Below, piece after piece: positions 1-64,000 of a stretch of 64,000 nucleotides of DNA. The stretch is from Ruminococcus champanellensis 18P13 = JCM 17042 (GTDB lineage: Bacteria; Bacillota; Clostridia; Oscillospirales; Ruminococcaceae), in contig NC_021039.1 in NCBI RefSeq assembly GCF_000210095.1, positions 892,650 to 956,649 on the forward strand, read 5' to 3'. The position numbers and the translations under genes are program-made. The notes under the pieces were generated by a model. The model saw only the letters and a program-made list of their open reading frames with translations. It was not told the DNA's origin and did not search any database. Numbering within the stretch: the stretch's first letter is position 1; every line of letters starts with the position of its first letter.

Positions 1-46
1 TGTTGCCCTAAGAAACTGCCTGTGCAAAAACAAGGAGGGAATGCAT

Positions 47-2353
47 ATGACACAGCGATTCCGAAAAGTATTGTCCATTGCCGCATCAGCAGCCATGCTT
101 TGCTCCATGCTGCTGTATCTGCCGGAGGATCACCGTCTGGGCAGCTGGCTGGCATCAGCGGAGGAAGTCTCCGCCGAACCGGAGGGAGAGGGCACAGCGG
201 AGAGTCCCTATCAGATCAGCAATGCGGATCAGCTGTACTGGTTTGCAGAGCATGCGGACACATCCGCCCACGCAAAACTGACCGATGACATTGTGGTCAA
301 TGAAAATCTGGTGAATAGCGTTGGGAATCTCAACAGCGGGTCTTACCGAAGCTGGACACCCATCGGAAATTTAGAAGCAACACTTGGTTACACTTGTGCA
401 TTCAGTGGCACCTTTGACGGAGACGGTCATACTATTAGCGGCTTGTATGATGATGTAGGCAGGTCGTACGTCGGATTTGTCGGGGAACTATCGGGGAGCG
501 GCACAGTCAAGAACCTTGGCATTGTGGATTCCTGGTTCAGGGGTTACGAACGCAATGGCGGTATATGCGGGGAAAATGCGGGAACGATCACACATTGTTA
601 TTTCAGCGGAACGATTAAAACGGAAGTTGGTAGTGCCGGCGGTATATGCGGCGAAAATTCCGGCACGATTACCAACAGCTATAACATGGGTCTGGTGAAC
701 GGAATAGCGGCTTCCGGAGGTATGGGCGGTGTATGCGGTGAAAATACCGGCACGATTACCAATAGCTATACTACCGGCACGGTAAACGCAACAGAATATA
801 GGACTTGCGGCGGCGTGTGCGGTGAAAATACCGGCACGATTACCAATAGCTACAATACCGGTTCTGTTGTCGCCGGCACATACTGCACAGGAGATTCATG
901 CGGTGGTGTATGTGGTCGAAATGAAGGAACAATCCGGAATGTGTTTAACTCGGGTACCCTGAGTCACGATTCAGATCGCGTGTATTTGGGTGGTTTGTGT
1001 GGAACAAATACTTCGGGTGCCACATTGGAGTATGGGTATAATATTGGCAAACTGAACGCAGAGGGAGCTGCTCTTCTTTTTTCTGGAGGCGTGTGTGTAA
1101 CCCCACACGGCTCTATAAGTCACTGTTGGTACAACAGCGATGTTTTTGGCGGAAATGCCTTCGCTGCGGGAGAGGCAGACCGGGAAACCGTCGAAGGCAG
1201 GAACACTGCCGCATTCGTCAGCGGTGAGGTGGCATACCTGTTGGGGGAGGCCTGGGGACAGGATCTGGAAAACGGCCAGGAAAACCCCGCACTCGGGGGC
1301 GTGAAGGTTTATGAAAATAAGATCTACTCCAGATGCGACGCAGGGGACACGCCTACCCTGGTCTATAGCAATACGAAGGAAGCGGACGTGATTCCGGCAC
1401 ACACCTACGCATACGGTCGGTGCAAGGTGTGCGGTGCGTACAAAAACCAGGTGGGTGTCCATCTGGCTGGTCATTCCCTGACCCTGGACGGAGACATCGG
1501 CGTGCATTTCTATATGGAGCTGGACAGCAGGCTTCTTGCGAATGAACATGCGTACATGCGCTTCACCCTGCCCAATGGGCAGACACAGCAGATCCCCGTT
1601 TTGGATGCGAAAACCGATCAGGTGGATGAGGGTACTTATTATGTATTCACCTGCCGGGTGGCGGCAAAGGAGATGACCTCCGAGATCACTGCCCAGATAT
1701 GTACCGATACTTTGCAGGGGCCGGTGTACAGCTTTACCGTGCAGGATTACGCCAAGTATATCTGCAACAATTCGGCGGAATATTCCACTGAAGCGGCGGC
1801 ACTGGCGGAGGCCATGCTGCAATATGGTGCTTACGCAAAGGCATACTTTGAGGGTACGGCACTGGCACCCACCGCAGCCATGGAGGTTGTCACAGCGGAT
1901 ACCCTGTCGGAGCTGATGCCCGGTTCTTCCGGTACTCTGCCGGAAGGGATCACCTATTACGGCACTACACTGCTGCTGGAATCCAACACGGTGCTGCGGC
2001 ACTATTTCCGGGTGGAGCCGGGGTTTGATGTGAGCCAGTATGCATTTACCGGCAGTAAGGGGAACTATTATTATATAGATACCGCCGGGATCTCGGTGAA
2101 CAGGTTCCGGATTCCGGTAAGCGTGTCAGTGACTGAGCAAACAGGATTCCAGCAGTCGTCCGGATCGAAATGGTCTCTCAGCTACAGTCCTCTGTATTAC
2201 CTGCGTTCCGTGCTGGGGGCTGAAAACACAGACCCGGAATTGAAGCATCTGGTGCAGGCTATGTATCTGTTCCATCGGGCAGCGCTGGATTATGAGATGT
2301 CCCTGGGCGAGATCACGCCGGAGCCCCCGGTTGCGGAAGCCGAGCTTTCATAA
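47..2353 (+). CDS. Secreted GLUG-repeat surface protein
   Basis: A 768-residue exported protein of unknown exact role. It starts with basic residues and a hydrophobic signal peptide ending near ASAEE. Residues of about 100-330 carry at least six GLUG-type repeats with the core GG(I/V)CGENxGTITNSY, a motif known from bacterial surface and adhesion proteins. The C-terminal third (about residues 475-640) has a separate domain with the elements GVHFYMELD, MRFTLPNG and AMLQYGAYAKAYF. I recognise this domain from other secreted Ruminococcus proteins but cannot name it. There is no dockerin. The ATG at 47 is preferred over the in-frame ATG at 41 because the AAGGAGGG box at 33-40 sits at proper spacing only for 47. 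A surface or fibre-contact role is inference. Confidence 0.8.
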   Translation: MTQRFRKVLSIAASAAMLCSMLLYLPEDHRLGSWLASAEEVSAEPEGEGTAESPYQISNADQLYWFAEHADTSAHAKLTDDIVVNENLVNSVGNLNSGSYRSWTPIGNLEATLGYTCAFSGTFDGDGHTISGLYDDVGRSYVGFVGELSGSGTVKNLGIVDSWFRGYERNGGICGENAGTITHCYFSGTIKTEVGSAGGICGENSGTITNSYNMGLVNGIAASGGMGGVCGENTGTITNSYTTGTVNATEYRTCGGVCGENTGTITNSYNTGSVVAGTYCTGDSCGGVCGRNEGTIRNVFNSGTLSHDSDRVYLGGLCGTNTSGATLEYGYNIGKLNAEGAALLFSGGVCVTPHGSISHCWYNSDVFGGNAFAAGEADRETVEGRNTAAFVSGEVAYLLGEAWGQDLENGQENPALGGVKVYENKIYSRCDAGDTPTLVYSNTKEADVIPAHTYAYGRCKVCGAYKNQVGVHLAGHSLTLDGDIGVHFYMELDSRLLANEHAYMRFTLPNGQTQQIPVLDAKTDQVDEGTYYVFTCRVAAKEMTSEITAQICTDTLQGPVYSFTVQDYAKYICNNSAEYSTEAAALAEAMLQYGAYAKAYFEGTALAPTAAMEVVTADTLSELMPGSSGTLPEGITYYGTTLLLESNTVLRHYFRVEPGFDVSQYAFTGSKGNYYYIDTAGISVNRFRIPVSVSVTEQTGFQQSSGSKWSLSYSPLYYLRSVLGAENTDPELKHLVQAMYLFHRAALDYEMSLGEITPEPPVAEAELS

Positions 2354-2355
2354 TT

Positions 2356-2393
2356 TAAGACAACACCGCACAATCTCTGTGCAGTGTTGCTTT
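2356..2393. repeat. 38-bp palindromic repeat, copy 1 (terminator-like)
   Basis: This block is identical over 38 bases to 3023-3060. It forms an imperfect hairpin with outer arms CAACAC/GTGTTG, inner arms CACA/TGTG and a 5-base loop, followed by a short T run. It lies just after the stop codon of the GLUG-repeat gene, so it may act as its terminator. Confidence 0.85.
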
Positions 2394-2422
2394 ATGTATG
2401 TTTTGCACTACACAGTACAAAA

Positions 2423-2451
2423 TTGCATTTTTCAGGGCGCTGTGGTATAAT
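2423..2451 (+). promoter_or_regulatory. Sigma-A-type promoter of the AT-rich orphan gene
   Basis: TTGCAT at 2423-2428 and TATAAT at 2446-2451 are separated by 17 bases. The -10 lies in a TGGTATAATGCAA context that nearly matches the promoter of the GH8 gene. The start codon is about 58 bases downstream. Confidence 0.75.
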
Positions 2452-2509
2452 GCAAAAGTGAGAGTGAGCGTTCGGCTTGCTTGTGTCATATAGATGCAGG
2501 AGGAATCAT

Positions 2510-3025
2510 ATGAATGATCCTATTCCAACACACTTAAAAACGATTTTTCGAGTGAACGAACATGAAACAAACGCAACCAATTTGAGTGGAAGTATTGTCT
2601 GTGATTGCGGCTGCGAATATTTTACAATCTTGCACAATGAAAACCGCCAATATGATCCATCAATGAGTTATAGTGAACAAGATGGTCTAAAGGTTGTAGC
2701 TATATGTAATAACTGCCGTAAGAAACACCTGATATTTGATGAAGCAACACAAGGATACAATGGACTGGTATGCGGTGACTTGAAAACAGCACTGGACAGT
2801 GACCTTACAGATTATATTTGCCATAAGTGCGGTTCAACTATTTTTTCAATTTCTCTTAATATTGAAATAGAAGATAAGGAACAATTCATTGAAGAATGTG
2901 TGAATGAATATCCTGATAAGTTTTCTCCAGATGATTATGTTGACGCTTTTGACTGGATAGCCATAAATGTTTGTTGTAAAAAATGTTCCAAGGAGGTTGA
3001 ATGGATTAGTTTGGAGCTTTCCTAA
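2510..3025 (+). CDS. AT-rich cysteine-rich hypothetical protein (zinc-ribbon-like)
   Basis: A 171-residue protein that I do not recognise. It has no signal peptide or membrane segment. Four cysteine clusters are visible (CDCGC, CNNC, CHKC and CCKKC), a pattern suggesting two zinc-ribbon knuckles; the rest is acidic. The start at 2510 is chosen over an upstream in-frame codon at 2477 because GCAGGAGG lies 7 bases before it. The gene is clearly richer in A+T than its neighbours. It has its own promoter and is bracketed by two identical 38-bp palindromes, the second beginning at its stop codon. These features suggest recent acquisition. A nucleic-acid-binding or immunity-type role is possible but unsupported. 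Confidence 0.7.
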   Translation: MNDPIPTHLKTIFRVNEHETNATNLSGSIVCDCGCEYFTILHNENRQYDPSMSYSEQDGLKVVAICNNCRKKHLIFDEATQGYNGLVCGDLKTALDSDLTDYICHKCGSTIFSISLNIEIEDKEQFIEECVNEYPDKFSPDDYVDAFDWIAINVCCKKCSKEVEWISLELS

Positions 3026-3060
3026 GACAACACCGCACAATCTCTGTGCAGTGTTGCTTT
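3023..3060. repeat. 38-bp palindromic repeat, copy 2 (terminator-like)
   Basis: Identical to the block at 2356-2393 and in the same orientation. Its first three bases are the stop codon of the AT-rich orphan gene. The hairpin plus T run could terminate that transcript. Confidence 0.85.
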
Positions 3061-3065
3061 GCTTC

Positions 3066-3094
3066 TTGACAGCCCGTTAGAATTATGGTATAAT
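3066..3094 (+). promoter_or_regulatory. Consensus promoter of the GH8 cellulosomal gene
   Basis: A perfect TTGACA at 3066-3071 and a perfect TATAAT at 3089-3094 with a 17-base spacer. The coding start is 35 bases downstream, preceded by a GTGGAGGG ribosome-binding site. Confidence 0.85.
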
Positions 3095-3129
3095 GCAACA
3101 AATCCAGCAGGATAGAGTGGAGGGATTTT

Positions 3130-4554
3130 ATGAAACTTCGCAGAAAGACTGCGGTTGTTATGGCTGCGGGAGCCGTTATGATGGCAAATGCTGCACCAGT
3201 TTTGACGGCGGCAGAGGTGAAAGAAATGCAAACGGGAGCACTTTCAGAGGAAACGGTTCAATTTTATTCATACTGGAAGGAAAAATATCTGGCGCAGGAT
3301 CCCTATGTGACGGGAGATCCCCAGTATTATGTATTCTACGGGGAGAAAACCTACGCAGAAGCCGGCGCAGAGGTGGCGGTGACCGTTTCCGAAGCCCACG
3401 GCTATGGCATGCTCATTGCTGCGTCCATGGCGGAGCATGACGGCCAGGCGAAGGATATTTTCGACGGCATGTACCGTTATTACAAGGCGCATCCCAGCGG
3501 CATCGGCCCGAATCTGATGGCGTGGCAGCAGACGGACAACGGATCCGCCATTCAAAACAGCGCCGGTGCGGATTCCGCAACGGACGGGGATCTGGATATT
3601 GCCTATGCGCTGCTGATGGCGGATACGGTGTGGGGCAGTGACGGCGCCATCAACTACAAGCAGGCGGCGCTGGCTGTGATGAACGACATTATGACCTATG
3701 AGGTAAATCAGACCGACTGGGTGTTACAGCTGGGAGACTGGGCGCACAACACCAGGGAAGGGGATACCTACTACGCAGCCACCCGTTCCTCGGATTTTAT
3801 CGTTCAGTACATGCCGGTGTTTGCGGAGGCTTCCGGGGATACGCGCTGGACAACCCTGTATGAGAGCACCTACCGGATCATCAACCAGATGGTGGACACC
3901 TACGGTACGGGCATTTTGCCGGATTTCATTGTCAAGGACAGCAACGGAAAATTTGTGCCGGCTTCAGCAAATTTGCTGGAAAGCGAGCATGACGGCAATT
4001 TTTATTACAATGCATGCCGGACGCCCTGGCGGATCAGCATGGATTATCTGGTGAATGGAAATGCGGATGCGCTGAAGTTCGCCAATGCCCTCAATGGATT
4101 TATTACCCGGAAAACCGGCGGCGATCCGGCGCAGATCATGGCAGGCTATACTCCGGCAGGGGAGGCGGTTTCCGACTGGAATGACCTTTGCTTTGATGCT
4201 CCCTTCCTGGTGGCAGCAGCCTGCGGCGGGTATGATACTTGGCATGACAGCCTCCGCAGTATGATCCTGGATTACGGGGAGGATGTGTACTTTGGCGACA
4301 CCATCACCATGCTTTGTCTGATCGTAGACGACAACGCCTGGATCGTACCCGCTGGTGCTGACCAACCCGTTCGGGGGGATGTGAACCAGGATGGTGCATG
4401 CACAGTAGCAGATGTAATCGCATTGCAGAAATGGCTGCTGCACACGCCGGATGCTTCCCTCGCTGACTGGAAGGCAGGGGATCTGTGCCCGGATGGCAAG
4501 CTGAATGCAATGGATCTTTGCCTGTTAAAACGGGAACTTTTGAATCTTGCTTGA
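3130..4554 (+). CDS. Glycoside hydrolase family 8 endoglucanase-like enzyme with C-terminal dockerin
   Basis: A 474-residue exported enzyme. A signal peptide occupies about residues 1-28. The catalytic region (about 45-400) has the GH8 signatures VSEAHGYGML, with the likely acid Glu88, and ATDGDLDIAYALL, with the conserved acidic residues of the active site. GH8 enzymes are inverting beta-1,4-glucanases, xylanases, chitosanases or licheninases; endoglucanase is most likely in this context but is not certain. Residues 415-474 are a type I dockerin with two calcium loops, GDVNQDGACTVAD and a diverged GDLCPDGKLNAMD. The protein should therefore bind a cohesin and join the cellulosome. It is a single-gene transcript with a consensus promoter and a strong terminator. 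Confidence 0.93.
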   Translation: MKLRRKTAVVMAAGAVMMANAAPVLTAAEVKEMQTGALSEETVQFYSYWKEKYLAQDPYVTGDPQYYVFYGEKTYAEAGAEVAVTVSEAHGYGMLIAASMAEHDGQAKDIFDGMYRYYKAHPSGIGPNLMAWQQTDNGSAIQNSAGADSATDGDLDIAYALLMADTVWGSDGAINYKQAALAVMNDIMTYEVNQTDWVLQLGDWAHNTREGDTYYAATRSSDFIVQYMPVFAEASGDTRWTTLYESTYRIINQMVDTYGTGILPDFIVKDSNGKFVPASANLLESEHDGNFYYNACRTPWRISMDYLVNGNADALKFANALNGFITRKTGGDPAQIMAGYTPAGEAVSDWNDLCFDAPFLVAAACGGYDTWHDSLRSMILDYGEDVYFGDTITMLCLIVDDNAWIVPAGADQPVRGDVNQDGACTVADVIALQKWLLHTPDASLADWKAGDLCPDGKLNAMDLCLLKRELLNLA

Positions 4555-4565
4555 TCATATGACAG

Positions 4566-4603
4566 AAACCAGCTCCATCGGATCCTCCGGTGGAGCTGGT
4601 TTT
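4566..4603 (+). terminator. Rho-independent terminator after the GH8 gene
   Basis: Perfect 12-bp arms, AAACCAGCTCCA at 4566-4577 and its complement at 4591-4602, around a 13-base loop. The second arm ends in TTT. It lies between convergent genes and may serve both strands. Confidence 0.85.
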
Positions 4604-4631
4604 ATGAAAGAAAGTATGAGAGATTGTCAGG

Positions 4632-5177
4632 TTATCGCTCCGGACAGGTTTTCTGGGGCATCAGCTTGGAGCTCCAGAGCTTCCGGATGCCGCACTTCCA
4701 GTACAGGATCATGCCGACCACAGCGCCCACCACAGCCTGTAAAATCTGATAGGGCAGCTTCAGCAGAGCGTATTCCGGTGTGCTGTAAATAAAGGCACGA
4801 CCCAGGGAGTAGCCCACCACCATGATCACTGCACCGATGGTGACACCGATGCCGGATGCCAGTACCGGGTGCTTTTTCAGTATGTAGTGGGAGCATACGG
4901 AAATGACAATGGCTTGAAGCCCATGGGTTGCCAGCGAAACGAACATGGGAGTGGGGTAGAAGAACAGATCCCCCAGAAAGGCGCCTACGCCTCCCACCAT
5001 GAATGCTGCCAGCGGATCCAGAAGCATGGCGGCAGTGCAGATGATGATGTCATTCATATACAGATGGCCTCCGGGAACGGGTACGCCAAAGGAACTCATC
5101 ACCACGTTCAGCGCCATGAACAGGGCAGTTACACATAGCCATAAGGCGGTTCTCTTTTTTGTGGATGTTGCTTGCAT
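4632..5177 (-). CDS. ECF transporter S component (vitamin-binding membrane subunit)
   Basis: A 181-residue hydrophobic protein with about five to six membrane spans. The layout is that of energy-coupling-factor S components: the N-terminal helix has the ALNVV element, followed by a VPVPGGHLYMND loop and a GGVGAFLGDLFF helix. S components bind a vitamin or metal ion and work with a shared EcfA-A'-T module, which is not encoded here. The substrate cannot be read from the sequence. The divergent neighbour is a MocR-type regulator, and such regulators often control vitamin B6 genes, so pyridoxine or a related vitamer is a reasonable guess. A GGAGGAATTTC ribosome-binding site precedes the ATG. Confidence 0.82.
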   Translation of the reverse strand: MQATSTKKRTALWLCVTALFMALNVVMSSFGVPVPGGHLYMNDIIICTAAMLLDPLAAFMVGGVGAFLGDLFFYPTPMFVSLATHGLQAIVISVCSHYILKKHPVLASGIGVTIGAVIMVVGYSLGRAFIYSTPEYALLKLPYQILQAVVGAVVGMILYWKCGIRKLWSSKLMPQKTCPER

Positions 5178-5190
5178 TTGAAATTCCTCC

Positions 5191-5219
5191 TTGCAAATTT
5201 GATGTTACTAGTGTATAAT
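5191..5219 (+). promoter_or_regulatory. Promoter of the MocR-type gene, in the divergent intergenic region
   Basis: TTGCAA at 5191-5196 and TATAAT at 5214-5219 with 17 bases between. An imperfect palindrome with GTATA/TATAC ends spans about 5212-5235, overlapping the -10. It is a candidate operator for control of both divergent genes. Confidence 0.6.
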
Positions 5220-5269
5220 GATTTCTGATGATATACAATAGTCAGAAACGGAGAAAATAATATAGCCAG

Positions 5270-6361
5270 ATGAAATATGTGATTCAAAAAGAGAACCGAC
5301 CGGTGTACTTACAGCTGTATAAGCTGATCCGGAACGATATCATAAACCAGGTGTACCCATACAACAGCCGACTGCCCTCCAAGCGGATGCTGGCGGAGGA
5401 ACTGGGTATCAGCACCATTACCATTGAGCATGCATACGGACTGTTGTGCGATGAAGGGTATGCGGAGGCACGGGAACGGAGCGGCTATTTCGTGATCTTT
5501 CAGCCTTCGGATGGCTTTGCCGGATCCACTGCGGAGCCTGTACCAGTTTTCCATAAAAAACTGGATACATCTTCTTATCCGACCTTTTCTATATCCATAT
5601 TGAGCAAAACCATGCGGAAGGTTCTGACAGATTACGGAGAAACGATTCTGGAGAAGTCACCCAACGCCGGAGGCATACAGCTACGCAGTGCCATCCGGCA
5701 GTATCTGGCACGGAATCGGGGCATTCAGGTGGAAATCGGGCAAATTGTCATTGGTTCCGGTGCAGAATATCTGTACCGTCTGATCGTGGAGCTGCTGGGC
5801 AGAAGCCGGGTATACGGTATCGAATCCCCCTCCTATGACAAGATCGAGCAGATCTACCGGGCGGCGGATGTGGACTATGAGCTGCTGCCCCTTTCTGCGG
5901 ATGGCATTGACAGCGGCGCTCTGGCTGCCACCCGGGCGGATGTGCTGCATACCACGCCTTATCGGAGCTTTCCCACTGGCGTGACTGCCACCGCCTCTAA
6001 GCGGTATGAGTACATACGCTGGTCCGGATATGGGGAAAGATTCATTGTCGAGTCGGATTATGGCTCGGAGTTTTCTGTATCCTCCCAACCCATGGAAACC
6101 TTATTTGTGTTGTCCGATTTTGACAACGTGATTTATCTGAACACCTTTTCCCGAACCATCTCTCCCTCCATGCGAATCGGGTATATGGTGCTCCCAAAAC
6201 AGCTTGTTAATCAGTTCCAGGATAGACTGGGTTTTTATTCCTGTACGGTGCCCACATTTGACCAGCTAGTTCTGACGGAGCTGATCAACAATGGGGACTT
6301 TGAACGGCATATCAACCGGGTAAGACGGGCAAAGCGCAGGGAGCTGGAGCATGAAACATGA
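5270..6361 (+). CDS. Shortened MocR/PdxR-type GntR regulator without the PLP lysine
   Basis: A 363-residue regulator. Residues 1-75 are a GntR-type winged helix (NSRLPSKRMLAEELGIS and TITIEHAYGLL are typical). The rest is a class I aminotransferase-like domain with TPYRSFPTGVT and ESDYGSEF. Two features are odd. In the segment TFSRTISPSMRIGYMVLP, the position of the lysine that normally carries PLP is arginine (codon CGA at 6152-6154). The protein also stops about 100 residues short of the usual 450-480, inside the segment after NRVRRAKRR. Only 50 bases separate its stop from the convergent ogt gene, so no frameshifted tail is hidden there. It could be a decayed regulator, a non-PLP sensor, or a constitutive DNA binder. 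Confidence 0.85.
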   Translation: MKYVIQKENRPVYLQLYKLIRNDIINQVYPYNSRLPSKRMLAEELGISTITIEHAYGLLCDEGYAEARERSGYFVIFQPSDGFAGSTAEPVPVFHKKLDTSSYPTFSISILSKTMRKVLTDYGETILEKSPNAGGIQLRSAIRQYLARNRGIQVEIGQIVIGSGAEYLYRLIVELLGRSRVYGIESPSYDKIEQIYRAADVDYELLPLSADGIDSGALAATRADVLHTTPYRSFPTGVTATASKRYEYIRWSGYGERFIVESDYGSEFSVSSQPMETLFVLSDFDNVIYLNTFSRTISPSMRIGYMVLPKQLVNQFQDRLGFYSCTVPTFDQLVLTELINNGDFERHINRVRRAKRRELEHET

Positions 6362-6411
6362 TCCCTGGTAATGCCTCATAGGCTTTGCGCCGGATCACCT
6401 GCATCCCGCTC

Positions 6412-6954
6412 TTAGATGCCATCACAGCGCCGTTCCCTTTTCGGAACAAAAAAGCGGCTCGTGTCCGTATGCTCCAGTTCCAGCAGCCGGATTTTCTTAT
6501 GGATGCCCCCGGCGTATCCGGTCAGACTGCCGTTGGTTCCTACTACCCGGTGGCAGGGGATGAGAATGGAGATCTCATTGTGTCCCACAGCGCCGCCCAC
6601 TGCCTGGGCGGACATGCGGGCTATTCCCTGTTGCCTTGCAAGCTGCTGAGCGATTTCGCCATAGGTCACGGTTTGCCCATAGGGAATTTGCAAAAGAATG
6701 CTCCAAACAGCCTGCCGGAAGGAGGAACCGATGGGATGCAGGGGCGGCATGAAATCGGGTTCTTTGCCGGTGAAGTAAATATCCAGCCAGCGTTTGGTTT
6801 CCGAAAGGATTGGTGTTTCCTGCCGGATATGTTTCTGGGGCAAATTGTTGGCAAAATATTTTTCGCCCTCAAACCACAGACCGGTCAGTCCTGTTTCGTC
6901 CGCTGCCAGCAAAATGTCGCCCAGTGGTGAATCATATGGTTGAATAAAAGTCAT
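6412..6954 (-). CDS. ogt: Methylated-DNA-[protein]-cysteine S-methyltransferase (Ogt)
   Basis: A 180-residue suicidal DNA repair protein that moves O6-alkyl groups from guanine to its own cysteine. The active-site motif PCHRV is present in ILIPCHRVVGTNGSLTGYAGG, and the N-terminal part (MTFIQPYDSPLG) matches the Ogt family. The ATG at 6954 is chosen because GGAGGG lies just upstream and conserved sequence begins there; the open frame extends much further upstream without homology. It lies 40 bases behind the alkA-like glycosylase on the same strand, so the two probably form an alkylation-repair operon. Confidence 0.93.
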   Translation of the reverse strand: MTFIQPYDSPLGDILLAADETGLTGLWFEGEKYFANNLPQKHIRQETPILSETKRWLDIYFTGKEPDFMPPLHPIGSSFRQAVWSILLQIPYGQTVTYGEIAQQLARQQGIARMSAQAVGGAVGHNEISILIPCHRVVGTNGSLTGYAGGIHKKIRLLELEHTDTSRFFVPKRERRCDGI

Positions 6955-6994
6955 TGTTTCCCTCCAAAAGGTCGGAATTCTTTTTCTGCATGGG

Positions 6995-7639
6995 CTATGC
7001 GCCTTTATTTTTTGGCTTGTAATCCCGCAGTTCCGGGATAGCACCGCCTGCTGCTGCCCATAAATATAAGCTTGCGACACTGCAATAGGGCGTGAATCGG
7101 CGACGGTATTTTTCAAACAGCTTCCGGTCAATGTTTCTGTGGTGATAAACCATGCGCAATCCGCGCTGGATTGCCAGGTCATCGAAGCTGAAAATATCAG
7201 GGCGCTGCATGCAAAACAGCAGGATCATCTCCGCCGTCCAGACGCCAATGCCCTTGAGGGTACACAGCGCCCGGATTGCGTCCGCATCCGTCATGTGCCA
7301 CACAGCCTCCAGGTTGCAGGCACCGCTGCAAACTTTTTGAGCAAAATCCGTGATATACTCTGCCTTGCGGAACGTCATGCCCAAGGATTGCAGCTTTGGA
7401 GCACCGGCAGAGAGAATGGTTTCCGCATTCACCTTGCCCAGCGCTTCCTGCATCCGCAGCCAGATGGTCGCCTGGGCCTTTGTGGAGATCTGCTGTCCAA
7501 TTATGTGGTGGATCACAGAGGAGAACAGATCCGTATCGACCTCCCGATCAATATGCCCGATCCGGTCAATGACCTCGCAAAGCCGCCGATCCTTTTGCCG
7601 CAGGTAGGAAATCTCTCTTTCACCGTATGCAAAATACAT
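6995..7639 (-). CDS. DNA-3-methyladenine glycosylase, AlkA/HhH-GPD family
   Basis: A 214-residue base-excision repair glycosylase that removes alkylated purines such as 3-methyladenine. The helix-hairpin-helix is visible as LKGIGVWTAEMILLF, followed by the conserved catalytic Asp in FSFDDLAIQRGL. The LSSVIHHIIGQQIS-like helix (seen as FSSVIHHIIGQQIS) is typical of AlkA. There is no Ada-type regulatory domain or Fe-S cluster. The ATG at 7639 is used because GGGAGG is 8 bases upstream; a GTG at 7648 is an alternative. It is co-oriented with and close to ogt. Confidence 0.9.
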   Translation of the reverse strand: MYFAYGEREISYLRQKDRRLCEVIDRIGHIDREVDTDLFSSVIHHIIGQQISTKAQATIWLRMQEALGKVNAETILSAGAPKLQSLGMTFRKAEYITDFAQKVCSGACNLEAVWHMTDADAIRALCTLKGIGVWTAEMILLFCMQRPDIFSFDDLAIQRGLRMVYHHRNIDRKLFEKYRRRFTPYCSVASLYLWAAAGGAIPELRDYKPKNKGA

Positions 7640-7682
7640 GTGATGCACCTCCCGTTGATTCTGTGTAAGGTTATAGTATCAT

Positions 7683-8561
7683 TTATTGCGTACATTCCCG
7701 AAACCGCAAGTATTCCAGAAATTTTTGAACAGCGGGTGTAATATGCTTTCGATCCTTCATTGCCAGTCCAATGCACCGATAATACGGTTCCTGCATAGAA
7801 CGGACTTCAATTTTGTAGGGGATTCGCTGTAGGATCATATCCGGTAGGACGCTGATGCCAAGTCCTTTCTCCACCATCGCCATGATGGCAAAGTCCTCCC
7901 AGGTTGTAAAGCGGATGTCCGGCTGGATATGATAACTCTCCAGTAAATCGGAAACCTCGGTCTTTCCGCTGTGTTCCAGCAGGAGAAAGGGCAGACCATT
8001 CAAATCTTCTGCCCGGATGGTTTCCTTTTCTGCGAGTGTGTGTCCTGCCGGCAGAACAACTTTATATTCGTCTTGTTTCAGCAAAACCGTATTGAATTTT
8101 GAATGGGTGGGAAGCCGCAAGAAGCCGCAGTCCACCCGGCCTTCTTGAATCCATCTTTCCACCTCGTCATAATCGCCCAGCAGTATTTCGTATTCGATAC
8201 CGGGAAAGTCTTTTTGCAGCCTGGCAAAAATATTAGGCAGCCAGTTGATGGACACACTGGAAAAAGTCCCGATGCGGACAACACCGGTCTCTATCCCATT
8301 CATCCGGCAGATTTGACCTTCCAGCTCGCAATAGTCGTTCAGAAGATTCCGTAAAAACGGCATGACCTGTTTTCCGGCGGAGGTCAGGCATACACTGTTT
8401 TTGCCACGCTCCAGCAAAGTCATGCCCCATTCTTTTTCCAGATCGGCAACCATTTTACTGATGGAAGACTGGACATAATCAAGTTCGTGGGCAGCACGGG
8501 TAAAACTTCCTTTTTCTACAGTCTTGACAAAAGCAAGGTATTTCAGCAGAGGGTTCTCCAT
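7683..8561 (-). CDS. LysR family transcriptional regulator
   Basis: A 292-residue regulator with an N-terminal winged helix-turn-helix (LAFVKTVEKGSFTRAAHELDYVQSSISKMVADLE) and a LysR substrate-binding domain (about residues 90-290, beginning VVRIGTFSSVSINWLP and including PAGHTLA). The real start is the ATG at 8561; the open frame runs far upstream inside the divergent MATE gene without meaning. It is transcribed away from the MATE efflux gene with 118 bases between, the usual arrangement for a LysR activator and its target. The inducer is unknown; a toxic or aromatic compound exported by the pump is a guess. Confidence 0.92.
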   Translation of the reverse strand: MENPLLKYLAFVKTVEKGSFTRAAHELDYVQSSISKMVADLEKEWGMTLLERGKNSVCLTSAGKQVMPFLRNLLNDYCELEGQICRMNGIETGVVRIGTFSSVSINWLPNIFARLQKDFPGIEYEILLGDYDEVERWIQEGRVDCGFLRLPTHSKFNTVLLKQDEYKVVLPAGHTLAEKETIRAEDLNGLPFLLLEHSGKTEVSDLLESYHIQPDIRFTTWEDFAIMAMVEKGLGISVLPDMILQRIPYKIEVRSMQEPYYRCIGLAMKDRKHITPAVQKFLEYLRFRECTQ

Positions 8562-8606
8562 ATCATCTATCCCATTTCCCGATTTATAGTATCGATAATA
8601 TTCGCT

Positions 8607-8634
8607 TTGTATATTGTACCGCATCCTGTATAAT
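8607..8634 (+). promoter_or_regulatory. Probable promoter of the MATE gene
   Basis: TTGTAT at 8607-8612 and TATAAT at 8629-8634 with a 16-base spacer, in the AT-rich gap between the LysR gene and the MATE gene. The gap has several ATA-rich dyads but no LysR site I can define. Confidence 0.5.
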
Positions 8635-8663
8635 ATTTCAAGAACCTTTTGGGAGGAAAGAGG

Positions 8664-8783
8664 ATGAAGTTGAGAGAAGTTGAGAACTACAGATGTGGAT
8701 ATGCTGTACGGCAAGTTGTTAAAGAAGCTGCTGCTCTTTACGCTGCCGATTGCACTGAGCAGCATTGTGCAGCAGTTATTTAA
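8664..8783 (+). other. Possible 39-codon leader ORF overlapping the MATE start
   Basis: The ATG at 8664 has an excellent ribosome-binding site and opens a 39-codon frame ending at TAA 8781-8783, overlapping the first 100 bases of the MATE gene. The peptide (MKLREVENYRCGYAVRQ...) has no known match in my memory. It may be a translational-coupling leader, or chance, or a sign of an early frameshift in the MATE gene. Confidence 0.3.
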
Positions 8784-10041
8784 TGCAGCAGATACAGCCG
8801 TTGTCGGGCATTTCAGCAATGCCAATGCCCTGGCCGCAGTGGGGACGAATACAGAAACCATTGCGCTGATCGTTACGGTTTCCTCCGGCCTGTCCATCGG
8901 GGTGAATGTCCTGATCGCCAATCTGATCGGGTGCAAGGAGTCGCAGCATATCCCGATGGCTGTCCAGACGGCGGTGCTTCTGTCGATCCTGTTCTGGCTC
9001 GCAGGATTGTTTTTCGGACAGGCAGTTGCAGCGCCGCTGCTGCGTCTGATCCGGACGCCGGAGCACATTTTCCATTCTGCCAAGCTTTATTTGCGTATTT
9101 ATCTGCTGGGATACCCCTTTTTACTGCTTTACGACTTTGGTTCTGCCATTCTGCGGGCACGGGGAGACAGTCGCTATCCCTTTCTGGCTCTTGTGGTGTC
9201 CGGTGCTGCCAATATAGGATTGAATCTGTTTTTTGTGATCGTGTTTCATATGGGGGTATCCGGCGTTGCTTTGGCGACGGACGTTTCCAATGGTCTTTCG
9301 GCATTCCTTGTGCTGATTCGTTTGAAAAAAGATGGACAGTTCCACTTGCGTTTCCAGAAGTCGCATGGTTTACTTCACTTTATAGGTGAAATTTTAAAAA
9401 CGGGGATTCCGTTGGCTGTGCAGGGGGCAGTATTCTGTCTGGCAAACATTTTTGTGCAGGCATCGGTGAACCGCTTTGGGGCAACGGCGATTGCCGGAAG
9501 CACCATCGCTATGAATTTTGAATACGTTACTTACTACATTATCACGGCGTTTGGTCAGACGGCGACCACCTTTACCAGCCAGAACTATGCAGCGAAACAA
9601 TATGCACGGTGCAGAACCATTCTTTGGTGCAGCCTGCTGCTGTCCGCCGTTTGCAGTTCTATTCCGATTTTCTCCATAGTCCTGTTCCGTAACACTGTTT
9701 CCGGTTTCTTTTCAACGGATGCGGCAGTAATCGAAACTGCCGGGATACGGATCCTGTGTATTTTGCTGTTTGAGCCAATTTGTAATCTGTACGAAATTCC
9801 GGCAGGTGTCCTGCGCGGCAGTGGACATGCCATCTGCCCGGCTGTCAGCACGATGATCGGTACCTGTGCATTTCGTACCCTCTGGATCTGCACAGCGTTC
9901 CGGGCGTATCCATCGCTTCCGATGCTGTACCACGCATTTCCGCTTTCGTGGGTTGCAACAATTCTGCTGGTCAATATGGGTGGTGCGATCATTGCTTATC
10001 TGGGAAAGAGAAAAAGAGCAAATTGGATAGGTGATAAATAA
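8680..10041 (+). CDS. MATE family multidrug/Na+ efflux transporter
   Basis: A 453-residue membrane protein with about twelve hydrophobic segments. The start is typical of the family: DVDMLYGKLLKKLLLFTLPIAL, then QQLFNAADTAVVGHF. MATE pumps export cationic drugs or metabolites using Na+ or H+ gradients. The only upstream in-frame start is the TTG at 8680 (stop codon at 8671-8673), with an internal ATG at 8701. The best Shine-Dalgarno (GGGAGGAAAGAGG at 8651-8663) instead points to an ATG at 8664 in another frame, which is listed separately. It is divergent from a LysR regulator. Confidence 0.9.
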   Translation: MRTTDVDMLYGKLLKKLLLFTLPIALSSIVQQLFNAADTAVVGHFSNANALAAVGTNTETIALIVTVSSGLSIGVNVLIANLIGCKESQHIPMAVQTAVLLSILFWLAGLFFGQAVAAPLLRLIRTPEHIFHSAKLYLRIYLLGYPFLLLYDFGSAILRARGDSRYPFLALVVSGAANIGLNLFFVIVFHMGVSGVALATDVSNGLSAFLVLIRLKKDGQFHLRFQKSHGLLHFIGEILKTGIPLAVQGAVFCLANIFVQASVNRFGATAIAGSTIAMNFEYVTYYIITAFGQTATTFTSQNYAAKQYARCRTILWCSLLLSAVCSSIPIFSIVLFRNTVSGFFSTDAAVIETAGIRILCILLFEPICNLYEIPAGVLRGSGHAICPAVSTMIGTCAFRTLWICTAFRAYPSLPMLYHAFPLSWVATILLVNMGGAIIAYLGKRKRANWIGDK

Positions 10042-10086
10042 GCCAAGCAGTACTCCTCGTCATATGAAGAAATATCATAATGAAAG

Positions 10087-10128
10087 AACAGGCAGAACGC
10101 CATGATAGAGGTTCTGCCTGTTATTTTT
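10087..10128 (+). terminator. Rho-independent terminator after the MATE gene
   Basis: Perfect 12-bp arms, AACAGGCAGAAC at 10087-10098 and its complement at 10111-10122, followed by ATTTTT. It also lies downstream of nadA on the other strand. Confidence 0.85.
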
Positions 10129-10210
10129 CATAGCCCGCTGTATAGGTCTTTCATAACAGTTCTTGGGGAATTTCTTTATGCGTATCTGCCTATCATCCAG
10201 GGGTGTTTGT

Positions 10211-11122
10211 TTATCCAAGCTCCAGCATCCGGTCGATGCACGCACGAGCTTTACAGAGGGTCTCCTTGTCCAGATGGATCTCCTCCCCGCCGCCCTGTAA
10301 CGCCTGGTATACATCCGGCAGACTGGTCAGCTTCATATTGGGGCAGATCAGATTCTTGGACAGGGGGTAGAACCGCTTGTCCGGACACTGATAGGACAGA
10401 TGCTCCACGATGCTGACCTCCGTGCCGATGATGAAGGAGGATTCTGCCGACTGGGCTGCATGCTGCATGATGGCGGAGGTGGAGCCGATAAAGTCCGCCT
10501 GCTCCAGCACCTCCGGTATGCATTCCGGATGCACCAGTACGGCTGCACCCGGATGCTCCCTGCGGGCACGCTGCACATCCGCTGCATTCACCCTGGCGTG
10601 AATGGGACAGCCGCCGCTGAGCAGCTTGAATTCCTTGTCCGGCACCTGCTTTGCCACATAGTCTCCCAGGTTGCAGTCCGGGATAAAGAGGATGCGCTTG
10701 TCCGGCAGCTTCCGGCAGATATCCACCGCCGAGGAGGAGGTGACGCACACATCGCAGAGGGTTTTCAGCTCCGCTGTGGTGTTGATGTATGCCACTACGG
10801 TGTAATCCGGATACCGTTCCTTGACCTGCCGGATCAGTGCCTTGTCCATCTGCTCCGCCATGGGACATCCCGCCGCTCCGTTGGCAAGCAGCACCTGCTT
10901 TTTCGGGGACAGGATCTTTACCGTTTCCGCCATAAACCGGACGCCGCACAGCAGCATTCTGGACTGGGGGGCGCTTGCTGCTTTCAGGCTTAGCTGAAAG
11001 GAATCTCCGGTAAAGTCGGCGATCTCTAAAATCTCCCGTGCCTGGTAGCTGTGGGCAAGAATGCATACGTCCTGTTCCTGTTTGAGCCGCAGGATCTCCT
11101 CCTGCATCTGGTGTATTGTCAA
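10211..11122 (-). CDS. nadA: Quinolinate synthase NadA
   Basis: A 303-residue cytoplasmic Fe-S enzyme that condenses iminoaspartate with dihydroxyacetone phosphate to quinolinate in de novo NAD synthesis. Visible family marks are LAHSYQAREI, FTGDSFQLS, CGVRFMAET, NGAAGCPMAEQ, and the cysteines in CGVRF, CDVC and HPEC, from which the three 4Fe-4S ligands come. The usual partners nadB and nadC are not next to it; the neighbour is a divergent cysK. A consensus promoter and a palindrome lie upstream. Confidence 0.95.
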   Translation of the reverse strand: MTIHQMQEEILRLKQEQDVCILAHSYQAREILEIADFTGDSFQLSLKAASAPQSRMLLCGVRFMAETVKILSPKKQVLLANGAAGCPMAEQMDKALIRQVKERYPDYTVVAYINTTAELKTLCDVCVTSSSAVDICRKLPDKRILFIPDCNLGDYVAKQVPDKEFKLLSGGCPIHARVNAADVQRARREHPGAAVLVHPECIPEVLEQADFIGSTSAIMQHAAQSAESSFIIGTEVSIVEHLSYQCPDKRFYPLSKNLICPNMKLTSLPDVYQALQGGGEEIHLDKETLCKARACIDRMLELG

Positions 11123-11155
11123 TGTTCTTCACTCCCGTGCCCGGTTGGGCTGAAT

Positions 11156-11172
11156 CCTATCATTCTAATAGG
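11156..11172 (-). promoter_or_regulatory. Palindromic operator candidate upstream of nadA
   Basis: A 17-base dyad with CCTAT and ATAGG ends lies just downstream of the nadA -10 box, near the expected transcription start. A NAD-responsive repressor is possible, but I cannot match the site to a known consensus. Confidence 0.4.
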
Positions 11173-11180
11173 TTTACTAT

Positions 11181-11209
11181 ATTATAGCAGAGCGTCGTGG
11201 AATTGTCAA
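11181..11209 (-). promoter_or_regulatory. Consensus promoter of nadA
   Basis: Read on the minus strand: a perfect TTGACA (11209-11204), 17 bases, then a perfect TATAAT (11186-11181). The nadA start codon is about 60 bases further on. Confidence 0.85.
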
Positions 11210-11287
11210 GGTATGCGCATTCAGTATGTGAGACGTCCAGTGAAAACATGCAGCAGAATGGATCCGGAAAATTTTTTTCAAAAGGGA

Positions 11288-11316
11288 TTGACAAGGCGGA
11301 ACCACCGTGCTATAAT
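11288..11316 (+). promoter_or_regulatory. Consensus promoter of cysK
   Basis: A perfect TTGACA at 11288-11293 and a perfect TATAAT at 11311-11316 with a 17-base spacer. The leader to cysK is about 70 bases, with a weak GCAGG/CCTGC hairpin and an AAAGGGAG ribosome-binding site. Confidence 0.85.
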
Positions 11317-11389
11317 ATACCCATAAAGCAGGTATGTTTATATGGTTTATGAGAAAAAGCCTGCACAAATCTGAAAGGGAGTATCTATT

Positions 11390-12319
11390 ATGAAAGTGTA
11401 TGAGCAAATCACAGATCTGATCGGTTCCACCCCCCTGGTAAAGCTGAAGAATTATTCCGCCAACCGGAAGCTGGAGGCTACCGTGTTGGCAAAGGTGGAA
11501 TTCTTCAACCCCGCAGGCAGCGTCAAGGACAGAATTGCCAAGGCCATGCTGGATGACGCAGAGGCAAAGGGACTGCTGAAACCGGATTCCGTCATCATCG
11601 AGCCTACCAGCGGCAATACGGGCATCGGGCTTGCCTCCGTGGCAGCCTCCAGAGGCTACAAGACCATTCTTACCATGCCGGAAACCATGAGCGTGGAGCG
11701 CCGGAACCTGCTGAAGGCATACGGGGCACAGCTGGTGCTGACGGATGGGGCAAAGGGCATGAAGGGCGCCATTGAAAAGGCGCAGGAACTGGCTGCCCAG
11801 ACACCCAACAGCTTTATTCCCAGTCAGTTTACCAATCCGGCAAATCCGGCAGCCCATCTTGCCACAACCGGCCCAGAGATCTGGAATGACACCGACGGGA
11901 AAGTGGATATTTTTGTAGCCGGCGTTGGCACCGGTGGCACCCTCAGCGGCGTGGGCGCTTACCTGAAGTCCCAGAACCCCGATGTAAAGGTGGTTGCGGT
12001 GGAGCCGGCAGGTTCTCCGGTGCTGTCCAAGGGCACAGCAGGCCCCCACAAGATCCAGGGCATCGGCGCAGGCTTCGTGCCGGAGACGCTGAACACCAAG
12101 ATCTACGATGAGATCATCCCCGTGGAGAATGAGGACGCATTTGCCACTGGCAGAGCCATTGCCCATGAGGACGGCATTCTGGTGGGCATTTCCTCCGGCG
12201 CAGCGGTATTTGCCGCTACCCAGCTGGCACAGCGGCCGGAAAACAAGGGCAAGGTGATCGTTGCCCTGCTGCCGGATACCGGTGAGCGGTATCTGTCTAC
12301 ACCCATGTTTGCAGATTAA
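11390..12319 (+). CDS. cysK: Cysteine synthase A (O-acetylserine sulfhydrylase)
   Basis: A 309-residue PLP enzyme that makes L-cysteine from O-acetylserine and sulfide. The PLP lysine is in [16 protein letters not shown], the substrate loop is [11 protein letters not shown], and the glycine-rich phosphate-binding loop is [10 protein letters not shown]. Length and motifs are typical of CysK rather than CysM. It is a single-gene transcript with a strong promoter and terminator. No T-box or S-box was seen in the leader. Confidence 0.96.
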
Positions 12320-12342
12320 TGATTCCCAGTTACTACGCACAG

Positions 12343-12386
12343 CAGCGGATCCTGCCGGAGAATGCTCCGGTCGGTCCGCTGTTTTT
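12343..12386 (+). terminator. Rho-independent terminator after cysK
   Basis: A two-part stem: CAGCGGA (12343-12349) with TCCGCTG (12375-12381), and an inner CCGGAG/CTCCGG stem. Five Ts follow. Confidence 0.85.
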
Positions 12387-12417
12387 GTGTATAAGTGCCA
12401 TTTATTTCGGATATGAC

Positions 12418-12446
12418 TTGCTTTTCCCCGGCGAGCGTGGTATAAT
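12418..12446 (+). promoter_or_regulatory. Promoter of the yicC-remA-gmk-rpoZ-priA cluster
   Basis: TTGCTT at 12418-12423 and TATAAT at 12441-12446 with a 17-base spacer. The -10 is preceded by TGG, as at several other promoters in the window. Confidence 0.7.
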
Positions 12447-12514
12447 TTATAAGATAGGCGGAGTGCGCCCTTTTGAGGGTGGATGCTCCGACACTGACCG
12501 ATGGGAGGAACGAC

Positions 12515-13393
12515 ATGCTCAGGAGTATGACAGGCTACGGCAGGGCGCAGCAGATCCTGGACGGAAAGGAGATCCTGGTGGAGATCCGGGCGGTGAATCA
12601 CCGGTATTTTGAATTCTCGTCCCGGGTGCCCCGTGCATATATGTATCTGGACGAAAAGCTCAAGTCCCTGCTGCAGGGCAGGGTCGCCCGAGGCAAGACG
12701 GAGGTCTGCGTGACCATCAACCGGATCGACGGCAGCGATGCCAAAATCCAGGTGAACATGGGCACCGCTCAGGGCTATTTGCAGGCGCTGCGGGATGCAA
12801 ACGAAACATTGCATCTGCAGGATGATCTGAAGCTGACGGATCTGATCCGGTTCCCGGAGATTTTTATTGTACAGAAGGCAGTAGAGAATGAGGAAGCGGT
12901 CTGGGAGGAAATCAGGCAGGTGGCATCCGCCGCTCTGGATCGCTTTGTTACCATGCGGGAAGCAGAGGGCGCACGACTGAAAGCGGACATCAAGAGCAAG
13001 CTGGACGCCATCAGCGGCATGGTAGCTGTAGTGGAGGAAGCCTCCCCCCGGATGACGGAGCAATACCGGAACCGGCTGTATGCCAAGCTGGAGGAGCTGC
13101 TGGGCAGCAATGGCTTTGACCAGCAGCGCATTCTGACGGAGGCTGCGGTCTTTTCCGAAAAGGTTGCAGTGGACGAGGAAACTGTCCGGCTCCGCAGTCA
13201 TATCCAGCAGTTCCATGCCTTGCTGGAGGATGAGGAGCCTGTTGGCAGAAAGCTGGACTTTCTGATCCAGGAAATGAACCGGGAGGTCAATACCATCGGT
13301 TCCAAGGCGCAGGAGCTGACCATCACCCAGACGGTGGTGAATCTGAAATCCGAGATCGAGAAGATCCGGGAACAGATCCAGAATATTGAATAG
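12515..13393 (+). CDS. yicC: YicC family endoribonuclease-like protein
   Basis: A 292-residue cytoplasmic protein beginning with the hallmark MLRSMTGYGRAQ. The conserved EIRAVNHRYFEFSSRVPR and the C-terminal DFLIQEMNREVNTIGSKA are present. Members of this family have been shown to act in RNA turnover as endoribonucleases. The ATG at 12515 is chosen because GGGAGGA lies 5 bases upstream and homology starts there. It is the first gene of the long plus-strand housekeeping cluster, in the same place as in Bacillus subtilis. Confidence 0.94.
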   Translation: MLRSMTGYGRAQQILDGKEILVEIRAVNHRYFEFSSRVPRAYMYLDEKLKSLLQGRVARGKTEVCVTINRIDGSDAKIQVNMGTAQGYLQALRDANETLHLQDDLKLTDLIRFPEIFIVQKAVENEEAVWEEIRQVASAALDRFVTMREAEGARLKADIKSKLDAISGMVAVVEEASPRMTEQYRNRLYAKLEELLGSNGFDQQRILTEAAVFSEKVAVDEETVRLRSHIQQFHALLEDEEPVGRKLDFLIQEMNREVNTIGSKAQELTITQTVVNLKSEIEKIREQIQNIE

Positions 13394-13408
13394 ACAGGAG
13401 CGGATACA

Positions 13409-13672
13409 ATGCAGCTGATCAACATCGGCTTTGGCAACATGGTTTCCAGCGCACGGCTGATCGCCATTGTCAGCCCGGAGTCCGCCCCCATCAAGCGGAT
13501 CGTACAGGATGCCCGGGAGCAGGGCAGGCTGATCGATGCCACCTACGGCAGAAGAACCCGGGCGGTGATCGTCATGGACAGCGACCATGTGATCCTGTCC
13601 GCTGTGCAGCCGGAAACCGTTGCGGCACGGCTCAATGATAATGAGGAGGAACAGGCACAGGATGAAGAATAA
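13409..13672 (+). CDS. remA: RemA-family DNA-binding regulator (DUF370)
   Basis: An 87-residue protein with the family start [30 protein letters not shown] and the segment [23 protein letters not shown]. In B. subtilis, RemA activates extracellular-matrix operons by binding DNA as a ring-shaped oligomer. Clostridial orthologues keep the same place between yicC and gmk, as here. Its last 11 bases overlap gmk, so translation is probably coupled. Its targets in this organism are unknown. Confidence 0.93.
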
Positions 13673-14267
13673 GGGACTGCTGCTGGTAGTGTCCGCACCT
13701 TCGGGATGCGGCAAGGGTACCATTCTCGGGGAAATCCTGAAGGATGACAGCTTCTACTACTCCATTTCCGCCACCACACGGGCACCCCGTGAGGGAGAGC
13801 AGGACGGAGTGAACTACCATTTCATCACAAAAGAAGAATTTGAACAGCGTATCGCCCAGGGAGGCATGCTGGAATACGCCCAGTACTGCGGTAACTACTA
13901 CGGCACACCGAAAAAAGAGGTGGAGCAGATGCGGGATGCCGGCAGGGACGTGATCCTGGAGATCGAGGTAGAGGGCGCTATGAAGGTGCGGGCCCTTTGT
14001 CCGGATGCGGTGTTCCTGTTCATTGCGCCCCCCTCGGTGGAGGAACTGCGCCGCCGGCTCAACAAGCGGGGTACGGAGGCAGCGGAAGTGATCGAGGAAC
14101 GGGTGTCACAGGCAGCCCGGGAGCTTTCCTATGCAGACCGGTACGATTATATCATTGTCAACGGGGAACTGGAAAAAGCCATCCAGGACTTCCGCACGGT
14201 GGTACGGGCAGAAAAACTGAGAACGAAAAACGGAAACAAGATAGATGAGGTGTTGAATCATGCTTAG
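13662..14267 (+). CDS. gmk: Guanylate kinase
   Basis: A 201-residue enzyme phosphorylating GMP to GDP. The P-loop region is [11 protein letters not shown], followed by [20 protein letters not shown] and [13 protein letters not shown] of the GMP-binding domain. The ATG at 13662 gives the canonical [15 protein letters not shown] start; the longer open frame is not conserved. It overlaps remA by 11 bases and rpoZ by 8. Confidence 0.96.
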
Positions 14268-14466
14268 ACCGGCAATTTCACAGATTATTACCAAAAACGA
14301 AAGCGCATACTCCCTGGTGATCGGGGTTGCGAAGCGTGCAAGAGCCATTGCAGACGAACTGTACGAGCAGGGCATGACCCTGGAGGAAAAGCCCGTCAAG
14401 ACCGCAGTGGAGGAGATCGCCAGCGGCAAGTACAAGATCGTAGAGCCGGAGTCCCTGGAGGAATAG
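14260..14466 (+). CDS. rpoZ: RNA polymerase omega subunit
   Basis: A 68-residue protein with the omega core SAYSLVIGVAKRARAIADE and the following KPVKTAVEEIASGKYKI. Omega helps assemble the RNA polymerase beta-prime subunit. It overlaps gmk by 8 bases, as is common in Firmicutes. In B. subtilis, coaBC follows; here priA follows 3 bases after the stop. Confidence 0.95.
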   Translation: MLRPAISQIITKNESAYSLVIGVAKRARAIADELYEQGMTLEEKPVKTAVEEIASGKYKIVEPESLEE

Positions 14467-14469
14467 GGC

Positions 14470-16932
14470 GTGGAACAGCCCTTGGTGCAGGCGGCTGCGG
14501 TTGCGGTCAGCGGCACCGCCTTTTCCTTTGACCGGCTGTTTGACTATCTGGTTCCTGCTTACCTGGAACAGTCCGCACAGCCGGGCTGCCGGGTGCTGGT
14601 GCCCTTCGGCAGAGGCAACCGGAAGCGGATCGGCATGATCCTGGTGCGGCATGAGATTCCGGCAGATCCCAAGCTCAAGCCCCTGCTGGCTGTGCCGGAT
14701 CCGGAGCCGGTGCTGAACGGGGAAATGCTGGAGCTTTCCGACTGGCTGCACGAGCAGACCTTCTGTACCTATTATGACGCAGTCCGGTGTCTGCTGCCCT
14801 CCGGCATGAACCTGCGGGTGGAGGAGCATTTCTCCCTGTCCGATCAGGTGCCGGATGTGCCCCTGACGGAGGAGGAAGCGCATCTGCTCCGGTTCCTGCG
14901 GATGGCAAAATCCCGGCGGGAGCTGGATGCCATGCTGGATGTGTCCGTCAATCCGGATAAGCAGGAGCTGATCCACAGTCTTTTGCAAAAGGGCTGTATT
15001 CAGCAAACCGATCGGCTAGCCCAGGCGGTGGGGGATAAGTACATCCAGATGATCCGCCTGTCGGACGCATACCTTACAGGGCAGAACCGGCATCAGCCCA
15101 CCCCCAAGCAGCGGCAGGTGCTGGCACTGCTGGAGGAAAACGGCCCGGTTGCCGTCCGGGAGGCATGCTATCTGTGCGGTGTGACTCCGGCAGTGGTGAA
15201 GACCCTGCTGAAGCATGGACTGGTGGAGCAGTACGATATGGAGCAGCTCCGTCCGGTGCAAAGTGGATCGGAGCAGCGGCGGGATCCGTCCCAGATCCGG
15301 CTCAGTGACCAGCAACAAAAGGTGTATGATACGGTGGCAGCCCAGATCCACAGCAGGATCCCCAAGGTATTCCTGCTGCATGGGGTCACCGGCAGTGGCA
15401 AGACCTCTGTGTTTGAAGCCCTCATTGCCCACACCCTGTCCCTGGGGCGGCAGGCTATGCTACTGATCCCGGAGATAGCTTTGACGCCCCAGATCGTGTC
15501 CCGGTTCCAGCAGTTGTTCGGGGATGGGGTGGCAGTGATCCACAGCAATCTGTCCCTGGGGCAGCGGATGGACGAATACAAGCGGATCCGTCGGGGGGAG
15601 GCACGGATCGTGATCGGTACCCGGAGCGCCGTATTCGCCCCTTTGTCGGATATGGGGCTGATTATCCTGGATGAGGAAGGGGAGCGCTCCTACAAATCCG
15701 ACAATGCCCCCCGGTATCATGCAGCGGATGTGGCAAAGCATCGGTGCAGAACCCATGGGGCATCCGTGTTGCTGGCGTCCGCCACCCCTTCCCTGGAAAG
15801 CTACTATTACGCCCAGCGGGGGCTGTATCAGCTGCTGGAAATGCCGGAGCGATACGGCAATGCAGTGCTGCCCACGGTGGACATTGTGGACATGAACCAG
15901 GAACGGGCACAGGGCAACGGCAGTGAATTCAGCAATCTGCTCACCCAGCAGTTACAGCAGAATCTGGCTGCCGGGGAGCAGAGCCTGCTGTTGCTGAATC
16001 GGCGTGGGTATCACACCATCATTGCATGCTGCGACTGCAATACTCCGGTGGAATGCCCCAATTGCAGCGTGCCTCTGACCTATCACCGGGCAAACGACAG
16101 CCTTATGTGTCACTACTGCGGCTATTGCGCCCCTCCGGTGCAGGAATGTCCCAACTGCAAAAGTACCCATCTGAAGCAGATGGGCTTTGGCACCCAGAAG
16201 CTGGAGGAAGCCCTGGGGGAGATCGTGCCCGGTGCCCGGATCCTGCGGATGGATGCGGACACCACCTTTTCCCGGATGGCATACGAGGAGAAATTCCGTG
16301 CCTTCGGCAGGGGGGAGTACGATATCATGGTGGGCACCCAGATGATCGGCAAGGGACTGGATTTCCCCAACGTGACTCTGGTCGGGGTGCTGTCCATTGA
16401 CAAGGCACTGTTTGCCGGGGATTTCCGCAGCTATGAGCGTACCTTCTCCCTCATCACCCAGGTGGTGGGCAGAGGCGGGCGGGGCGGCAAGCAGGGGAGA
16501 GCCATTCTGCAAAGCTTTCTGCCGGATCATTATGTATTGAATCTGGCGGCAAAGCAGGATTACGGGGCATTCTACCGGGAGGAGATCGCCCTGCGGAAGG
16601 CGTTGATGTTTCCGCCCATCTGTGATATCTGCGTGATTGGTCTGTCCTCCGAGTTGGAAAAGCAGGTGCAGCTTGCGGCGGATACCATGCTCCGGATGAT
16701 GCGGGACAAGATCGCCGCCGAACATATTTCCATGCCCCTGCGGGTGCTGGGGCCTGTCCGGTGTACCTATGGAAAGCTGAACGGCAAATACCGGTACCGG
16801 ATCATTTTAAAATGCAAGAACAACGCCGCATTCCGGCAGTTCATCCGGCAGCTGCTGTGCAGCACCGGCTCTTATAAGGAATTTGCCCGTGTCCGGGTAT
16901 TCGCCGATATGAACGGAGACATCGGCGTATAA
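14470..16932 (+). CDS. priA: Primosomal protein N' (replication restart helicase PriA)
   Basis: An 820-residue superfamily 2 helicase that reloads the replisome at stalled forks. The order is an N-terminal 3'-DNA-binding domain, a winged-helix segment, Walker A (LLHGVTGSGKTSVFE), Walker B, then zinc-binding cysteines (CCDCNTPVECPNCSV and CHYCGYCAPPVQECPNC) and the helicase C-terminal motifs (GTQMIGKGLDFPNVTLVGVL, VVGRGGRGG). The Walker B box reads DEEG rather than the usual DEEH. The start is a GTG 3 bases after the rpoZ stop, so translation is likely coupled. Confidence 0.95.
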   Translation: MEQPLVQAAAVAVSGTAFSFDRLFDYLVPAYLEQSAQPGCRVLVPFGRGNRKRIGMILVRHEIPADPKLKPLLAVPDPEPVLNGEMLELSDWLHEQTFCTYYDAVRCLLPSGMNLRVEEHFSLSDQVPDVPLTEEEAHLLRFLRMAKSRRELDAMLDVSVNPDKQELIHSLLQKGCIQQTDRLAQAVGDKYIQMIRLSDAYLTGQNRHQPTPKQRQVLALLEENGPVAVREACYLCGVTPAVVKTLLKHGLVEQYDMEQLRPVQSGSEQRRDPSQIRLSDQQQKVYDTVAAQIHSRIPKVFLLHGVTGSGKTSVFEALIAHTLSLGRQAMLLIPEIALTPQIVSRFQQLFGDGVAVIHSNLSLGQRMDEYKRIRRGEARIVIGTRSAVFAPLSDMGLIILDEEGERSYKSDNAPRYHAADVAKHRCRTHGASVLLASATPSLESYYYAQRGLYQLLEMPERYGNAVLPTVDIVDMNQERAQGNGSEFSNLLTQQLQQNLAAGEQSLLLLNRRGYHTIIACCDCNTPVECPNCSVPLTYHRANDSLMCHYCGYCAPPVQECPNCKSTHLKQMGFGTQKLEEALGEIVPGARILRMDADTTFSRMAYEEKFRAFGRGEYDIMVGTQMIGKGLDFPNVTLVGVLSIDKALFAGDFRSYERTFSLITQVVGRGGRGGKQGRAILQSFLPDHYVLNLAAKQDYGAFYREEIALRKALMFPPICDICVIGLSSELEKQVQLAADTMLRMMRDKIAAEHISMPLRVLGPVRCTYGKLNGKYRYRIILKCKNNAAFRQFIRQLLCSTGSYKEFARVRVFADMNGDIGV

Positions 16933-16946
16933 GGAAGGAGAACGTA

Positions 16947-17408
16947 ATGGCTATTCGCAACATTGTAACAAGTGAGGATCCGATTTTAAGCAAGCCCTGC
17001 CGCACGGTGGAGGAATTTGACGACAAGCTGGGACAGCTGATCGATGATATGTTCGAGACCCTGGAAAAGGCAAAGGGTCTGGGACTGGCTGCGCCCCAGG
17101 TGGGCATCCTCAAGCGTGTATTCGTAATGGACGTGGGAGACGGCAGGGTAGAGGCTGTGAACCCGGTGATCCTGAAGGAAAGCGGCAAGCAGCGGGACGT
17201 GGAGGGCTGTCTGTCCTGCCCCAACCAGTGGGGATATGTAACAAGACCCAACAAGTGCAGGCTCCGTGCCTATGACCGGCATGGGAAGGAATTTACCATG
17301 GATCTGAAGGAGCTGGGGTGCCGGTGTGCATGCCACGAAACGGATCATCTGGACGGATTGTTGTTTACCCGTCTGGTGGATGAATTCGTACAGATGGAAG
17401 ACGCATAA
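16947..17408 (+). CDS. def: Peptide deformylase
   Basis: A 153-residue metalloenzyme removing formyl groups from new proteins. All three motifs are present: GLGLAAPQVG, EGCLSCP, and the HExxH-type HETDHLDG that, with the cysteine, binds Fe2+ or Zn2+. The start follows AAGGAGAACG. It is coupled in position with fmt, whose product adds the formyl group to initiator tRNA. Confidence 0.95.
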   Translation: MAIRNIVTSEDPILSKPCRTVEEFDDKLGQLIDDMFETLEKAKGLGLAAPQVGILKRVFVMDVGDGRVEAVNPVILKESGKQRDVEGCLSCPNQWGYVTRPNKCRLRAYDRHGKEFTMDLKELGCRCACHETDHLDGLLFTRLVDEFVQMEDA

Positions 17409-17434
17409 ATCAGAACGTGACAGGAGGAACCGGA

Positions 17435-18388
17435 ATGAGGGACAAGCTGAATATTGTGTTTATGGGAACGCCGGATTTTTCCGTGCCCTGCCTGCATGCT
17501 CTGGCAAAAAGCGGACACCGGGTACAGGCGGTATTCACCCAGCCGGACAAGCCCAAGGGGCGGGGCTATAAGCTGATTCCCACCCCGGTGAAGGCAGCTG
17601 CCCAGGCGTACGGCATTCCCGTGTACCAACCCCTGTCCCTGCGGAAGGGGGAGGATGCGGCACGGGCGCTGGAGACGTTACAGGCACTGCAACCGGATCT
17701 GATCGTGGTGGTGGCTTACGGGCAGATCCTGCCGGTGGAGGTGCTGGAGCTTCCGGCGTTTGGCTGTGTGAATATCCATGCATCTCTGCTTCCGAAATAT
17801 CGGGGAGCCGCCCCCATTCAGTGGTGTATCCTCAACGGAGAAACGGAAACCGGCGTTACCTCCATGCAGATGGCGCAGGGGCTGGATACGGGGGACATGC
17901 TGCTGGCGGAATCCCTGTCCATCGGGGAGGAGGAAACCAGCGGTCAGCTCCATGACCGGCTGTCGGAGCTTGGGGCAAAGGTGCTGCTGGAAACAGTAGC
18001 AGGCATCTGTCAGGGAACTCTGACGCCGGTGCCCCAGGATGACGCTTTGTCCTGCTACGCTTCCATGATCCGCAAGGATATGAGCCGGATCGATTTTACA
18101 AAGTCTGCCCGGGAGATTCACAATCTGATCCGGGGTATTACCGGTTTTGCATTTCTTGGGGGCAAGCGGCATAAACTATTACGGTCAGCCTTGTCCGAGC
18201 GGACAGTAGATCCGGCGCTGGCAGGCACCATTGTAGACGCCAAAGATCTGACCATCGCATGCGGAGACGGACATTGCATCCGGATCCTGGAGCTGCAGGC
18301 CGAGGGGGGCAAGCGGCTGAAGACAGAGGATTTTTTGCGGGGGAATTCCATCGAAAATGGGATGAAATTCGAAACGGAGGTTCTTTGA
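17435..18388 (+). CDS. fmt: Methionyl-tRNA formyltransferase
   Basis: A 317-residue enzyme that formylates Met-tRNA(fMet) with 10-formyltetrahydrofolate. Seen are the N-terminal VFMGTPDFSVPCL, the catalytic loop NIHASLLPKYRGAAPIQW with its Asn and His, and the DTGDML element. A C-terminal tRNA-binding domain follows from about residue 205. The ATG at 17435 is chosen because CAGGAGGAACC precedes it; the open frame begins six codons earlier. Confidence 0.95.
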   Translation: MRDKLNIVFMGTPDFSVPCLHALAKSGHRVQAVFTQPDKPKGRGYKLIPTPVKAAAQAYGIPVYQPLSLRKGEDAARALETLQALQPDLIVVVAYGQILPVEVLELPAFGCVNIHASLLPKYRGAAPIQWCILNGETETGVTSMQMAQGLDTGDMLLAESLSIGEEETSGQLHDRLSELGAKVLLETVAGICQGTLTPVPQDDALSCYASMIRKDMSRIDFTKSAREIHNLIRGITGFAFLGGKRHKLLRSALSERTVDPALAGTIVDAKDLTIACGDGHCIRILELQAEGGKRLKTEDFLRGNSIENGMKFETEVL

Positions 18389-18389
18389 T

Positions 18390-19070
18390 ATGCCCTTTAT
18401 GTATTATGGATACGGCTTTGTGCTGATTGGTTTTCTCATTGCGCTGCTTGCACAGTGGAATGTGAAATCCACTTATAGTAAGTATAAGAAGATCCACAAT
18501 TCCCGGGGGATCACCGGGGCTATGGCTGCCCGGCAGATCCTGGATCAGAACGGATTGTATCACGTCCGCATCGAATCGGTCAGCGGCGAACTGACGGATC
18601 ATTTTGACCCTCGAACCAATGTGGTGCGCCTGTCGGATGGGGTGTATAACAACACCTCCGTTGCAGCGGTGGGGGTTGCCGCCCATGAGGTGGGACATGC
18701 CATCCAGTATGCCCAGGAGTATGCACCCATGCGACTCCGTGCTGCCATCATTCCTGCCACCCAGATCGGCTCTACCCTGTCCTATCCTCTGGTGGTGCTG
18801 GGTGTGATTTTTCAGGCACTTCCATTGATAGATCTGGGTATCCTGCTGTTCTCTCTGGTGGTACTGTTCCAACTGGTGACTCTGCCGGTGGAATTCAACG
18901 CAAGCCGCCGTGCCCTGAACACCCTGGGATCCAGTCATATTCTGGACAGCAATGAGGTATCACAGTCCGGCAAGGTGCTGACTGCGGCGGCGCTGACTTA
19001 TGTGGCAGCCCTGGCAACCGCACTGCTGAACCTGCTGCGTTTGATCGCCATCCGGGGGAATCGTGACTGA
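18390..19070 (+). CDS. YugP-type neutral zinc metallopeptidase, membrane-bound
   Basis: A 226-residue membrane protein with an N-terminal span, the zinc motif in VAAHEVGHAIQYAQ, then two or three further spans and a C-terminal span. Residues DPRTNVVRLSDGVY just before the motif are conserved in the YugP family. The substrate is unknown. It starts 1 base after the fmt stop and its stop overlaps the rsmB start (TGATG). Clostridia often keep this gene between fmt and rsmB, whereas B. subtilis does not. Confidence 0.92.
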   Translation: MPFMYYGYGFVLIGFLIALLAQWNVKSTYSKYKKIHNSRGITGAMAARQILDQNGLYHVRIESVSGELTDHFDPRTNVVRLSDGVYNNTSVAAVGVAAHEVGHAIQYAQEYAPMRLRAAIIPATQIGSTLSYPLVVLGVIFQALPLIDLGILLFSLVVLFQLVTLPVEFNASRRALNTLGSSHILDSNEVSQSGKVLTAAALTYVAALATALLNLLRLIAIRGNRD

Positions 19071-20374
19071 TGGGCGCTGAACTTGTATTCTGCGTTCGGC
19101 TTCTGGACAAGACCTTCGGAGCACAGGGCTATTCCAACATTGCCCTGGATCGGGCACTGCGGGATTCGGATCTGAACCCCCAGCAGAAAAGCCGGGTGTC
19201 TGCCCTGTATTACGGAGTGATCGAGCGGCTGCCGGAGTTAGACTATGTGCTGTCCCGGTACAGCAAAAAGCCCCCGGAAAAGCTAGATCCCACCGTGCGG
19301 AATCTGCTGCGCTGCGGTGTTTATCAGTTGGCGCATATGCGGATCCCGGACAATGCGGCAGTGAATGAGTGTGTAAACGCATGCAAAAAGCTTCGGTATA
19401 CCAGCGCATCCGGCTTTGTAAATGCGGTGCTCCGGGGCTTTGTCCGGGACGGAAAGCAGATTCCGGTGCCAAAGGATCCTGCGCTCCGTCGTCAGGTGCA
19501 GTACTGTGCGCCGGATTGGCTCATAAAACAGCTTTCCTCTGAATACGGGGAATCGGTGATGGACGCTCTGCTGACGGATGCACTGGGGCGTCCCCCGGTG
19601 ACCCTGCGGCGGAACCCTCTGGCAGGGGATGCGTCTGCCTTCCTCCGTGCCATGGGGGAGATCTCTGTGGAGAAGCATCCTCTTCTGCCGGACTGCTACA
19701 GGGTGCAGGGGGGCGATGTGACCCGGACGGATGCCTTTGCCCAGGGCATGTTTCATGTGCAGGATCTGGCATCCCAGCTATGCTGTCTGGCGCTGGATCC
19801 CCAGCTTGGTGATACGGTGCTGGATCTTTGCGCAGCACCTGGAGGAAAGAGTTTTACCCTGGCGGAGTTGATGGAGGATCGGGGGCAGCTGTATGCCTTT
19901 GATCTGCATACCAACCGGGTGAAGCTGATCGCCCAGGGGGCACAACGGCTGCATTTGCAGTGCGTGCATGCCCGGACGGGGGATGCATCCCTACATAACC
20001 CGGAGCTGCCCCAGGCGGATCGGGTGCTGTGCGATGTGCCCTGTTCCGGGCTTGGGGTGATCCGTCGAAAGCCGGAGATCAAGTATAAGGATCCGGCGGC
20101 CTTTACCGGACTTCCTCCGGTGCAGGCGAAGATTCTGGAAAACGCTGCTCACTATGTAAAGCCAGGTGGGTATCTGGTGTATTCCACCTGTACCCTGTCC
20201 CGGGCGGAGAACGATGGGGTGGTGGACGGATTTTTGCAGCAGCATCCGGAATTTGAGGGAGTCTCCTTTCTGGAAACACTGGGGGAGCCCTTTGGCAATT
20301 GGAAGGTGACGCTGCATCCGGGCTGCCTTGGCAGTGACGGGTTTTTCATGGCAAAGCTGAAGCGAGCGAGGTGA
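19070..20374 (+). CDS. rsmB: 16S rRNA (cytosine-967-C5)-methyltransferase
   Basis: A 434-residue RNA methyltransferase. The N-terminal third is a NusB-like RNA-binding domain. The Rossmann fold carries the SAM motif VLDLCAAPGGKSFTLAE, and the two catalytic cysteines lie in CDVPCSGLGVIRRKPEI and VYSTCTLSRAEND. It overlaps the peptidase gene by one base and is followed by rlmN after 4 bases, forming an rRNA-modification pair. Confidence 0.95.
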   Translation: MGAELVFCVRLLDKTFGAQGYSNIALDRALRDSDLNPQQKSRVSALYYGVIERLPELDYVLSRYSKKPPEKLDPTVRNLLRCGVYQLAHMRIPDNAAVNECVNACKKLRYTSASGFVNAVLRGFVRDGKQIPVPKDPALRRQVQYCAPDWLIKQLSSEYGESVMDALLTDALGRPPVTLRRNPLAGDASAFLRAMGEISVEKHPLLPDCYRVQGGDVTRTDAFAQGMFHVQDLASQLCCLALDPQLGDTVLDLCAAPGGKSFTLAELMEDRGQLYAFDLHTNRVKLIAQGAQRLHLQCVHARTGDASLHNPELPQADRVLCDVPCSGLGVIRRKPEIKYKDPAAFTGLPPVQAKILENAAHYVKPGGYLVYSTCTLSRAENDGVVDGFLQQHPEFEGVSFLETLGEPFGNWKVTLHPGCLGSDGFFMAKLKRAR

Positions 20375-20378
20375 TACA

Positions 20379-21464
20379 GTGACCAAAACGGATATTTTAT
20401 CCCTGTCCTTCGGGGAATTGTCGGACTGGCTGGCAGAAGCCGGCGAACCGAAATTCCGGGCAAAGCAGATTTTTACCTGGCTTCACAGCCGAAAGGCAAC
20501 GGATTTTTCAGAAATGACGGATTTGTCACTGTCGCTTCGCACAAAATTATCTGATTCTTTTTGTATAAATCGACTAATTGTCGTAAAAAGGCTTGAATCC
20601 GCTATTGATAATACGGTAAAATATCTGTATGGGCTTTCTGACGGATCCCTGATCGAATCCGTGCTGATGGCATACAAGCACGGGGACAGTCTTTGCGTAT
20701 CCACCCAGGTGGGCTGCAAGATGGGGTGTAACTTTTGCGCCTCCACCATTGCAGGCTTTGTGCGGAATCTGACCCCCGGCGAAATGCTGGGACAGATCTA
20801 CGAAGCGGAGCGGGACAGCGGCAGGACGGTATCCAGTCTGGTGCTGATGGGCATCGGAGAGCCTTTGGACAATTACGACAATGTGCTGAAATTTCTGCGG
20901 CTACTTTCTGCCCCCCAGGGGCGGGGCATGAGCCTGCGGCATGTGACCCTTTCCACCTGCGGTCTGGTTCCTATGATCGACCGGCTTGCGGAGGAGGGAC
21001 TTGGACTGACCCTGTCAGTGTCTCTGCATGCGGCGGACGATGCCAGCCGGAGCCGGATCATGCCGGTGAACCGGAAATATTCCATTGCGGAGCTGCTGGG
21101 TGCCTGTCGTCGGTATTTTGCCACCACCGGCAGACGGATCACCTTTGAGTATGCAGTGATTGATGGGGTCAACGGCACCAGGGAACAAGCCAGGCTGCTG
21201 GCGAAACAGCTGGAGGGGCTGCCCTGTCATATCAACCTGATCCCGGTCAATCCCGTCCGGGAGCGGAATTATCACACAAAACGGGATACGGTCTACAGCT
21301 TTCAGCAGATGCTGGAACAGGAGGGACTCAACGCCACAGTGCGGCGGACTTTGGGCAGCGACATCAACGCCGCCTGCGGACAGCTGCGCCGGGAGGCACA
21401 AAGGGAACGGGGTGAGGATATTGCGGATTCAGACAGCAACGGATGTAGGAATGGTTCGGGATGA
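20379..21464 (+). CDS. rlmN: 23S rRNA (adenine-2503-C2)-methyltransferase RlmN
   Basis: A 361-residue radical SAM enzyme methylating A2503 of 23S rRNA and some tRNAs. The Fe-S motif CxxxCxxC is in GCKMGCNFCAST; LMGIGEPLDNYDNV and the C-terminal catalytic cysteine region (RRTLGSDINAACGQL) are present. It starts at GTG 20379. Its 3' end overlaps the phosphatase gene by about 50 bases. Confidence 0.96.
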   Translation: MTKTDILSLSFGELSDWLAEAGEPKFRAKQIFTWLHSRKATDFSEMTDLSLSLRTKLSDSFCINRLIVVKRLESAIDNTVKYLYGLSDGSLIESVLMAYKHGDSLCVSTQVGCKMGCNFCASTIAGFVRNLTPGEMLGQIYEAERDSGRTVSSLVLMGIGEPLDNYDNVLKFLRLLSAPQGRGMSLRHVTLSTCGLVPMIDRLAEEGLGLTLSVSLHAADDASRSRIMPVNRKYSIAELLGACRRYFATTGRRITFEYAVIDGVNGTREQARLLAKQLEGLPCHINLIPVNPVRERNYHTKRDTVYSFQQMLEQEGLNATVRRTLGSDINAACGQLRREAQRERGEDIADSDSNGCRNGSG

Positions 21465-22149
21465 AAACCAGGATCGGGTAGAAACCCTCCAACTGGAGGA
21501 CGGGGTGCTGGCGGTTGTCTGTGACGGCATGGGCGGCGAACGCTCCGGCGGAGAGGCAAGCCGGCTTGCCATAGGCGAAGCTGTTTCCCATTTCAAGGAG
21601 GGCTATCACGCCGGCATGAACGGCTCGGAGATCAAGCAGCTGCTCTGTGCCTCCATATCCGCAGCCAATTCCGTTGTATATACAAAATCAAAGCTGGATT
21701 ACAAGAACTTCGGCATGGGCACCACATGCGTCATGGCGTATGTGGATGATACCATGCTGCATGTGGCAAATGTAGGGGATTCCCGGGCATATCTTCTGCA
21801 GGGACTTGCACCCCTGGAGCAGCTGACGGTGGATCACACCGTGGTGCAGATGCTTCTGGCACAGGGCAAGATCACCCGGGAGGAAATGAAATCCCACCCC
21901 CAGCGGAATATGCTGACCCGTGCCATTGGCGTGGAACGCACAGTGAAGCCGGATTACTTTGAACAGACCCACGATTCCCGGTTTCTGGTGCTGCTTTGCT
22001 CGGACGGTCTGTCCAGCTATTGCAGCAAGGATGAAATCACACAGGCGCTCCGTGAGCAGTCCTTTGAGACGGTTTGCGGACACCTTGTAGATATGGCAAA
22101 CCAAAAGGGTGGACGGGACAACATCACCCTGGCAATCATCTCAGATTGA
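21412..22149 (+). CDS. prpC: PP2C-type serine/threonine protein phosphatase
   Basis: A 245-residue phosphatase that reverses the action of the neighbouring kinase. PPM-family motifs are visible: TDVGMVRDENQD, VVCDGMGGERSGGEAS, NVGDSRAYLL, VDHTVVQML, and the C-terminal DGLSSYC and GGRDNITLAI with the Mn2+-binding Asp residues. The GTG at 21412 gives a full-length N terminus; a TTG at 21421 is an alternative. It lies 15 bases before the kinase gene, as in the B. subtilis prpC-prkC pair. Confidence 0.93.
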   Translation: MRILRIQTATDVGMVRDENQDRVETLQLEDGVLAVVCDGMGGERSGGEASRLAIGEAVSHFKEGYHAGMNGSEIKQLLCASISAANSVVYTKSKLDYKNFGMGTTCVMAYVDDTMLHVANVGDSRAYLLQGLAPLEQLTVDHTVVQMLLAQGKITREEMKSHPQRNMLTRAIGVERTVKPDYFEQTHDSRFLVLLCSDGLSSYCSKDEITQALREQSFETVCGHLVDMANQKGGRDNITLAIISD

Positions 22150-22164
22150 GTAGGAGAGAAGTAG

Positions 22165-24375
22165 ATGGATAAGAACATTGGTAAGAAGCTGGACGGCCGG
22201 TATGAAATTACGGAGCTGATCGGCGTCGGCGGCATGGCGGACGTGTACAAGGCCACTGACGTGGTGGATCACAAAACCGTAGCGGTCAAGATCCTCAAAA
22301 AGGAATTTGCAGAGAACGAGGAATTCCTCCGCAGGTTCCGGAACGAATCCAAAGCCATTGCAGTGCTGTCCCATCCGAATATCGTCAAGATCTACGATGT
22401 GGGATTCTCTGACAAGATCCAGTACATTGTAATGGAGTACATTGACGGGATCACCCTGAAGGAGTACATGGAGAACGAAAAGGTGCTCAGCTGGAAGGAT
22501 TCCGTACACTTTGTTCTGCAGATCCTCCGGGCACTGCAGCATGCTCACAGCAGAGGGATCGTACACCGGGATATCAAGCCTCAGAATATTATGATGTTCC
22601 CGGACGGCACCATTAAGGTCATGGACTTCGGCATTGCCAAGTTCGCCCGGGAGCAGGGCAAGACCGCAACGGATCAGGCCATCGGGACAGTGCATTATAT
22701 CAGCCCGGAGCAGGCTCGCGGCGACGTGACCGATGCCAAGAGCGATGTATACTCTGTGGGCGTGATGCTCTATGAGATGCTGACCGGGAAAAAGCCTTTT
22801 GATACGGACAATCCGGTGACCATTGCGGTGATGCATATGCAGGCAAAGGCAGAGCGTCCCCGGAACATCAATCCGGACATTCCCATCGGTCTGGAGGAGA
22901 TCATCCTGCATGCCATGGTGAAGGATCCGGCGCACCGGTATCAGACTGCCCAGGAAATGATCCGGGATATCGAGCAGTTCAAGGAAAACCCGGACATTGT
23001 GTTCGGCTATCATGATGACGATGACGAGGAGGATGCCCAGACCTCGGATTCTCCTACCCGGTTCTTCCAGGCTGTGACCCCGGCAACGGCGGAAATTCCG
23101 GCTATGCGGGAGGGCAGAGACGACCAGGAGGATTACGAGGAGTCCGATGAGGACGAATACGACGATGAGGATGAGGAAGAAGAGGAGCGCCGCTCCCTGT
23201 TTGTGCCCATTCTCACCGGCGTTACCATTGCAGTGATCGTGGCTGCGGTGATTTTGGTCACCTACCTGATCGTAGGCTGGCTCAACGGCGACAATCAGGG
23301 AGACAAAAAGGAATTTGCAATGCCGAATCTGGTGGGCACCAACTACCAGGAGGCAGTGGATGCCTGGAAGGGCAAGCTGGATCTGAAGGTGACCGCCAGC
23401 GAATACTCCGAGTACGACAAGGACGTGATCTTCTACCAGAGCATTCCGGAAAATGATCCCATTGCCCTGAACAGCGTTGTGGAGATCAAGGTGAGCCTTG
23501 GCAATAACACCATCGACGTGCCGGATGTGATCGGCTGGACGGAAACGCTTGCCACAAAGACCCTGTCCAACCAGGGATTGACGGTGGAGGTCAAGAAGGC
23601 GGCCAGCGATACAGTGGAAAAGGGACTGGTTTGTGAGACCGTGCCTGCCGCCGGGGAGGCCATTGCGCCCAATTCCAAGATTCTGGTTTATATCAGTATG
23701 GGCCCCAACGCTTCTACGGTGGAGGTTCCCAACTTTACAAGCAAAACCCTGGAGGAAGCAAAGCTGGACGCTGAGGTCATGAAGCTTGAGCTTCAGGTAA
23801 CAGAGGTGGATTCCAGCGAACCCAAGGGGCAGATCATTTTCCAGAGCATCAATGCAGGAGAGCAGGTTGTGACCGGTACCGTGATCGAGGTCAAGGTCAG
23901 CAACGGTGTTGCACCGGTGAATACCTGCAATGTCACATTTGCACTGCCGGAGAACGTACACGGCTCCTTCTATTTCACCTTCTATGACGGGGGCTCCGTG
24001 TTCTTCACAAGCCCTGTGATTAACGCAGAATACACGTCCGGCTCTGCAAGCGTTCCCCTGGAGGGCTCCGGCAAGAAGGAACTGATCGTTTCTGTGACCA
24101 ATTCCTCCAACAAGGAAACTGCCCGGGTAGGCACCTATCTGGTGGATTTTGACAAGAAGACGGCAAGCGCAAAGAGCGATGTGAACGTGCATGCGGCATT
24201 CAAGAGTATCGGTGCCATTGCAGCACAGACCGAGCCGCCGGTTGTGACTACACATCCGCCGGTACAGCATACCACTAAGCCGGCACCGACCCATACCACG
24301 GCAGAACCGCCCCAGCCTACGGAGCCTGCTCAGGAAACAGAACCGGTGGGGGATCCGAATGCAGACCAGGATTGA
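22165..24375 (+). CDS. prkC: PASTA-domain serine/threonine protein kinase
   Basis: A 736-residue membrane kinase. Residues of about 10-270 are a Hanks-type kinase with GVGGMADVYKA, AVKILKKE, HRDIKPQNIM and DFGIAKF. An acidic linker follows (about 285-340), then one membrane span (about 347-372) and three extracellular PASTA domains (beginning FAMPNLVG, IDVPDVIG and VEVPNFTS). A beta-rich domain and a Thr/Pro-rich tail end the protein. PASTA kinases sense muropeptides or lipid II and control wall growth and germination. The long tail after the PASTA repeats is an addition compared with B. subtilis PrkC. Confidence 0.95.
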   Translation: MDKNIGKKLDGRYEITELIGVGGMADVYKATDVVDHKTVAVKILKKEFAENEEFLRRFRNESKAIAVLSHPNIVKIYDVGFSDKIQYIVMEYIDGITLKEYMENEKVLSWKDSVHFVLQILRALQHAHSRGIVHRDIKPQNIMMFPDGTIKVMDFGIAKFAREQGKTATDQAIGTVHYISPEQARGDVTDAKSDVYSVGVMLYEMLTGKKPFDTDNPVTIAVMHMQAKAERPRNINPDIPIGLEEIILHAMVKDPAHRYQTAQEMIRDIEQFKENPDIVFGYHDDDDEEDAQTSDSPTRFFQAVTPATAEIPAMREGRDDQEDYEESDEDEYDDEDEEEEERRSLFVPILTGVTIAVIVAAVILVTYLIVGWLNGDNQGDKKEFAMPNLVGTNYQEAVDAWKGKLDLKVTASEYSEYDKDVIFYQSIPENDPIALNSVVEIKVSLGNNTIDVPDVIGWTETLATKTLSNQGLTVEVKKAASDTVEKGLVCETVPAAGEAIAPNSKILVYISMGPNASTVEVPNFTSKTLEEAKLDAEVMKLELQVTEVDSSEPKGQIIFQSINAGEQVVTGTVIEVKVSNGVAPVNTCNVTFALPENVHGSFYFTFYDGGSVFFTSPVINAEYTSGSASVPLEGSGKKELIVSVTNSSNKETARVGTYLVDFDKKTASAKSDVNVHAAFKSIGAIAAQTEPPVVTTHPPVQHTTKPAPTHTTAEPPQPTEPAQETEPVGDPNADQD

Positions 24376-24379
24376 TCCC

Positions 24380-25267
24380 ATGCAGACAGGATCCGTACTG
24401 ACCGGAACGATTATCAAAGCAATCGGGGGACTCTATACTGTAGAGTCCCCCTCCGGCGTTTTTGACTTTCGTGCCCGGGGCATCTTCCGGAACCGGGGGC
24501 AGTCCCCCATGGTGGGGGATCGGGTTCAGGTGAAAAACGGGGTCATCGATCAGCTGCTGCCCCGGAAAAACAACTTGATCCGGCCGCCCCTTGCAAATCT
24601 GGATCAGCTGCTGTTTGTGGTATCCATGTACAAGCCGGCACCGAATCTGCTGCTGCTGGATAAGTTTATCGCCATTGCGGAGTACAAGCAGATCACCCCT
24701 ATTCTGGTGGTGACCAAGGCGGATCTGGAGGATCCGGCTCCTTTGGTGGAGATCTATCAGAAGGCAGGAATCCCGGTATATGTGGTGGAGTATGCAATCC
24801 CCCGCACGGTGGATGCGGTTGCCGCATGTCTGCGTGGAAAGGTCAGCGCCTTTACGGGCAATTCCGGCGCAGGGAAATCCACTCTGCTGAACGCCATTGA
24901 CGCATCCTTGCAGCTGGAAACCGGCAGCATCAGCGAAAAGCTGGGACGGGGACGGCATACCACCCGGCATGCCCAACTGTACCCGGTGCAGGGCGGGGGC
25001 TATGTGGCGGATACGCCGGGCTTTTCCACCTTTGAAACCAACCAGTACGATATTATCCGCAAGGAGGAGCTTGCCGGCTGCTTCCGGGAATTTGCACCCT
25101 ATCTGGGACAGTGCCGGTTTCAGGATTGCTGCCATACAGCAGAGCGGAACTGTGCCCTGCGGCAGGCCGTGGAGGATGGGGAGATTCCCCGGAGCCGGTA
25201 TGAAAGCTATTGCCGTATGTTTGAGGAGGCAAAGGGACTGAAGGAATGGGAATTGAAAAAGAATTGA
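24380..25267 (+). CDS. rsgA: Ribosome small-subunit-dependent GTPase A
   Basis: A 295-residue circularly permuted GTPase for 30S maturation. An OB-fold N terminus (TGTIIKAIGGLYTVES) is followed by G4 (VVTKADL), G1 (GNSGAGKSTLLNAI), G3 (DTPGFSTF) and a C-terminal zinc knuckle (CRFQDCCHTAERNC). Two ATG codons are possible, 24359 (inside the kinase gene) and 24380; I used 24380 because homology begins there. It precedes thiN, whose start overlaps its end by 22 bases. Confidence 0.94.
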   Translation: MQTGSVLTGTIIKAIGGLYTVESPSGVFDFRARGIFRNRGQSPMVGDRVQVKNGVIDQLLPRKNNLIRPPLANLDQLLFVVSMYKPAPNLLLLDKFIAIAEYKQITPILVVTKADLEDPAPLVEIYQKAGIPVYVVEYAIPRTVDAVAACLRGKVSAFTGNSGAGKSTLLNAIDASLQLETGSISEKLGRGRHTTRHAQLYPVQGGGYVADTPGFSTFETNQYDIIRKEELAGCFREFAPYLGQCRFQDCCHTAERNCALRQAVEDGEIPRSRYESYCRMFEEAKGLKEWELKKN

Positions 25268-25908
25268 CCTGTTATATTTTCGCCGGGGCACCTATGGAGT
25301 TCCTGCCCCTCGTTTCCCCGGAGCCGGGAGATCTGATCCTCTGCGCCGATGGAGGATACCGATACGCAAAGGTGCTGGGGCTAAAGCCGGATTATCTGGT
25401 AGGGGATTTTGATACCCTGCCGGAGAGGGAGATCCCCCAGGACTGTCAGATCCGGCGGCATCCGATACAAAAGGATGACACGGACACCATGCTGGCGGTG
25501 AAGCTTGGATTGTCCCTGGGCTTCCGGCGGTTCGTGCTGTACGGTGCCATCGGGGGACGGCTGGATCATACCATTGCCAATGTCCAGACGCTTTTGTTCC
25601 TGTATGCCAGAGGGGCGGAAGGCGTTCTGATTGGGGAACGGAACGAAGCCATGCTGCATCCGCCCGGCAGACGGGTCTATCCGGCACGCCCTGACAGCTA
25701 TTTTTCCGTGTTCGCCTTGACGACCGCCTGTAAAGGCGTGTGCCTGGAGGGGGTGGAGTATCCCTTGCAGGATGCGGAATTGACTGCGGATTTTCCCCTG
25801 GGGGTCAGCAATCATATTACCGGGGAGCAGGCGGCAGTGACCCTTGCAGAGGGGATGATTCTGCTGGTATTCTCACGGGACAGGCACCAATCCGGCGGCA
25901 GGGCATAA
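25246..25908 (+). CDS. thiN: Thiamine pyrophosphokinase
   Basis: A 220-residue enzyme that pyrophosphorylates thiamine to the cofactor ThDP. The conserved elements are LCADGGYRY, LVGDFDTLP, HPIQKDDTDTMLAVK and YGAIGGRLDHTIANVQTL. In B. subtilis, rpe sits between rsgA and thiN; here rpe is missing and the genes overlap. A C-terminal thiamine-binding part is present (NHITGEQAAVTL). Confidence 0.93.
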   Translation: MGIEKELTCYIFAGAPMEFLPLVSPEPGDLILCADGGYRYAKVLGLKPDYLVGDFDTLPEREIPQDCQIRRHPIQKDDTDTMLAVKLGLSLGFRRFVLYGAIGGRLDHTIANVQTLLFLYARGAEGVLIGERNEAMLHPPGRRVYPARPDSYFSVFALTTACKGVCLEGVEYPLQDAELTADFPLGVSNHITGEQAAVTLAEGMILLVFSRDRHQSGGRA

Positions 25909-25956
25909 GCTACAGCATAAGGAGCTGCCGCTCCGGATTACATAGGAGGGATCAGC

Positions 25957-26049
25957 ATGAAAATTGTTGTAGTCAAGAGTCCCCGGTTTTTGTCCGGCAT
26001 TCTCTGCGCCATCTTCCACATCAAGCGGGAACCGGTGGAGGAAGTGTAA
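25957..26049 (+). CDS. spoVM: Stage V sporulation protein SpoVM (30 residues)
   Basis: A 30-codon gene: ATG at 25957, TAA at 26047-26049, with a GGAGGG ribosome-binding site 7 bases upstream. The peptide (MKIVVVKSPRFLSGILCAIF...) matches the SpoVM pattern of a short amphipathic helix with basic residues and a Pro near position 9, as in the 26-residue B. subtilis protein that marks the forespore membrane and recruits SpoIVA. The position after thiN is the same as in B. subtilis, which strengthens the call. A strong terminator follows directly. Confidence 0.85.
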   Translation: MKIVVVKSPRFLSGILCAIFHIKREPVEEV

Positions 26050-26054
26050 ACCAG

Positions 26055-26082
26055 GCGCCTGTGCAGCTGCACAGGCGCTTTT
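26055..26082 (+). terminator. Rho-independent terminator closing the yicC-spoVM cluster
   Basis: A perfect 24-base palindrome with arms GCGCCTGTGCAG and its complement, followed by TTTT. It begins 5 bases after the spoVM stop. Confidence 0.9.
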
Positions 26083-26133
26083 GCATACCCAGTGTGGGAT
26101 GCGCATATGCTCATACAGACGGGAGGGATCTGT

Positions 26134-26448
26134 ATGAAGGAAACCCAATGGGAGCGGGCGGAGGACTGTCCGGAGGATGCATTGGAACAGGCAAGACAGC
26201 AGGAGGATGCCCTGTTTGCCCAGGCTCTGGAAAAGCAGCAGCGAAAGGCGGAGGCACCTTACAGTGATATCATCGTGACCCAGTGCATGCTCTGTGTGGG
26301 GCTGTGCCTGGGGGTGCTGATCTGGAATTATTTTGCTCCGGAGGCTGCGCTGCACTGGCTTGCTTACTGCCGGGAACAGCTGCACCAGCTGTGGAGGCCG
26401 GAATTACTGGAGCCATTCCTGCGGCTGGATCTGCCGGTGTATGCTTAG
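26134..26448 (+). CDS. Small single-span membrane protein, possible SpoIVFA-like partner
   Basis: A 104-residue protein. The first half is charged and probably helical (DALEQARQQEDALFAQALEKQQRK), followed by one membrane span (CMLCVGLCLGVLIWNYF) and a short outer tail. I do not recognise the family by sequence. It has a GGGAGGGA ribosome-binding site and overlaps the next gene, an SpoIVFB-like protease, by 8 bases, so the two are probably translationally coupled. In B. subtilis, spoIVFA precedes spoIVFB in the same way, but SpoIVFA is longer and has an M23-like domain that is absent here. A partner or anchor role is inference. Confidence 0.6.
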   Translation: MKETQWERAEDCPEDALEQARQQEDALFAQALEKQQRKAEAPYSDIIVTQCMLCVGLCLGVLIWNYFAPEAALHWLAYCREQLHQLWRPELLEPFLRLDLPVYA

Positions 26449-27010
26449 CTTCCGGCTGCGTGGAGTCCGGGTCATCATCTGCTTTGGTTTTGCTGCTGTG
26501 TGGGCGCTGTTCTGTCTGATCCGGGCGGAGCTGGCACTGCCCTTACTGCTGGCATCCTTGATACACGAGCTGGGACATGCTGCCGCCATGTGTGCCTGCG
26601 GTCAGAAGCTGGCAGTGCTGCGGTTCTGGGGCGGAGGCATTCTCATGATCCCACGCCGCAGCAGAATGCTGACCTGGCGGCAGGAGATCTTGATTCTTTT
26701 GAGCGGTCCCGGGGTGAACCTGGCTGTGGGATGGGTGCTGTGGCTGACCGGCTCCTCCCTTGCCTGGCTCCACATGGCGCTGGGACTGTGGAATTTGCTG
26801 CCCTACCGGAACCTGGACGGGGGTGCCGTGCTCCGATGCCTGTTCCCCGGCATCCGGGCACAGATGCTGATGACCTGGCTGGTGTGTGCAAGTACGTTTG
26901 TTCTGGCTGGTGCATGCTTGGCAGCCGGGGTGCGGAATGTGCAGCTGTATGCGATGCTGGGCTATCTGTTCCTGTGGGAACTGCCCCTTGCACAAACGGA
27001 AAGAATATAG
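26441..27010 (+). CDS. Site-2 protease family (M50) membrane metalloprotease, SpoIVFB-like
   Basis: A 189-residue polytopic membrane protein. The zinc motif HELGH is in a span (ASLIHELGHAAAMCACG), and the second metal-ligand region reads NLLPYRNLDGG, the pattern of SpoIVFB-type intramembrane proteases. There is no C-terminal CBS domain. SpoIVFB cleaves pro-sigma-K in the mother cell; whether that substrate exists here is unknown. It overlaps the upstream single-span protein gene and lies just downstream of spoVM. Confidence 0.85.
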   Translation: MLSFRLRGVRVIICFGFAAVWALFCLIRAELALPLLLASLIHELGHAAAMCACGQKLAVLRFWGGGILMIPRRSRMLTWRQEILILLSGPGVNLAVGWVLWLTGSSLAWLHMALGLWNLLPYRNLDGGAVLRCLFPGIRAQMLMTWLVCASTFVLAGACLAAGVRNVQLYAMLGYLFLWELPLAQTERI

Positions 27011-27047
27011 TACAATGGATGTATCAAACCATATTGAGGAGCATTCC

Positions 27048-28907
27048 ATGCTAAAAGAAAAGATTGAAAAATACCTGTTGTCCGTGCAGAAGCCTGCCCG
27101 GTATATCGGCGGCGAAGCCGGGAGCATTTATAAAGACAAATCTAAGGTGGATGTGCGGTTTGCGTTCTGCTTTCCGGACTGCTATGACATCGGCATGAGC
27201 CATCTGGGGATGAAGATCCTCTACTCTCTGACCAATCAGAGAGAAAATTACTGGTGTGAACGGGTGTTCGCCCCCTGGCCGGATTTTGAACAGATCATGC
27301 GGGAGCATGACATTCCCCTGTATGGGCTGGAAAGCCTGGAGCCCATCCGGGACTTTGATTTCATCGGCTTTACCCTCCAGTACGAGCTGTCCTACACCAA
27401 TATTTTAAATATGCTGGATCTGGCAGGTGTACCGGTGTACGCAAAGGATCGGGGCACAGCAATTGCTCCACTGGTGGTGGCAGGAGGCCCCTGTGCCTGC
27501 AATCCGGAGCCTTTGGCGGATTTCTTCGACCTGTTCATTCTGGGAGAGGGGGAGGAAGTCAACCTGGAGCTGATGGATCTGTATCACCGGATGCGGCAGG
27601 AAGGGGCGGATCGACAGGCGTTCCTCCGGGCGGCTGCCAGGATAGAGGGGATCTATGTGCCCTCTCTGTACGAAGTGACCTATCACCCGGACGGAACCAT
27701 CCAGGCAGTGACTCCAAAGGATGGGGCGCCGGCAACGGTGAAGAAGCGGATCATCCGGGATTTTGACAAGGTGTTCTACCCGGATAATTTTGTGGTGCCC
27801 TTTACGGAGATCGTCCAGGATCGGGTGTCCGTGGAGGTGCTACGGGGCTGCATCCGGGGCTGCCGGTTCTGCCAGGCAGGGTTCCTGTATCGTCCATTCC
27901 GGGAAAAGTCGGCGGAAACCGTGTATGGGGAAAGTAAGGCTCTGTGCGAGAATACGGGCTATGACGAGGTGTCCTTGTCCTCCCTGAGCACCAGCGATCA
28001 CTCCCAGATCGACCCCATGCTGCGAAAGCTGCTGACCTATACGGAGGAAGAAAAAATCAATCTGTCCCTGCCCTCGCTGCGGATTGACAACTTCTCGGAG
28101 GGGTTGATGAACCAGATCAAACGGGTGCGCAAAAGCGGACTGACCTTTGCGCCGGAGGCAGGTACCCAGCGGATGCGGGACGTAATCAACAAGAATGTGA
28201 CCGAGGAGGAGGTCATGAAAACCTGCCGGATCGCATTCGAGGGGGGCTACGATACGGTGAAGCTGTATTTCATGATGGGACTGCCTACGGAAACCGATGC
28301 GGATATTGTGGGTATTGCCCAGCTTGCCCAAAAGGTGGTGGATCTGTTCTATGAAAATCCCCACCGACCCAAGGGAAAGAATGTACAGGTGTCCATCAGT
28401 ACCGCCACCTTTGTGCCAAAGCCCTTTACCCCCTTTGAGTTCGAGCCACAAGCCACCCATGCCCAGATCGAGCATAAGCAGCAGGTGCTGCGGGACGCCA
28501 TCCAGAGCAAAAAGATCCGTGCCGCCCTGCATCAGTCCGATGCCAGTCTGCTGGAGGCGGCACTTGCCCGGGGAGACCGGCGGCTCAGTGAAGTGCTGTA
28601 CCGGGCATGGAAGAAGGGCAGCACCTTTGACAGCTGGGGAGAGCGGTTCGACTACAGCCGCTGGCAGGAGGCATTCCGGGAGGCAGAGCTGGATCCGGCG
28701 TTTTACGCCAATCGTACCCGGTCTTATGATGAGGTGTTCCCCTGGGATCACCTGGATTATTATGTGTCCAAGGATTTTTTCATCCGGGAGAATCAACGTG
28801 CCCATCAGTCTCTGACTACGCCCAACTGCCGGCTGCAATGTGCCGGCTGCGGTGTAAATCAAAAGGTAGGAGGTGCTTGCTTTGCTGAAGATCCGGACGG
28901 TGTATGA
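27048..28907 (+). CDS. B12-binding-domain radical SAM protein (TIGR03960 type)
   Basis: A 619-residue protein. The N terminus (LSVQKPARYIGGE) and FCFPDCYDIGMSHLGMKILY are typical, followed by a B12-binding-like region and the radical SAM cluster motif GCIRGCRFCQAGF. LRIDNFSEGLM and KLYFMMGLPTETDADI are further radical SAM marks. The exact reaction is not known to me; the family always sits beside a DUF2344 protein, as here. The ATG at 27048 has GAGGAG 6 bases upstream. The ATG at 27015 lacks a good site. It overlaps the partner gene by about 26 bases. Confidence 0.9.
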   Translation: MLKEKIEKYLLSVQKPARYIGGEAGSIYKDKSKVDVRFAFCFPDCYDIGMSHLGMKILYSLTNQRENYWCERVFAPWPDFEQIMREHDIPLYGLESLEPIRDFDFIGFTLQYELSYTNILNMLDLAGVPVYAKDRGTAIAPLVVAGGPCACNPEPLADFFDLFILGEGEEVNLELMDLYHRMRQEGADRQAFLRAAARIEGIYVPSLYEVTYHPDGTIQAVTPKDGAPATVKKRIIRDFDKVFYPDNFVVPFTEIVQDRVSVEVLRGCIRGCRFCQAGFLYRPFREKSAETVYGESKALCENTGYDEVSLSSLSTSDHSQIDPMLRKLLTYTEEEKINLSLPSLRIDNFSEGLMNQIKRVRKSGLTFAPEAGTQRMRDVINKNVTEEEVMKTCRIAFEGGYDTVKLYFMMGLPTETDADIVGIAQLAQKVVDLFYENPHRPKGKNVQVSISTATFVPKPFTPFEFEPQATHAQIEHKQQVLRDAIQSKKIRAALHQSDASLLEAALARGDRRLSEVLYRAWKKGSTFDSWGERFDYSRWQEAFREAELDPAFYANRTRSYDEVFPWDHLDYYVSKDFFIRENQRAHQSLTTPNCRLQCAGCGVNQKVGGACFAEDPDGV

Positions 28908-29535
28908 AAAACGTGACCGGGCGAAGTATATCTCCCACCTGGATCTGAACCGGTGCATGCAGCGTGCCTTCCGCCGGGCGAAGCTTCCCATCTGGTATTC
29001 GGAGGGGTTCAATCCACGGCTATATCTCATGTTTCCACTGGCACTGTCCCTGGGTTTTGAAAGCATGTGCGAGATTATGGATTTCAACCTGCGGGAGCCG
29101 GTGCCCTTTGCGGAACTGCAGGATCGGCTGAACGCTGTGCTGCCGGAAGGACTGCGGATCCGGCATGCGGCAGAACCGGTGAAAAAGCATACGGAAATCG
29201 GCTTTGCAGACTATTTGCTGGAGCTGGAAGCCGGGGAGGGATTTTCGGCAACTTGGGACGGGTTTCTTGCCCGGGAATCCATTCTGATCCAGCGTACCAA
29301 TAAGCGCAAGCAGTTGGTGCAGACGGAGATCCGCCCCCAGATTCAGTGCCTGTCCTGTCAGCAGGATGGGACACAGGTGCAGCTGGGGCTGCGGCTGCCG
29401 GCAGGGGCGCAAACCAATCTGAACCCTACGGCGGTGCTGGATGCCATGCAGGAACTGGAGCCGGGAACGGACTTTTCCGTGAACCGGGTACTGCGGGAAA
29501 AAATAATTTGCCATGACGGCACAGATTTTTTCTGA
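28882..29535 (+). CDS. TIGR03936 (DUF2344) radical-SAM-associated protein
   Basis: A 217-residue protein with the family start KIRTVYEKRDRAKYISHLDLNRCMQRAFRRA and YSEGFNPR. It always accompanies the large radical SAM protein encoded upstream, and the two are probably one functional unit, sometimes fused. Its start is most likely the TTG at 28882, 8 bases after AGGAGG; a GTG at 28873 is also possible. In many Firmicutes the next gene is ribonuclease G or rplU; here rplS follows with its own promoter. Confidence 0.9.
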   Translation: MLKIRTVYEKRDRAKYISHLDLNRCMQRAFRRAKLPIWYSEGFNPRLYLMFPLALSLGFESMCEIMDFNLREPVPFAELQDRLNAVLPEGLRIRHAAEPVKKHTEIGFADYLLELEAGEGFSATWDGFLARESILIQRTNKRKQLVQTEIRPQIQCLSCQQDGTQVQLGLRLPAGAQTNLNPTAVLDAMQELEPGTDFSVNRVLREKIICHDGTDFF

Positions 29536-29542
29536 AAACCCC

Positions 29543-29571
29543 TTGCACTTTTTGCAGAGCTGTGATATAAT
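29543..29571 (+). promoter_or_regulatory. Promoter of rplS
   Basis: TTGCAC at 29543-29548 and TATAAT at 29566-29571 with a 17-base spacer, just after the stop of the upstream gene. It leaves a leader of about 180 bases. Confidence 0.75.
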
Positions 29572-29577
29572 AGTAAA

Positions 29578-29760
29578 GCATTTGAAGTCCGCTGCGGGTT
29601 TCCGCAGTGAGAGTTAGTGCCATACAAATGACATTAAGTCGGATGGTCCGCTGCCTGGCAGGTTTCTGCCCGTACTGCCCATGCGGCAGGCGTTTCCGGA
29701 GCAGAATGCTCCCACGTCAAGGACAGGCAAGAACATTCGGAAAAAACAGGAGGAAAAACC
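29578..29760 (+). promoter_or_regulatory. Long structured leader of rplS (candidate L19 autoregulatory RNA)
   Basis: About 180 bases without a gene. It begins with a CTGCGG/CCGCAG hairpin and continues with GC-rich segments (TGCCTGGCAGG, TGCGGCAGGCG, and GGAGCAGAATGCTCC near 29698-29712). It ends with AACAGGAGGAAAAACC before the ATG. L19 leader RNAs are known in Firmicutes, but I cannot fit this one to the published structure. Confidence 0.45.
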
Positions 29761-30105
29761 ATGGATGCACTGAAACTCATCAGCAATGACAGCATCAAGG
29801 CGGATGCGCCGGAACTGCACATCGGTGATACCGTAAAGGTACACGTTCGGATCAAGGAAGGCGACAAGAGCCGTATTCAGGTATTTGAGGGTACTGTGAT
29901 TGCAAAGAAGCACGGTGGAATCAGCGAGACCTTTACTGTTCGCCGGGTAGCACACGGCTGCGGTATTGAGCGTGTATTCCCGCTTCACTCACCTGTTGTA
30001 GAAAAGGTTGAACTGGTTCGCAGCGGTAAGGTTCGCAGAGCGAAGCTGTACTATCTGCGTGATCGTGTCGGCAAGGCTGCAAAGGTAAAAGAGCAGATTC
30101 GCTAA
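29761..30105 (+). CDS. rplS: 50S ribosomal protein L19
   Basis: A 114-residue protein with the conserved [41 protein letters not shown] and the C-terminal [17 protein letters not shown]. It is on the 50S interface side. It has its own promoter, a long leader and a terminator, so it is a separate transcription unit upstream of the signal peptidases. Confidence 0.97.
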
Positions 30106-30172
30106 GAGATGGTTTGTGCATGTGCGGAGCAGGTTCCTGCTTCGCATGTCACTTGCATCGAATGCGGAAGAA

Positions 30173-30195
30173 GGGGGACGTTACGTCCCTTTTTT
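30173..30195 (+). terminator. Rho-independent terminator after rplS
   Basis: A GGGACG/CGTCCC stem (30175-30189) with a TTA loop, followed by a T run. It lies 68 bases after the L19 stop. Confidence 0.7.
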
Positions 30196-30244
30196 GCTAT
30201 CAGGATATTGCCGGGAACGGCTTTCAGAAAGGATCGGTTGCAGC

Positions 30245-30949
30245 ATGGAGAACGAATCTCTGGATACAAGCAAGGAAGAAACAAAAGAAGTACAGCAGCC
30301 TGCTGCGCCGGAGGAATCCGGAAAGCAGGAGGATTGGAAATCCCCGGTCAAATCCCTGGTCAATGACCTTCTGGACATTGCAGAATCCGTCATTGTTTCC
30401 GTGTTTGTGGTGGTGCTGGTGTTTGCATTCATCCTGCGGCCGGTGACGGTGGACGGCAGTTCCATGAACCCTACCTTATATGATAAGGATCGGGTGCTGA
30501 TGGTGGAGCTGTTCTATCATCCGCAGCGGGGCGATGTGGTCATCGTGGACGGCACCGAGGCACATCTGTTTTCGGATCCGGAACAGACCCAGGTCGTTGA
30601 AAAGAAGGGTATCGGCATCAATCTGATCAAGCGTGTGATCGCTGTAGCAGGGGATCAACTGGATATCGACTTTACCGCCGGTACTGTGACCCTGAACGGG
30701 GTGGTGCAGAAGGAGGATTACATCAATATGCTGACCACCCGGAATGACGGGGCGTTTACATATCCCCTGACCGTACCGGAGGGGTACATCTTCGTGATGG
30801 GGGACAACCGCAATGCTTCCACCGACAGCCGCAGCACCCTGGTGGGTCTTGTGCCGGAGGATGCCGTAATCGGGCATGCAGTCTATCGGTTTGCACGGGA
30901 CGAAAAGCTGCGCAGCACCTGGGCGGAGCAGTTCAGTGTGATTGACTAA
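30245..30949 (+). CDS. lepB: Signal peptidase I (first of two tandem copies)
   Basis: A 234-residue membrane serine protease that removes signal peptides after Sec export. An acidic cytoplasmic N-terminal tail is followed by one membrane span (about residues 45-65). The catalytic Ser is in VDGSSMNPTL, the Lys in NLIKRVIAVAGD, and box E is VMGDNRNASTDSR. The ATG at 30245 is used because the tail has the normal composition and AAAGGA lies upstream. It is followed by a paralogue 32 bases later. The substrates would include the dockerin and LRR proteins of this window. Confidence 0.94.
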   Translation: MENESLDTSKEETKEVQQPAAPEESGKQEDWKSPVKSLVNDLLDIAESVIVSVFVVVLVFAFILRPVTVDGSSMNPTLYDKDRVLMVELFYHPQRGDVVIVDGTEAHLFSDPEQTQVVEKKGIGINLIKRVIAVAGDQLDIDFTAGTVTLNGVVQKEDYINMLTTRNDGAFTYPLTVPEGYIFVMGDNRNASTDSRSTLVGLVPEDAVIGHAVYRFARDEKLRSTWAEQFSVID

Positions 30950-30981
30950 GGCGGATGCGCCTGAAGAAAGGAGTGCCGGCA

Positions 30982-31593
30982 ATGGCTGAACAGCAACCGG
31001 AGCAGAACCGAGAGGATGTTGAACGGAGCATTCTGGGAGATCTTCTGGATCTGATCGAATCCATCCTTTGTTCGGTGTTCCTGGTGTTCCTGGTGTTTAC
31101 GTTCCTGTTCCGCATTGCCACAGTGGAGGGGGCTTCCATGGTTCCCACCCTGGTAAATGGAGATCGACTCATCATCTCAGAGCTGGGCTATACCCCTCAG
31201 CAAGGAGATGTGGTCATCATCAATGCAAGGAAAAGCTATCAGCTGGATTCCGCACAGCAGGTGGTGGAGTCGGAGGGTCTGAACAAGCTGATCGTCAAGC
31301 GGATCATTGCGCTGGGCGGGCAGAAGGTGGATATCGATTTCAATACCGGAACGGTGACGGTGGACGATCAGGTATTGCAGGAAGCCTACATCAATACCCT
31401 GACCACCCGGGACGAGGGCGGCATGCAGTTTCCGGTGGTCGTGCCGGAGGGGTATGTGTTCGTGCTGGGAGATAACCGAGATATTTCCAAGGACAGCCGG
31501 CATCCCAATGTGGGCTTCGTGTCGGAATCGGAAATCATGGGCAAGGCGCTGCTGCGTGTGTTCCCCCTGGACAAATTCGGGAAGGTTGGCTGA
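30982..31593 (+). CDS. lepB: Signal peptidase I (second tandem copy)
   Basis: A 203-residue paralogue of the protein just upstream. The span is about residues 30-50, the catalytic Ser is in VEGASMVPTL, the Lys in LIVKRIIALGGQ, and box E is VLGDNRDISKDSR. Both copies have all catalytic residues, so both should be active. The ATG at 30982 has an AAAGGAG site. The pair probably arose by tandem duplication and may have split substrates. Confidence 0.94.
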   Translation: MAEQQPEQNREDVERSILGDLLDLIESILCSVFLVFLVFTFLFRIATVEGASMVPTLVNGDRLIISELGYTPQQGDVVIINARKSYQLDSAQQVVESEGLNKLIVKRIIALGGQKVDIDFNTGTVTVDDQVLQEAYINTLTTRDEGGMQFPVVVPEGYVFVLGDNRDISKDSRHPNVGFVSESEIMGKALLRVFPLDKFGKVG

Positions 31594-31640
31594 GCCCAAT
31601 GAAACATGCTCCTCAGGGAGCGCTGTATAAAGGAGTTTTC

Positions 31641-32513
31641 ATGGCAGAAATACGTTCGATTCAGTGGTTCCCGGGACATATGACCAAGACCCGGCGGATG
31701 ATCACCGCCAATCTGTCCCTGGTGGACGCTGTGGTGGAGATCCTGGACGCCCGGATCCCGGTGAGCAGCCGGAACCCGGAAATGGACAGGCTTACCGGCG
31801 GCAAGCCACGGCTGCTGATCCTGAACAAAAGCGATATGGCGGACGAGCGTACCACCCAGCAGTGGCTGCATCGGCTGCGGAGATCCGGCTGTGCCGCCGT
31901 TGCAATGGACTGCAAATCCGGCAAGGGCGTCAAGCAGTTCCATCCGGCACTCCGGGAACTGCTCAAGGAGCAGATTGCCCAGTGGCGTGCCAAGGGATTG
32001 GTGAACCGACCAATTCATGTGATGGTGGTGGGGATCCCCAACGTGGGCAAGTCCTCCTTTATCAATAAAATGGCAGGCGGCAAGCGTGCCAAGGTGGAGG
32101 ATCGTCCCGGCGTGACCCGTACCAAGCAGTGGGTCAAGCTGGGGGACGGGGTAGAAATGCTGGATACCCCCGGTGTGCTCTGGCCGAAATTTGACGATCA
32201 GCAAGCAGCGCAGCGGCTGGCATTTACCGGTGCCATCAACGATGACGTGCTGGATATTGAAGCCCTTGCCATGCTGTTGCTGGAGTATTTGCACGAAGCA
32301 TATCCCCAGGCGCTGACCGCCCGGTATAAGATCAATCTGCCGGAAGGCACGGAAGGCAGAATCCTTCTGGAGGAGCTGGGCAGGAAACGGGGCATGCTGG
32401 TGTCCGGGGGCGAAGTCAATACGGAACGGGCAGCGATCACGCTGCTGGATGAATTCCGGAGCGGCAAGCTGGGGCGGATCACCCTGGAGGTTCCGGAGAA
32501 TGAGGGCGCATGA
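31641..32513 (+). CDS. rbgA: Ribosome biogenesis GTPase RbgA (YlqF)
   Basis: A 290-residue circularly permuted GTPase for late 50S assembly. G4 (LNKSDMAD) comes before G1 ([14 protein letters not shown]) and G3 (DTPGVLWP). The start [15 protein letters not shown] is the family signature. The ATG at 31641 follows AAAGGAGTTTTC. It precedes rnhB, with which it overlaps by 4 bases, as in B. subtilis. Confidence 0.95.
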
Positions 32514-33130
32514 TGGCAAAAGCACTTGCGGTAAAAACCCAATTGTTTGAATATGACGAGGCTGTCCGGAACAGTTACCCGGTGTTCTGCGGGGTGGATG
32601 AAGCCGGCAGAGGGCCACTTGCCGGGGATGTGTATGCTGCGGCGGTGGTGCTGCCGCCGGATGTGGTGATCCCCGGACTGGACGACAGCAAGAAGCTGAC
32701 GGAAAAGCGCCGGGAGGCTCTGTACGATGAGATCATCGCCAAGGCGTCTGCCTGCTGTATTGCTGCCGCTACCGTGGAGGAGATCGAGCAGTTGAATATT
32801 TTACAGGCTGCCATGCTTGCCATGACCCGGGCGGTGTCCGGACTGGACATCCCGGTGCAGTGCGTACTGATTGACGGAAACCGGCTGCCCCGGATGAATT
32901 TGCCCATGCAGGCGGTGATCCATGGGGACGCCACCTCCGCAAGCATTGCAGCAGCCTCCGTGCTGGCGAAGGTTGCCCGGGATCGGTACATGCTGGCGCT
33001 GGATCAGCAGTATCCGGAATACGGCTTTTGCAAGCATAAGGGCTATGGCACCAAAGCCCATTACGAGGCGCTGGCTGCCCACGGCATCAGTCCGGTGCAT
33101 CGGCGATCCTTCCTGAAAAATCTCACATGA
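32510..33130 (+). CDS. rnhB: Ribonuclease HII
   Basis: A 206-residue enzyme that cuts RNA in RNA-DNA hybrids and single ribonucleotides. The catalytic acidic residues lie in [19 protein letters not shown] and LIDGN; the basic and Ser motifs are [12 protein letters not shown] and [20 protein letters not shown]. It starts at 32510 (or ATG 32513), overlaps rbgA by 4 bases and yraN by 4 bases. Confidence 0.96.
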
Positions 33131-33507
33131 CCACCCGGCAGCAGGGCGCTCTGGGGGAGCAGGCTGTGGCAGCATATCTGACGGCAAAGGGCTATCGGAT
33201 CCTGCGGCGGAATTACTGCATCCGGGGCGGCGAGATCGACATTATCGCAGAAAACGGCGAATACATCGCCTTTGTAGAGGTCAAGGCACGGCGGCCGGGC
33301 AGCATGGTAAGCGGCTTTGAGGCGGTGACGCCTGTCAAGCAGAAGCGCCTGCTTCGGACTGCCCAGGCTTATTTATATCAGTATCCCTCCGGGCTTCAGC
33401 CCCGGTTTGATATTGCGGCAGTGACCCTCCGGGGCAGTCAGGTGCTGGATCTGGATTATCTGGAGAATGCATTTGACGCAACGGATCAACCAACGGATTC
33501 TTTTTGA
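33127..33507 (+). CDS. yraN: YraN family protein (UPF0102), predicted endonuclease fold
   Basis: A 126-residue protein with the PD-(D/E)xK-type core [22 protein letters not shown] and the starting [20 protein letters not shown]. The family is often beside rnhB and has been linked to DNA processing and competence, but its function is unproven. It overlaps rnhB (ATGA). Confidence 0.92.
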
Positions 33508-33542
33508 AAGGAGAGGTGGCGCTTCGGCGTCACGAGATCATC

Positions 33543-35036
33543 ATGTTTTATAAAAGTACCAGAAACAGCGCACTGGCAGTAGACAGTGCAACCGCCATTT
33601 CCCAGGGTATTTCCGCTGACGGCGGTTTGTTTGTCCCCTCCGAGATCCCGTCCATTACCATGGACGAGATCAGGCAGCTGTCCACAATGCGGTATGCGGA
33701 CAGAGCAGCGTACATTTTTGCAAAGTATCTGACGGATTTTACTGAGGCGGAGATCCACCACTGCACCGACAGCGCATATAACACCAAGGCATTTGAAACC
33801 GATGCCATTGCCGAGATCAGTCACCTGTTTGACGGCACCTATATGCTGGAGCTGTGGCATGGCCCCACCTGTGCCTTCAAGGATATGGCGCTGCAGGTGC
33901 TGCCCTATTTCCTGACCACTGCTGTAAAGAAGAAGGCGCTGAACAAGAAGATCGTAATCCTGGTGGCAACCTCCGGTGATACGGGGAAGGCTGCACTGGA
34001 CGGTTTCAAGGATGTGCCCGGCACCGAGATCCTGGTGTTTTACCCGGAGGAGGGCGTCAGCCCCATGCAGAAGCGGCAGATGCGCACCCAGGAGGGCGGC
34101 AACGTGGGTGTATGCGCCATCAAGGGCAACTTTGACGATTGCCAGAACGGGGTCAAGGCGATTTTTACGGATCCACAAGTCAAGCAGCAGTTGGATCAGG
34201 CTGGCCTGATGTTCTCCAGTGCCAACTCCATCAACTGGGGACGGCTCCTGCCTCAGATCGTATACTATATTTCCGCATATGCAACCCTGGCAGCGGACGG
34301 GGAGATCAACTTCGGGGATCCCATCAACGTGGTGGTGCCCACCGGCAACTTCGGCAATATCCTGGCCGCTTACTATGCGAAGAAGATGGGTCTGCCGATA
34401 AAGAAGCTGATTTGCGCTTCCAACATCAACAAGGTGCTGACCGACTTCATAAACACCGGCGTGTACAACCGGAACCGGGAATTCTTTGCAACCTGCTCTC
34501 CCTCCATGGATATTCTCATTTCCAGCAATCTGGAGCGGCTGCTGTACCTGCTCGCCGGAGAGGACGACACCCAGATCCGGGAGTGGTTCGGTGCGCTGGC
34601 AAAGGAGGGCACCTATACGGTAACGGATGCAGTCAAGCAGGCACTCCAGGCGGATTTCTGCGCCGGCTTCTGCGACGATGCGGACACCAAGAAGACCATT
34701 CACGAGATCTACGAGAAGTATTCCTACACCTGCGATACCCATACCGCAGTGGCAGTGAAGGTGTACAAGGAATACAAGGAAAAGACCGGGGATACCACCA
34801 AGACTCTGATCGCTTCCACTGCAAGCCCCTACAAATTCAGCGCCAGCGTGCTGGAGGCTCTGGAGGGTGCGCCCTCCACACTGGATGAGTATGCCATGAT
34901 CGATACCCTGGCGGAGCGCTCCAAGCTGGAGATCCCGGCAGCTCTGGCACAGCTGAAAAACAAGTCGGAGCGGTTTACCGATTCCATTGCCCGCACGGAT
35001 ATGAAGGATTACGTGCTGCGGCAGCTGGGCCTTTGA
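33543..35036 (+). CDS. thrC: Threonine synthase
   Basis: A 497-residue PLP enzyme converting O-phosphohomoserine to threonine. The start MFYKSTRNS and DGGLFVPSEIP are typical; the PLP lysine is in HGPTCAFKDMALQVLP and the glycine loop is in ATSGDTGKAALDGF. Length and motifs place it in the long bacterial and fungal class. The ATG at 33543 lacks a close ribosome-binding site; AAAGGAGAGG at 33507-33516 would fit an in-frame start a few codons earlier. Confidence 0.95.
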   Translation: MFYKSTRNSALAVDSATAISQGISADGGLFVPSEIPSITMDEIRQLSTMRYADRAAYIFAKYLTDFTEAEIHHCTDSAYNTKAFETDAIAEISHLFDGTYMLELWHGPTCAFKDMALQVLPYFLTTAVKKKALNKKIVILVATSGDTGKAALDGFKDVPGTEILVFYPEEGVSPMQKRQMRTQEGGNVGVCAIKGNFDDCQNGVKAIFTDPQVKQQLDQAGLMFSSANSINWGRLLPQIVYYISAYATLAADGEINFGDPINVVVPTGNFGNILAAYYAKKMGLPIKKLICASNINKVLTDFINTGVYNRNREFFATCSPSMDILISSNLERLLYLLAGEDDTQIREWFGALAKEGTYTVTDAVKQALQADFCAGFCDDADTKKTIHEIYEKYSYTCDTHTAVAVKVYKEYKEKTGDTTKTLIASTASPYKFSASVLEALEGAPSTLDEYAMIDTLAERSKLEIPAALAQLKNKSERFTDSIARTDMKDYVLRQLGL

Positions 35037-35039
35037 TCC

Positions 35040-35732
35040 ATGAGCCTGTTTACCATCGGGGATCTGCATTTGTCCCTGGGGGTGCCCAGCAAGCCTATGA
35101 ATGTATTCAGCGGCTGGGAAAACCATATGGAGCTGCTGGAGCAGAACTGGCGGGAGCTGATCTCGCCGGAGGATACGGTGGTGCTGCCCGGGGATACCTC
35201 CTGGGGCATGACCCTGCCGGAGGCACTGGCGGATTTTCAGTTTATACAGGATCTGCCCGGGCAGAAGATCCTGCTGAAGGGGAACCACGACTACTGGTGG
35301 AACTCCATGAAGAAAATGGAGGAATTCCTGGAGGCAAACGGTCTGGATACCCTGCACATTCTCCACAACAACCACTACCCCTATGGCAAGTACGGCATCT
35401 GCGGCTCCCGGGGGTGGGTGAATATCGGCAACGAACAGGAGCAGAGTGCCAAGGTACTGGCACGGGAGGTGCAGCGGCTGGAGGTTTCCATTTGCTCTGC
35501 GGAACAAGCTGGACTGGAGCCGGTGGTGTTCCTGCACTATCCCCCCATGTTTGGCAGCAACTGCAACTATGACATTCTGGATGTGCTGTACCGACACCAC
35601 ATTACCCGGTGCTACTACGGGCATATTCACGGTTATAGTCACCGGTATGCCATTACCGGAGAGCGGGACGGCATCGATTTTCATATGGTGTCCAGCGATT
35701 ATTTGGGATTTCGACCGGAATTTATCTTTTAA
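35040..35732 (+). CDS. Calcineurin-like metallophosphoesterase
   Basis: A 230-residue predicted phosphoesterase. Metal-binding motifs are visible: FTIGDLHL, VVLPGDTSWG, LLKGNHDYWW, FLHYPP and YYGHIHGY. The substrate is unknown. It starts 3 bases after the thrC stop and has no clear ribosome-binding site, so it may be translated by re-initiation. Confidence 0.9.
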   Translation: MSLFTIGDLHLSLGVPSKPMNVFSGWENHMELLEQNWRELISPEDTVVLPGDTSWGMTLPEALADFQFIQDLPGQKILLKGNHDYWWNSMKKMEEFLEANGLDTLHILHNNHYPYGKYGICGSRGWVNIGNEQEQSAKVLAREVQRLEVSICSAEQAGLEPVVFLHYPPMFGSNCNYDILDVLYRHHITRCYYGHIHGYSHRYAITGERDGIDFHMVSSDYLGFRPEFIF

Positions 35733-35789
35733 ATTTGTGCAATATGTAGAACTCTTGTTTTTTACTAGCCAAAGGGCGGGCAGATATGT

Positions 35790-35795
35790 TATAAT
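35790..35795 (+). promoter_or_regulatory. -10 box candidate upstream of tig
   Basis: A TATAAT in ATGTTATAATATAAAA, about 67 bases before the tig start. I do not see a good -35 at 16-18 bases, so this is a weak call. Confidence 0.35.
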
Positions 35796-35862
35796 ATAAA
35801 AGTGCGATTTAGCCGTATTGCCCTGCGCATACGGATACATGAAAAATTGGAGGACGAAAAGA

Positions 35863-37185
35863 ATGAGTTTGAAATCATCCGAGAAAATTGACGTAAATAC
35901 ACAGGAACTTACCTTTGAGATTTCCGCTGACGTGTTTGAGGACGCAGTGGAGAAGACCTACCAGAAGCAGAAGAAGAATATTACTCTGCAGGGCTTCCGG
36001 AAGGGCAAGGCTCCCCGGAAAATGGTAGAGAAGATCTACGGCGAGGGCGTGTTCTATGAGGATGCCATCAACAGCCTGCTGGGCCCTGAGCTGGGCAATG
36101 CCATCGAGGAAACCAAGCTGGTTCTGGTGGACAGACCCAAGGTTGAGGTAACATCCATCAGCAAGGAAAACGGCATTGTCATCAAGGCAACCTGCATTAC
36201 CAAGCCGGAGGTTACCGTTCCGGAGTATAAGGGCATAAAGGCTCCGAAAAAGGTCAAGGATGTTACTGACGATGAGATCAACGCACAGATCGATGTGCTG
36301 CGTCAGAGAAATGCGAGAATCGTTTCCGTGGATGACCGTCCGGTTCAGAACGGTGACGAGGTCAACATGGACTTTGAGGGCTTCATCGATGGTGTAGCAT
36401 TTGACGGCGGCAAGGGCGAAGGCTTCCCGCTGACCATCGGCAGCGGTCAGTTCATTCCGGGCTTTGAGGATCAGCTGGTTGGTCACAGCATCGGCGAGGA
36501 ATTCGAGATCAATGTGACCTTCCCGGAAGAGTATCAGATGCCGGATCTGGCTGGCAAGCCTGCAACCTTCAAGATCAAGATCAACAGCATCAGCGTCAAG
36601 GAGCTGCCTGCGTTCGACGATGATTTTGCAAAGGATACCTCCGATTTCGATACTGCTGAGGAATTCCGTGCAGATATGAAGAAGCACATGGAGGAGAACG
36701 CAGAAAAGTCTGCGGCTTCCGCATTTGAGAACTATGTGTTCGATACCCTTATCAAGAACACCGAGGCTGTGATCCCCAATGTTATGTTCGAGCATCGGAT
36801 CGACACCCTGATCCAGAACTTCGAGCAGTCCCTCCAGCAGCAGGGTATGTCCCTGGACATCTACCTGCAGTACACCGGCATGACCATGGACGCATTCCGG
36901 GATACCTTTGAGGAGCGGGCGCAGAACGAAGTAAAGCTCCGCCTGGCACTGGAGAAGATCGCAGAGATGGAGAACATCCAGGTGACCGAGGAGGAGATCA
37001 ACGAAGGTCTGGCACCCCTGGTTGCACAGAGCGGTCTGGAGCTGGAAGCCATCAAGAGCCGCATCCCCATGGAGGACTACATCGTGGATCTGAAGGTTGG
37101 CAAGGCTGCTGACCTGGTGAAGGAAGCCGCTGTGGTTGACAACACCATCGAAGAAGAAAAGCCGGCAGAAGAAGCTGCTGAATAA
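35863..37185 (+). CDS. tig: Trigger factor
   Basis: A 440-residue ribosome-bound chaperone and prolyl isomerase. The ribosome-binding signature is [17 protein letters not shown]; the FKBP-type domain is [28 protein letters not shown]...[10 protein letters not shown]; a long helical C-terminal domain follows. The tail is acidic ([11 protein letters not shown]). The ATG at 35863 has a TTGGAGGACG site. It starts a proteostasis block with clpP, clpX and lon. Confidence 0.96.
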
Positions 37186-37195
37186 TCGGAAGCAT

Positions 37196-37226
37196 ATATC
37201 CACCTCGTATTGATCGGGGTGGATAT
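37196..37226 (+). terminator. Hairpin between tig and clpP
   Basis: Nine-bp arms, ATATCCACC at 37196-37204 and GGTGGATAT at 37218-37226, with no strong T run after. It may attenuate rather than end transcription. Confidence 0.45.
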
Positions 37227-37271
37227 TGTGGTAATAGATCATTTGTCAGAATATCGGGAAAGGAGAGATGC

Positions 37272-37889
37272 GTGCAGCCGTGCGCATCGACAGAAACAAT
37301 GAGCTTAGTACCATATGTAGTAGAACAAACCAGCCGGGGAGAGCGTTCCTATGATATTTTCTCCCGGCTGCTGAACGACCGGATCATTATGCTCAGCGAG
37401 GATGTAAACGATACCACCGCAAGCCTGGTGGTGGCACAGCTGCTGTACCTGGAGAGCCAGGATCCGGACAAGGATATCAGTCTGTATATCAACAGTCCCG
37501 GCGGTTCTGTCAGTGCGGGCTTTGCCATCTACGATACCATGCAGTATATCAAGTGCGATGTTTCTACCATCTGCATCGGTCTTGCCGCGTCCATGGGCGC
37601 ATTCCTGCTTTCCTCCGGTGCCAAGGGCAAGCGCTTTGCTCTGCCCAACAGTGAGATCATGATTCACCAGCCTCTGATCGGCGGCGGTGGTTTATCCGGC
37701 CAGGCAACCGATATCCAGATCCGCACAGAGAACCTGCTGCGCACCAAGGAAAACCTGAACCGGATCCTGTCTGAGAACACCGGCAAGTCCATTGAGGACA
37801 TCCGCCGGGATACGGATCGTGACAACTTCATGACCGCCAACGAGGCGATGGAGTATGGACTCATCGACAAGGTTATTGCAAAGAGGTAA
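37272..37889 (+). CDS. clpP: ATP-dependent Clp protease proteolytic subunit
   Basis: A 205-residue serine peptidase forming the Clp barrel. The catalytic Ser is in [11 protein letters not shown], the His in [10 protein letters not shown] and the Asp in [14 protein letters not shown] at 37272 is used because AAGGAGAG sits 5 bases before it, giving a short N-terminal extension. The ATG at 37299 gives the usual [17 protein letters not shown] start but has no site. It is followed by clpX after 5 bases. Confidence 0.95.
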
Positions 37890-37894
37890 TCGGA

Positions 37895-39160
37895 ATGCCA
37901 GAAAATTTTAAGAAGTGCAATTTCTGCGGTAAGGGCGAAAACAAGGTACAGAGCATGTTTTCCGCAGGAGATGTAAATATCTGTGACGAATGCGTCTGCT
38001 ATTGCTATGAGCTGCTGTATGGGGCGGATGCACGGCCAAAGGGCAAGGGCAAGTCCCGGAAAAAGTCGGCTGAAAAGGAAATGAAGCTGCTGAAGCCGGC
38101 AGAGATCAAAAAAGTCCTGGATGAGTATGTTGTTGGTCAGGACGCTGCCAAGGTCGCACTGTCCGTTTCTGTATACAACCACTACAAGCGGATCTTCAGC
38201 CAGGATGACGGCGAAGACGTGGAGCTGCAAAAGAGCAACGTGCTGTTGCTGGGGCCTACCGGCGTGGGCAAAACCTTCCTGGCACAGACCCTGGCACGAA
38301 CCCTGGACGTGCCCTTTGCCATTGCGGACGCTACCACCATCACCGAAGCCGGCTATGTGGGGGACGATGTAGAGAATGTACTGCTGCGTCTGATCCAGGC
38401 GGCGAACTACGATGTGGAGGCGGCGGAGCGTGGCATCATCTACATTGACGAGATCGACAAGATCGCCCGCAAGTCCGAGAACACCTCTCTGACCCGGGAT
38501 GTCAGCGGCGAGGGCGTACAGCAGGCTTTGCTGAAAATCATTGAGGGCACCGTGTCCAACGTACCTCCTCAGGGCGGCAGAAAGCATCCCAACCAGGAGT
38601 TTATCCACATCAATACCAAGAATATTCTCTTTATCTGCGGCGGTGCTTTCGATGGGCTGGAGCGTGCCATTTCCAAGCGGCTTCAATCCTCCTCCCTGGG
38701 CTTCGGGGCGGATGTGATCTCCAAAAAGGCGAAGATCAAAAACATTTTCCGCAAGGCAATTCCCCAGGATCTGGTGAAATTCGGCATGGTGCCGGAGCTT
38801 GTGGGCAGACTGCCCATCATCACTGCCCTGGATGAGCTGGATGAGGCGTCCCTGGTGCGGATCCTTACCGAGCCGAAAAATGCCCTGGTGAAGCAGTACT
38901 GCAAGCTGTTCGGCTATGACAACATTGAACTGGTCATTGAGCCGGAAGCGCTGGAGGCGATTGCCAAGCGTGCTCTGGAGCAAAAAACCGGTGCCCGGGG
39001 ACTTCGTGCGATTCTGGAGGATATCCTGATGCAGTGCATGTTTGATGCTCCTTCAGAAAGCGGCATCGCCAAGGTAATTGTGAATGCAGCCTGCGTACAG
39101 GAGCATAAGCAGCCTTTGATGCTGAACCAGGATGGTGCGCCTGTGGGCGAGTCCGCATAA
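37895..39160 (+). CDS. clpX: ATP-dependent Clp protease ATP-binding subunit ClpX
   Basis: A 421-residue AAA+ unfoldase. An N-terminal zinc finger (CNFCGKGE...CDECV) is followed by Walker [16 protein letters not shown], Walker [12 protein letters not shown], and the pore loop GYVGDDVEN. The ClpP-contact IGF-type loop is not obvious to me but the region near GFGADVISK fits. It is 5 bases behind clpP, so the two subunits are co-translated. Confidence 0.96.
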
Positions 39161-39204
39161 CATGTGAAATGCGTTGTATCATTTTGATGTGTATAATGCC
39201 AAAG

Positions 39205-39237
39205 GAATGGCGGGGGTCCTCCCTGCCATTCTTTTTT
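39205..39237 (+). terminator. Rho-independent terminator after clpX
   Basis: GAATGGC at 39205-39211 pairs with GCCATTC at 39225-39231, extended by GGG/CCC with one bulged base. Six Ts follow. Confidence 0.85.
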
Positions 39238-39375
39238 ACTGCTGTCGCCCGACGCTCAAAAACCCGTTGCATAGCCAGACTGCGGAGCCTGCCGATTTTG
39301 GTTTGCCATATTGGATTTTTGTCGGAATGAGGGAATTTTCGCACAATTTTCACACGGTTTTCCTCTGCAATTCAC

Positions 39376-39404
39376 TTGCATTATTCCCCGAAATCCTGTA
39401 TAAT
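39376..39404 (+). promoter_or_regulatory. Promoter of lon
   Basis: TTGCAT at 39376-39381 and TATAAT at 39399-39404 with a 17-base spacer. No CIRCE or CtsR operator was recognised near it. Confidence 0.75.
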
Positions 39405-39499
39405 AGGTGTAGATTCCAAAGGGATCGGAACTTTCCGCACATCCTGCACAGGTGCGGAAACGGCGACTGGACCGGTGCAGCGGTAGATTGGATAGAGAT

Positions 39500-41926
39500 A
39501 TGAAACCGGATGAAAAGCTGACGATCAGACCGAAAACAGAATGGCTGCCCACCATCGCAATGCGTGGGCTGGTGGCATTCCCCGGTATGGTCATGCATTT
39601 TGATATTGCAAGGGATCCTTCCGTCAAGGCAATTGACGCTGCTCTGCATGGGGATCGCCGTGTGTTCCTGGTGGCGCAGCGGGATGTGTTTACGGAAGAA
39701 CCCGGCCCCAAGGATGTATATAAAGTAGGCGTGATCGCCGAGGTGCGCCAGACTCTGAAGACCCCGGACAATGTGCTGCGGGTACTGATTGAGGGTGTGG
39801 ACAAGGCAAAGCTGCTGACTCTGGATACAGAAGGGAAGTATTTGCAGGCACAAGTGCGGAAGGTGCCGGATTACGGCAGAGCCAGGGTGGACGAAACCGA
39901 GCTGACTGCCTTGGCACGATCCGTGAAGGAAGCATTTGAGCAGTACTGCCAGCTGGTGCCCCGGATGCCTAAGGAATTGGTGGCATCTGTGCTGTGCCAG
40001 GATGACCCCTACGAGATCTTTGACAATGTGGCGCATAATATGAATCTGGACTTTGCTGCCAGACAGCAGCTGCTGGAGGAGAACAATATTCTTGTCCGGC
40101 TGGGCATGCTGTACGGATTCCTGAACAGGGAAGTGGATATTCTGAATCTGGAGCGCCAGATCCAGGAGGAAGTCAAGGAAAATGTGGACAAAAGCCAGCG
40201 GGATTACTACCTGCGGGAGCAGATGAAGGTGATCTCCTCCCAGCTGGGGGAGGACGAAACCGGGCAGGATGATGCCTATGACTACATGGAGCGAATCGAA
40301 GCCCTGGAGCTGTCCGAGGAATGCCGCAATAAGCTGATGCGGGAGGCGGAGCGTCTCACCAAGATGCCCCCTTACACCCAGGAATCCTTTGTGATCCGGA
40401 ATTATCTGGATACTTGCCTGGAATTGCCCTGGAATCACAGTACCAAGACCAAGCTGAACATCGAAAAGGCGGCTAAAGTGCTGGATAAGGATCACTACGG
40501 CATGAAAAAGGTGAAGGAGCGTATTCTGGAGAGCATTTCCGTACACGCCCTTGTGCCGGAGGTGACCGGGCAGATTCTGTGCCTGGTGGGACCTCCCGGT
40601 GTGGGCAAAACCTCCATCGGCCGTTCCATCGCTAAGGCGTTGGGCAGGGAATATGTGCGGGTATCCCTGGGGGGTATTAAGGATGAGTCCGATATCCGGG
40701 GCCATCGTAAGACCTATGTGGGGGCAATGCCCGGCCGGATCATCAATGCCATGAAACAGGCGGGCACCAATAATCCCCTGATACTCCTGGACGAAATTGA
40801 CAAAATGAGCAATGACTTTAAGGGGGATCCCTCCTCCGCCATGCTGGAGGTGCTGGACAGCGAGCAGAACAAGACCTTCCGGGATCACTTTATTGAGCTG
40901 CCCTTTGATCTGAGCCATGTGCTGTTCGTGACCACTGCCAATACCACCGATACCATTCCGGCACCCCTGCTGGATCGTATGGAGGTCATTGAGCTGAGCA
41001 GCTACACCCGGGAGGAGCAGTTCCACATTGCCAAGGAGCATCTCTACCCCAAGCAGTTGAAAAAGCATGGTCTGCGGCAGAACCAGATGAAGATGGAGGA
41101 TTCTGCGTTCTATGATCTGATCGATTTCTACACCCGGGAAGCCGGTGTCCGGAATCTGGAGCGTCAGGTGGCAACCCTTTGCCGGAAAACTGCCAAGGTG
41201 ATCGTGGAGGGATCTGCAAAGCGGATCATCTTCTCCGCAGACAACCTGGAGGAATATCTGGGGGTACACAAGTTCCTGCCGGATGTACACAGCGACCGGA
41301 ACGAGGTGGGCGTGGTCAACGGCCTTGCATGGACTTCCGTGGGAGGCGTGCTGATGCCGATCGAGGTGCTGGTGCTGGATGGCAAGGGCAGCGTGGAGCT
41401 GACCGGTTCTCTGGGAGATGTGATGAAGGAAAGCGGCAAGCTGGCTGTCAGCTATGCCCGGCTGGTGGCTGGACAGTTCGGCATTGACCCGAATTTCTAC
41501 AAGACAAAGGATCTGCACATTCATGCACCGGAGGGGGCAGTGCCCAAGGATGGCCCCTCTGCCGGGGTTACCATGCTGACAGCGGTCATTTCTGCACTGT
41601 CCGGTATTCCGGTGCGGAGCGATGTGGCAATGACCGGGGAGATCACCCTGCACGGCAAGGTGCTGCCCATCGGGGGACTCCGGGAAAAGACCATGGCGGC
41701 ATACAAGGCAGGCATTCGCACGGTGATCGTGCCCAAGGCGAATCAGCCGGATATCACAGAGGTGGATCCGGTGGTGCGGGATGCCATCACCTTTGTGTAT
41801 GCGGAAACCATGTCGGACGTGCTGTCCGTAGCTCTGGAATCCGTTCCGGCGGATCTGGCGGCATCTACGGTGTATAATCAGACAGAGCAGGGAAAGCAGC
41901 CGGGTCAGATGCCGGTGCATTCCTGA
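39500..41926 (+). CDS. lon: ATP-dependent protease Lon
   Basis: An 808-residue AAA+ serine protease. The N-terminal substrate-binding domain begins LPTIAMRGLVAFPGM. Walker A is GPPGVGKTSIGRSIA and Walker B is LILLDEIDKM. The C-terminal protease domain has the catalytic Ser in PKDGPSAGVTML and the Lys in REKTMAAYKAG. The ATG at 39500 starts the conserved part; a longer frame from 39452 is not conserved. It is followed by engB after 10 bases. Confidence 0.95.
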   Translation: MKPDEKLTIRPKTEWLPTIAMRGLVAFPGMVMHFDIARDPSVKAIDAALHGDRRVFLVAQRDVFTEEPGPKDVYKVGVIAEVRQTLKTPDNVLRVLIEGVDKAKLLTLDTEGKYLQAQVRKVPDYGRARVDETELTALARSVKEAFEQYCQLVPRMPKELVASVLCQDDPYEIFDNVAHNMNLDFAARQQLLEENNILVRLGMLYGFLNREVDILNLERQIQEEVKENVDKSQRDYYLREQMKVISSQLGEDETGQDDAYDYMERIEALELSEECRNKLMREAERLTKMPPYTQESFVIRNYLDTCLELPWNHSTKTKLNIEKAAKVLDKDHYGMKKVKERILESISVHALVPEVTGQILCLVGPPGVGKTSIGRSIAKALGREYVRVSLGGIKDESDIRGHRKTYVGAMPGRIINAMKQAGTNNPLILLDEIDKMSNDFKGDPSSAMLEVLDSEQNKTFRDHFIELPFDLSHVLFVTTANTTDTIPAPLLDRMEVIELSSYTREEQFHIAKEHLYPKQLKKHGLRQNQMKMEDSAFYDLIDFYTREAGVRNLERQVATLCRKTAKVIVEGSAKRIIFSADNLEEYLGVHKFLPDVHSDRNEVGVVNGLAWTSVGGVLMPIEVLVLDGKGSVELTGSLGDVMKESGKLAVSYARLVAGQFGIDPNFYKTKDLHIHAPEGAVPKDGPSAGVTMLTAVISALSGIPVRSDVAMTGEITLHGKVLPIGGLREKTMAAYKAGIRTVIVPKANQPDITEVDPVVRDAITFVYAETMSDVLSVALESVPADLAASTVYNQTEQGKQPGQMPVHS

Positions 41927-41936
41927 GGAGGCAAGC

Positions 41937-42527
41937 ATGCAGTTTAACAAGGCGGAATTTGCTGCGGCATACGGATCCTTCTCCCAGATTCCGGCGTGCA
42001 GCCGGATGGAGATCGCCTTTGCAGGCAGATCCAATGTGGGAAAGTCCACACTCATTAACAAGATCTTCAATCGAAAAAATCTGGCACGGGTCAGTGCCGT
42101 GCCAGGAAAGACCGCTACCATCAACTTTTATCAGCTGGAGCATGTATATTTTGTGGATTTGCCCGGTTATGGCTATGCAAAGGTGGCAAAGTCCGAGAAG
42201 GAACGCTGGGCGGGATTGATCGAGGGATATCTGAATTCGGAGCGGGATATCCGGCTGATCTTTCTGCTGATCGATATGCGGCATGCTCCTTCAGCGGACG
42301 ATCTGCACATGATCGACTACCTGGTGGAGGCGGAGCTGCCCTTTGTGGTGATCCTCACCAAGGCGGACAAGCTGAAAAAGATGGCACGTCAGGCTCGGAT
42401 GGAGGCGTTTGCACAGGAGATCCCGTATTTTTCGGAGCTGACCGTGATTCCGTTTTCCTCCCAGACCTTTGAGGGTGTGGAGCAGGTGCGGCAGATCATC
42501 ACCGAGCTTGCAGAAGAAGGTGACTAA
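41937..42527 (+). CDS. engB: Ribosome biogenesis GTP-binding protein EngB (YsxC)
   Basis: A 196-residue GTPase for 50S assembly. G1 is AGRSNVGKSTLINKI, the following switch region is VSAVPGKTATINFY, G3 is FVDLPGYGYAKV and G4 is LTKADKLKK. It has an AGGAGG site and follows lon, the same order as in B. subtilis. Confidence 0.96.
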   Translation: MQFNKAEFAAAYGSFSQIPACSRMEIAFAGRSNVGKSTLINKIFNRKNLARVSAVPGKTATINFYQLEHVYFVDLPGYGYAKVAKSEKERWAGLIEGYLNSERDIRLIFLLIDMRHAPSADDLHMIDYLVEAELPFVVILTKADKLKKMARQARMEAFAQEIPYFSELTVIPFSSQTFEGVEQVRQIITELAEEGD

Positions 42528-42528
42528 G

Positions 42529-42563
42529 AAGCGACCTGCTTTTCATAAAAGCAGGTCGCTTTG
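42529..42563 (+). terminator. Rho-independent terminator after engB
   Basis: Fifteen-bp arms, AAGCGACCTGCTTTT at 42529-42543 and its complement at 42547-42561, ending in TTT. Confidence 0.88.
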
Positions 42564-42609
42564 CTGTGTGAAGTACCTGGGATGGCGGCTTTTTTGGAGG
42601 GAAAGTGAT

Positions 42610-43032
42610 ATGATAACGGGGCGATTTATGATGTATTTCTTGCAATCTTCATTTGATCATGTAAGACATGAACATGATAACTATAACAGAGAAGAATTGA
42701 TTGCAAATACTGCAAAAATATTCGGAGAAACTATCTCTCACAGAGAATTAAAGACAAGAGCAAGACTTTGGTATGCTGCGGATCATTTAACAAACGTCAA
42801 TTTATTAAACAGGCTATCCCATTCTCCATATATCGAAGTTCGGGAAAGTGTAGCAGCAAATGTACACACATCGACGGAAACTCTTGAAACATTACTGCGA
42901 GATAAAGATTTTCAAGTCAGAGAAGCAGCTATTTCAAATCAAAATACACCGTTATCAAAGATATATGAACTGCTTCATGATGATCATGAAGATGTTCGTA
43001 AGGCAGCGGAACGTAGGCTTCAATCAGAATAA
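42610..43032 (+). CDS. AT-rich HEAT-repeat-like hypothetical protein
   Basis: A 140-residue protein that I cannot name. The second half looks like helical repeats of HEAT or ARM type: RLSHSPYIEVRESVAANVHT, LLRDKDFQVREAAISNQNT and LLHDDHEDVRKAAERRL share the pattern (L)xxDxxxxVRxAAxxN. The start ATG at 42610 follows GGAGGGAAAG. The gene is much richer in A+T than engB and nth on either side, which suggests transfer. Proteins of this sort often form scaffolds or bind partner proteins; no function can be assigned. Confidence 0.65.
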   Translation: MITGRFMMYFLQSSFDHVRHEHDNYNREELIANTAKIFGETISHRELKTRARLWYAADHLTNVNLLNRLSHSPYIEVRESVAANVHTSTETLETLLRDKDFQVREAAISNQNTPLSKIYELLHDDHEDVRKAAERRLQSE

Positions 43033-43201
43033 CTAACAAATCAGATTTGTTACGCATGCAACGTATCCTGCGTTAACCGATCCATCTTCAACTGTGACAG
43101 CGACTTCGGCGCATTCATGCAACACCGTGCAGGGCTTGGACGGCGTTGCCTAATATGCATGATAGCGCTACAATGCTTTGTGTAGGATTGTCACAATAGG
43201 C

Positions 43202-43230
43202 TTGCGGGACAGGCGGAAATGTGATATACT
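43202..43230 (+). promoter_or_regulatory. Promoter of nth
   Basis: TTGCGG at 43202-43207 and TATACT at 43225-43230 with a 17-base spacer. The region 43033-43200 before it has no other feature I can define. Confidence 0.6.
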
Positions 43231-43284
43231 AATAATGTACTGCATACATTCTGCGGTACTGTCTGGATCGAAGGAGGAAAGGAA

Positions 43285-43944
43285 ATGACCGGAACACAGT
43301 GTGCCCGGGCAGTATGCGACCGGCTGGAGCAGGTCTACCCGGATGCTGTCTGCGCACTGCATTATCAGAAGCCCTACGAGCTGATGATTGCTGCACGGCT
43401 GTCTGCCCAGTGTACGGATGCCAGGGTGAACATTGTCACAAGAACCCTCTTTGAAAAGTATCCCACCCTGGAGTCGTTTGCCAATGCAGAATTGACGGAG
43501 CTGGAGCAGGATATCCGGCCCTGCGGCTTTTACCACACCAAGGCCCAGAGCATCATCGGCATGTGCCGGCGGATTCTGGAGGTGTACGGCGGCGAGCTGC
43601 CCCATACCATGGAGGATCTGCTGACCCTGCCGGGTATCGGCAGGAAGACGGCGAATCTGCTGATGGGGGATGTGTACGGCAAGCCTGCGGTGGTGACGGA
43701 TACCCACTGCATCCGCATTTGCGGACGGCTTGGTCTGACCCGACATAAGGAACCGGCAAAGGTGGAGGCGGATCTGTGGAAGGTATTGGAGCCGGAGCGT
43801 GCTTCGGATTTCTGCCACCGGATCGTGCTGTTCGGCAGAGAAATCTGCCGTGCCCGGCATCCCAGATGTGAGGGCTGCCCTTTGCAGGATCTGTGTCCGG
43901 ATTTTCATGATAAATTCCCAAAAAGGCTTGACAAACAGGCGTAA
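43285..43944 (+). CDS. nth: Endonuclease III
   Basis: A 219-residue base-excision repair glycosylase and AP lyase for oxidised pyrimidines. The helix-hairpin-helix is LPGIGRKTANLLMG with the catalytic Lys, the catalytic Asp is in VVTDTHCIRI, and the 4Fe-4S cluster motif C-X6-C-X2-C-X5-C is in CRARHPRCEGCPLQDLC. It is a single gene in front of secA, whose promoter overlaps its 3' end. Confidence 0.96.
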   Translation: MTGTQCARAVCDRLEQVYPDAVCALHYQKPYELMIAARLSAQCTDARVNIVTRTLFEKYPTLESFANAELTELEQDIRPCGFYHTKAQSIIGMCRRILEVYGGELPHTMEDLLTLPGIGRKTANLLMGDVYGKPAVVTDTHCIRICGRLGLTRHKEPAKVEADLWKVLEPERASDFCHRIVLFGREICRARHPRCEGCPLQDLCPDFHDKFPKRLDKQA

Positions 43945-43956
43945 GCATTGTAAACT
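43928..43956 (+). promoter_or_regulatory. Promoter of secA, partly inside the nth 3' end
   Basis: TTGACA at 43928-43933 and TAAACT at 43951-43956 with a 17-base spacer. The -35 lies within the last codons of nth; the leader to secA is about 110 bases. Confidence 0.6.
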
Positions 43957-44072
43957 TATGTTATGTGTTTGTGACTCGGAAAAAAGAAAACTAAGGCAGC
44001 ACCGCATGGGGTCTGCACGGCAGATTCAGTGCGTGCTGTCCAAAGTATATAACAGTAAAGGCGGAAAATTGA

Positions 44073-46814
44073 ATGGGTATTTTTGAACGCATTTTCGGCT
44101 CCTACAGCAAGAAGGAGCTGGCTCGGATCGAACCGATCAAGAACAAGGTGCTGGATCTGGAGGATGAATATAAGTCCATGTCCGATGCAACGCTGAAGGA
44201 ACAGACTGTAAAGTTCCGGGAGCGGTTGAGCAACGGCGAGACCCTGGATGATATTCTTCCGGAGGCATTTGCAGCAGTCCGGGAGGCGGCTGACCGTGTG
44301 CTTGGCAAGCGTCCGTTCCCTGTACAGCTGATCGGTGCCACCGTACTGCATCAGGGCAGAATCGCCGAGATGAAGACCGGTGAAGGTAAGACCCTGGTGG
44401 CATGCGTTGCATCTTATCTGAATGCGCTGTCCGGCGAGGGCGTTCATGTCATTACAGTCAATGACTATCTGGCAAAGACCCAGTCCGAGGAAATGGGCAA
44501 GGTGCATCGTTTTATGGGGCTGACCGTTGGCTGCATCCTGCACGGGCTGAACAATGACCAGCGCCGGGAAGCATACAACTGCGACGTTACATACGGCACC
44601 AACAATGAGCTGGGCTTTGATTACCTGCGTGATAACATGGTCATTTATAAAAAGGACAAGGTACAGCGCGGACACAATTTTGCCATCGTGGATGAGGTGG
44701 ACTCCATCCTGATCGATGAGGCAAGAACCCCGCTGATCATTTCCGGCAGAGGGGATAAGTCCACAGAGCTGTATACGGTTGTGGACAAATTCGCCAAGAC
44801 TCTGACTGCCACCACCGTGGTGGAAATGGACGATAAGCTGGATCAGGATGAAGCCAACGAAGAGGCGGATTACATCATCGACGAGAAGGCAAAGACTGCT
44901 ACCATCACACGCCGGGGCGTCCGGAAGGCAGAGAAGTACTTCAACGTGGAAAATCTGATGGATCCGGACAATATGACTCTGCTGCATCACATCAACCAGG
45001 CACTGAAGGCAAACGGCATCATGCACGCAGACATCGACTATGTGGTCAAGGACGGAGAAGTCATCATCGTGGATGAATTCACCGGCCGTCTGATGCTGGG
45101 CAGACGCTTCAATGACGGTCTGCACCAGGCCATCGAAGCAAAGGAAGGCGTGAAGATTGCCAACGAGAGCAAGACTCTGGCTACCATTACATTCCAGAAT
45201 TACTTCCGTCTGTACAACAAGCTGTCCGGTATGACCGGTACGGCAATGACCGAGGAAGACGAGTTCAAGGAAATCTACAAGCTGGACGTGATTGCCATCC
45301 CCACCAATAAGCCGGTACAGCGTATCGACCACGAGGATCGGATCTACAGAACCGAAAAGGGCAAGTTTGAAGCCATCATCGACCAGGTCTGCGAGTGTCA
45401 TGCCAAGGGGCAGCCGGTGCTGGTTGGTACCATTTCCATTGAAAAGTCCGAGCTGCTGTCCCGGATGCTGACCCGGAAGGGCATCAAGCACAATGTGCTG
45501 AATGCAAAGCAGCATGCCCGTGAGGCAGAGATCGTGGCACAGGCAGGCAAGCTGGGTGCAGTGACCATTGCAACCAACATGGCGGGCCGTGGTACGGATA
45601 TTATGTTGGGCGGTAACGCTGAATTTCTGGCAAAGGCAGAAATGCGCAAGCAGGGCTACGAGGATGATATCATCAACGAGGCTGTGGGCTATGCGGATAC
45701 GGAGAATGAGCAGATCCTGGCGGCAAGAGCTGTTTACAAGGAACTGTATGACAAGTTCAGTGCCGAGGTCAAGGAAAAGGCAGTGGAGGTCAAGAAAGCA
45801 GGGGGATTGTACATTCTGGGTACAGAGCGGCATGAATCCCGCCGGATCGATAATCAGCTTCGCGGACGTTCCGGTCGTCAGGGTGACGAGGGCGAAAGCT
45901 GCTTCTTCCTGTCCGTAGAGGATGACCTGATGCGGATATTTGCCGGGGAGCGTCTGGAAAACATGATGCGTACTCTGAACGTAGAGGAGAACATGCCCAT
46001 CGAGAGCCGGATGCTCACCAAGATCATCGAATCCTCCCAGAAGAAGGTGGAGGGCAGAAACTTTGCGATTCGGAAGAATGTCCTCAACTACGACGACGTT
46101 ATGAACAAGCAGCGTGAGATCATCTACGAGCAGCGTGCAACCGTGCTGAACGGAGACGATATCCACGAGTATATTCTCAAGATGATGGAGGAGCTGATCG
46201 ACTCTACAGTGGATCAGTATCTGATCGACGACGACAACAAGGAAGACTGGAACCTGGTTGGGCTTCGTGACCACTTCATGGGCTGGATCACCGTGGACGG
46301 GGATCTGGAATACGAGGGTGAGGAGTATGAGTCCATCACCAAGGATGAAATCAAGAAGTTCCTGACGGAGCGCACCTTGAAGGCATATGCGGACCGGGAA
46401 GCCCACTACGGTGCAGAGACGCTTCGTGAGCTGGAGCGTGTGATCCTGCTGAAGGTAGTGGATACCAAGTGGATGGCGCACATTGACGACATGGACGAGC
46501 TGAAGCGGGGCATCGGTCTGCGGGCAATGGGCAACAAGAACCCGGTTGTAGAGTATCGGTTTGAAGGTATGGATATGTTCGATGCAATGATCGACTCCAT
46601 CCGGGAGGATACTGTTCGCCTGCTGCTGACCGTTCAGCTGCAGCAGAACCAGGTGCCGGAGCGTGAGCAGGTAGCAAAGCCCGATGCACCCAATGCAGGC
46701 GCCGGTGACGGCAGCTTTTCCAATGCACCGGCAAAGAAGAAGATCGGCCCCAATGAGCCCTGCCCTTGCGGCAGCGGAAAGAAGTATAAATTATGCTGCG
46801 GAATGAAGAAATGA
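44073..46814 (+). CDS. secA: Preprotein translocase ATPase SecA
   Basis: A 913-residue motor protein driving Sec export. The start (MGIFERIFGS), Walker A (AEMKTGEGKTLVA), TYGTNNELGFDYLRDNM, DEVDSILIDEARTPLIISG and RGRSGRQGDEGES are diagnostic. The C terminus has the SEC-C zinc motif CPCGSGKKYKLCC. The last 22 bases overlap the epimerase gene. The abundance of secreted giant proteins downstream fits its place. Confidence 0.97.
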   Translation: MGIFERIFGSYSKKELARIEPIKNKVLDLEDEYKSMSDATLKEQTVKFRERLSNGETLDDILPEAFAAVREAADRVLGKRPFPVQLIGATVLHQGRIAEMKTGEGKTLVACVASYLNALSGEGVHVITVNDYLAKTQSEEMGKVHRFMGLTVGCILHGLNNDQRREAYNCDVTYGTNNELGFDYLRDNMVIYKKDKVQRGHNFAIVDEVDSILIDEARTPLIISGRGDKSTELYTVVDKFAKTLTATTVVEMDDKLDQDEANEEADYIIDEKAKTATITRRGVRKAEKYFNVENLMDPDNMTLLHHINQALKANGIMHADIDYVVKDGEVIIVDEFTGRLMLGRRFNDGLHQAIEAKEGVKIANESKTLATITFQNYFRLYNKLSGMTGTAMTEEDEFKEIYKLDVIAIPTNKPVQRIDHEDRIYRTEKGKFEAIIDQVCECHAKGQPVLVGTISIEKSELLSRMLTRKGIKHNVLNAKQHAREAEIVAQAGKLGAVTIATNMAGRGTDIMLGGNAEFLAKAEMRKQGYEDDIINEAVGYADTENEQILAARAVYKELYDKFSAEVKEKAVEVKKAGGLYILGTERHESRRIDNQLRGRSGRQGDEGESCFFLSVEDDLMRIFAGERLENMMRTLNVEENMPIESRMLTKIIESSQKKVEGRNFAIRKNVLNYDDVMNKQREIIYEQRATVLNGDDIHEYILKMMEELIDSTVDQYLIDDDNKEDWNLVGLRDHFMGWITVDGDLEYEGEEYESITKDEIKKFLTERTLKAYADREAHYGAETLRELERVILLKVVDTKWMAHIDDMDELKRGIGLRAMGNKNPVVEYRFEGMDMFDAMIDSIREDTVRLLLTVQLQQNQVPEREQVAKPDAPNAGAGDGSFSNAPAKKKIGPNEPCPCGSGKKYKLCCGMKK

Positions 46815-48004
46815 TCGAACAGGGAAGGGCGCTGGCTGCGGACTGCCGGCGGGAGCTGACAGAGCATATCCTGCCCTTCTGGAATCAGCTTTCTGACCCA
46901 AGAGGGGGATTTTACGGCAGGATGGATGCGGCGCTGAAGCTGTATCCGGACGCCCCCAAGGGTGTGATTCTCCATGCCCGGATCCTCTGGGCATACTCCA
47001 GCGCCTATCTTGCATTGCAGGATCCGGCTCTGCTGGAGCATGCAGCACATGCCTACCGGTTTCTCCGGACATGCTGCTACGACAAAGCATATGGGGGCAT
47101 GTTCTGGTCAGTCACGGCACAGGGGGAGCCCTGCGACACCATCAAGCATACATACAATCAAGCGTTCTGCATATATGGGCTGTGCGCCTATTACCGGGCG
47201 AGCGGGGATGTGACCGCCCTGGAGCTTGCAGAAAAGCTGTTCGACACCATTGAGAAGAAAACACCGGATGCCTACGGCTACGGGGAGGCATTTACCCGGG
47301 ACTGGCAGCCGGCGGACAATGAGGCGCTTTCCGAAAACGGATTGTCTGCGGTGAAGACCATGAACACGGTGCTGCATCTGGTGGAGGCTTATACGGAGCT
47401 TTACCGTGTGACCCGACGGGAGCAGGTGGCACAGCGGCTGCGGTGGCTGCTGGATCTGACCCGGAACCGGATTTATGATCCGGAGCGGTGCGCACTGCGG
47501 GTGTTCTTTGACGGACAGTGGAATGAAATCGGGGATGTTTATTCCTACGGTCACGACATTGAGGCAAGCTGGCTTCTGACCCGTGCCTGTGACGTGCTGG
47601 AGGATGAAACATATACAGCGGCGTTTGCGGAGATTGCCGTCCGGATCGCCGGAAAAATTCAGTCCTGCGCCCTGGAGCAGGGTGCGCTGAATGATGAATA
47701 TGCGGCAGGAAACATCAACAAAAAGCGTGTCTGGTGGGTGGAAGCTGAGGGTGTTGTGGGATTTCTCAATGCGTATCAGCTCAGTGGTGATCCTGCATTT
47801 TTCCGGACGGCTCAGCAGCTGTGGCGGTACATCCGTACATACCAGATCGACCGCAGAGAGGGCGGCGAGTGGCATGCGGAGGTGGCGTTTGACAACGTGC
47901 CCATGCAGGTGTTTGACATGGCTGGGCCTTGGAAGTGCCCCTATCACAACAGCCGGATGTGCCTGGAAACGATGCAGAGGATCCGGGCTATGACGCAGGG
48001 TTGA
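46793..48004 (+). CDS. AGE family epimerase, probable cellobiose 2-epimerase
   Basis: A 403-residue (alpha/alpha)6-barrel epimerase. It matches the Ruminococcus albus cellobiose 2-epimerase as I recall it: HILPFWNQLSDPRGGFYG, KGVILHARILWAYSSAY, DTIKHTYNQAF, DNEALSENGL, VGDVYSYGHDIEASW (written here as IGDVYSYGHDIEASW), RVWWVEAEGVVGF and GPWKCPYHNSRMC. These include the conserved His residues of the active site. The enzyme turns cellobiose into glucosyl-mannose for a phosphorylase route. The ATG at 46793 is inside secA; an ATG at 46811 is also possible. There is no signal peptide, so it acts in the cytoplasm. It lies just before a GH9 gene. Confidence 0.88.
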   Translation: MLRNEEMIEQGRALAADCRRELTEHILPFWNQLSDPRGGFYGRMDAALKLYPDAPKGVILHARILWAYSSAYLALQDPALLEHAAHAYRFLRTCCYDKAYGGMFWSVTAQGEPCDTIKHTYNQAFCIYGLCAYYRASGDVTALELAEKLFDTIEKKTPDAYGYGEAFTRDWQPADNEALSENGLSAVKTMNTVLHLVEAYTELYRVTRREQVAQRLRWLLDLTRNRIYDPERCALRVFFDGQWNEIGDVYSYGHDIEASWLLTRACDVLEDETYTAAFAEIAVRIAGKIQSCALEQGALNDEYAAGNINKKRVWWVEAEGVVGFLNAYQLSGDPAFFRTAQQLWRYIRTYQIDRREGGEWHAEVAFDNVPMQVFDMAGPWKCPYHNSRMCLETMQRIRAMTQG

Positions 48005-48032
48005 TGCAACGAAACAGGAGGGAAAGAACAGC

Positions 48033-50678
48033 ATGAAGGTCAAACTCAGCAAGCAGGTTCTCGTTGCGGCATGCAGTCTTTGCACTGCGGCAGCTATGGC
48101 GGCCACCACTGTAATGCCCGTTTTTGCGGACGCAGGGGAGAAACCGCCGGAGGTCACAGAAGAGGAACGGGTGTTCCCGGATCCGGACAGTTTCAGTTAT
48201 GATGACGTAGAGATCAATTTTGCGAAGGCTTTGCAGTATTCCCTGTATTTTTACGATGCGAACAAGTGTGGCCCCGGCATCACCGGAGGCAATCTGGAAT
48301 GGCGGGGAGACTGTCATGTGGAGGATGCTACCATTCCTCTCAAGCCCATGGGAGAGGATTTCAAGGGCACGAACCTGTCCCAGGAATTCATCGACGAGCA
48401 TAAGGATCTGCTGGATCCGGATGGGGACGGACTCATCGACTGCTCCGGCGGTATGCACGATGCGGGAGATCATGTAAAATTCTGTCTCCCTGGCAGTTAT
48501 GCCGCATCCACCGTAGGCTGGGGCTACTATGAATTCCGGGACGCTTATGTGAAAACCGGCACGCAGGAGCATGTGGAGGACATCCTGCACTGGTTCAACG
48601 ATTTTTACATGAAGAGCACATATCTGGACGAAAACGGTGAAGTGGTGGCATACTGCTACCAGGTGGGCGAGGGCAATATCGACCACAATTACTGGATCGC
48701 ACCGGAGCTGCAAAACGAAAATCTGCTGGACTTTGCCCGTCCCGCATACTTTGCCACAACAGAAACCCCTGCCTCCGACATGTGTGCCGGCACGGCGGCT
48801 TCCCTGGCCATCAACTACCTGAACTTCAAGGACACGGAGCCGGAGTATGCAGCCGAGAGCCTGCAAAAGGCAATCGCCCTGTATGACTTTGCAGTCAAGA
48901 CCCATACCGAGACGGAGGGCTTGAAGGTCACCAGTCTGGGCTATGACGGGGGCTTCTACACCTCCAGCTATGACTACGACGAACTGGCGTGGGCAGCTGT
49001 GTGGCTGTATGAATGCACCGGCGAGTGGGACTATATTGACGACATCATTCATGTGGATGAAACCGTAACCGGGGACATGGGGGCACATCCCTACACCGGT
49101 TATCTGAAGCGGATCATCGCCGACACCGGAAACTGCTGGCAGAACATCTGGGTACACTGCTGGGATACGGTATGGGGCGGTGTATTTGCAAAGCTGGCGC
49201 CCATCACCAACATCTCCCGTGACTGGTACATTTTCCGGTGGAATCTGGAGTACTGGTCCGGCATGAACGAGCAGGATGCTGCGGCTGCACCTACCAAAGC
49301 AGAGAAAAACAACGTTACCATGGCGGCAAGCGTGCCTGCGGTGACTTCTCATAAGGACTTCGGTCTGGACGATCAGATCTGGAACACCAAGATCACGGCG
49401 GAGGAAATTGCGGATCTGCCCACCAAGGATGGCGCATTCCTGGCAAAGACGCCGGCTGGCTTCTCCATGCTGAACGAATACGGCTCCGCCCGGTATGACG
49501 CTGCCGCACAGCTTTGCGCATGCGTATACGCCAAGGAAACCGGGGATAACACCTTTGTAGACTGGGCAGAGGGACAGATGGAGTACATCATGGGCAAAAA
49601 CCCCATGAACCGCCCCTACATTGTTGGCTATTCTCCTACGGCAGCAAGCCATCCCCATCACCGGGCTGCACACGGTTCCAAGACTCTGAACATGGACGAT
49701 CCCCAGACCCAGACCCATGTACTCTGGGGCGCACTGGTAGGCGGGCCGGATGCCAGCGACTGGCACCGTGATATTACCAAGGACTACATTTATAATGAGG
49801 TTGCTGTGGACTATAACGCAGCATTCGTTGGGGCATGTGCCGGTCTGTATAACTTCTGCGGCACGGAGGATATGAAGCCCCAGTCCAATTTCCCGCCCTC
49901 CGAGGCTTCCATGAAGGGGGACATTGTGGAATACAAGCTGAAGGCTTCCATCGGTCAGGAAGACAACATGGCAACGCAGGTACTGGTGGAGATCGATAAC
50001 TCCAGCTTCCTGCCGCCCCATTATCTGAAGGAAACCAAGGTGCGCTACTACTTCAGCATTGCAGAGCTTCTGAAGAACGGACAGACTCTGGACGATCTGA
50101 CTGTCCGGATGGACTATGACGCAATGAAGTCCAATACGGACGGCAAGCATGAAGTCACCTACAATGTGGTGCAGTACAACGACAAGGGGGACTGCTACAT
50201 TGAGCTGACCTGGACGGGATATGAATTCTACGGAACCATGCAGTTCCAGTTCGCCCTGATGGCACAGGTGCAGAATGAGGAGTATACCTTCATCTGGGAT
50301 CCCACCAATGACTACAGCCGTTCCGGTCTGTCTACCTGTGATGAACTGGGTGTGACGCTGGCGGAGGCGCTGACCGAATACGATCTGATCACCATGTACG
50401 TGGATGGAGAGCATGTATGGGGCAAGGCGCCTGCGGATGCGCAGGAGGATGAAACCCTGTACGGAGATGTGGACTGCAATGGCACTGTGGAAATCGCAGA
50501 TGTTGTGCTGCTGTCCCGGTATGTGGCACAGGACAAGGATGCAAAGGCGGTCACTGCACAGGGACTGCTGAATGCGGACTGTGTGAAGGACGGCACTGTG
50601 GATATGGAGGACATTACAGCCATTGCACGGTATCTGGCACACTTGATTGAAGCATCCCAGCTTGGAAAGGCATCTTAA
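48033..50678 (+). CDS. Glycoside hydrolase family 9 endoglucanase with CBM3-like domain and dockerin
   Basis: An 881-residue exported cellulase. A signal peptide (about residues 1-32) is followed by a GH9 catalytic domain (about 55-615) with GGMHDAGDHVKF (catalytic Asp), the PHHRAAHGS motif and YNEVAVDYNAAFVG, with the likely acid Glu. A CBM3c-like domain follows (about 630-800), including LKETKVRYYFSIAELL and YGTMQFQFALMAQ, as in processive endoglucanases of theme B. The C terminus is a type I dockerin (YGDVDCNGTVEIADVVLL and ADCVKDGTVDMEDITAIARY). It has a CAGGAGGG site and a strong terminator. It should act with the GH8 enzyme on the cellulosome. Confidence 0.94.
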   Translation: MKVKLSKQVLVAACSLCTAAAMAATTVMPVFADAGEKPPEVTEEERVFPDPDSFSYDDVEINFAKALQYSLYFYDANKCGPGITGGNLEWRGDCHVEDATIPLKPMGEDFKGTNLSQEFIDEHKDLLDPDGDGLIDCSGGMHDAGDHVKFCLPGSYAASTVGWGYYEFRDAYVKTGTQEHVEDILHWFNDFYMKSTYLDENGEVVAYCYQVGEGNIDHNYWIAPELQNENLLDFARPAYFATTETPASDMCAGTAASLAINYLNFKDTEPEYAAESLQKAIALYDFAVKTHTETEGLKVTSLGYDGGFYTSSYDYDELAWAAVWLYECTGEWDYIDDIIHVDETVTGDMGAHPYTGYLKRIIADTGNCWQNIWVHCWDTVWGGVFAKLAPITNISRDWYIFRWNLEYWSGMNEQDAAAAPTKAEKNNVTMAASVPAVTSHKDFGLDDQIWNTKITAEEIADLPTKDGAFLAKTPAGFSMLNEYGSARYDAAAQLCACVYAKETGDNTFVDWAEGQMEYIMGKNPMNRPYIVGYSPTAASHPHHRAAHGSKTLNMDDPQTQTHVLWGALVGGPDASDWHRDITKDYIYNEVAVDYNAAFVGACAGLYNFCGTEDMKPQSNFPPSEASMKGDIVEYKLKASIGQEDNMATQVLVEIDNSSFLPPHYLKETKVRYYFSIAELLKNGQTLDDLTVRMDYDAMKSNTDGKHEVTYNVVQYNDKGDCYIELTWTGYEFYGTMQFQFALMAQVQNEEYTFIWDPTNDYSRSGLSTCDELGVTLAEALTEYDLITMYVDGEHVWGKAPADAQEDETLYGDVDCNGTVEIADVVLLSRYVAQDKDAKAVTAQGLLNADCVKDGTVDMEDITAIARYLAHLIEASQLGKAS

Positions 50679-50694
50679 TCAAATACGCAAAATC

Positions 50695-50726
50695 AAACGG
50701 TACAGAGACTTCTGTACCGTTTTTTT
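50695..50726 (+). terminator. Rho-independent terminator after the GH9 gene
   Basis: Twelve-bp arms, AAACGGTACAGA at 50695-50706 and its complement at 50711-50722, followed by more Ts. Confidence 0.9.
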
Positions 50727-50782
50727 GTTGAAATGGGAAATATGCAGGCGCAAAAAAATATAGATTCTGGATGCTTTCATCA

Positions 50783-50811
50783 TTGACGCACCGATGATTG
50801 CGTGGTATAAT
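50783..50811 (+). promoter_or_regulatory. Promoter of the giant dockerin protein operon
   Basis: TTGACG at 50783-50788 and TATAAT at 50806-50811 with a 17-base spacer, again in a TGGTATAAT context. The leader to the start codon is about 115 bases. Confidence 0.75.
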
Positions 50812-50846
50812 CAAAATGTAAAGCTATGAGCGTATTAAAGTAACTT

Positions 50847-50878
50847 TGCACAAATGAAGTCTATAAACTTTGTGCAGT
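50847..50878 (+). promoter_or_regulatory. Hairpin in the leader of the giant gene
   Basis: TGCACAAA and TTTGTGCA arms form an 8-bp stem with a long loop. The right arm runs into a 14-base stretch (50871-50884) identical to the end of the 38-bp palindromic repeats at 2356 and 3023. Confidence 0.4.
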
Positions 50879-50930
50879 GTTGCTAAAAATGCATGTAGTT
50901 TTATAGTATTTTAAGGAAATGAGGCAGAAT

Positions 50931-53900
50931 ATGAGCATGTTCTTCAAACGAAGCATGTCTGCACTGCTGGCAGCCACCATGCTGACCATGGCGGCTCCAT
51001 TCGACAGCCTGGCGGTCTTTGCGGAGGATCTGGAATCCACCGTAACCATCGGCTCGGCGGATGTCAACGGAGACAAGAAGGTTGACGAGAAGGATTGTGC
51101 GCTGATCCTGGAAGCGATCGGCAGCACGACCGGAACCGCTTCGGTCACAGCAGACAATGCGGCATTGAACGTGTACGGCGATGCAGTCATCGACGTGCGG
51201 GATCTGATGGCAGTGAAGGATGCCATCAATGGGATAAAGGCCTATGTGCCGGAGGAGGCGAATGTTTCAGAGCAGGTTGATCTGAACATCAGCTCCACAA
51301 CCGGATACGCCGGGGAAAAGGCAACCTTTGCGATCAGCCTGGCGGACTGGGAAATGGACGTTGCCGCCTACGAAATGCGGCTGTCTCTGGACAATGCACT
51401 GACCGTGGAGGAGGTGTCCTGCAACGGAGATGTGCAGTATAAGCTGGACGGCAGCACACTGAAGCTGTACGGCATGTACAGCGGCTCTCCCGCATACCGG
51501 GGTACCCTGGCGACCATTACGGTTACACTTCCGCCGGAGGCTTACGGGGATTACGGCGTTTCCGTAGTGGGTGCAGATTTCTTCAACAGCGCTTACCAGG
51601 AGTATGCATACCAGGCTACCACCGGCGGCGTGACCGTGGATATGGAAACCAAGCCGGTTTATCTGCGGGCTTCGGAGCTGAACTCCAAGTCCCTGCAGTT
51701 GAGCTGGAGTATGCCCTTTGACGGGGACAAGGTGACCGGCTATATCATCAGCCGGGACGGAGAGGAGATCGGCCGTACAGAGGATCTGTTCTTTGATGAT
51801 AAGGATCTGGAAACCGGCAAGAGCTATCTGTATAGCGTGCAGGCATACGGCACGGACTATCTGTCCGCCCCTTCCCGCACCATTACAGTGACTCCCACTG
51901 CACCGGTGATCCAGTCCATCAGTCTGCCGGACGGAAAAAATGCGGTGGGCGGAGCATCCACCCTTGTGACCTGTCTGATGGAGCATGGGGTACGGGCAAA
52001 GACCTACACCCTGTACTGCACGGATGAGGAGGGCAACCGTACCGTCATCAGCGAAGGAGAGGACCAGAGCTTTTCTGAGCTACAGGTCAGATGGCAGCTG
52101 TCCGAGCTGAAAACCGGCACGTATACGCTGGGACTGACTCTGACGGATGTGGACGGTGCTGAAGTTTCTGCGGAGACCACTGCACAGGTGGATAACACAC
52201 CGCCGGGGGAGGTGTTCGGCTTTACCGTCATTCCCGGGGATGAGCAGAACGAGCTGACCTGGGGCATTGCAGCGGAGCTGAAGGTTGTGGGCTATCGGAT
52301 CTATCGCCGGACTGCCACCAGCAACTACAGCGAGCTTGCTTATGTGGAAGGACGTTCCACGCTGAAGTATGTGGACAAGGACGTGGAAACCGGTCTGGAA
52401 TACTTCTATATCATTGCAGCCGTTGACAAGTACGGCATGGAGGGAACCTTCTCTGCGGAGGTCAGCGGATCTGCGCATGTGGATCAGACCATGCCGGAGA
52501 TCACCCTGTTCCTGCCGGGCAGCGGTACCGTGCTTTACTCGGTGGTGACGCTGAATGTCAAGGCACAGGACAACATCGGCGTAGCGAAGATTACCTGCTT
52601 CCTGTCCGACGATGAGGGCGAGACCTGGAAGGAACTGTTTACCGCCAACGGGGACAGCGTAAGCTATCGGTTTGACACAAGCGCCTATGATGAGGCTTCC
52701 GTACAGATCAAGGCAGTTGCCTATGACTACGCCGGCAATGAAAGCAGCGGCGCCAACATCAATATTTACGCCATTGACAACAAGGGACCGGAGCAGGTGA
52801 CCGGCGTAAATCTGAAGGCATCCGGCGCAACCACAGCTACCGTTGCCTGGGAGGATGTGCCCGACCAGGATCTGCACCACTTTGTGGTCAGATACGGTGT
52901 GACGGGAAGCAGCGGTTACAAAACGGAGAATATCTACCGCACCCTGGGCATTAACCTGAGCGGACTCAAGCCCGGAGAGAGCTATACCGTAGTGGTTGCC
53001 GCAGTGGATACATACGGCAACCAGGGCGAATTCTCCGAGCCTCTGATCTTCACCACCCCGGAGGACACCACAGCGCCGGTGATCGCTTCGATCTATCCGA
53101 CCCCCAGCTATTTTGCAAAGTCCATTCCGCTGCAGGTAAACGCAAAGGATGACTTCTCTGTAGCGTCCGTAACGGTGGAGGCTTCCACGGATCAGAAGAC
53201 CTGGAAGCAGATTGCTGTCATTGAAAATCCCGAACCCACGAAAAATTACTTCAATGCATCCTACACCCTGGATGTGACCGGCTATCCGGAGGGGACGCTC
53301 TATGTGCGTGCCTACGCAGAGGATCTGGCAGGGAACAAGGGTACGGTAGAGAATGCTGCTGTATATGAGTATATGGTGGATCGGACTGCCCCTGCCGCTA
53401 TGGATACTCTGCGGGCAGTGGAGAACGATTCCTGCATCGAGCTGCTGTGGGAAGAAGCAGATACAGATGTGAATTACTACCGGCTGTACCGGGCAGACGG
53501 GGAGGACGGAGAATTCCGGCTGCTCTACGACAGAATCCGGTATCTGAATCATTTTGACCGGCAGGTGACCACGGATGTGCAGTACCGGTATCAGGTGACT
53601 GCGGTGGACATTGCCGGCAACGAAAGTGAACCCTCCAATGTGGTAACTGCAACCCTGCAGGAGGATACCACCGCGCCGGAGATCCAGAGCATCAGCCCGG
53701 AAACCGGCAGTGAACTGAGCCTGAATGACCATTCCATCGGCATTCTGGCATCGGACAACCTGCTGCTGTCCAGTCTGACAGTGGAGTATAAGACAGATCC
53801 GGACGCAGAAACCTATCAGACCCTCAAGAGCTTCACAGATCTGACGGACTACTATCTGTTTGCAACGGTGGAGATCCCCAACCTGCTGATGGTGGATGGT

Positions 53901-56900
53901 ACCACCATTTATATCCGTGCCCAGGCCACGGACCGGAGCGGCAATGTGAGCGAGTATGCATATTCCGCATACAAGGTCAACAATGCAGTGACTGCGGTGA
54001 CCAAAGTGACTGTGGAGCAGACGGAAACTGCCAATACCGTCAAGTGGACGGCGAATGAATCCGAGCAGACCAGCGGCTATCGGATCTTCCGGAAGATCGG
54101 CTCCGGCAGCTATGATCTGATCGCAACCCGTGCAGTGGAAAAGAACGGAGACGGCAGCTATGCATTTGCCGATGAGGATCTGCGCACTGCCGGAAGCTAT
54201 ACATATAAAATTGTTTCCGTCAACTACAACGGCAACACCTCCTCCCGTGTCAGCGGTTCTGTATCCGTACATACCAAGCCGGTTCCGGCACTGAACTGTG
54301 ACACTGCTATGGAGCAGGGCGTTGCATATGTGTTTGACGCCAGCGGCAGTAAGGATCAGGGACTGCTCAACGCTCTGGTGATCGAATACGGGGACGGCGC
54401 AGTGGAAAAGGCGACTTCTCCGGAAACTGCAAAGTTTGAGCATACTTACCAGGAAACCGGCGTGTACCAGGTGAAACTGACCTGTACCAATGAGTTCGGA
54501 CTGGTCAGCGTTCTGACCCGTTCCGTTCAGGTAGTGGAGCGTCAGCTGCTGGGGACTGTCACCGTTCAGGTCAAGACCACTGACGGCAAGGCAGCTTCCA
54601 ACATTGGCGTATACATGGACTTCGGCACCGATGCCCAGACCAAGTATGTGGCAGACAGCCGGGGCATCGTGACCTTCCAGGCACCTGCCGGCGCCCACGA
54701 TATCGGCGTATACGGGGACGGCTATCTGCCCCAGGTGAAGAACTGCGTCGTGACTGCCGGAGAGGAGAATGCCTTCTCCTTTGCAGTGGTGGAGCAGTAC
54801 ATCGTTTCTGCGGAGTTTGAGATCAAGCGTATGACCCTGGATGAGATCATTGCCGCAGGCATCGATATTACCCAGCCGGAAAACCAGCAGATCGTACAGA
54901 TCAATGTGGATCTGACCTATGAGATCACCACGGACAGCGGCAAGAAGACCCAGTCCATGGCGCTCTACGTAAACAACCGGACCAAAACCATCATTTCCTC
55001 CCATACCACCAAGGGAGACACCAGTGTCCATTACGAACCGGTGTTTGTACGGTATAATGAGAAGACCGGAGAGGTCAGCACCGTTGCAATGCTGAGTGTG
55101 CCGGTGAATGTAAGCTATCTGAAGGAATTCTTCGATGTGCAGCTGCATATCATCAACAACGCAGATGAGCAGTTCAATATTTCCGACAGCACCGTGAGCC
55201 TGAATGTGCCCAAGGGGCTGACGCTGATGGAGTCTGCCGCAAGCTGCGACAGCCGCATTGTGAACATCCCCAGCATTCCCGGCAAGAGCCAGAAGACGCT
55301 GTCCTGGATTCTCCGGGGCGATCACAAGGGTGAGTATTACCTGTCCGCAGATTTCAGCGGCACCCTGGATCAGTTCAACGAGAAGATCGAGACTACATTT
55401 GTCAGCGAGGAAGCGATCAAGGTTTATGGCGAAACCGCTGTAGGGATCACCATCAATGTGCCCAGAGCTTCCAGAAACAACAAGACCTATTTCGATGTGC
55501 AGATGAAGAACAACACGGACAGCTCCGTATACAACGTGGGTGCTTCCGTGGGTACCATTGTTGCACAGATCATGGAGCATGAAAAGTACACCCTGGAGGG
55601 CAAGCCTTTACAGGCTCGGATCATTTCTCCGCAGGGCGAAATGGAACTGATCGATCTGACGGAATCCATTGAGGAGCTGCGCCCGGGTTACACCCTCAGC
55701 GTTGTGTACTCAATCCGTAATATCGTACCGGGTACATTGTTTGCTCGTTCTACGGTGCGCCTGGTGGATGCCACCATCCGTTCTCTTTCCGACAGCAATT
55801 TCCCTGTATCCCTGCGCTGGGTGGACAGTATCAAGCTGTTGGAAGACGGCGACTATGACGGCATTACCTCCAATGTCCGTGTGGACAAGGATGTGGACTT
55901 GTCCAAGGAATATGTGATCGCAGTGGTCAATGCAGCAGGAAACTGGGTACCCAGTGCAACGATTGAAGTAACCTATCCGGACAAGACCACCAAGACCTTT
56001 TCTGCGGATTCCTTGGGACGGGTCAGATTCGATCGGCCGGCAGGCGGCTCTGAAACAGTGGGCATCCGGGTTTCCGCCGATACCTATAAGACCCATGAAG
56101 ACAGTGATTATTATCTGAAGTACCGGGGCACGGATACTGTGATGCTCAACGGAGAATCCAGCAGTGATTATGCCCTGACCAAAGCAATGTATAAAAAGGC
56201 TGGTTCCTGGAACCTGCTGACCGGCTATAAGCGCCTGAATATGGGCAACAAGGTTCTGGATTTTGCCATTGAGTGCGCTGTGGCTGCAAAGGACGCCGAA
56301 AGCTGCCAGCTGCTCCAGAACGGTAAGATCATTCAGGAAGTGAAGCCCAGCGGCAGCAAGTTTAGCTTTACCGGCTTGAATGTCAAGGATTTCGAGGAAA
56401 TGGGAGATGGAGAGACGCTGACTGTCCGGGTATACCAGCCCAACGGCGCATACTACGACAGCAAGATCAATCTGACCATTCTGCCGGATCCCACCGTGGT
56501 AGAGCCCAGCTTTGAGTTCTCCGGCGACGCATTTACCTTTGGCATCAGCGATTCCATCCCCTTCTTCGGCGGTTCTTCCGTGAAGATCCCGTATCCTCCC
56601 ATCCTGGAGCATCTGAATATCTGCATGGATGAAAACAAGATCCGGATCGGTATCAATGTGGATCTTCCGATTGTGTCAACGGATAAGGAGGACAAGGCGG
56701 CATTGGATAAATTCGTAGAGGATTTTGAAAAGCTGAAGACCAATTTAAAGCGTTCTCCTTCGGATCTGCTGCACGATAAGTCCATCAACACCGGAAAGAT
56801 CAGCCTGGGCAAGGCTGAGGTCAAGGTGCTTGGCGGCGGCTATGTGGAGGGTGACTTCTCCGAGAGCGGGAAGGCGATCCTGAACGGCTACCTCTATATC

Positions 56901-59453
56901 GGCATTGAAGCCGGCGTAAACTTTGATTATCAGACTGTGGTATGGGTAATTCCGGTAACCGCAGAGCTTGGCCTGACCGGTAAAATCGTAGCAGGCACCA
57001 CCATTAAATTCACCTACGACTTCGATCATGCATGGCAGCTGGATGCCAAGGTCACCGCACAGGGCACCTTCGGGGTGGAAGTATTCGGCGGTGTAGGCTT
57101 CTCCAGCATTGCAGCCATTGGCGTGTACGGCGGCGCAGAGCTGGATCTGGATATGCAGCTGTACGATACCTCCGATGATTCCGGTCCCCGGATCAATACC
57201 CTGGATCTCACCGGCGAGTTGGGCTTCCGGGCATATGTGGGACCCTTTGAGTATAAGAAAGCCTGGGCGAGCCAGACATGGCATCTGTACACCAATCCGG
57301 AGCTTGCAAACTCCGAACAGGATGCAGCACCCAGCTATCTGGCACCCCTGTATGACACCGCAGCCTACAGCGTAAGCGAGGAGACCCAGGAGGTTTCCAA
57401 GTGGCTGGGAGGCAGCAAGCTGGAGCCGGACAAGGTGCAGACTCTGCTGACCAATGCCAACAATGGGGCGGATCCGCAGCTTGCAACCGATGGCACCAAC
57501 TATGTGCTGGTATATCTGGAAAAGGATCCGGCACGGAGCATATACGACGCATCCAGACTGATGTACGCTGTATACACCGCTGAAACCGGTACCTGGAGTG
57601 ATCCGAAGCCGGTGGATGAAAACGAGACCGGCGATTATCAGCCCGCTCTGTTCGGCAATGCAGACGGCATTTACCTGGCTTACCAGGAAGCAAACCAGGC
57701 ATTCGGTGCGGACAGCGAGCTGACGGTGGATGCCTATGCAGCATCCCTGGGGGTAACCTGTGCAGTCTTTGACGCTGAGCAGCAGAGCTTCGGGGCTGTA
57801 ACCACCATGACTGTTCCGGAAAACAGCTGCAATTCCATTCCCACTGTCTTTGAAGACGGCGGACTGGTATATGCAGCCTGGGTATCCAACGCAAAGGGCG
57901 ATTATTTCGGCACAGAGGGTGCAAACACCATTTTCTACAGCATCTGCACAGAGGGCACCTGGAGTGAACCGGCTGCACTGGCTTCTGACCTGACGGCAGT
58001 GACCGGATTGCAGATCGGCAAGCTGGAAAGCGGCGTGTCCGTTGCATGCATCACCGACGGGGATAATGTTTTGATCACTGCGGATGACCGTACCTTGACT
58101 CTGATTGCAGCAGACGGCACACAGCAGCAGGTAGTGACCGGCTGTGTATCCGCACCTGTCTTTGCACAGCCTGCATGGTCTGAATCTCCGCTGCTGATCT
58201 GGTACGATACCTATAACCTCAGCTGCACGGCGGACGGCAAGGAAATTGCACAGCTCTTTGCACAGGGCATCAGCGGTCTGACCGACGCATACACCCTGCT
58301 GCCGGACGGAGTCGTATATACCAGCGCTGGCAAGGACGGCAGCGATCTGTTCCTGATCCGTTACGATGCGGCACAGCAGGCATGGGGCGCACCGGTTCAG
58401 CTGACTGATACAGAGGGCTATATCAACGGCGCAGGGGCTGCAGTTTGCGGCGATCAGCTGCTGATGACCATGCTCCGGCAGAACGTCACCATTACAGAGG
58501 ATGATGTGCAGGTAGAAAGCACATTGTGCGCACTGCTCCGCAGCACCTTCAGCGACCTTTCCGTTGACAAGGTGGACTACGACTTTACGCAGATCCAGCC
58601 CGGCAGTCAGCTGCCTCTGGATGTGACTGTCACCAATCACGGGAACAGCACAGTCAACAGCGTGACCATCGGGGTATACACCAAGGACGGCACGCTGATC
58701 AGCACACAGGACGTGGAAACCACACTCCTGTCCGGTACGGCACAGGTACTCGCCGCTTCCTTCCAGGTTCCGGAGGATATGAGCACCACGGAGTATCAGG
58801 TGATTGTATCCGTTCCGGATACAACGGATGTAAACGAAGCAGACAATGCAGCAGCGTTCAGCATCGGCTATACGGAGCTTTCCTTGACAACCGATCAGTT
58901 GATTACCGCACAGGGCACAAAGCTGCAGATTTGCGTGACCAATGAAAGTCAGATTCCCACCGGCGGTATTCTGGATCTGTATCACTATGATGAATCCCAG
59001 GATCCGGTTCTTTCCCTGATCGTAGAGGAGCTGCAGCCTGGTCAGAGTACCGTATACACAGTGGATGTGGACGATTCCATCATCTCTGAGGACAACCGGT
59101 ATGTGATGGTCAAGCTGACTGCGGATGAAGCGGAGTATGATGAATCCGATAACGAGGAGCTGGTTGCTGTTTATCTGAGCGGAAGCCTTCCCACCGTAAC
59201 CATCGGGGATGTAAACGGGGATGGGGAAATTACCGTCAATGACGCCGTTATGCTCCTGGATGAGTGTGCAGCCCGTGCAGTGGGAACCACAACCCTGGAC
59301 GAAGCACAGCGGAGTCGTGGAGACGTAAACGAAGACGGTTCCATCACGCTGACGGATGCCATTCTGATTCTCAATTACTGTGCGGAAAAGCTGGTAGATC
59401 CGGAGCTTACGTTTGCGGATTTTCTCAAGAATGCAGGAGGAAACAATGAATAA
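50931..59453 (+). CDS. Giant secreted cellulosome protein with dockerins at both ends and a cohesin-like domain
   Basis: A 2,840-residue exported protein. After the signal peptide (about residues 1-31) comes a dockerin: ADVNGDKKVDEKD and a weaker loop, NVYGDAVIDVRD. A beta-sandwich of about 120 residues follows that resembles a cohesin (GYAGEKATFAISL, YEMRLSLDNALTVEEVS, GTLATITVTLP, and a GGVTV end). Next are many FN3 and Ig-like modules (residues 240-1130), a PKD-like module (SKDQGLLNALVIEYGDG), unassigned beta-rich regions, a Gly/aromatic-rich stretch (about 1985-2090) and a propeller-like region (about 2160-2540). Two CARDB-like domains and a classical dockerin (GDVNGDGEITVND and GDVNEDGSITLTD) end it. 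I see no catalytic domain. The ATG at 50931 is preferred; 50919 and 50937 are alternatives. It is coupled to the LRR gene. Confidence 0.9.
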   Translation: MSMFFKRSMSALLAATMLTMAAPFDSLAVFAEDLESTVTIGSADVNGDKKVDEKDCALILEAIGSTTGTASVTADNAALNVYGDAVIDVRDLMAVKDAINGIKAYVPEEANVSEQVDLNISSTTGYAGEKATFAISLADWEMDVAAYEMRLSLDNALTVEEVSCNGDVQYKLDGSTLKLYGMYSGSPAYRGTLATITVTLPPEAYGDYGVSVVGADFFNSAYQEYAYQATTGGVTVDMETKPVYLRASELNSKSLQLSWSMPFDGDKVTGYIISRDGEEIGRTEDLFFDDKDLETGKSYLYSVQAYGTDYLSAPSRTITVTPTAPVIQSISLPDGKNAVGGASTLVTCLMEHGVRAKTYTLYCTDEEGNRTVISEGEDQSFSELQVRWQLSELKTGTYTLGLTLTDVDGAEVSAETTAQVDNTPPGEVFGFTVIPGDEQNELTWGIAAELKVVGYRIYRRTATSNYSELAYVEGRSTLKYVDKDVETGLEYFYIIAAVDKYGMEGTFSAEVSGSAHVDQTMPEITLFLPGSGTVLYSVVTLNVKAQDNIGVAKITCFLSDDEGETWKELFTANGDSVSYRFDTSAYDEASVQIKAVAYDYAGNESSGANINIYAIDNKGPEQVTGVNLKASGATTATVAWEDVPDQDLHHFVVRYGVTGSSGYKTENIYRTLGINLSGLKPGESYTVVVAAVDTYGNQGEFSEPLIFTTPEDTTAPVIASIYPTPSYFAKSIPLQVNAKDDFSVASVTVEASTDQKTWKQIAVIENPEPTKNYFNASYTLDVTGYPEGTLYVRAYAEDLAGNKGTVENAAVYEYMVDRTAPAAMDTLRAVENDSCIELLWEEADTDVNYYRLYRADGEDGEFRLLYDRIRYLNHFDRQVTTDVQYRYQVTAVDIAGNESEPSNVVTATLQEDTTAPEIQSISPETGSELSLNDHSIGILASDNLLLSSLTVEYKTDPDAETYQTLKSFTDLTDYYLFATVEIPNLLMVDGTTIYIRAQATDRSGNVSEYAYSAYKVNNAVTAVTKVTVEQTETANTVKWTANESEQTSGYRIFRKIGSGSYDLIATRAVEKNGDGSYAFADEDLRTAGSYTYKIVSVNYNGNTSSRVSGSVSVHTKPVPALNCDTAMEQGVAYVFDASGSKDQGLLNALVIEYGDGAVEKATSPETAKFEHTYQETGVYQVKLTCTNEFGLVSVLTRSVQVVERQLLGTVTVQVKTTDGKAASNIGVYMDFGTDAQTKYVADSRGIVTFQAPAGAHDIGVYGDGYLPQVKNCVVTAGEENAFSFAVVEQYIVSAEFEIKRMTLDEIIAAGIDITQPENQQIVQINVDLTYEITTDSGKKTQSMALYVNNRTKTIISSHTTKGDTSVHYEPVFVRYNEKTGEVSTVAMLSVPVNVSYLKEFFDVQLHIINNADEQFNISDSTVSLNVPKGLTLMESAASCDSRIVNIPSIPGKSQKTLSWILRGDHKGEYYLSADFSGTLDQFNEKIETTFVSEEAIKVYGETAVGITINVPRASRNNKTYFDVQMKNNTDSSVYNVGASVGTIVAQIMEHEKYTLEGKPLQARIISPQGEMELIDLTESIEELRPGYTLSVVYSIRNIVPGTLFARSTVRLVDATIRSLSDSNFPVSLRWVDSIKLLEDGDYDGITSNVRVDKDVDLSKEYVIAVVNAAGNWVPSATIEVTYPDKTTKTFSADSLGRVRFDRPAGGSETVGIRVSADTYKTHEDSDYYLKYRGTDTVMLNGESSSDYALTKAMYKKAGSWNLLTGYKRLNMGNKVLDFAIECAVAAKDAESCQLLQNGKIIQEVKPSGSKFSFTGLNVKDFEEMGDGETLTVRVYQPNGAYYDSKINLTILPDPTVVEPSFEFSGDAFTFGISDSIPFFGGSSVKIPYPPILEHLNICMDENKIRIGINVDLPIVSTDKEDKAALDKFVEDFEKLKTNLKRSPSDLLHDKSINTGKISLGKAEVKVLGGGYVEGDFSESGKAILNGYLYIGIEAGVNFDYQTVVWVIPVTAELGLTGKIVAGTTIKFTYDFDHAWQLDAKVTAQGTFGVEVFGGVGFSSIAAIGVYGGAELDLDMQLYDTSDDSGPRINTLDLTGELGFRAYVGPFEYKKAWASQTWHLYTNPELANSEQDAAPSYLAPLYDTAAYSVSEETQEVSKWLGGSKLEPDKVQTLLTNANNGADPQLATDGTNYVLVYLEKDPARSIYDASRLMYAVYTAETGTWSDPKPVDENETGDYQPALFGNADGIYLAYQEANQAFGADSELTVDAYAASLGVTCAVFDAEQQSFGAVTTMTVPENSCNSIPTVFEDGGLVYAAWVSNAKGDYFGTEGANTIFYSICTEGTWSEPAALASDLTAVTGLQIGKLESGVSVACITDGDNVLITADDRTLTLIAADGTQQQVVTGCVSAPVFAQPAWSESPLLIWYDTYNLSCTADGKEIAQLFAQGISGLTDAYTLLPDGVVYTSAGKDGSDLFLIRYDAAQQAWGAPVQLTDTEGYINGAGAAVCGDQLLMTMLRQNVTITEDDVQVESTLCALLRSTFSDLSVDKVDYDFTQIQPGSQLPLDVTVTNHGNSTVNSVTIGVYTKDGTLISTQDVETTLLSGTAQVLAASFQVPEDMSTTEYQVIVSVPDTTDVNEADNAAAFSIGYTELSLTTDQLITAQGTKLQICVTNESQIPTGGILDLYHYDESQDPVLSLIVEELQPGQSTVYTVDVDDSIISEDNRYVMVKLTADEAEYDESDNEELVAVYLSGSLPTVTIGDVNGDGEITVNDAVMLLDECAARAVGTTTLDEAQRSRGDVNEDGSITLTDAILILNYCAEKLVDPELTFADFLKNAGGNNE
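51054..51236 (+). other. N-terminal dockerin domain of the giant protein
   Basis: Two EF-hand-like calcium loops, ADVNGDKKVDEKDC and NVYGDAVIDVRDLM, each followed by a helix (ALILEAIG and AVKDAINGI), directly after the signal peptide. Loop one has Asp, Asn, Asp and Asp at positions 1, 3, 5 and 12; loop two has Asn at position 1. Confidence 0.8.
51267..51638 (+). other. Cohesin-like beta-sandwich domain of the giant protein
   Basis: About 124 residues with the order of strands seen in cohesins: a start with AGEKATFAISL, a YEMRLSLD strand, LTVEEVSC, ATITVTLP, and a closing GGVTVD. This is by eye; a related carbohydrate-binding or Ig fold is possible. Confidence 0.55.
59200..59399 (+). other. 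C-terminal dockerin domain of the giant protein
   Basis: Two near-perfect calcium loops, GDVNGDGEITVNDAV and GDVNEDGSITLTDAI, each with a helix of the LLDECA or LILNYCA type. This is a typical type I dockerin of Ruminococcus. Confidence 0.92.
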
Positions 59454-62400
59454 GTATATCAGACGCTCTATGGCAATGGCTGTTGCGCTGAGTATTGTGG
59501 GCGCACAGATGAACCCTGAGTGTACCAACCTTGTAAAAACTGCGGTGATGCATATCACCGCAGAAACCCTCACCGCTGAGCAGTATACCTATACTGTGAA
59601 TGAGGACGATACAGTTACCATTACCGGCTATACCGGCACAGATGCAGTGCTGATTTTGCCGGAAACCATTGATGGTAAGCCCATCAGTGCCATCGGTGCC
59701 AGAGCTTTTTACAGACATACGGAGCTGACCGGTGTGGCAATGCCGGATACGGTTACATCCATCGGGGAGTATGCATTTTATGCATGCAGTCAGCTGGTTG
59801 ATATAGATCTGGGCAAAGGACTGGTTACAATCGGCAGTTATGCGTTTGATAGCTGCAATAAGCTGGTGAATCTGAAGCTGCCGGATACCTTGACGATTAT
59901 TCCGGACTATGCATTTAATGGGTGTTCATCCCTGCTGAGTGTAACGGTACCTAAGTCTGTGACTACCATCGGTCGCAACGCCTTTAACAAGTGCTCCGGT
60001 CTGACCCGTGTCAGCCTGCCGGCAGGTGTATCCGTAGGAGACTTTGCATTTTATGAATGCGGCGGTCTGGAGCAGCTGGAGCTGCCGGAGGGTATTCAAC
60101 TGGGCAGATACGCTTTCTCCCAGTGTGAAAATCTGCGGCAGGTGCTGTTTAACGGGGAACAAGGCACCATCGGCACCTATGCGTTTTATTCCAATGGCTC
60201 TCTGGAATCCGTGGTATTCCCAACGGAACTGACAGAGATTTCCGAAGGCGCGTTTTCAAGCTGCAATAAGCTCAAGACCGCTGTGCTGCCCAAATCCGTC
60301 GCTGTGATCGGAGATAAAGCATTTGAACGGTGTAATGCACTGGAAAAGGTTGAATTTTCCGCAAATCTGAAAAGCATCGGCAGGGACGCATATAGCTATT
60401 GCACTGCTTTGACCCAGGTAGAGGTTCCGGCGGGTGCTGCCCTTGCAGGCGGCTGCTTCTATGAATGTGATGGACTGACAACAGCAACCATTGGTGACGG
60501 TATCACAGAAATGGGGAATGGGAATTTCTATGGATGTGAAAATCTGACCTCTGTGAAGCTGCCGGATACCTTGACCGAATTGCCTCAGACAACATTTGCA
60601 TACTGTACGTCTTTGACGGATGTACAGATGCCGGAGGCATTGACCATCATCGGAACTTCTGCATTTTACCATTGTACCGGCTTGACAAGTCTGACAATTC
60701 CGGGCAGTGTGACCACAATCCGGGCGTCCGCCTTTGAGGAATGCTACAAGCTGGAGTCTGTGGAACTGCCGGATTCCATTACCGAAATGGGCAGTTCCGT
60801 ATTTGATAACTGCCTTGCTCTGAAGTCTGTTACCCTGCCCTCCAAGCTGACTGTAATCAGCGATAACATGTTCTACTATTGTATCAAGCTGGAAAGTGTC
60901 GTGATTCCGGATTCCGTCAAGAGCATCGGCATCGGTGCCTTTGCACACTGTGTCGCTCTGACATCCATACAGATGCCGGCAAGCTTAGAGACCATCGGCC
61001 AGGAGGCATTTTACAACTGCCAGGGGCTTACAGAGGTTGCACTTCCGGATTCCGTAAAGACCATAGGCATTAGAAGCTTTAGCCGCTGTGTCAATCTGAC
61101 GCAGCTGAATCTGCCGGATGATATACAGGATCTTGGCAACGATGCCTTTTCAGAAACCAAGTTGGAGGTTCTGACAATCCCCAAATCCATGACCGAGATT
61201 CCCAATTACATGTTCTCCAACATGAGCAGCCTGAAGGAGATCCAGATCCCGGACACGGTTACAAGCATCGGGTATGGTGCGTTCAGCAACTGTACCAGTC
61301 TGAAAGAGGTTGTGATCCCGGATTCGGTGGTGTCCATGGATAAACAGCTGTTTTTGGGCTGTACCAGTCTGACCAATGTGCAGCTGCCGGCCAAAACAGA
61401 AACGATTCCTTACAGAATGTTTGAAGGCTGCAGCTCCTTGAAGAGCATCACCCTGCCGGACACTGTAACTAAGATTGATGAAAACGCCTTTTATGGCTGC
61501 TCCTCCTTGACCAGTTTAGAGCTGCCGGAGGGGCTGACCACTTTGGGATACAGAGCGTTTGGCGCAACCGGCATCCAGAGCATTACCCTGCCGGAGGGAA
61601 TAACCAGTCTTCCCAATATGCTGTTCTCGGATTGCAAGGCGCTGACGCAGGTTGATCTGCCATCGAATATTACTGCAATCAGCATTGGTGCATTTTATAA
61701 CTGCTCTGCTTTGAAAACCATTCAGCTGCCGGATAGTATTACTTCCATTGGCAATGATGCATTTGAGGGCTGTTCCGCTTTGACAGATATCAAGCTGTCG
61801 GAGAACATTACGGAGATTGGATCCTATGCGTTCATGGATACGGGATTGGAACAGCTGGATCTGGGTGCCACTAAGATTACAAGCCTTTCACCGTATCTTC
61901 TGCAGTCCTGCAGTAATCTGAAACAGGTCACCTTGCCGGATTCTTTGACGTACATTGGAAACCAGGCGTTCTACAACTGTTTCTCACTGACAGAGCTGCA
62001 GCTGCCGGATGGGGTGAAAACGATTGAGTATGGCGCATTCGGCAACTGCAAAGCGTTGACCAATCTGGAACTGCCGGATTCCGTTACATCAATTGGAAAT
62101 TTTATGTTCCAGAGCTGTACCGGACTGGAAACTGTGAAGCTGCCGGCAGGCTTGACTGACATTTCCGCTTACATGTTCTATAATTGTTCAAGTCTTTCGG
62201 AGATCACCATTCCGGAAACTGTGACCAGTATCAGTTCCTATGCCTTCTTCGGCTGTTCCTCTTTGCATGAGATCACCATTCCCCGCACTGTCACAACAAT
62301 GGGAGAGCATGTTCTGGGTTACAGTGCAAAGGAAGGGGAAACCATGGATCTGACCGTTCTGTGTGCCCCCAATTCCACTGCACACATTTATGCACAGAAC

Positions 62401-63915
62401 AATGAGATCAACTTTAAGCTGGTGACTGACCGGGATTACTCCAAGTGCCCGGTTGGATACTACATTCAGGATGACGGGGCTCACATTACCGACTGCGATC
62501 CGGAAGCCATCAACCTTGAGATCCCTGCCACTGTGGAAGATGTACCGGTGGTCGCCATTGAGAAATATGCGTTCCGGGATTGTGCGCTGGAGTCCGTTGT
62601 GATTCCGGATACGGTGACAACGATTGCGGATGAGGCGTTCTACGGCTGTGGGCGGCTCAAGGAGATCCAGCTGCCTGCAAGCGTCACCAATCTTGGCAGT
62701 CGTGTGTTCGCACAGTGCACCAGTCTGACCAGTGCGGACTTGTCTCTGCTGACGATCACACGGATTCCCTCCTACACATTCAACAGCTGTACTGCCCTGA
62801 CGACAGTGTCCTTCCCGAAAACGCTGGAGTATGTAGGCATGAGTGCGTTCCAGCACTGTACTGCTCTGGAGGAGTTGACCTTCCCGGACAACAGCATCAC
62901 CTTTGATGACAACTGCTTCTACAACTGCTCCTCTTTGAGCGACGTGACCTTCCCCACAAAGTATTGCTACTTTGATTATTACAGCTTTGGCAACTGCACC
63001 AAGCTGCTGGACATTACCATCAGCGGTGATTCCGCTCTGTATTACAACAGCATCGGATTTTATGACGATGGTACATCCGGTACCGTGAAGCAGGTTCCGG
63101 GCGTTACCTTCCATGTGCCCTTCAACAGCAATGTGCAGAATTATGTTGCCCCCAAGGAAGCCTTTATCCTGATGCCTACGGACGGTGTGAAATACACGGT
63201 GCTGGAGGATCAGACTGTGCGGATCGATCAGATTTCTGTAAAAAGTACGGGGATCACGATTCCAGCCCGCATTGAAGGAATGCCTGTATCTGCGATCGGC
63301 ACACGGGCGCTGAAGGGCTTGTCCAGCGTGACAAGCATCACCCTGCCCAATACCTTGACCAGCATCGAGGATTATGCGTTCATGAACTGCACCAGTCTTT
63401 CCGGCTGCAACATTCCCGCAACCGTTACCCGGATCGGCAGCAATGCCTTTTACAACACCAAGCTGTCTTCCAACTGGAAGTCCAGGGAGTTTGTAATACT
63501 GGGTGATGGGGTGCTGTATCAGTACAACGGCAAGGCTCAGGAGATCACGGTGCCGGATACTGTCAAGGTGATCGGCGAAGGGGTATTCGCTTATCAGACA
63601 AACCTGCAGAAGGTCATCCTGCACGAAGGCTTGACTGAGATCGGAGACGGTGCGTTCCTGTATTGTCAGAGTCTTGCAAGCGTGGAGCTGCCAGATACGG
63701 TGACATGCGTGGGCAATGCTGCATTCAGCGGCTGCACCGGTCTGAAGCGGTTCACCTGCGGTACGGATCTTGCACTGATCGATGAATATGCGTTCTTTGA
63801 CTGCACCATTGAGCTGTTCCGGGGCGAGGATGGCTCCTATGCGCAAGGCTATGCCAAGGACAACGGCTATACCTTTGAAATCCTTACAAAGGAAGAGCCG
63901 GAGACAGATGCATAA
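59446..63915 (+). CDS. BspA-type leucine-rich-repeat surface protein
   Basis: A 1,489-residue exported protein made almost wholly of LRR_5 (BspA-like) repeats of about 23 residues, with the pattern (L)xxVxLPDSVTxIGxxAFxxCxxL repeated dozens of times. A signal peptide covers about residues 1-22, and an N-terminal module (YTVNEDDTVTITGYTG) leads into the repeats. A break with DRDYSKCPVGYYIQDDGAHIT near residue 1000 separates two blocks. There is no dockerin, sortase motif or CBM. Such proteins bind host or microbial surfaces in other bacteria. The gene overlaps the giant gene by 8 bases and starts after its own GCAGGAGG site, so the two are translationally coupled. Confidence 0.93.
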   Translation: MNKYIRRSMAMAVALSIVGAQMNPECTNLVKTAVMHITAETLTAEQYTYTVNEDDTVTITGYTGTDAVLILPETIDGKPISAIGARAFYRHTELTGVAMPDTVTSIGEYAFYACSQLVDIDLGKGLVTIGSYAFDSCNKLVNLKLPDTLTIIPDYAFNGCSSLLSVTVPKSVTTIGRNAFNKCSGLTRVSLPAGVSVGDFAFYECGGLEQLELPEGIQLGRYAFSQCENLRQVLFNGEQGTIGTYAFYSNGSLESVVFPTELTEISEGAFSSCNKLKTAVLPKSVAVIGDKAFERCNALEKVEFSANLKSIGRDAYSYCTALTQVEVPAGAALAGGCFYECDGLTTATIGDGITEMGNGNFYGCENLTSVKLPDTLTELPQTTFAYCTSLTDVQMPEALTIIGTSAFYHCTGLTSLTIPGSVTTIRASAFEECYKLESVELPDSITEMGSSVFDNCLALKSVTLPSKLTVISDNMFYYCIKLESVVIPDSVKSIGIGAFAHCVALTSIQMPASLETIGQEAFYNCQGLTEVALPDSVKTIGIRSFSRCVNLTQLNLPDDIQDLGNDAFSETKLEVLTIPKSMTEIPNYMFSNMSSLKEIQIPDTVTSIGYGAFSNCTSLKEVVIPDSVVSMDKQLFLGCTSLTNVQLPAKTETIPYRMFEGCSSLKSITLPDTVTKIDENAFYGCSSLTSLELPEGLTTLGYRAFGATGIQSITLPEGITSLPNMLFSDCKALTQVDLPSNITAISIGAFYNCSALKTIQLPDSITSIGNDAFEGCSALTDIKLSENITEIGSYAFMDTGLEQLDLGATKITSLSPYLLQSCSNLKQVTLPDSLTYIGNQAFYNCFSLTELQLPDGVKTIEYGAFGNCKALTNLELPDSVTSIGNFMFQSCTGLETVKLPAGLTDISAYMFYNCSSLSEITIPETVTSISSYAFFGCSSLHEITIPRTVTTMGEHVLGYSAKEGETMDLTVLCAPNSTAHIYAQNNEINFKLVTDRDYSKCPVGYYIQDDGAHITDCDPEAINLEIPATVEDVPVVAIEKYAFRDCALESVVIPDTVTTIADEAFYGCGRLKEIQLPASVTNLGSRVFAQCTSLTSADLSLLTITRIPSYTFNSCTALTTVSFPKTLEYVGMSAFQHCTALEELTFPDNSITFDDNCFYNCSSLSDVTFPTKYCYFDYYSFGNCTKLLDITISGDSALYYNSIGFYDDGTSGTVKQVPGVTFHVPFNSNVQNYVAPKEAFILMPTDGVKYTVLEDQTVRIDQISVKSTGITIPARIEGMPVSAIGTRALKGLSSVTSITLPNTLTSIEDYAFMNCTSLSGCNIPATVTRIGSNAFYNTKLSSNWKSREFVILGDGVLYQYNGKAQEITVPDTVKVIGEGVFAYQTNLQKVILHEGLTEIGDGAFLYCQSLASVELPDTVTCVGNAAFSGCTGLKRFTCGTDLALIDEYAFFDCTIELFRGEDGSYAQGYAKDNGYTFEILTKEEPETDA

Positions 63916-63934
63916 GCTCAACCGGTTTATACTG

Positions 63935-63975
63935 AAAACGGATCCGATACCAGTTGATATCGGATCCGTTTCGCT
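63935..63975 (+). terminator. Rho-independent terminator after the LRR gene
   Basis: Fourteen-bp arms, AAACGGATCCGATA at 63936-63949 and its complement at 63958-63971, followed by CGCTTTG. It closes the two-gene operon of giant protein and LRR protein. Confidence 0.85.
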
Positions 63976-64000
63976 TTGAGAGATAAAAAACAGGTCAGCC

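Follow-up and report, generated by a model that had tools for sequence, protein, structure and literature searches.

Ruminococcus champanellensis is a cellulose degrader of the human gut. Dockerins are usually viewed as plugs, one to each cargo protein, and the original prediction for the locus described here took them to occur normally once, at the C terminus. That rule is too strong: a survey of R. flavefaciens FD-1 counts 156 C-terminal dockerins but also 19 N-terminal and 32 internal ones (PMC2930009), so that an N-terminal dockerin is no oddity in itself. Polypeptides that carry two separated dockerins are described for R. flavefaciens strains 007c and 17, as well as for Acetivibrio (PMC4081043). 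According to PMC5301203, the group-4 dockerins of R. flavefaciens (those of ScaB, CttA, ScaF, ScaH, the LRR-bearing ScaI, and a peptidase) bind ScaE, and most dockerins of LRR proteins bound no tested cohesin. In R. champanellensis, the ScaB dockerin is reported to bind the wall-attached CohE (PMC7456326), and ScaE is described as the anchor of one dockerin group (PMC8865330).

We analyzed a window of 64,000 nucleotides of R. champanellensis 18P13 = JCM 17042 (NC_021039.1, positions 892,650 to 956,649), the whole stretch of DNA to which the coordinates below refer. It encodes a giant protein, P0001, which we read with moderate confidence as a surface-held giant adaptor scaffoldin of the ruminococcal cellulosome; this is the most likely of the readings considered here.

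A giant protein with a dockerin at each end

The reading frame is open from 50919 to 59453 on the forward strand, and translation from the ATG at 50931 gives 2,840 residues. We assigned the following features to P0001 and its downstream neighbor.

50931..59453, + strand: P0001, secreted protein with a dockerin at each end, stop codon included (open reading frame and full-length relatives)
50931..51026, + strand: signal peptide, aa 1-32 (approximate, judged by eye from the sequence)
51057..51230, + strand: N-terminal dockerin, aa 43-100 (PF00404 match; alignment of 12 relatives, P0001 included)
51264..51650, + strand: divergent cohesin by predicted fold and descent, aa 112-240 (AF2, VIA, PDB profile, Pfam Cohesin in orthologues)
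51651..54272, + strand: FN3 and bacterial Ig-like spacers, aa ~241-1114 (Pfam fn3 over the cut-off, Big_7 under it)
54273..54524, + strand: PKD domain, aa 1115-1198 (PF18911, 40.5 bits)
54528..55610, + strand: conserved core, aa 1200-1560 (alignment A5; Pfam in relatives)
55608..57380, + strand: weakly conserved, beta-rich-looking region, aa ~1560-2150 (alignment A7)
57378..58565, + strand: predicted beta-propeller, aa 2150-2545 (AF2 pLDDT 86.0, pTM 0.88; propeller rows in the fold search)
58551..58844, + strand: CARDB domain, aa 2541-2638 (PF07705, 24.2 bits)
59205..59378, + strand: C-terminal dockerin with two similar repeats, aa 2759-2816 (PF00404; class membership)
59435..59440, + strand: AGGAGG resembling a Shine-Dalgarno site, within the 3' end of the P0001 frame and ahead of the downstream ATG
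59446..63915, + strand: BspA-type LRR_5 giant, 1,489 aa from its ATG (overlaps the end of P0001)

The G+C content of the window is 54.15%, and the published value for R. champanellensis is 53.07% (PMC8865330).

Both terminal dockerins had been predicted from the sequence alone, and both were borne out by Pfam Dockerin_1 (PF00404; curated cut-off, 22.9 bits). The N-terminal loops do score as a dockerin, with 29.9 bits (E 6.5e-7) in the protein scan and 29.5 bits (E 2.3e-6) in a scan of the whole genome. The C-terminal dockerin reaches 53.8 bits summed over two stretches in the protein scan and 39.4 bits (E 1.8e-9) in the genome scan, and both of its calcium loops are canonical. The genome scan covered 2,573,208 bases in one contig and returned 68 rows, which by our reading fall in 67 frames. 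Going by the lengths and positions of the frames, two of these rows fall together in P0001 and in no other open frame.

Neither a catalytic family nor a cohesin family scored above its own cut-off in Pfam and NCBIfam scans of P0001; the best NCBIfam row was an exoglucanase model over aa 220-347, with 27.8 bits against a cut-off of 1950. The Pfam scan likewise returned no match to the SLH family. Cohesin and dockerins stand in one chain that has no catalytic family over the cut-off and includes a region, aa 1560-2150, without a recognized fold. The original prediction of a protein lacking a catalytic domain and rich in FN3, Ig and PKD spacers overlooked the predicted beta-propeller at aa 2150-2545.

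The stalk beyond the spacers gave no convincing match to profiles of known structures. The start of the conserved core weakly resembles MG4 and CarboxypepD_reg, and the core has one weak match to PDB profiles (E 0.018); the best match of aa 1560-2150 spans 39 positions (E 0.014). The PDB profile search with the propeller found nothing convincing (best E 0.37). In the fold search it matched lectins, sialidases, lyases, peptidases and other propellers with similar scores. The best of these matches include sugar-binding lectins, and matches to enzymes are equally good; we therefore claim no activity for the propeller. Giant proteins of other genera share parts of the stalk.

To place P0001 among its relatives, we searched two overlapping sets of genomes from the family, 297 and 396 in number, and found five genomes with a matching head beside its own. 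One further scan of named loci added six loci, assigned to Ruminococcus sp., R. flavefaciens or Oscillospiraceae metagenome-assembled genomes, several of them from ruminants. Three loci were dropped before counting: L094, which lies on the same contig as G345/L092, and L098 and L101, whose matches are confined to inner parts, without the head. Of the 11 relatives that remained (n = 12 with P0001), eight are complete and show every element of the layout; a further two are truncated by contig ends, and one, G241, is complete but deviates. G241 retains the cohesin but has neither an N-terminal dockerin match nor a C-terminal dockerin.

The N-terminal dockerin was matched in 11 of the 12 proteins (5/6 in one set and 6/6 in the other). 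The C-terminal dockerin is present in 9 of the 10 complete proteins, although not always at full strength: it exceeds the cut-off singly in P0001, G117, L096, L097 and L099, has a second stretch with a summed score only in G379 and G345, and stays below the cut-off in G294 (21.5 bits) and L100 (17.4 bits). The nine complete two-dockerin proteins are 25-81% identical in pairwise comparisons, with most pairs at 25-37%. The layout is conserved among relatives and is thus not an accident of one gene. Since complete relatives this divergent share both dockerins, we also rejected an assembly error or a gene fusion as the source of the double dockerin.

The N-terminal dockerin-cohesin head

We compared the calcium loops of the N-terminal dockerin across the 12 aligned proteins. 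Loop 1 is canonical in P0001 and in 11/12 overall. Loop 2 of P0001 is altered, with N at position 1 and Y at position 3 in our numbering, and the tyrosine at position 3 recurs in 10 of the 12, P0001 among them. The helix that follows loop 2 is well conserved, as judged by eye.

We clustered all 68 dockerins of the genome (66 other sites and the two of P0001) at thresholds of 0.60, 0.65, 0.70 and 0.75. The N-terminal dockerin is a singleton at all four, so that membership in a known class of its own genome was rejected and no partner can be named for it. The two dockerins of P0001 do not cluster together; the ends of the protein are unlike.

The original prediction had set beside the first dockerin a cohesin-like sandwich, on which the adaptor idea depended. 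Pfam Cohesin (PF00963) has no match in the P0001 copy even at E ≤ 10, but 8 of the 12 trimmed orthologous sandwiches score above the cut-off (26.5-36.8 bits). A further copy, in G117, stays under it with 18.0 bits, and the trimmed sandwiches of P0001, G241 and L100 have no match. Full-length scans of three relatives found no Cohesin at E ≤ 0.1, so detection requires the trimmed domain; longer head segments had none at E ≤ 1 in three of six cases (L096, L099 and L100). Cohesin is the only Pfam family matched at E ≤ 0.01 by members of alignment A10.

Searches with profiles and predicted structure agree with this assignment. A profile built from six orthologous sandwiches and compared with the PDB placed cohesin 3 of R. 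flavefaciens ScaB (5m2o) first, with E 6.5e-6, and all of the top nine rows were labeled scaffoldin or scaffolding proteins. A profile of all 12 sandwiches gave a value of the same order of magnitude (1.4e-5). In a VIA fold search, cohesin-bearing entries filled ranks 1-37 (Z 16.1 to 11.6). The best match was 4ums (Z 16.1; 1.9 A over 128 residues), and 5m2o was matched with Z 13.5 (2.5 A over 123 residues). Thus, by predicted fold and by descent, aa 112-240 is a cohesin, diverged, rather than a member of another Ig-type family. Among the weaker rows of the family genome search, below the six strong matches that count P0001, most of those read by eye look like cohesins.

In ScaB cohesin 3, an alanine and a leucine form a hydrophobic platform for the dockerin, and replacement of the alanine by glutamine is reported to abolish binding (PMC5429695). 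In our alignment, the alanine position is occupied by a small residue in 12/12 (10 Ala, 1 Ser, 1 Gly). The leucine position is not conserved: it is Gly in P0001 and L, M, G, N or D in the relatives.

An AlphaFold prediction of the head (aa 36-243, about 210 residues) with six sequences gave a pLDDT of 90.5 and a pTM of 0.87, and the latter suggests that dockerin and cohesin are held in a fixed arrangement. This bears on the main rival to an adaptor scaffoldin, in which the two domains would form a structural dyad (a self-complex, or a support in the manner of an X module) and have no other binding partner. P0001 would then be a single-ended surface protein that is held by its C-terminal dockerin and displays the stalk and propeller. 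We consider this possible but somewhat unlikely. The predicted packing across both domains fits it, as do the short linker between them, the loss of the platform leucine in the cohesin, and the altered second calcium loop of the dockerin. The order also recurs in a module-like way, since one dockerin-like repeat precedes a cohesin-like domain in two GH25 proteins, L171 and L082. However, the nearly invariant first calcium loop and the retained helix after loop 2 suit binding equally well, and G241, which has a cohesin beside a decayed dockerin, indicates that the two are separable. We also know of no published case of a permanent dockerin-cohesin lock in cis.

The C-terminal dockerin and the adjacent LRR gene

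In the clustering described above, the C-terminal dockerin is unclustered at 0.60, has a single companion at 0.65, and belongs to a five-member class at 0.70 and 0.75. Its classmates come from a GDSL/SGNH-cohesin-dockerin protein, a papain-type peptidase, an LRR protein, and a protein of 326 aa. The dockerin of L054, a two-cohesin protein, was spotted by eye and scores like the class. Of the 71 dockerins compared, 7 have a class motif, chosen after inspection of the sequences, in both repeats, and an eighth has it once; the remaining 63 lack it. Those with the motif in both repeats include the X-dockerin that we label ScaB-like, and the X-dockerin of L056 has it once.

The C-terminal dockerin scores only 67 and 76 against these two X-dockerins, which score 183 against each other, so that a shared specificity is an argument from the motif. 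The symmetry of its repeats (12/22 identical) is close to that of d6891, an unrelated dockerin of the genome (11/22). The Gly-Arg pair found at the recognition sites of the R. flavefaciens ScaH and peptidase dockerins is absent at those of the C-terminal dockerin, where our alignment has Val-Asn and Leu-Thr instead. The proteins that carry this class are nonetheless strikingly like those of R. flavefaciens group 4 (cohesin-bearing, peptidase, LRR and ScaB). By sequence, the C-terminal dockerin shares its class and motif with ScaB-, peptidase-, LRR- and cohesin-bearing proteins and would be of a group-4-like, cell-anchoring type.

The LRR giant directly downstream contains no dockerin or cohesin detectable by Pfam scan. 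In 10 of 10 complete cases, the frame of such a giant starts between -7 and +21 nt from the end of the stop codon of the P0001-type gene, taking the nearest ATG. The partner is of the LRR_5 type in all five cases scanned with Pfam; for the remaining five, the assignment was made by eye. This arrangement suggests that P0001 and the LRR giant may be translationally coupled.

The constant pairing (10/10) also suits a different role, in which P0001 and the LRR giant would be a pair of adhesins whose propeller and repeats bind mucin, fiber or other cells, with the dockerin and cohesin parts merely a tether or vestigial. We regard this as rather improbable. It draws on the lectins among the best fold matches of the propeller and on G241, which retains the gene pair without a C-terminal dockerin. 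The four relatives that are more distant, moreover, share 43-52% identity with P0001 over aa 1137-1278, compared with 22-38% over aa 1-142. Enzymes match the propeller as well as lectins do, however, so that its fold does not establish sugar binding, and dockerins persist at both ends in 9/10 complete proteins even though most pairs are only 25-37% identical.

A third alternative, that aa 112-240 are some other Ig-type or carbohydrate-binding sandwich, is highly improbable: although Pfam Cohesin misses three copies including that of P0001, cyclodextrin glycosyltransferases enter the PDB profile list from E 0.029 (amid further cohesins), and an adhesin domain and a pilin appear in the VIA list at Z 11.0 and 10.9, the first clearly unrelated VIA row comes at rank 40 (Z 11.0), behind the unbroken run of cohesins, most orthologues pass the Cohesin cut-off with no competing family in A10, and a 2024 survey reports that many ruminococcal cohesins of several strains were missed by profiles and recovered via predicted fold (PMC11557425).

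P0001 as a proposed adaptor and its place among known systems

We return to the adaptor scaffoldin as the preferred reading. The C-terminal dockerin would plug into a cell-wall-anchored ScaE-type cohesin, and the stalk of about 2,500 residues (FN3/Ig/PKD, beta-propeller and CARDB) would carry the N-terminal head, with its dockerin packed against the cohesin, outward from the cell. There, the cohesin could capture another dockerin protein and the dockerin could join a second scaffoldin, so that P0001 would link two assemblies and one extra cargo; it would work alongside the LRR giant of the overlapping or adjacent gene.

In favor of this reading are the dockerins at both ends, the cohesin fold, the small platform residue in every copy, the class of the C-terminal dockerin, and the invariable gene pair. 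Against it count the altered second loop of the N-terminal dockerin and its failure to cluster with any other of the genome, the strong divergence of the P0001 cohesin and the loss of its platform leucine, and the prediction of dockerin and cohesin as one unit. G241, which lacks both dockerin matches, and the sub-cut-off C-terminal dockerins of G294 and L100 count against it as well, as does the failure of most LRR-protein dockerins of R. flavefaciens to bind any tested cohesin (PMC5301203). The double-ended adaptor function, as originally predicted, would depend on partner cohesins, binding by the head, a position at the cell surface, and cooperation with the LRR protein, all of which we infer. 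A bolder form is unlikely: a family of two-plug linkers in cellulosomal ruminococci, clamped to the wall and co-translated with the LRR giant, whose head would be locked in cis, releasable by calcium or force, and able to cross-link scaffoldins.

With different plugs at its two ends and its own socket, a conserved chain of this kind could cross-link scaffoldins with one another or the cell with the matrix. Through the gene pair, found in 10/10, the P0001 family connects components of the cellulosome with the LRR proteins, abundant and as yet unexplained in ruminococci, and makes the role of these proteins testable; the head is small and easy to test.

The original prediction that no protein of this layout had been described holds in part. 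The non-tandem two-dockerin proteins noted in PMC4081043 speak against it, but our literature search found no description of the dockerin-cohesin head, of the conservation of both unlike ends, or of the pairing with an LRR gene. The parts of P0001 are known; their conserved arrangement, paired with an LRR gene, seems little described.

Among the systems with two dockerins, R. flavefaciens 007c EWM52383 and strain 17 orf03158 have them separated, as in P0001; the comparison is with their description in PMC4081043, and they may belong to the same family. Acetivibrio cellulolyticus ScaK, as described in PMC3413522, likewise unites two dockerins and cohesins in a single polypeptide, but it has two cohesins and an SLH module, to which P0001 has no match. 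The tandem double dockerins of C. thermocellum also put two in one protein, the first of which prefers a cell-bound scaffoldin. These are adjacent and form one unit, accompanied by a protease domain or by no partner, and, unlike P0001, they have no cohesin mentioned in the description in PMC12484212.

Within R. champanellensis, ScaK (cohesin and GH25) corresponds by our reading to L171, and ScaH (SGNH, cohesin and dockerin) to L055 (PMC9210761). ScaK is described there with an unidentified stretch of 103 residues before its cohesin, which is where L171 shows its dockerin-like repeat by eye. Unlike P0001, both bear enzymes, were made as constructs of 52-55 kDa, and have no second dockerin in that description.

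The scaffoldins ScaF and ScaH (Coh-Doc) and ScaI (LRR-Coh-Doc) of R. flavefaciens combine one cohesin with a C-terminal group-4 dockerin that binds cell-wall ScaE, according to PMC5301203. P0001 likewise has a cohesin and a C-terminal dockerin, and the link to leucine-rich repeats is shared with ScaI. These three have one dockerin each, as described, whereas P0001 has an extra N-terminal dockerin, a stalk of 2,500 residues with a propeller, and its LRR partner in a separate, adjacent gene.

Stalk homologues and neighboring genes

Parts of the stalk of P0001, the secreted protein with a dockerin at each end, are homologous (aa ~237-1549) to giant proteins from other genera, found at loci L046, L047, L048, L050, L051, and L052. 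YD/Rhs-like repeats were seen by eye in some of these giants or in adjoining genes.

The immediate upstream neighbor of P0001 is a cellulase gene, and a P0001 relative in genome G117 has a corresponding neighbor, as judged by eye. The relative in genome G379 adjoins an LRR-like protein gene in divergent orientation, and at L100 a 963-aa frame lies immediately upstream of the relative.

Window 48033-50678: GH9-CBM3-dockerin cellulase gene, based on Pfam
L091:1224-5765 (-): LRR-like protein, 1,514 aa, with a dockerin-like C terminus, both features by eye
L100:2650-5538 (+): the 963-aa frame, with a dockerin-like segment at its N terminus, by eye

Antisense frames

The open-frame listing of the window includes two very long frames opposite P0001, which are probably a by-product of codon usage.

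Window 52080-55580 (-): open frame, 1,166 aa
Window 56745-59573 (-): open frame, 942 aa

Other dockerin and cohesin-like proteins

The whole-genome dockerin scan placed a further dockerin in the window. The dockerin of a 326-aa protein at L168 falls in the same class as the C-terminal dockerin of P0001; the domain preceding it, not assigned to a family, resembles a cohesin by eye.

Window 4375-4542: dockerin, end of a 474-aa frame (3130-4554)
L168:965-1942 (-): 326-aa dockerin protein

In two further proteins, a single dockerin-like repeat, recognized by eye, precedes a cohesin-like domain and a GH25 lysozyme domain.

L171:385-1884 (-): dockerin-like repeat/cohesin-like domain/GH25 lysozyme protein
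L082:1315-2568 (+): protein of the same type

The cohesin-like domain of L082 scored 20.3 bits, under the Pfam cut-off, and a Pfam scan gave no match for that of L171. L171 is consistent with the published R. champanellensis protein ScaK, in which an N-terminal stretch of 103 residues was left unidentified (PMC9210761).
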